Of a stretch of DNA of 29,012 bases, positions 1-29,012 are shown in pieces. Position numbers and translations under genes: made by a program. Source of the stretch: a virus; the IMG/VR virus record IMGVR_UViG_3300042314_001117, positions 1 through 29,012 of that record; one strand, given 5' to 3'. Positions within the stretch are counted from its first letter, which is position 1; each line of letters starts with the position of its first letter. Below the pieces are notes generated by a model that had not been told where the DNA came from, ran no database searches, and saw nothing but the letters and a program-made list of their open reading frames with translations.

Positions 1-1
1 T

Positions 2-1636
2 GCTAAAGAATTAGGATATCCAATTACAATTGCTGGTCCATCAAATAATAAAAAGTTCTTTGATCATTTAGATTCTGAATTAAATAATTACGATAAATTA
101 ACCAAGCTATTTGATTTAACGGAGGAACAATTAATTAATTTATACAATGATCATTCTATATTTTTACACCCATCTGAATTAGAAGCCGGACATCCCAATT
201 TAACTTTGTTAGAAGCAATGAGTTGTGGTTTACCTGTAGTAGGTACATTTGAAGAAAAATCATATAACGGTATGATTGTAGTTGATCGCAATGTAGAACA
301 AATCAAGTCTGCTGTACAAACGATAACTAGTGATTATGACACGTATAAAAATAAAGCACTTCAATCCGCAAACGAAAATTCTTACTTCAATCGCGTGCAT
401 CAATTAATTGATTTATATGATCACTATACCGAAAGATTATTCGCCATTCGTCATATTAATGTTTATGAAAATATAAAAAAGAATGAACAAAGTATTAAAA
501 CAAAAGCTATATTTAAATATACGTTCAATGACGCAGCTAAGATAGAAGTAGACAATCCATTGGATACAGATCAAAGTTTCCACGTCACATTCTATAATAG
601 TGACGACGACACGATTAAGTACGAAACTGATTTAAAACATAATTGGTGGGGAAGTTGTAATTTTACATATTACATTCCTTATGAAATTCATATTAAAGAT
701 AATAAGACAAATGAATTGGTAGAAACTTATAAATTTAATTTAAAGAATAAAAAGGTATTGATTGAATATGAAAGTTTTTCTTTAGGCGATCAATTAGCTT
801 GGATGCCTATCATAGAACAATTCAGAAAGAAACACGAATGCGATCTTTACGTAAAATTGCCTTTAAAAAATATTTTTGAGAAAAAATATCCTAAAATTAA
901 GTTTATTGACAATAACAAATTTGTATCGGATGTATTCGCTACTTACAAATTGGGATATTATGTTGACGAAAATGGAGCAAACAATGATAGATGTAAATCT
1001 GATCCTAGAAAACAACCACTGCAAAAAATAGCAAGTGATTATTTGGGATTGCCATATGAACCAGAGTCGCCTTTGATTGATTTTAAAATCAAAGAACGAC
1101 CACTAAAGAAAAGATATGTTACTATCGCAACACAAAGTACCTGTCAAGCCAAATATTGGAATAATAAAGGCGGATGGGAAAAAGTAATCGAGTATCTTAA
1201 ATCCAAAGATTTTGAAGTAATTTGTATCGATAAACATAAAGTATTTGGTAATGGCCGGGATTGTGTCAACAATATGCCATCAAATGCGTTAGATTATACA
1301 GGAGATAAACCACTTGTGGATCGTATGAATCAGATACACCACAGCGAATTCTTTATTGGTTTACCATCTGGCTTATCTTGGTTAGCTTGGGCAGTTAAAA
1401 AGCCAGTTGTACTTATTAGTGGGTTTTCTTATCCATATGCTGAATTTGAAACTCCATATAGAGTGCAAAATCACTCAGTATGTACAGGATGTTGGAATGA
1501 TTCTTTATTTGATAAGGGAAATTGGAAATGGTGTCCAAAATCAGATAAAAAAGAAGAATTTGAATGTACCAAAGAAATAACCCCAAAGATGGTTATTGAT
1601 GTTATCGATCAATTATTAATAGAACAAAAAATTTAA
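2..1636 (+). CDS. Glycosyltransferase, GT4-like part fused to TibC-like O-heptosyltransferase part (5' truncated)
   Basis: The reading frame is open from base 2, so the true start lies upstream; 544 residues are visible. The first part ends a GT-B fold glycosyltransferase: an E-x-GHPNLTLLEAMSCGLPVV-like segment (visible residues about 61-80) matches the donor-binding region of family GT4. After a linker of about 100 residues, the second half (from about base 740) resembles the bacterial autotransporter heptosyltransferases (TibC/Aah group, GT9-related): a GDQLAW loop, a nucleotide-sugar segment around FIGLPSGLSWLAW, and a C-terminal four-cysteine pattern CxxC-x13-C-x10-C (codons at 1481, 1490, 1532, 1565). 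That pattern resembles the iron-binding finger of TibC. Those enzymes transfer ADP-heptose to serine hydroxyls. The acceptor here is unknown; a Ser/Thr-rich virion protein is a plausible guess. The gene lies just upstream of the tail sheath. Family assignment is by motif reading only. Confidence 0.8.
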   Translation, partial: AKELGYPITIAGPSNNKKFFDHLDSELNNYDKLTKLFDLTEEQLINLYNDHSIFLHPSELEAGHPNLTLLEAMSCGLPVVGTFEEKSYNGMIVVDRNVEQIKSAVQTITSDYDTYKNKALQSANENSYFNRVHQLIDLYDHYTERLFAIRHINVYENIKKNEQSIKTKAIFKYTFNDAAKIEVDNPLDTDQSFHVTFYNSDDDTIKYETDLKHNWWGSCNFTYYIPYEIHIKDNKTNELVETYKFNLKNKKVLIEYESFSLGDQLAWMPIIEQFRKKHECDLYVKLPLKNIFEKKYPKIKFIDNNKFVSDVFATYKLGYYVDENGANNDRCKSDPRKQPLQKIASDYLGLPYEPESPLIDFKIKERPLKKRYVTIATQSTCQAKYWNNKGGWEKVIEYLKSKDFEVICIDKHKVFGNGRDCVNNMPSNALDYTGDKPLVDRMNQIHHSEFFIGLPSGLSWLAWAVKKPVVLISGFSYPYAEFETPYRVQNHSVCTGCWNDSLFDKGNWKWCPKSDKKEEFECTKEITPKMVIDVIDQLLIEQKI

Positions 1637-1670
1637 AGATATAATAAATAGTTAGTTCTTGGATTTTTCA

Positions 1671-1695
1671 GTTATATTTATAAATTAAATATAAC
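1671..1695. repeat. Perfect inverted repeat upstream of the sheath gene
   Basis: Two 10-base arms, GTTATATTTA and TAAATATAAC, are exact reverse complements separated by the 5-base loop TAAAT. The repeat overlaps the TATTTATA motif at 1675-1682. It could be a symmetric protein-binding site or a weak AU-rich hairpin in the leader of the sheath mRNA. There is no T-tract of the kind needed for a terminator. Confidence 0.6.
1675..1682 (+). promoter_or_regulatory. TATTTATA motif, candidate late promoter of the sheath gene
   Basis: This is one copy of an octamer found upstream of many genes in this window. It lies 33 bases before the sheath ATG, leaving room for a leader that carries AAAGG (1700-1704, 11 bases before the start). 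TATTTATA is the reverse complement of the T4 late-promoter box TATAAATA, so its promoter role in this orientation is inferred from recurrence and position. Confidence 0.45.
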
Positions 1696-1715
1696 TTCGA
1701 AAGGATATTAATATT

Positions 1716-4700
1716 ATGCCAATAACAGAAGGCGGAAGATTCGCCCCAACACAAAATATAGTAAGCCCAGGTGTATTCACACGTGAAAATGACCTCTCCG
1801 GTCTGGCTCAAGGAGTAGCAAACATTGGAGGAGCAATTATTGCTCCATTCGCTGACGGACCAGCGTTTTTTCCAAATACAATAACCAGCGTATCCGACTT
1901 GGAAACAAGATTCGGTGTCGCTGATGGTGTGTATTATGGACCATACACAGCGAAAGAATATCTACTACAACAAGGTATAGTTACTATTGTTCGTGTAGGT
2001 GGTCTAACCGGTTACTGGCAAAAGAATCCATTGATTGTATATGCCCAACCAGGTATCTGGGACAGAAACGCTGATAAAGGAGCTATCACAACAGCTTCAT
2101 TTATGTATATTGATACTACTGACTATGTATCAAACGTTAATTATCAACAAACTAGTACCGCTGTTAACATCACTGGTTCGGCTGAAATTAAGGGTTCAGT
2201 AGGCAGTGGTATAACAGGATCAGCTACATTTACGAGAGCAACAACTGCTGAAATTTCATCATATTTAGCTACAGTCGGAAGTGTTACTGGAATCAATGCA
2301 CTTTCAGCTTCTTTGGCAACTTCATCCAGTTTGGGTAAAGTATACAAAGTTGTTTCCACAAGACATTATGAATTGTTTAGCAGCTCTGTTGTTGCCAGAA
2401 ACGGTAAAGTTGCAAAAGCGGGATCTTCAGTAGATCATTCTTTGGCCGCATTTGATTTTGATAAATCGCGTATAAGTGGTAGTGTTACTGTCGGAGGTGG
2501 TGGTTCAAGTAAGTTCAAACTAACATTTGATAGTTCAAACAATAATTACTTAACCGCATCATTTACTGCTCCAAATACATTTGGTTTGGTTTTTGCTAAC
2601 TACGGTGCAAATTCATCATTATCATTTACAACTGCGAGTTTGAGTGGTGCTGGATTGAGTTCTTCAATTCAATTGGTACAACGCATTGATATTTCGACGA
2701 TGACAATCAGTGGATCGTTGAATGTAAAATTCGGATCCGCAGCTGTAACAAGTGGTGTAACTGCAGATGACGCTGACGGTGTAGGTAAGTTAAGTGGTAG
2801 TATCTTGTACGCTAATAAAACAGTTGATATCGGTACAGTTTCTTCTGGGTTATTAGTACGTAAATTTAGTACCGCTACTCTAGCAAATGGTAATGCAAAG
2901 CCAGTTGGTACTAAATTCTTCTTGTTGACATCAAGTTTACAAGGCGCAAATATAGATGCCGAAACATCCGTGGCCACAGCATTTGATGAAAGTACAACAA
3001 CCGTTGATCTAGTAAGTTCATCTTACTTCAATGGTAATATCGCTTACAATTTATCAAACTTCAATGTAGAAGCAGGCACAACACTAACACTACAAAGTGG
3101 TAGTTTCCATTCACTACGTGGTGTTGGAAGTTGTGTAGCCGGTCTACAAGTAATAGGTGTGATAAGTGGTGACTTCGGTAAGTATAGTGGCGCATTTACA
3201 AGTCAAGACAATGCAAGCCCAGATCAATGTAATCCAGTACTAACAGGTCGTCAAAAGTTGATCTTGTCAGTATTAGCAAATACCCAAAATGCTTCTACAC
3301 AATTTAGCAATGATTATGAAGTATACGGATTCAATACCTCAACATTGAGCCAATTGACAAGTAGTACATTCCCATATAAGAATGTAATCGACCCTAATGC
3401 AAATGTTTACAACTTGGCATTAAAGTATAGTTATACAAATACAGCTGGTGGCACAAGTGCTGGTACATATGGTTACTACGACTTCAGTTTAAATGAAAAC
3501 GATAATAACTATATCAAAGACGTATTTGGTATGGATCCAACCGTTGGCAATCCTAATAAACAAGTGGCTGGTCAAAAAGTTGAAGCTGCTTACAACTACG
3601 TTCTATTCGAAGATAGCATCAAGAAGTTCGTAGCTGAAAAGACAAGTGCTTATGGATGGAAACTACAAGTAGGCACAAGCAATCTATCAGGAAGTTCAAT
3701 TGTTGGCGAACCTCTAAAGTTTGTCGATCAATATAGTACTGATTTGAATAACGGCGATAGTCAATTTAGCATCACCAATGCTTCTACCCCTTGGATCTAC
3801 AGTCAAAAGATTGCTCCATTCAAAGGTAGTGCTGATGTAGCCGCTTCACCAACTAAGTTCAAGTTGTTCAAAGTTCACACTTTGAGCGATGGCACACCAA
3901 GTAACACTAAGTTCAAGATTGAAATCAGCAACGTTAAGTTGTCTGGTACTGTCCCAGGCAGTGAATGGGGTAGTTTCACACTATCAGTACGTGCTTATAG
4001 TGATACTGATAAGAAGCCAAAGTATTTGGAAATCTATCAAAACTTGAATTTGGATCCAGAATCCGCAAACTATGTTGCTCGTAGAATTGGTAACAGATAT
4101 GCATATATCACTTATGCTGGTAAAATAATTCAATTCGGTGATTTTACCACATTAAGTAAGTATATCAGAATTGAAGCCAGTGACGTTTCTTACCCAGTAA
4201 GTTGCGTACCATACGGATTTGAATCATATAGTACACCTATTGATAGTACTGCAAGTAGTTATGTACCTGCTATACAATACAGTAAGGCAAGTATCTACGG
4301 TCTAGGGCCTGGTAAGTATCCATCAGGTACAGTATTTGGTAGTGTACCAGGTACTGACACTGAAATTCAAGCTCTATATCCAACATCTTCATTTGGTGTA
4401 GGTGTAGAAAATAACACTAAGCAATACTTCAAGCCATTGCCATACTATGGATCAACTGATAGTAATGGTGCAAATATCGACTTCGATTTAGAAGATAAGG
4501 TATGGGGTACAACAAATAGTAAATTCTATGCTCAGGGTACATACGTGAGTACAGGATCATTACTATCTCCAACATTGAGTGGTAGTATTCCAAGTGTTTA
4601 CGACGCTGTAAATGAATCTACATATGTCAGACTACGTAAGTTCGTACTTGGATTCCAAGGCGGATTTGAAGGTCAATGGCCAGCAATTCCAATCAATGTG

Positions 4701-5630
4701 GGTGGTAATATTACAGCTGGTAATACACAAGGTTTAGATTGTACAAATATCAATAGTCCTGGTAGTATCGCTTATAAGCAATCTATTGCTGCAATCGGTA
4801 ATCCAGATGAATTTGATATCAACTTGATTGTAACCCCAGGTATATTCCGTGAACAACACAGTTATGTAACTGAATTGGTTATCGATATGTGTGAAACTCG
4901 TCAAGATTGTTTCTACATTATGGATAACGTAGTGTTCCCAGCAAGCAATCAAACCGTAGGATTGATTGATGCAGCTATCAACAGTGTAGCCACAATCGAC
5001 AGTAATTATGTAGGTACTTATTATCCTTGGGTTAAGATCCTAGATACTAACACCAACAAGATTATCAATGTTCCTCCTTCAGTGGTATTACCAGCAGTTT
5101 ACGCTGCTAACGATAACTCCGCTGCTGAATGGTACGCTCCAGCAGGTCTAAACCGTGGTGGTATTGCAACCGCTGTACAAGTACTTGATCGTGTAACCCA
5201 CGGTGAACGTGATACGTTGTACGAAGGTCGTGTAAATCCAATCGCAGCATTCCCCGGTCAAGGTATCTGTGTATGGGGTCAAAAGACTCTACAAATCGCC
5301 CCAAGCGCTTTGGATCGTATCAATGTACGTCGTTTGTTGATCAACTTGAAGAAGTTTATCGCAAGTTCAAGCAACTACTTGGTATTCGAACAAAACGTTG
5401 CTTCTACAAGAAATCGTTTCTTGAGTATTGTAACTCCATACTTGGAATCAGTACAACAACGTAACGGTATCTACGCATTCCAAGTCAAAATGGACGATGA
5501 AAACAATACTCCTGACTTGATTGATCGTAATGTTCTTTACGGACAAATCTTCATCCAACCAACTAGAACTGCTGAATTCATTATTCTTGATTTCAACATT
5601 CTACCAACAGGTGCTAGTTTTAGTTCCTAA
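1716..5630 (+). CDS. 18: Tail sheath protein, gp18-like, greatly enlarged
   Basis: This is the subunit of the contractile sheath around the tail tube. The N-terminus (SPGVFTRENDLSG, then a segment with RFG and GPYTAKEYLLQQG) and the C-terminal domain (NVRRLLINLKKFI, NDVLYGQIFIQPT-like end with FIILDFNI) match the conserved insertion and tube-contacting parts of T4-type sheath proteins. The protein is 1304 residues against about 660 for T4 gp18. The extra length lies mainly between about residues 140 and 720 and is very rich in Ser, Thr, Gly and Val with a beta-like pattern, as expected for domains exposed on the outside of the sheath. The frame has no internal stop. An AAAGG lies 11 bases before the ATG. 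It is followed by a strong terminator, so the gene probably forms its own transcription unit, separate from the small genes downstream. Confidence 0.93.
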   Translation: MPITEGGRFAPTQNIVSPGVFTRENDLSGLAQGVANIGGAIIAPFADGPAFFPNTITSVSDLETRFGVADGVYYGPYTAKEYLLQQGIVTIVRVGGLTGYWQKNPLIVYAQPGIWDRNADKGAITTASFMYIDTTDYVSNVNYQQTSTAVNITGSAEIKGSVGSGITGSATFTRATTAEISSYLATVGSVTGINALSASLATSSSLGKVYKVVSTRHYELFSSSVVARNGKVAKAGSSVDHSLAAFDFDKSRISGSVTVGGGGSSKFKLTFDSSNNNYLTASFTAPNTFGLVFANYGANSSLSFTTASLSGAGLSSSIQLVQRIDISTMTISGSLNVKFGSAAVTSGVTADDADGVGKLSGSILYANKTVDIGTVSSGLLVRKFSTATLANGNAKPVGTKFFLLTSSLQGANIDAETSVATAFDESTTTVDLVSSSYFNGNIAYNLSNFNVEAGTTLTLQSGSFHSLRGVGSCVAGLQVIGVISGDFGKYSGAFTSQDNASPDQCNPVLTGRQKLILSVLANTQNASTQFSNDYEVYGFNTSTLSQLTSSTFPYKNVIDPNANVYNLALKYSYTNTAGGTSAGTYGYYDFSLNENDNNYIKDVFGMDPTVGNPNKQVAGQKVEAAYNYVLFEDSIKKFVAEKTSAYGWKLQVGTSNLSGSSIVGEPLKFVDQYSTDLNNGDSQFSITNASTPWIYSQKIAPFKGSADVAASPTKFKLFKVHTLSDGTPSNTKFKIEISNVKLSGTVPGSEWGSFTLSVRAYSDTDKKPKYLEIYQNLNLDPESANYVARRIGNRYAYITYAGKIIQFGDFTTLSKYIRIEASDVSYPVSCVPYGFESYSTPIDSTASSYVPAIQYSKASIYGLGPGKYPSGTVFGSVPGTDTEIQALYPTSSFGVGVENNTKQYFKPLPYYGSTDSNGANIDFDLEDKVWGTTNSKFYAQGTYVSTGSLLSPTLSGSIPSVYDAVNESTYVRLRKFVLGFQGGFEGQWPAIPINVGGNITAGNTQGLDCTNINSPGSIAYKQSIAAIGNPDEFDINLIVTPGIFREQHSYVTELVIDMCETRQDCFYIMDNVVFPASNQTVGLIDAAINSVATIDSNYVGTYYPWVKILDTNTNKIINVPPSVVLPAVYAANDNSAAEWYAPAGLNRGGIATAVQVLDRVTHGERDTLYEGRVNPIAAFPGQGICVWGQKTLQIAPSALDRINVRRLLINLKKFIASSSNYLVFEQNVASTRNRFLSIVTPYLESVQQRNGIYAFQVKMDDENNTPDLIDRNVLYGQIFIQPTRTAEFIILDFNILPTGASFSS

Positions 5631-5651
5631 TCTAAAGTAAATATAATAACG

Positions 5652-5684
5652 AACCCCGCTTAGAAATAAGCGGGGTTTTTTATT
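5652..5684 (+). terminator. Rho-independent terminator after the sheath gene
   Basis: A perfect 10-base-pair stem (arms ACCCCGCTTA and TAAGCGGGGT) closes a GAAA tetraloop and is followed by a run of T. It starts 22 bases after the sheath stop codon. Confidence 0.93.
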
Positions 5685-5693
5685 TGATGGGTA

Positions 5694-5701
5694 TATTTAT
5701 A
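5694..5701 (+). promoter_or_regulatory. TATTTATA motif 4 nt before an ATG
   Basis: The motif lies between the sheath terminator and the next gene, ending 4 bases before the ATG at 5706. As the first possible start signal after a terminator, it is the best candidate promoter for the 5706-7784 operon. If it acts as a -10 box, the mRNA would be nearly leaderless. Confidence 0.55.
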
Positions 5702-5705
5702 TATT

Positions 5706-5996
5706 ATGATACGACTGACTAAAATCATTGAAGATTTAACCAAACCACAAGTTAAAGAATCAATTGATCCATCCCTATTAATATTAATCGACAGAGTTAT
5801 CACTGATACCAATGTATTAGTGGTTAATAATTTGGAAATGGTAAAAAAAATGTTATCTGAAGGGACTATTGATAAAGCTAAATTGGATGTAGCATTAAGT
5901 AATTATAAGCGTTATTTTAATAGAGATAATGGTGGTACGCCTGAAGTTATACGTGGTATGACTATGCAATCTAAACTAGACCAATTAGCAAAATGA
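5706..5996 (+). CDS. Small protein with capsid-targeting-like N-terminus
   Basis: Product of 96 residues, family not recognised. It begins MIRLTKIIE-D, which fits a short hydrophobic leader ending in [LI]-x-E, the cleavage rule of the T4 prohead protease gp21. The next two genes start in the same way. The rest is charged and predicted mainly helical (IDRVITDTNVLVVNNLEMVKKML, then a Lys/Asn-rich tail). It is the first gene of a tightly packed trio and overlaps the next gene by 4 bases (ATGA), which indicates translational coupling. The inferred role is an internal head protein; no biochemical function can be read. Confidence 0.75.
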   Translation: MIRLTKIIEDLTKPQVKESIDPSLLILIDRVITDTNVLVVNNLEMVKKMLSEGTIDKAKLDVALSNYKRYFNRDNGGTPEVIRGMTMQSKLDQLAK

Positions 5997-6766
5997 TCAG
6001 TTTAACCGATTTATTATTAGAAGCCAAACTTCCTCAGAGCGAGCAAGATATGGATCTTTATGCTCGTAAATACAAAAAAACAATAGATTATTTACGTACC
6101 AAAAACAAAGTACTATTATTAACTACTAGTAATAGATGGAGTGGACATAAAGATGATATTGCTAAAAGTACACAACTTGCATTTAAAATACAAGAATTAC
6201 TTGGTAAAGAAAAAGTAACTTTGATTGATACAACCAAGTTAAACATATTTCCGTGTGAGGGTAACGTATCATCTAAATGGGGAAATCATTGTGGAACAAA
6301 AGATTCTTCATTAAAAGATAAAGAGAAAAATCCTACAGGTGATCATCGTTGCTGGGCTAGTATAAATAATAAAAGTGATGAATTATGGAAAATAAGTAAA
6401 GAATTATTTGAAAGTGATGTCGTTTTATTTTTTGCTAGTGTGAGATGGGGACAAGCCAACGGTTTTTATCAGAAATTAATTGAGAGATTGACGTGGATTG
6501 AGAACAGACATTCTACTTTGGGTGAAAGTAATATAGTAAAAGATATAGATTCAGGATTTATTGCTACTGGTCAAAATTGGAATGGAAAAGATGTTACTCA
6601 AACACAAAAAGAAGTATTACAATTTTTTGGATTCAAAACGCCAAATGAATTATTTTGGAATTGGCAATTTACAGATAATGCTCTTGATGAAACAAAGAGT
6701 TCTTACAAAAAAGCAATTCCTGTATTTGATAAAACATTTTTAAAACCATATGATAAGACTAAATAA
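5993..6766 (+). CDS. Flavodoxin-like NAD(P)H-dependent oxidoreductase with capsid-targeting-like N-terminus
   Basis: Product of 257 residues. From about residue 38 it follows the NADPH-dependent FMN reductase layout: a beta strand and loop KVLLLTTSNRWSGHKDDIAK in the phosphate-binding position, then TLIDTTKLNIFPC, and SDVVLFFASVRWGQANGFYQKLIERL, which corresponds to the segment ending in the flavin-binding loop. Cys88, Cys100 and Cys120 lie where the family often has a Cys cluster, but the spacing is looser than in iron-sulfur flavoproteins. The first residues MISLTDLLLE-A resemble the T4 capsid-targeting sequence (cleavage expected after Glu10). It overlaps the previous gene by 4 bases and the next by 17. 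The substrate is unknown. If packaged, the enzyme would act on the host immediately after DNA entry, which is inference. Confidence 0.8.
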   Translation: MISLTDLLLEAKLPQSEQDMDLYARKYKKTIDYLRTKNKVLLLTTSNRWSGHKDDIAKSTQLAFKIQELLGKEKVTLIDTTKLNIFPCEGNVSSKWGNHCGTKDSSLKDKEKNPTGDHRCWASINNKSDELWKISKELFESDVVLFFASVRWGQANGFYQKLIERLTWIENRHSTLGESNIVKDIDSGFIATGQNWNGKDVTQTQKEVLQFFGFKTPNELFWNWQFTDNALDETKSSYKKAIPVFDKTFLKPYDKTK

Positions 6767-7784
6767 TATATTAAACGAAGTAATTAGTGAAGGCGGTGTT
6801 GGTGGACATATGGCACACCCATTTGATTTTGCCGATACAGGCGCTAAATTGGTAGATGTATTTGCAAAATCAGTTAAATCTTTAAAACAAGGAGCTGGCA
6901 GTGTAAAGATTGACGGTGTTAATGCAAGTATTCGTATGGTAAACGGTCAATTTGTAATGGATCGTGGATCAGCAAAACCGCTTGATATTAAAGGAATGCG
7001 ACCTGAGGACTTACAAACAAGATTTGGAGCTGGTCATGGATTTGTCAATATAGGGGCTAAAGTTATTAATATATTCGACGCAGCAATTTCATCTACACAA
7101 ACTGAGTTAAAGACATTGGGTTTATTAGATAATCCTAATATACTATTCAACATTGAATATGTAGAGGGTCAAACAAATGTACTTGGATATGGAGAAATTG
7201 GAAACTTTTTAGCTATTCACGGGTTAAAAGAAATTAAGCCAAAAACTTTTGGTAAAGATGGAAGTGTTAAATCAAGAGAAGCTGTTGAAATACCGTATGA
7301 TAAAACAGCTATGCAATCTTATATAAACAAATTAAATGTGGTTGCTATGAAGAGTGGTTTTAAGGTATTGGGTAGTGTTGATACTACTTTCAAATCAAAA
7401 CCAAACCTAGCGAGTGTTTTGACGCAATCAGTTACGTTGTATCCCACAGGTGAAGCTGTAACTAAGTCTTTGAAAGACTGGTTAAAAGGATTACAGTTTA
7501 AAACGCCACTGATTACCCGTGAACAATTTTTAAAATCGGTTGATAGTAAAAATATCAGTCAAGATTTTGCCGGTCAAGATGTAAATAAAATAGTTAATGA
7601 TACTATTGTTTATTTAACCACAATTAAATTGGGAGACGAAATATTAAAAAATGCTACCAGTGAAATTGGCGATTTAGAAAAACACGAAGGTATAGTTGTG
7701 AGAGATTCAAGTATTTACAGTGATCCATTTAAAATTACAGGAAGTTTTATTATAAAAGGTCTTGGAAGTAAGTTTAAGAAATAA
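6750..7784 (+). CDS. Ligase-like nucleotidyltransferase with capsid-targeting-like N-terminus
   Basis: Product of 344 residues. It shows the motif order of the covalent nucleotidyltransferase superfamily (ATP-dependent DNA and RNA ligases, capping enzymes): motif I at K53-I-D-G, with Lys53 the expected adenylylation site; a motif III-like LFNIEYVEG (residues 132-140); motif IV EGIVVRD (313-319); and a motif V-like end with K328 and K336. No extra OB-fold domain is visible, so the substrate (RNA nick, DNA nick, protein) is open. It begins MIRLNNILNE-V, again [LI]-x-E. The start lies inside the 3' end of the oxidoreductase gene. In published genomes such proteins may be labelled as kinase or hypothetical; the ligase-like reading rests on motifs only. 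Confidence 0.72.
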   Translation: MIRLNNILNEVISEGGVGGHMAHPFDFADTGAKLVDVFAKSVKSLKQGAGSVKIDGVNASIRMVNGQFVMDRGSAKPLDIKGMRPEDLQTRFGAGHGFVNIGAKVINIFDAAISSTQTELKTLGLLDNPNILFNIEYVEGQTNVLGYGEIGNFLAIHGLKEIKPKTFGKDGSVKSREAVEIPYDKTAMQSYINKLNVVAMKSGFKVLGSVDTTFKSKPNLASVLTQSVTLYPTGEAVTKSLKDWLKGLQFKTPLITREQFLKSVDSKNISQDFAGQDVNKIVNDTIVYLTTIKLGDEILKNATSEIGDLEKHEGIVVRDSSIYSDPFKITGSFIIKGLGSKFKK

Positions 7785-7802
7785 ATTAAATACGTATTTG
7801 TT

Positions 7803-8450
7803 ATGAAGAAAGCATCAGGTAAAAGTAATCTAGGCATCGTTAAAGATTACCTAGAAGGCAATCGTCCATTCGTACAAGTTGGCTACGATGCCAATTTGGA
7901 GAACAATAAACGCAAAGAAGGTGAAGAATGGGAGGATAGTCAAGGACACAAATGGGTTTGGAAGAATAATAGTAAACGCAGAGTTTCAAAACGTGCCACG
8001 ATTATTAATGAAAAACGTTGTAAAACGTGTAATATGGATGTTCGATGGGGCAATTATTTGGACGACCGAGTTTGGCCTAAAACTGGATATTGTTACGACT
8101 GTTTTATTAATTTTCAAACTGAGTTAAAATTGATGGGTATGTTTGATGTCTATAATGAACTGCAGGATTTAAAAAATGAACGTAGTATTTTAGAAGATTA
8201 TAAGAAAAAGTTTGAAGAAAGTAAAAAGTTCTGTGAAGAAAATAAAGATAAAGATGTTACATTTCTTGAAGAAGATGGATCATTTGAAAAATGGGATGGC
8301 AATATAGATTACAATAAAATATTTGAAGATTTAATTAAAGATATAGGGGTTATTGATATACGATTAGATGAACTGACCCCTAAGATAAAAGAATACGAAG
8401 AAAAATATGAGTCAGCCAAATCTCAGAGAAATAATAAAACAAGAGTATAA
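7803..8450 (+). CDS. Zinc-ribbon and coiled-coil protein, candidate small terminase
   Basis: Product of 215 residues. The N-terminal part contains EGEEWEDSQGHKWVWK, followed by a four-cysteine zinc ribbon (Cys73, Cys76, Cys97, Cys100). From about residue 105 to the end it is strongly helical and charged, probably coiled coil. Its place directly before the large terminase, with a 44-base overlap, is where T4-like phages keep gene 16. However, I do not recognise a gp16 sequence, and the zinc ribbon is not typical of T4 gp16. It is either a divergent small terminase or a separate DNA-packaging accessory protein. A weak TATTTGTT lies just before the ATG. Confidence 0.75.
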   Translation: MKKASGKSNLGIVKDYLEGNRPFVQVGYDANLENNKRKEGEEWEDSQGHKWVWKNNSKRRVSKRATIINEKRCKTCNMDVRWGNYLDDRVWPKTGYCYDCFINFQTELKLMGMFDVYNELQDLKNERSILEDYKKKFEESKKFCEENKDKDVTFLEEDGSFEKWDGNIDYNKIFEDLIKDIGVIDIRLDELTPKIKEYEEKYESAKSQRNNKTRV

Positions 8451-9996
8451 GAAGTGTATAGAGGATCCTATATACTTTATGAAGAAGTATGTTAAGATTC
8501 AACATCCTATTAGAGGCACGGTTGCATTTGAACTATATCCATTTCAAGAAGATGCTTTACAAAACTTTGTTGATAATCAATTAAACATTGTTCTTAAGAG
8601 TCGTCAGATGGGTATCAGTACCCTTACAGCCGCTTATAGTTTGTGGTTAATGACATTTCATAATGATAAGAACATTCTTTGTATTAGTATTACGCAAGAA
8701 ACAGCGAAAGAAATTGTCACTAAGGTAAGATTTGCAAACGATAACCTTCCAAGTTGGTTAAAAGTTCCTTGTGTAGAAGATAATAGATTGTCATTACGAT
8801 TAAAAAATGGTTCACAAATCAAAGCAGTTTCATCCGCCGGCACAGCAGGTCGTTCATCAGCACTATCTTTACTAATTATCGACGAAGCCGCATTTATCGA
8901 TGGTATTGAAGAAATTTGGCTGTCTTCTCAATATACACTGTCTACTGGTGGTAGAGCTATTATACTAAGTACGCCAAACGGTGTTGGCAATTTCTTCCAT
9001 AAAATTTGGGTTGAATCTGAAGAAGGCAAGAATAATTTTAAAACAATTAGATTACCTTGGCATTTACACCCAGAAAGAGATCAAACGTGGAGAGATAAAC
9101 AAACTGAGTTGTCAGGAGTAAAAGGTGCAGCACAAGAATGTGATTGCGACTTTAGTACATCTGGTAATCAAGTTGTAAGTGTAGATATTCTTGAGTTTTA
9201 CAAACAAACACATCTAAAAGATCCTGTTGAAAAGCGAGGTAACAATCAAGACCTATGGATCTGGGATTATCCTAATTATAGTAAAAACTACATATTGACA
9301 GCTGACTGTGCTAGAGGAGACGGTGGTGATTTTAGTGCATTCCACGTTATAGATATAGAAACATTGGAACAAGTAGCTGAATATAAAGGTCAGTTAACTA
9401 CAAAAGATTATGGAAACTTATTGGTTAGTGTTGCTACTGAATATAACAATGCTTTATTGGTGGTAGAAAATAACACTATAGGGTGGGCTACATTACAACA
9501 AATTATTGACCGAGACTATCAAAATACGTTTTATAGCGCAACTGATTTGACGGTGATTGATGTAGAAAAAACATATTCTAATAAATTAAATACAGCTGAT
9601 AAAAAGTTAATTCCTGGATTTACAACAACTAGTAAAAATAGACCTTTAATCGTAAGTAATTTGGAGTTATTTTTTAGACAAAAACAAGTGATTATGAAGT
9701 CTAAAAGATTATATGAAGAACTGAATGTGTTCGTTTGGAACGGACCCAAAGCAGAAGCGATGAGGGGTTATAATGACGATTTAGTTATGGCAATTGGAAT
9801 TGGATTGTGGATACGTGAAACAGCGTTGAAGCTTAGAAATGAACAAATAGCTTATAACCGTGCAATCATTTCAAAAATATCAAAAGTCTCAAGTCAAATT
9901 TCAATTCCGAAACAAGTAAGCGCGGTACCAGATCATCATAAAACTATGGATTTCACGGTAAATGACAAAAAAGAAAGTTTAACTTGGTTGATGTAA
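8407..9996 (+). CDS. 17: Large terminase subunit, gp17-like
   Basis: This is the DNA-packaging motor and headful nuclease. The 529-residue protein shows the ATPase motifs in order: an adenine-binding region with YPFQ (44-47), Walker A KSRQMGIST (64-72), Walker B LLIIDEAAF (155-163, D159/E160) and the coupling motif STPNG (188-192). The RNase H-like nuclease domain begins at TADCARGDGGDFSAF, with D300 and D308 as likely metal ligands, and continues to GYNDDLVMAIGIGLW near residue 460. Length is somewhat below T4 gp17 (610). The start overlaps the previous gene. Portal follows 26 bases downstream, so packaging motor and portal are probably co-transcribed. Confidence 0.96.
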   Translation: MSQPNLREIIKQEYKKCIEDPIYFMKKYVKIQHPIRGTVAFELYPFQEDALQNFVDNQLNIVLKSRQMGISTLTAAYSLWLMTFHNDKNILCISITQETAKEIVTKVRFANDNLPSWLKVPCVEDNRLSLRLKNGSQIKAVSSAGTAGRSSALSLLIIDEAAFIDGIEEIWLSSQYTLSTGGRAIILSTPNGVGNFFHKIWVESEEGKNNFKTIRLPWHLHPERDQTWRDKQTELSGVKGAAQECDCDFSTSGNQVVSVDILEFYKQTHLKDPVEKRGNNQDLWIWDYPNYSKNYILTADCARGDGGDFSAFHVIDIETLEQVAEYKGQLTTKDYGNLLVSVATEYNNALLVVENNTIGWATLQQIIDRDYQNTFYSATDLTVIDVEKTYSNKLNTADKKLIPGFTTTSKNRPLIVSNLELFFRQKQVIMKSKRLYEELNVFVWNGPKAEAMRGYNDDLVMAIGIGLWIRETALKLRNEQIAYNRAIISKISKVSSQISIPKQVSAVPDHHKTMDFTVNDKKESLTWLM

Positions 9997-9997
9997 A

Positions 9998-10005
9998 TAC
10001 TTATA
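9998..10005 (+). promoter_or_regulatory. TACTTATA, variant of the recurrent start motif
   Basis: This one-mismatch version of the recurrent octamer lies 17 bases before the portal ATG and just after the terminase stop. It is listed because of its position and resemblance; alone it would not be significant in AT-rich DNA. Confidence 0.25.
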
Positions 10006-10022
10006 TATTATAGATAAATCAT

Positions 10023-11921
10023 ATGTCAGATAAATCTTTTCAAGAATTACGGAGTCGGTCTTTATTCGCTCGTTTGAAGCGTTTGTTTTCAAACGACGTG
10101 ATCGTTCGCAACATTGGTGGTAAAAAACTAAAAGTTATTGATACTGATGAAATTCAGTACGCTACAGATCGTAATAGTTTAAGAGACAGGTTTAATAGAT
10201 TACGTACTACTTCGTATAATCAATATACTAGAGATTTTAATTTATCATATCAAAGCAGTCGTGTAGAACTATTTCGTGATTATGATACAATGGATATGGA
10301 TCCAATTCTATCATCTGCGTTGGACATTTATGCAGATGAATGTACAACCCGAAATGAAATGGGTGAAGTAATTCATATCAAATCTTCCAACGATGAAATT
10401 AAAAACATTTTGCACAATCTATTCTATGATATTTTGAACATAGAGTTTAATTTATGGAGTTGGTCACGGTGTATGGTTAAATATGGTGATTTTTATCTAC
10501 GACTTCATATTAGCCCTGAATATGGTGTTTATTTGGTAGAACCATTGAGTACATATTATGTAACACGTGTAGAAAATGCACATTTGACCAATAAAAACTT
10601 TGTTAAATTTCAAGTCAATTTGCCATATGGAAACAAGATGGAGGATTTGGAGAACTATCAAATTGCTCATTTTAGATTATTGAGCGATAGTAACTTTCTC
10701 CCATATGGAAAAAGTACTTTAGAAGGCGCCCGACGTGTTTGGAAACAATTGAGTTTGATGGAAGACGCAATGTTAATTCATCGTATTATGCGTGCGCCTG
10801 AAAAACGCATTTTCAAAGTTGATATTGGTAATATTCCACCAAATGAAGTTGACAATCATATGCAACGTATTATGGACCAAATGAAAAAGGTACCATATTT
10901 GGATCAAGAAACCGGAGATTATAATTTAAGATTCAATCTACAAAACATGGTAGAGGACTTTTTCTTGCCTGTTCGTGGTAGTGATAGTGGAACCAGTATT
11001 GAAAATTTATCTGGATTAGAGTGGACTGGTACCGATGACATTGAGTATCTTCGTAATAAAATGATGGCAGCACTTAAGATACCCAAAGCATTTTTGGGAT
11101 ATGATGAATCATTGAGTGGTAAAGCTACATTAGCAGCTGAAGACATAAGATTTGCTAGAACAGTAGAACGTATACAACGTATTATGGTTAGTGAATTGAA
11201 TAAAATTGCGGTTATTCATTTATATAGCCAAGGATATAGAGACGAATCATTAGTAGATTTTACACTGGAATTAACTAATCCGTCCACTATATTTGAAAAA
11301 GAAAAAATCGATGTATATAAGAGCAAAGTGGAACTTTGCAAAGATATGCAAGAACAAAAAGTATTTTCTAAGAAATGGATTTATGAAAATATCTTTGGTT
11401 TATCAGATCATGATATGATAACTCTGCAAAAACAACTAATCGACGACGCTAAAGGAAATTATAGATTTAAGCAGATTGAAGAAGAAGGCAATGATCCAGC
11501 TCTATCCTTTTTAAATAAAAAAGATAAGGAGGGTGAAAGCGGCGGTGGTGGCGGAGCTGAACCAGGTGGTAGTGAGCCTGGGACTGACACTGCTCCTGAA
11601 GGAGGAGATGATAGTGGTAAAGATACCGGCGCTGAAGCTGGTGGTGAACCATCAACTCCCCCAAAGTTATCAGAAAAACGTGATCAAACTGGTAGAAAAG
11701 ATGCCAGTAAATATCCTTTTGGGGAAGATCCACTAGGCACATTAGAAAACAATAGACGCAGTGATTTATCAGTATCGCACAAATATAAAAATGGATCGCC
11801 ATTGTCTGTGGAGTCTATTAAGGGGCTGACAGATTTGTTAAAAACGTTGGATCAAGAAAAAGAAAGTTTGATGGAAGGAAACAAAAATTCTTTCATGGAC
11901 GAACAAAATATAAAAGAATAG
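10023..11921 (+). CDS. 20: Portal vertex protein, gp20-like
   Basis: The protein forms the dodecameric ring at the head vertex through which DNA enters and to which the neck attaches. Across its first 500 residues the 632-residue product matches the T4 gp20 family: a DTMDMDPILSSALDIYADE stretch (residues 91-109), WSRCMVKYGDFYLRLH, LVEPLSTYYVTRVEN, and a clip/stem region with MRAPEKRIFKVDIGN and LSGLEWTGTDDIEYLRNKM. It is longer than T4 gp20 (524). The surplus is a low-complexity tail from about residue 505 that is Gly/Glu/Asp/Pro-rich and probably disordered. The tail is in frame and ends in a short charged helix (LLKTLDQEKESLMEGN). Confidence 0.95.
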   Translation: MSDKSFQELRSRSLFARLKRLFSNDVIVRNIGGKKLKVIDTDEIQYATDRNSLRDRFNRLRTTSYNQYTRDFNLSYQSSRVELFRDYDTMDMDPILSSALDIYADECTTRNEMGEVIHIKSSNDEIKNILHNLFYDILNIEFNLWSWSRCMVKYGDFYLRLHISPEYGVYLVEPLSTYYVTRVENAHLTNKNFVKFQVNLPYGNKMEDLENYQIAHFRLLSDSNFLPYGKSTLEGARRVWKQLSLMEDAMLIHRIMRAPEKRIFKVDIGNIPPNEVDNHMQRIMDQMKKVPYLDQETGDYNLRFNLQNMVEDFFLPVRGSDSGTSIENLSGLEWTGTDDIEYLRNKMMAALKIPKAFLGYDESLSGKATLAAEDIRFARTVERIQRIMVSELNKIAVIHLYSQGYRDESLVDFTLELTNPSTIFEKEKIDVYKSKVELCKDMQEQKVFSKKWIYENIFGLSDHDMITLQKQLIDDAKGNYRFKQIEEEGNDPALSFLNKKDKEGESGGGGGAEPGGSEPGTDTAPEGGDDSGKDTGAEAGGEPSTPPKLSEKRDQTGRKDASKYPFGEDPLGTLENNRRSDLSVSHKYKNGSPLSVESIKGLTDLLKTLDQEKESLMEGNKNSFMDEQNIKE

Positions 11922-11953
11922 TATAATTCCTATATATTTAACCACATTGATTA

Positions 11954-11961
11954 TATTTATA
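11954..11961 (+). promoter_or_regulatory. TATTTATA overlapping a sense TATAAATA, candidate late promoter
   Basis: The octamer lies in the 56-base gap between portal and the next gene. Here it overlaps a copy of the classical T4 late box TATAAATA in the sense direction (11958-11965), which ends 12 bases before the ATG at 11978. The centre ATTTATAAAT is a perfect 10-base palindrome. Either orientation of the box could be used. Confidence 0.5.
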
Positions 11962-11977
11962 AATAATAATAAATAAT

Positions 11978-12856
11978 ATGCACAAGAAAGCAAAACATTC
12001 AAAATTCAAGAATGCTGGAATATTGTTTGAACTACTCACTCGACAAATTACATCAGACATTCTAGCGGGAAAAGATGAATCATTTACTAAAAATTTAATG
12101 TTCAAGTACTTCCACGAAAGTAAAGAACTTGGAAAAGAGGTGCAGCTTTATAATTTTATTTTACAACAAAAAAGTAAAGATGTATCTTCGGCCGAACGAC
12201 TTTTGGGTGTTGTATTACAAACACGATCTAAACTTGACGAACGTGAATTAAATAAACAAAAGTATAGTATCATCAAAGAAATTAAAGAAAAATATAACAT
12301 TGATGATTTTTTAAAGAACAAAATCCCAAATTATAAGTTATATGCTTCCATTTATAAATTATTTGAAGACCAAGATAAAAGTGGGGTTAAGTTTGAAGTT
12401 ACTGAGTTAATAGAATCCAGAGAGTACATCGTTGAAAATTTGACAAAAGAAAAGAAGTCGGATCAAGAATCGTTGGATGTTTATGGAAGTCAAACTGCAG
12501 ACGTTAGATTGTTAGCATACAAGTTTTTAATTGAAAATTTCAATAGTAAATACAACGATTTATTGCCAGATCAAAAGAAACTATTGAAGGAATATATTAC
12601 CAATGTTTCAAATTCCAGTAAATTTACAAAATATGTCAATGAAGAATACAAAAGAATCAGCTTGGTATTAAAAGACCAAGTAAAAAATGTTACATCTGAC
12701 GTAGTTAAAATTAAAATAAATGAAGTTATTAGTCAATTTTCTACTAAATCTTGTGCCGGTATAATTAAAGAAAATCAATTGACATCTTTATTGAATGCGT
12801 ATGAATTAGTAGAAGAAATTAAAAAGATTGATGTCAAAAATGAAACAAAATCTTAA
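11978..12856 (+). CDS. Conserved head-cluster protein of unknown function
   Basis: Product of 292 residues, predicted almost entirely alpha-helical and Lys/Glu-rich. Its opening (KHSKFKNAGILFELLTRQITSDILAG) resembles proteins commonly found between portal and prohead protease in marine T4-like phages, but I cannot link it to a T4 gene number. There is no signal peptide, membrane segment or enzyme motif. The stop overlaps the start of the next gene. The position suggests a head-assembly or core role. Confidence 0.82.
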   Translation: MHKKAKHSKFKNAGILFELLTRQITSDILAGKDESFTKNLMFKYFHESKELGKEVQLYNFILQQKSKDVSSAERLLGVVLQTRSKLDERELNKQKYSIIKEIKEKYNIDDFLKNKIPNYKLYASIYKLFEDQDKSGVKFEVTELIESREYIVENLTKEKKSDQESLDVYGSQTADVRLLAYKFLIENFNSKYNDLLPDQKKLLKEYITNVSNSSKFTKYVNEEYKRISLVLKDQVKNVTSDVVKIKINEVISQFSTKSCAGIIKENQLTSLLNAYELVEEIKKIDVKNETKS

Positions 12857-13841
12857 AGAAAAGATTAAACGAATTTTAACCAAGTTAAAGGTTAAAAATG
12901 AAGCTAGTACAACAGGTACAGGTGCGGTCGCGTCTGGTCCTGTTTCAGTTGGAGGCGATGCTGCTAGAACACCATTTGCATTTAGCCGCCGTGGACCAGG
13001 AAACATTAGAGCAGCGACACAATTGGGATATAAGTTAGCTAAAGCTATCAAAAGAAGTAATGGATATAAGTTGGAAAATCAAATGTATAGTGGTCCGGCT
13101 TACGCAACACCAGCACAATCAATTGAATTAGGCGATACATATACTGACGAAAATGGTTTGGTTCAACACAATGATCCTGATATGGATCCCAATTTAATTG
13201 GATATAAACAAGGTGCTTTACCTATGTATGAGAGATTTGATACTCTTAAATACGAACAAGAAGATAAACCAGTTGCTGCCCCACAACCTGTTCAACCTGC
13301 TCAACCTGCTCAACCTGCTCAACCTGCTCAACCTAAACAACCCGCTGCGGCGCCGTCAGTAGATTTAAAAACATACGATGTTCTTCCTGACTTTACAGCA
13401 TTTGATACAAAATTAAAAAGTTCGACTGAAGCATTAAAGAATAATCTTCAAAAGTCAATACAGGATAAAATTTTGGGTAAGAAGATTGTGGTTAGAGCTA
13501 GTAAAGGATACAAACAGCCTGAAACAGATTATACAATCAATGTAACAGGCGTTGCGATTGATTATTATTATGATAGATATGTCATCATAATTATTGGACG
13601 AGAGGAAAATAAACAAAAGGTGGCTAAATTCTTTGTTAAACCAGGATTTAAACTTAAAATTTTAGGCAATGCTGATAATTTGAAGCCAAAGGATCAATAT
13701 CAAGTTGCTAAATCAAAAGCATTAGTTGAACCAAACAGTCAACAAAATGTTGTTCCATCAAACAAAATAACCGCTGATAAAGAGGATGCGACTACTCAAG
13801 ATCAAAACGCACAAACGGGAACAACACAACCTAAAGCTTAA
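12831..13841 (+). CDS. Head-cluster protein with Pro-Ala-Gln repeat linker
   Basis: About 336 residues. I use the ATG at 12831; the frame also opens with TTG at 12828 and has another ATG at 12840, which would give a neat MKQNLKEKIKRI start. A basic helical N-terminus leads to KNE-ASTTGTGAVASG (Glu24/Ala25), which resembles the LDE-ATTTGTSTS cleavage region of the major capsid protein in this same window. The protein may therefore also be cut by the prohead protease. Next come a Gly/Arg stretch, a linker of QPA repeats (about residues 150-172), then a folded domain with DYTINVTGVAIDYYYDRYVIIIIG and a disordered Gln/Thr-rich tail. The function is unknown; a head core or structural protein is likely from its position. 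Confidence 0.75.
   Translation: MSKMKQNLKEKIKRILTKLKVKNEASTTGTGAVASGPVSVGGDAARTPFAFSRRGPGNIRAATQLGYKLAKAIKRSNGYKLENQMYSGPAYATPAQSIELGDTYTDENGLVQHNDPDMDPNLIGYKQGALPMYERFDTLKYEQEDKPVAAPQPVQPAQPAQPAQPAQPKQPAAAPSVDLKTYDVLPDFTAFDTKLKSSTEALKNNLQKSIQDKILGKKIVVRASKGYKQPETDYTINVTGVAIDYYYDRYVIIIIGREENKQKVAKFFVKPGFKLKILGNADNLKPKDQYQVAKSKALVEPNSQQNVVPSNKITADKEDATTQDQNAQTGTTQPKA
13284..13346 (+). repeat. Tandem 9-bp repeat encoding QPA units
   Basis: There are seven 9-base units of the form CAACCTGCT. The four central ones (13293-13328) are identical; the flanking units differ by one to three bases. They encode Gln-Pro-Ala/Val/Lys as a flexible linker. Copy number could change by slippage without shifting the frame. 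Confidence 0.9.
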
Positions 13842-13846
13842 TATAT

Positions 13847-14449
13847 ATGAAACAAGTACTGATAGATATTTTACCATTTGAATTTAAAAAAACATCTTTA
13901 AATGAATCTCTTAAAGATGGAAAATTATACGTAACCGGCGTATTACAACGTGCCGACGCAAAAAACCAAAACGGCCGTGTGTATCCAGTAGATGTGTTGA
14001 AGAGAGAAGCTGAGAAATATATGCAAAATTTCGTTAAACAACGTCGTGCTATGGGTGAATTAGATCACCCAGAATCATCTGTTGTTAACTTAAAAAATGT
14101 AAGTCATAATATCGTAGATATGGGGTGGGAAAGTAAAGATTTAGTTGGTACAGTTGAAATTCTTCCTACGCCTAGCGGTAACATTTTAAGAGACTTGCTA
14201 CAATCAGGTATTCTTTTGGGTATTAGTAGTCGCGGATTAGGAAGTGTTAAAAAAGATATGCGTGAAAATGCAGATGTTGTACAAGACGATTTTGATTTAA
14301 TTGCGTTTGATTTCGTAAGCAATCCAAGTACACAAGGAGCTTTTATGTATCCACAGGGAAAAATCAATGAAAGCGTTGAACAAAAAATAATAATTAACCC
14401 ATATAGTAATGTTGAAAGAATTATTCACAACATTCTATCAGAACTATAA
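13847..14449 (+). CDS. 21: Prohead protease, gp21-like
   Basis: This serine protease matures the prohead by cutting scaffold, capsid and internal proteins after Glu in [LI]-x-E contexts, as known for T4 gp21. The 200-residue product has the family pattern: NGRVYPVDVL near the N-terminus, GELDHPESS with the likely catalytic His, ISSRGLGSV with the likely nucleophile Ser, then DFDLIAFDFVSNPST. Length matches T4 gp21 (212). It starts 5 bases after the previous stop. Its specificity is the key to the predicted N-terminal clipping of several other proteins here. Confidence 0.93.
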   Translation: MKQVLIDILPFEFKKTSLNESLKDGKLYVTGVLQRADAKNQNGRVYPVDVLKREAEKYMQNFVKQRRAMGELDHPESSVVNLKNVSHNIVDMGWESKDLVGTVEILPTPSGNILRDLLQSGILLGISSRGLGSVKKDMRENADVVQDDFDLIAFDFVSNPSTQGAFMYPQGKINESVEQKIIINPYSNVERIIHNILSEL

Positions 14450-14457
14450 TATTTATA
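14450..14457 (+). promoter_or_regulatory. TATTTATA motif 4 nt before an ATG
   Basis: The motif begins on the last base of the protease stop codon region and ends 4 bases before the ATG at 14462. Spacing is identical to the copies before 5706, 23332 (minus) and 24712. No Shine-Dalgarno sequence is present. Confidence 0.5.
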
Positions 14458-14461
14458 AAGT

Positions 14462-14884
14462 ATGAAATTAAAACATTTACTGGAAAACTCTACGGAATCG
14501 ACTTATGTCGCTTTGACCAAAGAAGAAAAATCAAAAATGGTCGGGGTTATTAAATCTTACAACGAATATCGTAAAGGATTAAAAGCTGATAGTGTCTATG
14601 AAACAGCACAAAAAATTATGGAAGCTGTTAATTTAGCAGAACGATATGCTATTAAAGAATGTAACGAATGGATGGAAGCTAAAATGGTGGAACGTGATAT
14701 GAAAGAAATCAAACGTGATGCCGCTAAGATGTACGAAGAAGCACAAAAGATGAAAGCTATTGAACAACAACTTGAAATGTTGTATGAACAAGTTGGTATG
14801 AGATTGGAACGTTATTTTGAGATCGCAGATTCAATGAATGAAAATCCACAAACAACCAATGTTAGTACTAACGCATCGGTATAG
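14462..14884 (+). CDS. Small helical head-core protein candidate with capsid-targeting-like start
   Basis: Product of 140 residues, almost entirely helical and coiled-coil-like (many Glu, Lys, Met, Ala), located right after the prohead protease. It begins MKLKHLLE-NSTES, which fits [LI]-x-E cleavage after Glu8. Position, size and composition suggest a prohead core or internal protein comparable in role to T4 gp67 or gp68, but no sequence identity to them is claimed. A Thr/Asn-rich tail ends it. The last 17 bases overlap the convergent gene, and an intrinsic terminator follows 67 bases downstream. Confidence 0.78.
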   Translation: MKLKHLLENSTESTYVALTKEEKSKMVGVIKSYNEYRKGLKADSVYETAQKIMEAVNLAERYAIKECNEWMEAKMVERDMKEIKRDAAKMYEEAQKMKAIEQQLEMLYEQVGMRLERYFEIADSMNENPQTTNVSTNASV

Positions 14885-15326
14885 AATCGATAAATTCCAA
14901 CATCGAGATAAACGATTCAAAAACATATTTTCTATTTGATTCTAATACATAACCTTCGTCTGTTTTATAGACGAAGGTTTTTCTCTTTTCATTAACCATA
15001 TCTAAAGAGGGAACTTCTACTTCAGAGAACATTCTGTACTCGTCATCTATACGAAAATCCATTTCGCCTAACAAATCTATCTCCATAAAATTCCATCCAT
15101 TTGGATTATCTATATCTTCAAGTTTGTACATTTTTTCTTCTTCAAAATTATCATTATTTATAAAGTTAATTAATTTTGGCGATTTGTACTTGTTATAACT
15201 ATTATTCATTTCACGTACATCGGGATTTGAATAAGCGTTTTCTTCGCCAGTTCTTTTTATGAACTTATAATTATCTTTTTTAGAATTCATATGTTTAGAA
15301 AAATTGGGATTAAAATTATAGGCCAT
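14868..15326 (-). CDS. Hypothetical acidic/Asn-rich protein
   Basis: Product of 152 residues on the minus strand, family not recognised. The first 60 residues are Asn/Lys/Tyr-rich and look disordered; the second half alternates acidic and aromatic residues with a short beta-type core (KRKTFVYKTDEGYVLESNRKYVFESF). There is no signal or membrane segment. It overlaps the stop of its upstream partner by 11 bases, so the two form a coupled pair, and it runs into the convergent head gene by 17 bases. Both members interrupt the otherwise rightward head cluster and are probably accessory. Confidence 0.72.
   Translation of the reverse strand: MAYNFNPNFSKHMNSKKDNYKFIKRTGEENAYSNPDVREMNNSYNKYKSPKLINFINNDNFEEEKMYKLEDIDNPNGWNFMEIDLLGEMDFRIDDEYRMFSEVEVPSLDMVNEKRKTFVYKTDEGYVLESNRKYVFESFISMLEFIDSIPMR
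14951..14989 (+). terminator. Intrinsic terminator for the head operon, embedded in the convergent gene
   Basis: An 11-base-pair perfect stem (arms AACCTTCGTCT and AGACGAAGGTT) with a 7-base loop is followed by TTTTTCTCTTTT on the plus strand only. It would end transcription coming from the 14462 gene. It lies inside the coding sequence of the minus-strand gene 14868-15326, where it encodes part of KTFVYKTDEGYVLE. Confidence 0.8.
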
Positions 15327-15909
15327 AAGAGTTAATTCTATCTATAAAGTCTGCTAACGAACTTGTTTGTTCACTATCTTTGTTTTTATCTACACCGGTA
15401 CTCAACATACTAAATATTTCTTTTTCTGGTCGATCAGGATAGGTTCTTTGTACAAAACAAGCATAAACAATTAAATTTTCATTTTTTTGATCTATTAATT
15501 TTTTAAACACATACTTTTTTGTACTACCGTTACTGAATATTTCGGTTTGTATCTGTGTGTTTTCCGGCGCATTTGGAATAAAATTGGTTTTGCCAAATCC
15601 GCTAAATCCATTTTGCTTATTTTGAAATATCAACATTTCTTTTTTGACAAATGGAACTCCTTCGTTTTCTTTCAACACTTGATTAAAAGATTTTCCTTTG
15701 ATAATGTCAAAATCACTCAGTGAATACTCAGACTCTTTGAGACTTTTCAATATTTCTTTTAGTTTGGTAAAATCTTTAACGCTACTTGGTTTTATAGTAC
15801 TAGCCATTGTACGTACTGTTGAAGATACTTTTCCAGGTTTAATTTTTCCTTTTTGTAAGGCTCGTACTAATCTGAATAGTCTCGCTTGCTTTTCACTTTG
15901 TGCTGGCAT
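15316..15909 (-). CDS. Protein with DUF3008-like N-terminus
   Basis: Product of 197 residues. The N-terminal 50 residues (MPAQSEKQARLFRLVRALQKG, then MASTIKPSSVKDFTK) follow the pattern of the small DUF3008 proteins, which begin MPAKS-K-Q and end with a helix before DF. The remaining 145 residues carry a different, mixed alpha/beta domain (EMLIFQNKQNGFSGFGKTNFI; NENLIVYACFVQRTYPDRPEKEIFSML) that I do not recognise. It is first in a leftward pair, with a TATTTATT motif 5 bases before its ATG. The function is unknown. Confidence 0.78.
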   Translation of the reverse strand: MPAQSEKQARLFRLVRALQKGKIKPGKVSSTVRTMASTIKPSSVKDFTKLKEILKSLKESEYSLSDFDIIKGKSFNQVLKENEGVPFVKKEMLIFQNKQNGFSGFGKTNFIPNAPENTQIQTEIFSNGSTKKYVFKKLIDQKNENLIVYACFVQRTYPDRPEKEIFSMLSTGVDKNKDSEQTSSLADFIDRINSYGL

Positions 15910-15914
15910 ATATC

Positions 15915-15922
15915 AATAAATA
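15915..15922 (-). promoter_or_regulatory. TATTTATT motif before the leftward pair
   Basis: Read on the minus strand this is TATTTATT, ending 5 bases before the ATG of the 15909 gene. It shows that the motif follows gene orientation and is not a plus-strand composition artefact. Confidence 0.45.
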
Positions 15923-15955
15923 TAAAATATTTTGATATATTTACGTTTTTAATTA

Positions 15956-15963
15956 TATTTATT
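15956..15963 (+). promoter_or_regulatory. TATTTATT motif, candidate promoter of scaffold and capsid genes
   Basis: It lies in the 155-base divergent gap, about 100 bases before the scaffold ATG, which would give a long leader. The leader carries AAAGG at 16047-16051, 13 bases before the start. This is the only candidate motif for the scaffold-capsid unit. Confidence 0.4.
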
Positions 15964-16064
15964 ATTCAAATACATCATTCTTTGATGTGACAGCGATTTA
16001 TCTTCTTTGGAGTTCTTCAATAGCTTCATAAACAAATAACAATAAGAAAGGCAGAAATATAATT

Positions 16065-17150
16065 ATGAGCGATCTATTAAAAGAAAGTATTGCGGATGCA
16101 AAGGCTGTTCGTGAAACAGCATTGGCAAATGCAAAAACCTTCCTTGAAGAAAGTTTTGCAAACAGTATGAAAGAAATGTTTGCGGACAAACTCAAAGAAG
16201 AAATGGCAGAAGAATCAACCGAAGAAGAAGAAGGTAAGATTGAAGAAAAGCTTGCATCTTCTAACATTGGTAAAAATGATGGTTTAACAGCTAAGACTTC
16301 TAAGCCAGCAAATCCATCTACACTCAAGTCTACATCTTCAAACGGTAAACAAGAATTTGATGTTAAACTTGAAGAAGAAGCTTCATCTGAAGAAGGCGAT
16401 GAAGTAACTAGTGAAGAACTAGATGAAATTCTAGCTGAATTAGAAGGCGAAGTATCTGACGAAATGCACAGTCAAGGTTCTTCTGAAACACCCGATACAG
16501 GTGAAGAAATGGGCGAAGACATGGGTGATATTAATCTAGACGAACTTCTTGCTGAACTAGAAGCTGAAGATCCTTCTGCACTAGCTCCAGCTCCAGCTCC
16601 AGCTCCTGTTGCTCCTGATGCTCAAGCACCTGTAGATCAAGTACCTGCAGCTCCCGCTCCAGCACAAGTTCCATCTCCTTCTGAAGGAGGATATGCAGAC
16701 GAAGTTTCCGCCGAAGAAATGGCAGAAGCTTTGGTCGCTATCAACGAAGAAAACGAATCTCTTAAGAAACATTTATCAGAAGCTCTAAGCACTGTTAAGT
16801 TTATGAAGGGCGTTCTATCTGAAACCAACCTATTGAATGCTAAGTTGCTTTATACCAACAAGTTGTTCAAAGGTAAGAGTTTAACCGAAGATCAAAAACT
16901 TAAGATCATTAACACTTTCGACTTGACCAGAAACATCCGTGAAGTCAAGTTGGCATATACAGTTTTAGCCGAATCATTTAATTCCGGTGCATCAGTTGTC
17001 AAGAAAAAAACCAATACAACTGCTCACACTATCACCGAAGGTTTGGCAAGCAAACAAGTATCATCAACTAAGCCAGTATCTACTATTGTAGAACCACACG
17101 CTGACGAGATGACTTCAAGATTCCAAAAACTCGCAGGAATCAAGAAGTAA
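16065..17150 (+). CDS. 22: Prohead scaffolding protein, gp22-like
   Basis: This is the internal scaffold that shapes the prohead and is degraded by the prohead protease. The 361-residue product is highly acidic and helical, starts MSDLLKE-SIADAK (an [LI]-x-E site at once), and ends in a conserved-looking helical C-terminus with NEENESLKKHLSEALSTVKFMK, the segment LLYTNKLFKG and a final MTSRFQKLAGIKK. Compared with T4 gp22 (269 residues), it has an extra Glu-rich stretch and an Ala-Pro linker (about residues 168-205, including 6-base GCTCCA repeats near 16584). It stands directly before the major capsid gene, as in T4. Confidence 0.92.
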   Translation: MSDLLKESIADAKAVRETALANAKTFLEESFANSMKEMFADKLKEEMAEESTEEEEGKIEEKLASSNIGKNDGLTAKTSKPANPSTLKSTSSNGKQEFDVKLEEEASSEEGDEVTSEELDEILAELEGEVSDEMHSQGSSETPDTGEEMGEDMGDINLDELLAELEAEDPSALAPAPAPAPVAPDAQAPVDQVPAAPAPAQVPSPSEGGYADEVSAEEMAEALVAINEENESLKKHLSEALSTVKFMKGVLSETNLLNAKLLYTNKLFKGKSLTEDQKLKIINTFDLTRNIREVKLAYTVLAESFNSGASVVKKKTNTTAHTITEGLASKQVSSTKPVSTIVEPHADEMTSRFQKLAGIKK

Positions 17151-17203
17151 AATTAGTTTGCGAGTAAAAACCTAACAGTAATTAAATAAAGAAAGATACA
17201 AAT

Positions 17204-19042
17204 ATGAGTATGGATATTAAAAGTCTATTGACAAACAATATGAATCCACAGGCCAAATTAATGGCAGAAACACGTGGACTACAAGGCAAATGGGAAAAGA
17301 CAGGCCTCCTAGAAGGTTGCAAAGGTGTTGAAAAAGCACATATGTCAATCCTATTAGAAAATCAAGCAAAACAATTGCTTGACGAAGCAACCACAACTGG
17401 TACATCTACCAGTTCAGAACAATGGGCTGGCGTAGCTCTTCCATTGGTTCGTCGTGTGTTTGCTGAAATCGCTGCGAAGGAATTCGTAAGCGTTCAACCA
17501 ATGAATCTACCATCTGGTCTAATCTTCTATCTAGACTTCAAGTATGGTACTAACGCTCCTGGTTCAGATTTGCGCAACTTGAACAACGGTAGTTCTGTAA
17601 CTACCCGCGCCGGTAAGCAATTGAACGACAGTTTGTTTGGTGGTACAGGCAAGAAATTGGGTTCAACTGATAGCGCAGTACGTGGTTTATACGGCCAAGG
17701 TGCTTTTGCATATTCAGTTCGTCCAGTAAGTAGTTCCGCTATTACAATCACGTATTCATCAGGAGCAACCAATAACGGTGGTACAATTCAAACCGCTTCT
17801 TGGAATGACGTACAATTTGATGCTGAATTGAGTGGTTCCGTGGTAGCTAAGAAATTGTTTAAAGTAATCTTGAATCACGATGATAATAATACCCCTGTAT
17901 CAAGTTACGGAAATCTATACAACGTTGACTTGAATGCAGTGCGTTCATTCAACTTGATCTCAGGTTCAGGTGCGACCAATCCAGGCGCACTCATTAAAAA
18001 CGGTGTGGTGTTGAACACTTACAGCAAAGCGGTCAATACTGGTAGTTTGAGCAATCCATTCTATCAAACTGTATACATCGTATCCGCTTCACAGAGTACA
18101 TTCGCTGGCGCCGCCTCCGGTCCAAGACTTAAATTGATCTATAGTCTACAACCTACGGACAACCTACGTGGTGACTTTGAAGCTGGTAAGACACCAGGTG
18201 AAGGTTCTGGTACAGCTGCTAACGTTGCTACTCAAAGCATCGACACTGATATCAGTATCCCAGAAGTTAACTTGGTACTAAACAGCGAACCAATCGTTGC
18301 TAAGACCCGTAAACTAAAGGCAGTCTGGACCCCAGAATTAGCGCAAGACTTGAACGCATATCACTCTATTGATGCAGAAGCAGAATTGACTGCTCTGTTG
18401 AGTGAATACGTATCTATGGAAATCGATCTAGAAATCCTAGAAATGTTGAACGGTGCCGTTCAAGGTATAACTACCGAAGCTTGGTCCGCCCAAATCGGTG
18501 TTGAATTCAGCAAGGGATTGAATGCAACTACTGGTGACGCAGTATTCACACGTAATGCAAATGCTTCTGCAAATCGTACAGCTTACGTTAAGAGCACTTG
18601 GTTCCAAACTCTTGGTAACAAGATTCAAAAGGTATCTAACACAATCCAAAAATTGACCCTCCGTGGTGGTGCTAACTTCTTGGTCGTAAGTCCAGACGTA
18701 GCAACCATCTTGGAATCAATTCCAGGATATGTAGTAAACACCGATGGTGACAGTGCTAAGTTCGCAATGGGCGTTGCACGTGTTGGTAGCTTCGCAAGTC
18801 GCTTCCAAGTTTACAAGAACCCATATATGACCGATAATATCGTATTGGTTGGTTTCCGTGGAAATAACTTCCTAGAAACAGGCGCAGTATATGCTCCTTA
18901 TATCCCACTAATCCAAACTCCATTGGTCTATGATCCAGTGAACTTCACTCCACGTAGAGGTGTAATGACCCGCTACGCTAAGAAGGTCGTGCGCCCAGAG
19001 TTCTATGGAAAAGTTATTATCGGTGATCTCGATACCGTATAA
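17204..19042 (+). CDS. 23: Major capsid protein, gp23-like
   Basis: This is the HK97-fold shell protein. The 612-residue product shows a removable N-terminal region ending at LLDE61-A62, which fits gp21 cleavage after Glu, then EQWAGVALPLVRRVFAEI and SVQPMNLPSGLIFYLDFKYG, the typical start of the mature T4-like capsid protein. The C-terminal half contains RGGANFLVVSPDVATILE, VYAPYIPL and the segment leading to PRRGVMTRYAKKVV. Length is slightly above T4 gp23 (521), with a Ser/Gly-rich insertion at about residues 160-290. It follows the scaffold by 53 bases with no motif between, so they are probably co-transcribed, and it ends at a strong terminator. Confidence 0.96.
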   Translation: MSMDIKSLLTNNMNPQAKLMAETRGLQGKWEKTGLLEGCKGVEKAHMSILLENQAKQLLDEATTTGTSTSSEQWAGVALPLVRRVFAEIAAKEFVSVQPMNLPSGLIFYLDFKYGTNAPGSDLRNLNNGSSVTTRAGKQLNDSLFGGTGKKLGSTDSAVRGLYGQGAFAYSVRPVSSSAITITYSSGATNNGGTIQTASWNDVQFDAELSGSVVAKKLFKVILNHDDNNTPVSSYGNLYNVDLNAVRSFNLISGSGATNPGALIKNGVVLNTYSKAVNTGSLSNPFYQTVYIVSASQSTFAGAASGPRLKLIYSLQPTDNLRGDFEAGKTPGEGSGTAANVATQSIDTDISIPEVNLVLNSEPIVAKTRKLKAVWTPELAQDLNAYHSIDAEAELTALLSEYVSMEIDLEILEMLNGAVQGITTEAWSAQIGVEFSKGLNATTGDAVFTRNANASANRTAYVKSTWFQTLGNKIQKVSNTIQKLTLRGGANFLVVSPDVATILESIPGYVVNTDGDSAKFAMGVARVGSFASRFQVYKNPYMTDNIVLVGFRGNNFLETGAVYAPYIPLIQTPLVYDPVNFTPRRGVMTRYAKKVVRPEFYGKVIIGDLDTV

Positions 19043-19065
19043 TACTTAGTAGAAATAAAATAACT

Positions 19066-19096
19066 CAAAAACCCCAACGAAAGTTGGGGTTTTTTC
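19066..19096. terminator. Bidirectional intrinsic terminator between capsid and Mom-like genes
   Basis: The stem ACCCCAAC / GTTGGGGT with a GAAA loop is flanked by A-runs on the left and T-runs on the right, so it can act on both strands. It separates the rightward capsid gene from the leftward accessory cassette. Confidence 0.92.
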
Positions 19097-19101
19097 TTGC
19101 A

Positions 19102-19875
19102 CTAATCGAAAAATTCGTTGGTATTTTCTACAACGATTTCTTGCACTTCTTCTTTGAACGAAGTATCTTTGGGATAAGGTAGAACTTTATGTTTAAGAGA
19201 TTTAACCAGTTTCTTATTTTCTATCTTGTTGCTTATAAACTTGATATAACGATGTTTACCGCTTTCACGTTTGCGCCAAAATGTTCTACCAATACGTTCT
19301 TTTAGTTTATCTACACTGTGTGTTTTCCAACGTGCATATACACTTCTACTATGTATCCAATCATATTCAGTGGGGCCAATTAAACTAACACTATAGTTAG
19401 GCATCAGTGCAATATCCACATAGTTATCACCTTGATATACAAATCCAGTTGCTTGATATATTGTTCCAACGTGACCAGCTTCACTATCCGCGTAACTAAG
19501 AATACATTTTATTTGTGGATAATCTGTGTTTAATAATCTAAAACTTTCAGCTATACAATAGCTTTCTATATTTTTACCATAACCATCTGCAATCCACAGT
19601 CGTGTTAATTCCAACACATTGTTATTAGTAAGTAGAGGACATATGCTGGTACTTGCATTTCTACCCACGGCATTTCCATATACTAATACACCTATTAGGC
19701 GTTCGTTAAAACCACCAAAGAATGTGCTTTCAATATACTCTTTATAATAAACTCCATAAGCTACAGTACAAAGAGACCATTTGTGTGTATAATGGTTTTT
19801 TTCAATAAGAGTTTTTGCAACATTCTTATTGATACTTTTGAGATAAAGCAATGAGGTATCACAATATTCGGACAT
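19102..19875 (-). CDS. Mom-like DNA modification protein (GNAT-type fold)
   Basis: Product of 257 residues. It resembles the phage Mu Mom family, which converts adenine in DNA to N6-(methylcarbamoyl)adenine and shields it from restriction. Family features visible: IEKNHYTHKWS near the N-terminus, GVLVYGNAVGRN (62-73), ELTRLWIADGYGKNIES (89-105), and SYADSEAGHVGTIYQATGF (127-145). Unlike Mu Mom it carries a basic C-terminal extension of about 80 residues that could bind DNA. It is the last gene of the leftward cassette, starts 38 bases after the 70-aa gene, and has its own sigma70-like sequence. ATG at 19875 is the only reasonable start. The exact modification and the sequence specificity cannot be read. 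Confidence 0.85.
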   Translation of the reverse strand: MSEYCDTSLLYLKSINKNVAKTLIEKNHYTHKWSLCTVAYGVYYKEYIESTFFGGFNERLIGVLVYGNAVGRNASTSICPLLTNNNVLELTRLWIADGYGKNIESYCIAESFRLLNTDYPQIKCILSYADSEAGHVGTIYQATGFVYQGDNYVDIALMPNYSVSLIGPTEYDWIHSRSVYARWKTHSVDKLKERIGRTFWRKRESGKHRYIKFISNKIENKKLVKSLKHKVLPYPKDTSFKEEVQEIVVENTNEFFD

Positions 19876-19881
19876 TCCCCC

Positions 19882-19909
19882 ATTATAAACCTATAATAAA
19901 GAATGTCAA
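19882..19909 (-). promoter_or_regulatory. Consensus sigma70-type promoter, almost at the Mom-like start
   Basis: On the minus strand TTGACA (19909-19904), a 16-base spacer and TATAAT (19887-19882) match the bacterial housekeeping consensus exactly. The ATG begins 6 bases after the -10 box, so the transcript would be leaderless or nearly so. This is the only such promoter I saw in the window and suggests early or host-polymerase expression. Confidence 0.6.
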
Positions 19910-19912
19910 CAT

Positions 19913-20125
19913 TTATATTAAATAAAACAAGCCTTTTGAATTATAAACTACAATTCTGATCTTGGTATCGTTATCTTTAATGATACCGAGTTTATCTGAA
20001 ATTTGAAATGGACCTGGATGATTACTTGTACGTACACCCATTACTTTATCTTTTATTTTATATACATCCAAATCTGTATTAACAACACTTGCGTGATATT
20101 GTCTTCCCAAAGGTATCATTTTCAT
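19913..20125 (-). CDS. Small hypothetical protein coupled to the cyclase gene
   Basis: Product of 70 residues, family not recognised. It is predicted to be mostly beta (YHASVVNTDLDVYKIKDKVMGVRT; TKIRIVVYNSKGLFYLI). Its ATG overlaps the stop codon of the cyclase gene by 4 bases, so the two are probably translated together. There is no signal peptide or membrane helix. It may be a partner or regulator of the cyclase, which is inferred only from coupling. Confidence 0.68.
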   Translation of the reverse strand: MKMIPLGRQYHASVVNTDLDVYKIKDKVMGVRTSNHPGPFQISDKLGIIKDNDTKIRIVVYNSKGLFYLI

Positions 20126-21900
20126 AATGGTTTATTTGTTGTTGGTTCTGCTTTTTTTACTCTACTTGATGGAAATTCTTTGTTACCAAACTCGGTACCG
20201 TGTAAACTGTACAAATGCATTATTACACCGTGTTTTACAATTACATCCCCCAAATCATTTACCAAAACGTATGCTGGTCTATCATATTTCAACATTACAG
20301 CTGAACTAACTAATAAATGATTTGTTTCACCCGCATCCATTACTCTTTGAGCATAATTGATTCCATCACCGCTTATATTAAGATTTCCATTGATATCTTC
20401 CATTGGAATTACAGGTCCACAGTGTACACCCATTCTCATTTGTAAGTCGGGTCTATCTTTTACTGCTTTAGCTATAGCAACGGCACAATTCATTGCATCT
20501 TCTAGATACGTGAAAAATCCCATTACCATACCATCTCCGGTGGGTAATATAATCAACTTTTCAAGAGCATTAGCTGTTTTATATTGCATTGTAGATTTAA
20601 CTAGTGTACCCAAGTCTTTACAAGCCTTCTTTTGTTCATCTGTGGTTTTTTTACTGTAAGCCACAATATCCATAAAGAATATGAAACCTTCTTGTTCAGT
20701 ATCTAATTGTAATCGTCCTGATTTGACTTCCACGTCGATCTTGTCAACTTTACGAACTATTTGTTTAACTGGTTTTGGTACTTCAACCTTTGGTTGTTCT
20801 TCTTTCTTTTCTACAACCGGCATATTCTTTAATTTTAAAAAGTCTTTCCAGTTAATCTTTTTTGTTGGTGCATCTTTCTTTTTTGGTTCTTTTGCAGTCT
20901 GTTCTGCTTCTAGTTTCTTTATTGCTTCTTCTTCACGATTGCGTTTTTCAATGAATAACGCAATTTGTTTCTTAACTTCATCTGTAATATAAATGTTTAC
21001 ATCTTTACCATTACCACCCGTATCGTGTTTCTTCTTTCTTAAAGCACCTTTGGCTTGTAAATAACTTTGCATTTCTACATTGCCTGTCTTGAATGCAATG
21101 TCTAACGGAGCAATTTCTCCCTTAAAATCTGCACCATTAACATTTGCACCCAAATGTACCAAAAACTCCGTCATATCAACATCGTTAGCATTAACGGCGT
21201 AATGTAATGGCATCCATCCATTCTTTTCATCTCTACCATTAATTTTACCGTCTTTATCAAAAAATGACTGTACACCTTCAAAATCACCGGTTTCAGCACA
21301 AAAATGAATATTAACACCACCAGCAGATTTAGCGCCATTTTTATTTAACAACTTAACAATTTCACCTCTATTAACATTGGATAACACATCTATTGGATTG
21401 TTTTTACCTAAGAAATCTTTCTTGTTGACATCAGCACCTTTAACAATTAAATATTCAACCAAATGTTTTTGTCCATAATTAACCGCATAGTGTAGTGCTG
21501 TCCAACCTTTACCAGCGTCAACTTCATTGATATCTTGTTTTTTACTCAACATTTCTTCAATAGAAACAATATCACCATTCTTAGCAGCCAAATGAAAACT
21601 GCTACCACTACTATATTTTGCACCTCGACCTTGCAATAATTCTGAAATGTGTTTAAACCCTTTTTGTTCAGATATATCTAATGCAGTATTTTTGCTTGTC
21701 CAATCTTTTACATTTACATCGGCGCCACGATTTAATAACAATTTGACTATTTCTATTTGATTTTCTTCTACTGCAACAACCAATGGTGGATTGCCGGTAT
21801 CGTCATCTCTCTGATTAACGTCTATTTTTTCTTTTTCGATGCAATTGTATACGTTATCATACAACCCTCGTTTAATGTGGGTAAAAATATTGATTGCCAT
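20122..21900 (-). CDS. Ankyrin-repeat class III nucleotide cyclase
   Basis: Product of 592 residues with three parts. Residues about 35-290 are ankyrin repeats (for example PPLVVAVEENQIEIVKLLLN; GWTALHYAVNYGQKHLVEYL; GWMPLHYAVNANDVDMTEFL). Residues 290-395 are a charged Lys/Glu/Pro linker with a possible coiled coil. Residues 400-575 are a class III nucleotidyl cyclase domain: FIFFMDIVAYS with metal ligand D411, ILPTGDGMVMGFF with second metal ligand D456, MRMGVHCGPV, and SGDGINYAQRV with the N515-x3-R519 pair that stabilises the transition state. The catalytic set is complete, so activity is likely. The two purine-selecting positions hold L452 and N508 in place of the Lys/Asp of adenylate cyclases, so the product (cAMP, cGMP or a pyrimidine cyclic nucleotide) cannot be assigned. 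It follows the MscS-like gene by 7 bases and overlaps the next gene by 4. Confidence 0.92.
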   Translation of the reverse strand: MAINIFTHIKRGLYDNVYNCIEKEKIDVNQRDDDTGNPPLVVAVEENQIEIVKLLLNRGADVNVKDWTSKNTALDISEQKGFKHISELLQGRGAKYSSGSSFHLAAKNGDIVSIEEMLSKKQDINEVDAGKGWTALHYAVNYGQKHLVEYLIVKGADVNKKDFLGKNNPIDVLSNVNRGEIVKLLNKNGAKSAGGVNIHFCAETGDFEGVQSFFDKDGKINGRDEKNGWMPLHYAVNANDVDMTEFLVHLGANVNGADFKGEIAPLDIAFKTGNVEMQSYLQAKGALRKKKHDTGGNGKDVNIYITDEVKKQIALFIEKRNREEEAIKKLEAEQTAKEPKKKDAPTKKINWKDFLKLKNMPVVEKKEEQPKVEVPKPVKQIVRKVDKIDVEVKSGRLQLDTEQEGFIFFMDIVAYSKKTTDEQKKACKDLGTLVKSTMQYKTANALEKLIILPTGDGMVMGFFTYLEDAMNCAVAIAKAVKDRPDLQMRMGVHCGPVIPMEDINGNLNISGDGINYAQRVMDAGETNHLLVSSAVMLKYDRPAYVLVNDLGDVIVKHGVIMHLYSLHGTEFGNKEFPSSRVKKAEPTTNKPL

Positions 21901-21907
21901 AAGTAAA

Positions 21908-22297
21908 TTAGTCTTGTTTGTTTTCTTTTTTGAAACGAGCCAAATCCAACTGAGGTAGTGGTTTTTCTATATTTAGACCGGCCAATCTTTCATTTTGAAT
22001 AACTAATTTACTGCCACCTACAACCTTACCATCTACTACATCATATATAAAGAATACCGTTTTGGTTAAACCTACACGTACAATTCTTCCTGGTTTACCA
22101 TCAACATATACAACGTCATCTTCTTTATAATCGGATCCAATAAACATAAAAAGCGCAGCTGCTAACTTTTCAATGCTTGATTTGAATATTAGAATTACTA
22201 AACCGGCTAAGAACATCCAGACATATTTGCCTGTCATATCTTGCGCTGTTGATTCTAATACTTTTTCTGAAATTACTTGTACAGTATTTGTGTCCAT
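21908..22297 (-). CDS. Mini MscS-like membrane protein
   Basis: Product of 129 residues. One strong membrane segment (about residues 26-42, WMFLAGLVILIF) is followed by SSIEKLAAALFMFIG and then DDVVYVDGKPGRIVRVGLTKTVFF with KLVIQNERLAGLNI. This order matches the pore helix and beta-domain of small-conductance mechanosensitive channels (MscS). The other transmembrane helices and the C-terminal cage are missing (E. coli MscS has 286 residues). It may form a small channel or act as a membrane scaffold. It is transcribed ahead of the cyclase with a 7-base gap, which suggests a joint function. The MscS resemblance is by motif and needs a structure prediction. Confidence 0.75.
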   Translation of the reverse strand: MDTNTVQVISEKVLESTAQDMTGKYVWMFLAGLVILIFKSSIEKLAAALFMFIGSDYKEDDVVYVDGKPGRIVRVGLTKTVFFIYDVVDGKVVGGSKLVIQNERLAGLNIEKPLPQLDLARFKKENKQD

Positions 22298-22346
22298 ATT
22301 TGTTTTTGGTTATTTAAAACGAGTTTAACACCTAAAACAATTATAT

Positions 22347-22354
22347 AATAAATA
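22347..22354 (-). promoter_or_regulatory. TATTTATT motif before the MscS-like and cyclase genes
   Basis: Read on the minus strand, it lies 49 bases before the ATG at 22297 and just after the stop of the lipoprotein gene, in a 69-base gap. It is a candidate separate promoter for the MscS-cyclase-70aa part of the cassette. Confidence 0.4.
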
Positions 22355-22366
22355 TATTTAATTATC

Positions 22367-23332
22367 TCACTTCGTCCACTTTTGTTCTTTCAAGATATCA
22401 TCAATCAAATCTTTTTCAGAGTTGTCCATTTCTTTGTCAAATCTCTTTAACACTTCGGTCAATGGATATACTCTGTCAGGAGATTCTTTTTGCTTTTCTT
22501 TGAGTTCTTGAATTACATCAACTATCTTAGTAAGTGGGGACTTATATTCATCAACTTTGTCTTTTGAAGCAAAGTTAGATATTTCAAATGCATGTGGAGT
22601 TAATACTTTTACCAAACTTAATAGTCCGGATCCGATCATATTGAATATACTAAATACTGCACCAGCTGCTGGATGTACTGTTGCTAATATTCTAAGTATA
22701 ACGAATACTACAACAAATATGATAATTGCGGTTAAAGCACTAATAAAGAACTTTTTTAAACCCCAAAATACAGCATTTAATCCAAACATACCACTCATTG
22801 TATCAAGTGTAGCCTTGCTTTGATCTGCTTCTTTTGCAATTTCTTTTGCTTTATCAGTCATTTGCCAAAGTTCATCATCATACTTTTCTTTTAAAGCAGA
22901 CTTTTCTTTTTGTAATTTGTTTATGATTTCGTCCCGTTGTGATAATAATTGATCACCTTTTTTTCGTTCTTCAGCTACTTGAGAATTAAGCAGATCAACT
23001 GTAGCTTTAATTCTTTTAATTTCATCTATGTGTGGAGAACCAACGATAGAAATTACTCGTTCATTCAAAGATTTAGCTGTTTCTACTTGTATAGGCGCAT
23101 TAGTTACTTGACTTAACGAATGTTGAATACCAATTGATAAAGAAGAAGTTTGTACTATTTTACCTTTTTCTACTTTTTCCAATTCTACCATTGTATTGTC
23201 TACTTTGGCTTCTTGTTTTGCAACGGCATCTTGTGCCACACTAACTTGCTTTGCTGATTTAACCTCTGATGAAATACATCCAGTTAATATCAAAATTACA
23301 ATAGTATAAAACAGTTGCTTTTTAAAGTTCAT
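22367..23332 (-). CDS. Lipoprotein with coiled coil and membrane segments (u-spanin-like layout)
   Basis: Product of 321 residues. A lipoprotein signal peptide ends in the lipobox LTGC (Cys19); residue +2 is Ile, which does not signal inner-membrane retention. Residues about 20-185 are hydrophilic with a clear coiled coil (about 105-175, rich in Lys, Glu, Ala, Leu). A strong membrane helix follows (about 190-213, ALTAIIIFVVVFVILRIL), then a second, weaker hydrophobic stretch (about 220-240) and a charged C-terminal tail of about 80 residues. An outer-membrane lipid anchor plus an inner-membrane helix in one chain is the layout of unimolecular spanins, which fuse the membranes during lysis, though the C-terminal tail is unusual. 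An envelope sensor or exclusion protein is the alternative. It is first in the leftward cassette. Confidence 0.78.
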   Translation of the reverse strand: MNFKKQLFYTIVILILTGCISSEVKSAKQVSVAQDAVAKQEAKVDNTMVELEKVEKGKIVQTSSLSIGIQHSLSQVTNAPIQVETAKSLNERVISIVGSPHIDEIKRIKATVDLLNSQVAEERKKGDQLLSQRDEIINKLQKEKSALKEKYDDELWQMTDKAKEIAKEADQSKATLDTMSGMFGLNAVFWGLKKFFISALTAIIIFVVVFVILRILATVHPAAGAVFSIFNMIGSGLLSLVKVLTPHAFEISNFASKDKVDEYKSPLTKIVDVIQELKEKQKESPDRVYPLTEVLKRFDKEMDNSEKDLIDDILKEQKWTK

Positions 23333-23336
23333 ATAA

Positions 23337-23344
23337 TATAAATA
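23337..23344 (-). promoter_or_regulatory. TATTTATA motif 4 nt before the lipoprotein ATG
   Basis: Read on the minus strand it ends 4 bases before the ATG at 23332, the same spacing as the plus-strand copies at 5694, 14450 and 24700. It is the candidate start signal of the whole leftward cassette. Confidence 0.52.
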
Positions 23345-23366
23345 TTACTTTTTATAATAAAACTGA

Positions 23367-23374
23367 TATTTATA
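23367..23374 (+). promoter_or_regulatory. TATTTATA motif before the GP88-like gene
   Basis: It lies in the divergent gap between the lipoprotein gene and the GP88-like gene, 68 bases before the ATG at 23443. Together with the minus-strand copy at 23337-23344 it forms a back-to-back pair serving both directions. Confidence 0.42.
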
Positions 23375-23442
23375 CTCAAAGAAAAGTATAACCGTGTAAT
23401 AAAAGGTAACGGCAGTTGAAAAGTAAGAATAACAAAACACAT

Positions 23443-24672
23443 ATGAAATTAATCGATTTGCTAACCGAAGTTAAAATGTATGAAAGTCTAGGATTACCAG
23501 CATCGGCTGTACAGTCATTAGATTCATTTGTTGCACAAGAATTAGACGAAGCTGATATGTTAGGCGCTGGCACCACAGAATTGCCATCCGATGAATTACA
23601 AGGATATTTAGACAGATCGGCCGGTCAACCTGCAGTTTATAAGAAAACTGGATTGCCTAAATTGGATAAAAAAGGTAAACAAAAGTATACTACTACAAAA
23701 GATCCAACTGATAAATTCAAGTATCCATATGTACATCCAAAGCTTGCCAGAGAGATACAAATTGTAGATCCAAGTGGCCGTAGGTTTGATTTAAACAAAC
23801 TAAAAACCCATATCACCACACGTCCTGATAAGATTTTAAAACAAAATGAAAAAATTTCACACAGTGGCGGTGAAAGTACTCAGTTTTATAATATAGGATT
23901 GCCAGCTTTACAAGGACTTGGTTATGACGAAAAGAATCAAAAATTTGTTATCATAAATACGTGTCCAGGCGCAGGTGCATGCAAAGTTTATTGTTATGCT
24001 AAAAAAGGCGGTTATGTACAATATGTACCAGTTAACACATCGCAAACAAGACAACTTAACTTTTTGTTGAACGATCCGGATGGTTATAAAAATATGTTAT
24101 CAAACGAAATTCGTGCAGCAGTTGAAAAAAATTCAAAGAAAAATGTAAAAACTGTGATTAGATGGCATGATTCAGGCGATTTCTTTAGTCCTGATTATGT
24201 AAACCTAGCATATAGTGTTGCAAAAACATTTCCCAACGTAGACTTTTATGCTTATACTAAAATGGCAGATGTGGCTAAAGGTGATAAACCAGTCAATTTC
24301 AAGATGAATTTTAGTGCGGGTGCAAAACCTGATCAAGAAAAACAAGTCGATTTTAAAACAACTAAACATTCAACTGTAGTACCAAAGCAAATGTTTGCTG
24401 ATTTAGTTGATAGAGAAGAAGTACCAGATCCAGATAAGCCAAATAAAACAATTAAAAAGTTGGTTTATAAATCCCCATCCGCTATTGATATTTTAAAGAA
24501 AAAGTTAGCATTAAAGTATAATGTTTCTGAAGACAGTGTCATTACCTACGATGAAATGATGAAAATTCCTGTGGGAGATAAACCAAAGTGGAATGTTATA
24601 GTTAAACCAGGTGACGGCGACGATAGTGCAAATAGAGCAGATGTAGTGGGTACTTGGTTATTAATCCACTAA
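23443..24672 (+). CDS. GP88-family phage protein with capsid-targeting-like N-terminus
   Basis: Product of 409 residues from the ATG at 23443; an in-frame TTG at 23416 is less likely because the ATG start gives the MKLIDLLTE-V leader seen in other genes here. The body has the pattern I associate with the phage GP88 family: INTCPGAGACKVYCYAKKGGY (Cys174, Cys180, Cys184) and VIRWHDSGDFFSPDYVNLA (about 238-256), then FPNVDFYAYTK. The clustered Cys residues and the HDSGD segment suggest metal or cluster binding and catalysis, but no activity is known to me. The leader fits cleavage after Glu9 by the prohead protease, so the protein may be packaged in the head. It sits between the accessory cassette and the neck genes. 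Confidence 0.8.
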   Translation: MKLIDLLTEVKMYESLGLPASAVQSLDSFVAQELDEADMLGAGTTELPSDELQGYLDRSAGQPAVYKKTGLPKLDKKGKQKYTTTKDPTDKFKYPYVHPKLAREIQIVDPSGRRFDLNKLKTHITTRPDKILKQNEKISHSGGESTQFYNIGLPALQGLGYDEKNQKFVIINTCPGAGACKVYCYAKKGGYVQYVPVNTSQTRQLNFLLNDPDGYKNMLSNEIRAAVEKNSKKNVKTVIRWHDSGDFFSPDYVNLAYSVAKTFPNVDFYAYTKMADVAKGDKPVNFKMNFSAGAKPDQEKQVDFKTTKHSTVVPKQMFADLVDREEVPDPDKPNKTIKKLVYKSPSAIDILKKKLALKYNVSEDSVITYDEMMKIPVGDKPKWNVIVKPGDGDDSANRADVVGTWLLIH

Positions 24673-24699
24673 TTTAGTTGTATTATCTCACTCCAGAGA

Positions 24700-24707
24700 T
24701 ATTTATA
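24700..24707 (+). promoter_or_regulatory. TATTTATA motif 4 nt before a neck gene
   Basis: The motif ends 4 bases before the ATG at 24712. It overlaps the right arm of a small 6-base-pair hairpin (TATCTC 24684-24689, GAGATA 24696-24701). No Shine-Dalgarno sequence is present. It is the candidate start of the neck operon. Confidence 0.52.
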
Positions 24708-24711
24708 ATCA

Positions 24712-25935
24712 ATGAGTGCTAATTTGGACCAAGATAGGGTAAGATGGCCCGGGAGTGGTAGTAGTGTTAATATAAACACTGTGCCATTTGGCTATTATCT
24801 AAACGAAAGTTGCGTTGGAGCTGAAACCACATTTGCAAATGATTGTAGTAGCAGTGCGATGTGGGCAGCAAAACGGTTGGGGTATCCAATCGTTGATATT
24901 GAAATGATCGACGTTAATTTCTACGCATGTTTTGAAGAATCTGTACTAGAATATAACCGTGTAGTTAATGAATTTAATATTGTTAACAACATGGTTGATT
25001 TACAGGGATTGCCTCAAAATAAATATAAAAATTTAACGGGGATGGGCGTAAAGAGTACTGGTTTACCTTTTATAGTTCAACTGAGCAAACAATATGGAGC
25101 CGAAGCACTTGTTGGCGGTGAATATGAAGTTAAGCGTAACTATGTAACTATTAGTGGTAGTATCAACCCTGGCAAAACACATCAGGTTTATGACTTGAAT
25201 ACCTTAATTGGTCGAGACATTGAACATTTAACTGGGTCACGAATTGAAGTAAAAAGAATATTTCATAATAGACCCCCAGCAATTGCTCGTATATACGATC
25301 CATTTAGTATGACAGGAATGAGTTACAGTAACGTACTCGGTGAAATGGGATTTGGGGCTTATAGTCCTGCTACACAATTCTTGATGACTCCTATTTTTGA
25401 AGATTTGGAACGTGTACAGGCCATTGAATTCAATGATATGGTTCGTAAAAGCGCTTATAGTTTTGAAATTTTAGGTAATAACAAGTTGAGAATATTTCCA
25501 ATACCATCTGAAAATTTCAAGGTATATATAGATTACATCGTTGAAAGTGAACGTGATATTACCAACTTTTATAGTGGATCTCGTTATGAATATATTAGTG
25601 ACCCCAGTGATATTCCATACGAATACTGCACATATTGTAAAATTAATCAGCCTGGTAAACAGTGGATTAAAAAATATTTCTTAGCGTTGTGTAAGGAAAC
25701 ATTGGGTCGGATTCTTCAAAAATATAGTACAGTACCAATTCCTGGTGGAGAAGTAACTCTTGATGGCGCTGAATTACGATCCGAAGCCAAAGAAGAAAAA
25801 GATTCATTGCTTGAAAAACTAAGAGATATGTTGGAAAAGACACTTCGTGTTAATCAATTAGAAAATAAAGGAAAAGAAAGTGAAGAAATGAATAAGATGT
25901 TGTCCCGTGTACCTTTACATATTTATATAGGATAA
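24712..25935 (+). CDS. Virion structural protein, probable neck protein (gp13-like position)
   Basis: Product of 407 residues. The N-terminal half (SSSAMWAAKRLGYPIVDIEM, then FEESVLEYNRVVNEFN) and the C-terminal helical part (KYFLALCKETLGRILQKYS, PIPGGEVTLDGAELRSEAKEE) resemble head-completion or neck proteins that precede gp14- and gp15-type genes in marine T4-like phages. The C-terminal segment with the repeated E-K-x-x-L pattern is typical of portal-contacting adaptor helices. I do not assign a T4 gene number. The next gene begins 5 bases after its stop, consistent with a three-gene neck operon. Confidence 0.75.
   Translation: MSANLDQDRVRWPGSGSSVNINTVPFGYYLNESCVGAETTFANDCSSSAMWAAKRLGYPIVDIEMIDVNFYACFEESVLEYNRVVNEFNIVNNMVDLQGLPQNKYKNLTGMGVKSTGLPFIVQLSKQYGAEALVGGEYEVKRNYVTISGSINPGKTHQVYDLNTLIGRDIEHLTGSRIEVKRIFHNRPPAIARIYDPFSMTGMSYSNVLGEMGFGAYSPATQFLMTPIFEDLERVQAIEFNDMVRKSAYSFEILGNNKLRIFPIPSENFKVYIDYIVESERDITNFYSGSRYEYISDPSDIPYEYCTYCKINQPGKQWIKKYFLALCKETLGRILQKYSTVPIPGGEVTLDGAELRSEAKEEKDSLLEKLRDMLEKTLRVNQLENKGKESEEMNKMLSRVPLHIYIG
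25920..25927 (+). promoter_or_regulatory. TATTTATA motif inside the end of the first neck gene
   Basis: It encodes the HIYIG end of the preceding protein and lies 13 bases before the ATG at 25941. It could be an internal promoter or a chance match: other copies occur within coding sequence at 26024 and 27851 with no gene start nearby. Confidence 0.25.
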
Positions 25936-25940
25936 AACAT

Positions 25941-26510
25941 ATGGCTGCACCTGTATCTCCACAGTATCCAAAAACGGATCCAAAATTTAAAGAATATTGG
26001 ACATCAACTCGCACAGATGTTGGTATTTATAATAACAACTATTCACCTGGTAGATATTTTTCTTCAAGAGACTTAAACTTCTTGAACAGCGTTAGTTCTG
26101 AATTAATAGGTGATATAATTGAATGTGTTGTTCAAGTATTTAAGATTGCTGCTTATGAAACCAATACCAATATTTATGGTGAAAGTAGCAGTGACAAAGG
26201 AAAGGTGTTCTATTCGGGTATTGATTTGAGTTGTCTTGTTCAACGTGAAGATATTAATACTGAAAATCAAGGTTATGGACCTGATAGAAAACAAGACATT
26301 GTTTATAGATTCAGAGAACGTGATTGTATTACCACCAACTATTTTCCAGAAATTGGCGATTTGGTTTTGTACAATCAACGTTATTACGAAATTGATAATG
26401 TTATCCAAGAACAATTTGCGGGTGGTCATCCAGACAAGTCTTTGAGTTTAATTGTTAATACTCATTACACAAGACTAAGCAAACTTAACCTCGTAGAAAG
26501 ACAAACATAA
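25941..26510 (+). CDS. Neck protein, gp14-like candidate
   Basis: Product of 189 residues, mostly beta. Recognisable are FLNSVSSELIGDIIECVVQVFKI, NIYGESSSDKGKVF, and the segment DIVYRFRERDC with FPEIGDLVLYNQRYYEIDNV, which follow the layout of T4-type gp14 neck proteins (an N-terminal helix, then a beta barrel with YGE and a GD-x-[VI]-x-Y-N strand). T4 gp14 is 256 residues, so this one is short. AGGAT lies 9 bases before the ATG. It probably forms the collar between portal and tail together with its two neighbours. Confidence 0.72.
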   Translation: MAAPVSPQYPKTDPKFKEYWTSTRTDVGIYNNNYSPGRYFSSRDLNFLNSVSSELIGDIIECVVQVFKIAAYETNTNIYGESSSDKGKVFYSGIDLSCLVQREDINTENQGYGPDRKQDIVYRFRERDCITTNYFPEIGDLVLYNQRYYEIDNVIQEQFAGGHPDKSLSLIVNTHYTRLSKLNLVERQT

Positions 26511-26513
26511 TTT

Positions 26514-27902
26514 ATGGCATGGGGTCCAAATACTAATGTAAATCCACCGCCAAATCCGATTGAAAACGCATCAGCTCAATCAGATAGTAAAAAGCTTTAT
26601 AATAGAGCCAATGCAACTCGCCGTGATACTGATAAACAGAAAAATTTCACGGTTACTTTATTAGATATTGATACAGCTATTATTAATACTTTGAATGATA
26701 CACTCAGACTTCAAGTTAATGATAATGGTGAAGTTGTAAAAGTACCAGTTATATATGGCAATCCTGAAAGATGGTTTGCTATGAAAAAGTTTGGTCATAT
26801 TAGAGATAATCAAGGCAAAATATTGTTGCCAGCCATAATGTTTCGTAGAAAAAGTGTTGAAAATAACAAAGAACTTGCCACGTTTAATCGTTATCTAAAC
26901 TACGAAACTATAATGAATTATAGTGAAAAAAACAAGTATGATCGTTTTGATCTAATGAATAAAGGTGTTTTTACTAGCAAACCAACCAAACAAATTTATA
27001 GCGTAAGTTTACCAGTTCACGTAAATATAACATACGAATGCATCATTTGGACTGATTATGTAGATCAAAATAATAAGTTACTGGAACAAATAAACTACGC
27101 AGCTAAAGACTACTGGGGTGACGCTGAGAGATTTAAATTTAGAGCTAGGATAGACAGTTATAGCATCGAACAAGAAGTTAACGACGGCGAAGATCGTAAT
27201 ATCAAAACAACGTTCGATATAAATGTCAACGCTTACTTGTTAAATGAAAATTATATAACAAATTTAAACGGGGTAAAAAATACTACCCAAAAGCTATTTA
27301 CCGTAAGAAAAGTAATGATGCAAGAAAATGCTGTTGCTAGTGCGAGTGAAATGGGCACAATTACAACTAATATTATTAAAAACAATAGCAATCTAAAAGA
27401 CAGTCCATTGGATTATACCGATGTAACTGGTCAAGGTACAATGGCATTAAAGCCAAATGAAGTAACCAATTTAGATGGTTATAACAAAATACCGTCAAAT
27501 TATCAAAATATAGTAAATACGCCATTTCACCCAGCACCTAAATCTATTACTGATTATGGTGAAAATGGATGGTTAGCATATGACAGTAAGTATATTTACG
27601 TATATCAATATCCATCTGGGTGGTTAAAAAGAGAAATTGCTACATTTGACTATGATTATAGTAGTCAAACATATATAAGTGGATATGACTGTAATGGTAA
27701 TCCTGTATACACTACAGCTAATAAAAGACCTATAAATACAGCTTTCAGAATATTTCAAAGATTTCCTGATAAATTCTATCATCAAGTGCCATATCAGTCA
27801 TCTGATTATGGAGAAGATGGATGGGTAAGTTATGATGGTAATTATTTTTATATTTATAGCACATCACAATGGAGACGAATACCAATTACTCTATTTAATT
27901 AA
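26514..27902 (+). CDS. Tail-completion/sheath-stabiliser protein, gp15-like, with C-terminal repeat
   Basis: Product of 462 residues against 272 for T4 gp15. Residues 45-250 fit the tail terminator pattern: FTVTLLDIDTAIINTLNDTL, EVVKVPVIYGNPERW (73-87), LLPAIMFRRKS, TYECIIWTDYVDQNNKLLEQI and IKTTFDINVNAYLL. Beyond about residue 335 are two copies of a roughly 40-residue unit, at 338-375 and 421-461, each with DYGE-x-GW-x-x-YD-x-x-Y-x-Y-x-Y and W-x-[RK]-R/E-I. They are separated by a linker with a Gly-Tyr-Asp-Cys turn. The extra part probably projects from the neck as decoration or adhesion domains. It starts 3 bases after the previous stop. Confidence 0.75.
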   Translation: MAWGPNTNVNPPPNPIENASAQSDSKKLYNRANATRRDTDKQKNFTVTLLDIDTAIINTLNDTLRLQVNDNGEVVKVPVIYGNPERWFAMKKFGHIRDNQGKILLPAIMFRRKSVENNKELATFNRYLNYETIMNYSEKNKYDRFDLMNKGVFTSKPTKQIYSVSLPVHVNITYECIIWTDYVDQNNKLLEQINYAAKDYWGDAERFKFRARIDSYSIEQEVNDGEDRNIKTTFDINVNAYLLNENYITNLNGVKNTTQKLFTVRKVMMQENAVASASEMGTITTNIIKNNSNLKDSPLDYTDVTGQGTMALKPNEVTNLDGYNKIPSNYQNIVNTPFHPAPKSITDYGENGWLAYDSKYIYVYQYPSGWLKREIATFDYDYSSQTYISGYDCNGNPVYTTANKRPINTAFRIFQRFPDKFYHQVPYQSSDYGEDGWVSYDGNYFYIYSTSQWRRIPITLFN

Positions 27903-27961
27903 TAATAATTAGTATTTCAATTTTTATACATTTTGTTGGTATTGCTTAATGGTTTTCTTTA

Positions 27962-27969
27962 TATTTATT
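27962..27969 (+). promoter_or_regulatory. TATTTATT motif 4 nt before the fibre gene
   Basis: The motif ends 4 bases before the ATG at 27974, within a 71-base gap that has no hairpin terminator. It is the fifth case of the 4-base spacing. Confidence 0.5.
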
Positions 27970-27973
27970 AAAA

Positions 27974-29012
27974 ATGTCAACATTGAAGAAAGATCCATGT
28001 GAAGTTTCTCCATTAAAATTGGACAATGCTTTGTATGACTACAAAAAATTAACAGCGACTTTTAAAGATCCTACTACACCACTGTTTCTTAAAATAATCG
28101 AAGAATTACGTGTTATTATTAATTGTAATGCCAATTTACAAAAAAATACACAGTCTATACAAGAATTTCCATGTGATTCAAAAACAGATACATGGGTATA
28201 TAATCATAATTTAAATTCGGAATTTGTATTGTTCATTGTATATGATCAAGATTTAAATCAAATAATACCTGAAAGCATAACTTTAAACAATAAAAACACA
28301 GCCACAATAAAATTCTCATTTCCTGCATGTGGTTATGTTTTTGCTATAGGTAGTAATGTAAGTACAAGTGGTATATCTGGCACAGGCACAAGTGGTAGTA
28401 GCGGTCAAAGTGGATCTAACGGAACAAGCGGAACAAGCGGAACAAGCGGTACTAGCGGAACTAGTGGCGAAAGCGCATTAAGTGGTACTAGTGCTACTAG
28501 TGGTAGTAGTGGTGAAAAAGGTTCATCTGGATCAAGTGGTACTAGCGGAACGAGTGGATTTAGCGGAACGAGCGGAACTAACGGAACTAACGGAACAAGT
28601 GGTACAAATGGAACTAGTGGATCTAGTGGTACAAGTGGATCCAGTGGTACAAGTGGAAGTAGTGGTAGTAGTGGATCTAGCGGATCTAGTGGTACAAGTG
28701 GTACAAGTGGTACAAGTGGCGAAAGTGGAACTAGTGGTACAAGCGGATCTAGTGGTACTAGCGGATCAAGTGGAACCAGTGGATCTAGTGGATCTAGTGG
28801 ATCTAGTGGTACAAGCGGATCTAGTGGAACCAGTGGAACTAGTGGAAGTAGTGGAAGTAGTGGAACCAGTGGAACTAGTGGAAGTAGTGGAACCAGTGGA
28901 ACCAGTGGAACTAGTGGAAGTAGTGGATCAAGTGGAACCAGCGGAAGTAGTGGATCTAGTGGATCTAGTGGTACAAGTGGAACAAGTGGAAGTAGTGGTG
29001 AAAGTGGTACCA
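27974..29012 (+). CDS. Collagen-like tail fibre or adhesin protein (3' truncated)
   Basis: The frame is open from the ATG at 27974 to the window end (346 codons visible). Residues 1-75 are helical (DNALYDYKKLTATF; LFLKIIEELRVIINCN). Residues about 77-130 form a beta domain (TWVYNHNLNSEFVLFIVYDQD, then ITLNNKNTATIKFSFPACGYVFAIGS), a type found near the base of phage fibres. From 28370 the chain becomes a Gly-X-Y repeat, with X mostly Thr or Ser and Y mostly Ser, broken by a few Gly-to-Ala changes and by the odd unit GTG. It has no proline, unlike true collagen. The position after the neck genes supports a fibre or whisker role. The C-terminal, receptor-binding part is outside the window. Confidence 0.85.
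   Translation, partial: MSTLKKDPCEVSPLKLDNALYDYKKLTATFKDPTTPLFLKIIEELRVIINCNANLQKNTQSIQEFPCDSKTDTWVYNHNLNSEFVLFIVYDQDLNQIIPESITLNNKNTATIKFSFPACGYVFAIGSNVSTSGISGTGTSGSSGQSGSNGTSGTSGTSGTSGTSGESALSGTSATSGSSGEKGSSGSSGTSGTSGFSGTSGTNGTNGTSGTNGTSGSSGTSGSSGTSGSSGSSGSSGSSGTSGTSGTSGESGTSGTSGSSGTSGSSGTSGSSGSSGSSGTSGSSGTSGTSGSSGSSGTSGTSGSSGTSGTSGTSGSSGSSGTSGSSGSSGSSGTSGTSGSSGESGT
28370..29012 (+). repeat. Gly-Thr-Ser / Gly-Ser-Ser coding repeat
   Basis: More than 200 codons of degenerate 9-base units (GGTACAAGT, GGATCTAGT, GGAACTAGT, GGAAGTAGT and variants) in one frame. Synonymous codons alternate and no unit is long enough or spaced like a CRISPR repeat. The array continues past the window edge. Confidence 0.95.

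Follow-up and report, generated by a model that had tools for sequence, protein, structure and literature searches.

In phage T4, the internal proteins IPI, IPII and IPIII and the protein Alt enter the head by means of a short N-terminal capsid-targeting sequence (CTS), which is cut by the prohead protease gp21. Mutagenesis of the IPIII leader assigned residues 4 and 7 to targeting and residues 8 and 10 to processing, and Asp at position 10 blocked cutting while targeting was kept (PMC9026906). The resulting IPIII pattern is a propeptide of 10-19 residues with hydrophobic residues at positions 4 and 7, Leu or Ile at position 8 and Glu at position 10. In phage P1, a member of another phage group, an N-terminal signal likewise directs a large internal protein, DarB, into the head, and its first 30 residues suffice (PMC9024508). 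The inner head proteins of SPN3US and phiKZ likewise lose N-terminal parts to the prohead protease, but these propeptides are often more than 100 residues long and are cut at different motifs (PMC5694885). Finally, the cytidylyltransferase T4-GC190 of the cyanophage S-SM1 was reported in 2010 from purified virions (PMC3037559).

We analysed a virus record of 29,012 bases, IMGVR_UViG_3300042314_001117 (the whole of this stretch is called the window below), the gene content of which is that of a distant T4 relative. Judged by gp23, the isolates closest to it, both at about 50% identity, are Mel-JY01, a Microcystis phage, and immuto, a Flavobacterium phage. As in T4, the genome encodes a gp21-type prohead protease (13847-14449; Peptidase_S77, Pfam E 1.3e-28; PHROG 207, E 9.3e-53). 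The gp22-like scaffold gene (16065-17150) is assigned by its position and by aligned similarity to immuto and Mel-JY01, a Pfam search of its product having returned no family, and is followed by the gene for the major capsid protein gp23 (17204-19042; Pfam Gp23, E 1.1e-72). Five further genes are considered here, and all the genes with coordinate ranges are on the + strand. Three of the five overlap in series between the tail sheath gene (start 1716; PHROG 23) and the terminase gene (start 8407), with a terminator-like hairpin and T run, recognized by eye, in the gap between sheath gene and trio (5652-5682, +). They encode a 96-residue protein without an assigned function (5706-5996; no PHROG at E 1, and in Pfam nothing beyond a chance-level match, E 0.09), a 257-residue flavodoxin-fold protein that resembles NAD(P)H:FMN/quinone reductases in its predicted structure (5993-6766) and a 344-residue ligase-like protein with a KxDG motif (6750-7784). 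The fourth gene (14462-14884, 140 residues) lies between the gp21 and gp22-like genes, and we infer from this position that its product is a prohead core protein. The fifth (23443-24672, 409 residues) encodes a GP88-family protein (PF17338, Pfam E 3.2e-33). The label 'non-structural', given to the trio when the sequence alone was read, is loose in view of these locations.

In line with that sequence-only reading, the five products open with a leader of 8-10 residues that ends in [LI]-x-E, while their bodies are unrelated. The leaders, each followed by the next residue, are MIRLTKIIE (D; 5706-5732), MISLTDLLLE (A; 5993-6022), MIRLNNILNE (V; 6750-6779), MKLKHLLE (N; 14462-14485) and MKLIDLLTE (V; 23443-23469), so the Glu is residue 8, 9 or 10, depending on the leader. 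The 6750 leader is followed by a further I-x-E at residues 12-14, and the ATG of 23443 sits within an open reading frame opened by TTG at 23416. The common form first written for the leaders, M-[IK]-x-L-x-x-[IL]-[IL]-x-E, describes 5993 and 6750 but not 5706 and 23443, which are one residue shorter, or 14462, which is two residues shorter. The IPIII pattern is also exact in 5993 and 6750; the lead-in of 23443 is short by one residue, and 5706 and 14462 have [LI]-x-E with the spacing shifted. In leader length, hydrophobic positions (4, 7 and 8 in T4), Glu at the predicted cut and unrelated bodies, the group resembles IPI, IPII, IPIII and Alt. Unlike T4 MKTYQEFIAE, its leaders mostly begin with MI or MK and use Leu, and its predicted cargo includes flavin-reductase-like, ligase-like and GP88 proteins.

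We interpret the leaders as capsid-targeting sequences like those of the T4 internal proteins, cut by a gp21 protease, with their cargo packaged in the head, and assign this reading a probability of roughly 0.77. It is favoured by the IPIII spacing in two of the five leaders and conservation of the T4-defined residues, by a free residue ahead of an invariant Glu together with an S77 protease and a similar site in gp23, by movement of the leader between bodies and a late-promoter-like element ahead of two of the five genes, and by a leader-bearing enzyme reported in virions of another T4-like phage. The tagged proteins would be produced late in infection, dock on the prohead core through the 8-10 residue leader and be cleaved by gp21 after [LI]-x-E while the head matures; the mature proteins would be retained in the head beside the DNA and would probably be delivered along with it to the next host. 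For the leader proteins of the window, head targeting is likely, cleavage after the leader Glu is likely as well, and injection with the DNA is plausible. The presence of a T4-style head-loading tag on unrelated enzymes suggests that ready-made enzymes are packed beside the DNA. The predicted cargo comprises flavin-reductase-like, ligase-like, GP88-family and core-like proteins in the window, and a Mom-family protein, a zinc-finger/HNH-like insert, and basic and uncharacterised proteins in its relatives. The T4 mechanism is already known, and what is new is the enzyme cargo and the moving cassette. Enzymes would be added to a class consisting so far mainly of small internal proteins and Alt, and the leader would offer a sequence rule for forecasting virion-borne proteins in uncultured T4-like phages.

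The body of 5993 had been called an oxidoreductase. Its AlphaFold2 model is of low confidence (mean pLDDT 57, pTM 0.63), and it matches known folds in Foldseek (E 3.3e-5, TM 0.44-0.48) and VIA (Z 13.1, rmsd 3.3, 146 aligned); most of the fold matches listed are to flavodoxins or to reductases of flavins and quinones. Sequence profiles yielded no Pfam or NCBIfam family and one PHROG at E 0.15, no homolog was found in the phage collection at E 1e-3, and a sequence search of the PDB gave one chance-level chain (and nothing with the profile of 6750). The model supports a body with a fold like that of NAD(P)H-dependent FMN/quinone reductases rather than membership of the family, and this fold match of a low-confidence model is the support for the earlier name.

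In 6750, the motif VKIDG (residues 52-56) is conserved in 31 of 31 sequences, and a distant relative lies within a 639-residue protein of Mel-JY01 (26.8% identity; tblastn E 2e-4, hmmsearch E 1.1e-9); the phage collection holds homologs in one record, and Pfam RNA_ligase matches at only E 0.13. A significant fold match, on the other hand, is missing for the poor model (pLDDT 56, best E 0.31), and the comparison with DUF6267, the KWDG proteins of cyanophages, is below significance (hhalign P-value 0.013, probability 3%). The KxDG motif and the distant relative suggest a ligase-like body. The Mel-JY01 protein starts with MGKLINILLSE, a similar leader, and the first of its domains is a CTP-transferase (21.1 bits in Pfam against a cut-off of 21); it is a cytidylyltransferase fused to the ligase-like domain of the window. 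In the GP88-family protein, 23443, the Pfam match covers residues 147-319.

The Mel-JY01 fusion ties the window to T4-GC190. The S-SM1 record gives this label to gene 190, a cytidylyltransferase gene adjoining a KWDG (DUF6267) gene, and its product starts with MKKFSAFLNE|AERSF, an IPIII-type leader on an enzyme, as in the window, although the enzyme family differs. The available portion of the virion study makes no mention of a leader on this protein (PMC3037559), and the leader may explain why the enzyme was reported in cyanophage virions in 2010. Ten cytidylyltransferase starts were inspected, from six of 532 matching records and four others. Six (S-SM1, Syn9, S-MbCM6, ACG-2014d, ACG-2014f and MA10) show M-[KR]-x-F-x-x-F-L-x-E|A, S-CAM9 has I-L-E|G, S-8S56 has the same type of string upstream of the annotated start, and P-HM1 and 121Q have no leader. 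The Melnitz-3 start is MKKFSEIIE|A, and an HTVC008M protein, recognized as a cytidylyltransferase by eye, begins with MKTLKELLRK, without the Glu. Leader-like starts occur on two of the eight DUF6267 neighbours inspected, those of Melnitz-3 and HTVC008M only. Our searches turned up no homolog of the window's leader proteins that had been detected in virions, and no paper on Mel-JY01 or DUF6267; for CTS leaders of cyanophages or of metagenomes, none of the titles among the matches listed was on the subject, which may still have been published.

The leader could instead serve to dock proteins on the prohead core, or on some other part of assembly, without being a signal for packaging and injection; the tagged proteins would then be assembly factors that are degraded or leave the head. 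The location of 14462 among the head genes would suit this alternative, as would the T4 protein that starts with MAKINELLRE|S, which we take to be the shell protein gp24 and which shows the same pattern. Variants with Asp in place of Glu, seen in two of the five proteins of family G001 44881, could also dock uncut, as reported for IPIII (PMC9026906). Flavin-reductase-like and GP88 bodies are unlikely assembly factors, however, and purified virions were reported to contain the GC190 enzyme (PMC3037559). We consider such a role in assembly, without packaging, unlikely.

The leader residues that are kept between relatives bear on the capsid-targeting reading as well as on a further alternative. 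In the reductase family, M1, I2, L4, L7, L8 and E10 are invariant over 19 aligned sequences and positions 3, 5 and 9 vary; two sequences (L271 and L277) have an inserted Gln and retain L-Q-E. In the ligase-like family, I7, L8 and E10 do not vary and L4 hardly does (31 sequences chosen from 80 loci, the displaced copies L033 and L038 being outside the alignment). The residue ahead of the Glu is variable in both, N, S or T in one family and L, S or N in the other. On these alignments, the positions kept are those used for targeting and processing in the T4 leader. Counting distinct N-termini, with some contigs counted twice, [LI]-x-E is present in 17 of 18 for 5706, 17 of 17 for 5993, 17 of 17 for 6750, 7 of 7 for 14462 and 5 of 5 for 23443, after 2, 5, 1, 0 and 0 matches, in this order, had been dropped for want of an ATG in place. 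The Glu is lost in the 5706 variant MIRLKSILATAKQEN (5 matches), and one of the 17 distinct N-termini of the ligase family, MIKISKLLVSLFEN, fits loosely. Across 77 loci (L030, L033 and L038 left out) there are 32 distinct N-terminal DNA stretches, with up to six codons per conserved residue. Because the codons vary synonymously at conserved leader residues, the constraint acts on the protein.

These alignments argue against an unrelated short amphipathic helix that, for example, binds a membrane or a host or phage protein inside the infected cell and merely resembles a CTS. Such a helix is conceivable insofar as the tie between leader and head is here drawn from sequence, and we regard it as improbable. 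The conserved positions match those mapped for IPIII, a variable residue followed by an invariant Glu is the pattern of a protease site, and no called protein of SPO1 (0/187) or N4 (0/70) opens with the IPIII-spaced motif. The S77 protease is found in 18 of 20 related records and in all eight T4-type phages searched. In gp23, a site QLLDE|A is kept in all seven group sequences, with the Glu at residue 61 in the window; the T4 gp23 propeptide has 65 residues (PMC5694885). In the alignment, Mel-JY01 has LISE|A at this site; immuto has IVSE|A, with Val where Leu or Ile is expected, and no comparable site is conspicuous in RM378, HTVC008M or Melnitz-3. MAFFT places LLDE|A of gp23 and LTE|A of T4 in different columns. 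The [LI]-x-E of gp23 is a candidate second head substrate site of the leader kind.

The leader has moved between bodies. Two paralogs in the related contig G006 are identical at 115 of 141 positions in their bodies and at 3 of 15 in their leaders (6 of 15 when right-justified). In the same contig, the ligase leader is now followed by an insert, 67188, that is zinc-finger/HNH-like (Pfam ROS_MUCR 22.9 bits, under the cut-off; 'HNH' by eye), and the displaced ligase copy has a different start without the leader spacing. The G004 88573 protein has 33 N-terminal residues in common with the GP88 protein of the window (E 7e-6), whereas phmmer gave no significant match between the two bodies; both match the GP88 model, and we class G004 88573 as a diverged member of the GP88 family. 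A leader is present on a Mom-family protein in G001 (Pfam E 1.1e-24) and absent from the Mom protein of the window. The annotated starts of the GP88 proteins of Streptomyces phage Gilgamesh and mycobacteriophage D29 have no leader, and the GP88 protein of the window exceeds them in length by far more than a leader. The S77 profile, which does match in the T4-type phages, has no match in the Gilgamesh and D29 records, where silence of the model is not proof. A VYRG family, which may resemble ADP-ribosyltransferase, was dropped as a candidate for that enzyme, Pfam, PHROGs and NCBIfam being without matches.

We lean slightly towards a broader proposal, in which an exchangeable CTS cassette would load a changing set of enzymes into the head in far-T4 phages of uncultured hosts; the set would include the flavin reductase, the ligase-like protein, GP88, the Mom-family protein and the cytidylyltransferase. 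If so, metabolic enzymes and DNA-acting enzymes made in advance would be waiting for the host, and the 'structural' cytidylyltransferase of cyanophages would be one cargo enzyme among them.

Late production, as the capsid-targeting reading supposes, fits the sequences upstream. The late-promoter-like element TATTTATA lies 4 nt ahead of the ATG of both 5706 (5694-5701, +) and 14462 (14450-14457, +), a placement compatible with late expression of the trio. On the coding strand, TATTTATA occurs upstream of 21 of 117 G001 genes (0.8 expected). In T4, the enriched upstream form is TATAAATA, the T4 late promoter (19/240, 1.0 expected), which is also enriched upstream in KVP40, HTVC008M and Melnitz-3; both NATAAATA and TATAAATA are given in PMC2984593. 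Leader families have TATTTATA upstream in 5 of 13 cases, versus 31 of 198 other families (p=0.05).

The frequency of the leader was assessed in the window, seven related contigs and ten named phages, in which genes were called as an open frame with its first ATG, a procedure that may lose or misplace starts. Contig G009 repeats the window's genes, and orthologs are included in the set of 671 proteins from the window and its seven relatives. The IPIII-spaced motif (hydrophobic 4 and 7, Leu or Ile 8, Glu 10) was taken from a review of the T4 IPIII mutagenesis; this motif, the forms R3 and R4 and a loosened version of the first written form, in which one x is optional so that all five leaders fit, were all written after the first leader list was known. 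The IPIII-spaced motif opens 22 of the 671 proteins versus 1 of 2,176 internal methionines, and shuffled N-termini gave a mean of 0.89 and a maximum of 4 (200 rounds). It is modestly enriched among the called proteins of immuto (3/218), Mel-JY01 (3/231) and T4 (4/250), and is not enriched in KVP40, Syn9, HTVC008M, Melnitz-3 or RM378. Leader proteins of the two nearest isolates are immuto 24569, 103366 and 112261 and Mel-JY01 11243 and 60276. The T4 matches are MKTYQEFIAE twice, MKTFKEFIKE once and MAKINELLRE|S once; IPI and Alt are presumably not among them. Among 211 families, the loosened form prevails in 9, versus none of the 2,176 internal methionines, and the literal form prevails in 4. 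Scanned by offset, [LI]-x-E showed no clear peak at any position, and the bare [LI]-x-E rule was too weakly enriched to serve as a criterion, so that the IPIII-spaced motif was used instead.

Removal of all members of the window's five families found by phmmer left 634 held-out proteins. That the N-termini are alike by chance, or through a DNA-level constraint at translation starts, is very improbable: the bare [LI]-x-E rule, which would suit chance, is weakly enriched (21/211 families versus 141/2,176, p=0.043), but the loosened form opens 9 of the 634 held-out proteins versus 0 of 2,176 internal methionines, and codons change where residues stay. The full leader pattern at the N-termini is not due to chance, and it also opens proteins outside the five families. 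With IPIII spacing, the held-out count is 6 of 634 versus 1 of 2,176, and a looser spacing of 9-11 gives a weak excess (9/634 versus 11/2,176, p=0.02). Among the nine loosened-form matches, G004 5870 is seemingly accidental, G004 88573 is the diverged GP88 protein described above, G006 67188 took over its leader from the ligase, and three belong to one family; a basic protein and one of the Mom family are two more. The ninth, G018 9246, exists in G001 as a fusion with a 5706-type protein.

Start codons in the phage group of the window are often preceded by a strand-specific element, ATATTTAT(A), which occurs in the window at 5694-5701, 14450-14457 and other positions, and in loci L082-L121 and L132-L151. 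Of the 25 genes in the window, 8 have it upstream, where 0.3 would be expected. Across the group, the distance from its end to the ATG is 4-6 nt at 88 of 134 sites. The element is identical to the T4 late promoter in reverse complement, and the phage group shows no enrichment of AGGAG. ATATTTAT(A) is perhaps a late promoter that gives rise to nearly leaderless mRNAs. The Flavobacterium phage immuto and the Microcystis phage Mel-JY01 also have the element, with looser spacing to the start codons.

The C-terminus of the gp22-like scaffold, RFQKLAGIKK (17118-17147), is closely matched in the scaffold genes of immuto and Mel-JY01, and RMQKLAGI is found near the N-terminus of immuto 111675. These segments are possibly a second core-docking peptide. 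Downstream of the leader of the ligase-like protein lies a second site of the form I-x-E-GG (6783-6791; x is Q, S, K or R), and the Mel-JY01 11243 fusion carries IAE-GG between its two domains, near residue 240. A second cut, between E and GG, is possible at these sites. The gp21 protease of the related contig G007 (L314 47-1828; G007 74300-76300) contains an intein with a LAGLIDADG domain (Pfam Intein_splicing, E 9e-11), inserted directly after the GELDHPE motif.

Adjoining gp23 in the window is a gene for a Mom-family DNA modification protein (19102-19875, minus strand; PF25680, E 1.8e-44), and contig G001 encodes a Mom-family protein with a leader. A single gene (20122-21900, minus strand) combines ankyrin repeats with a domain of the adenylate/guanylate cyclase family (PF00211; 23.4 bits against a cut-off of 21.9). 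In the 1,304-residue tail sheath (1716-5630), identified by a sheath-profile match, the best-matching stretch is confined to residues 969-1303. A long GTSGSSG-type repeat tract (28400-29012) lies inside a gene that starts at 27974 and extends beyond the window end.
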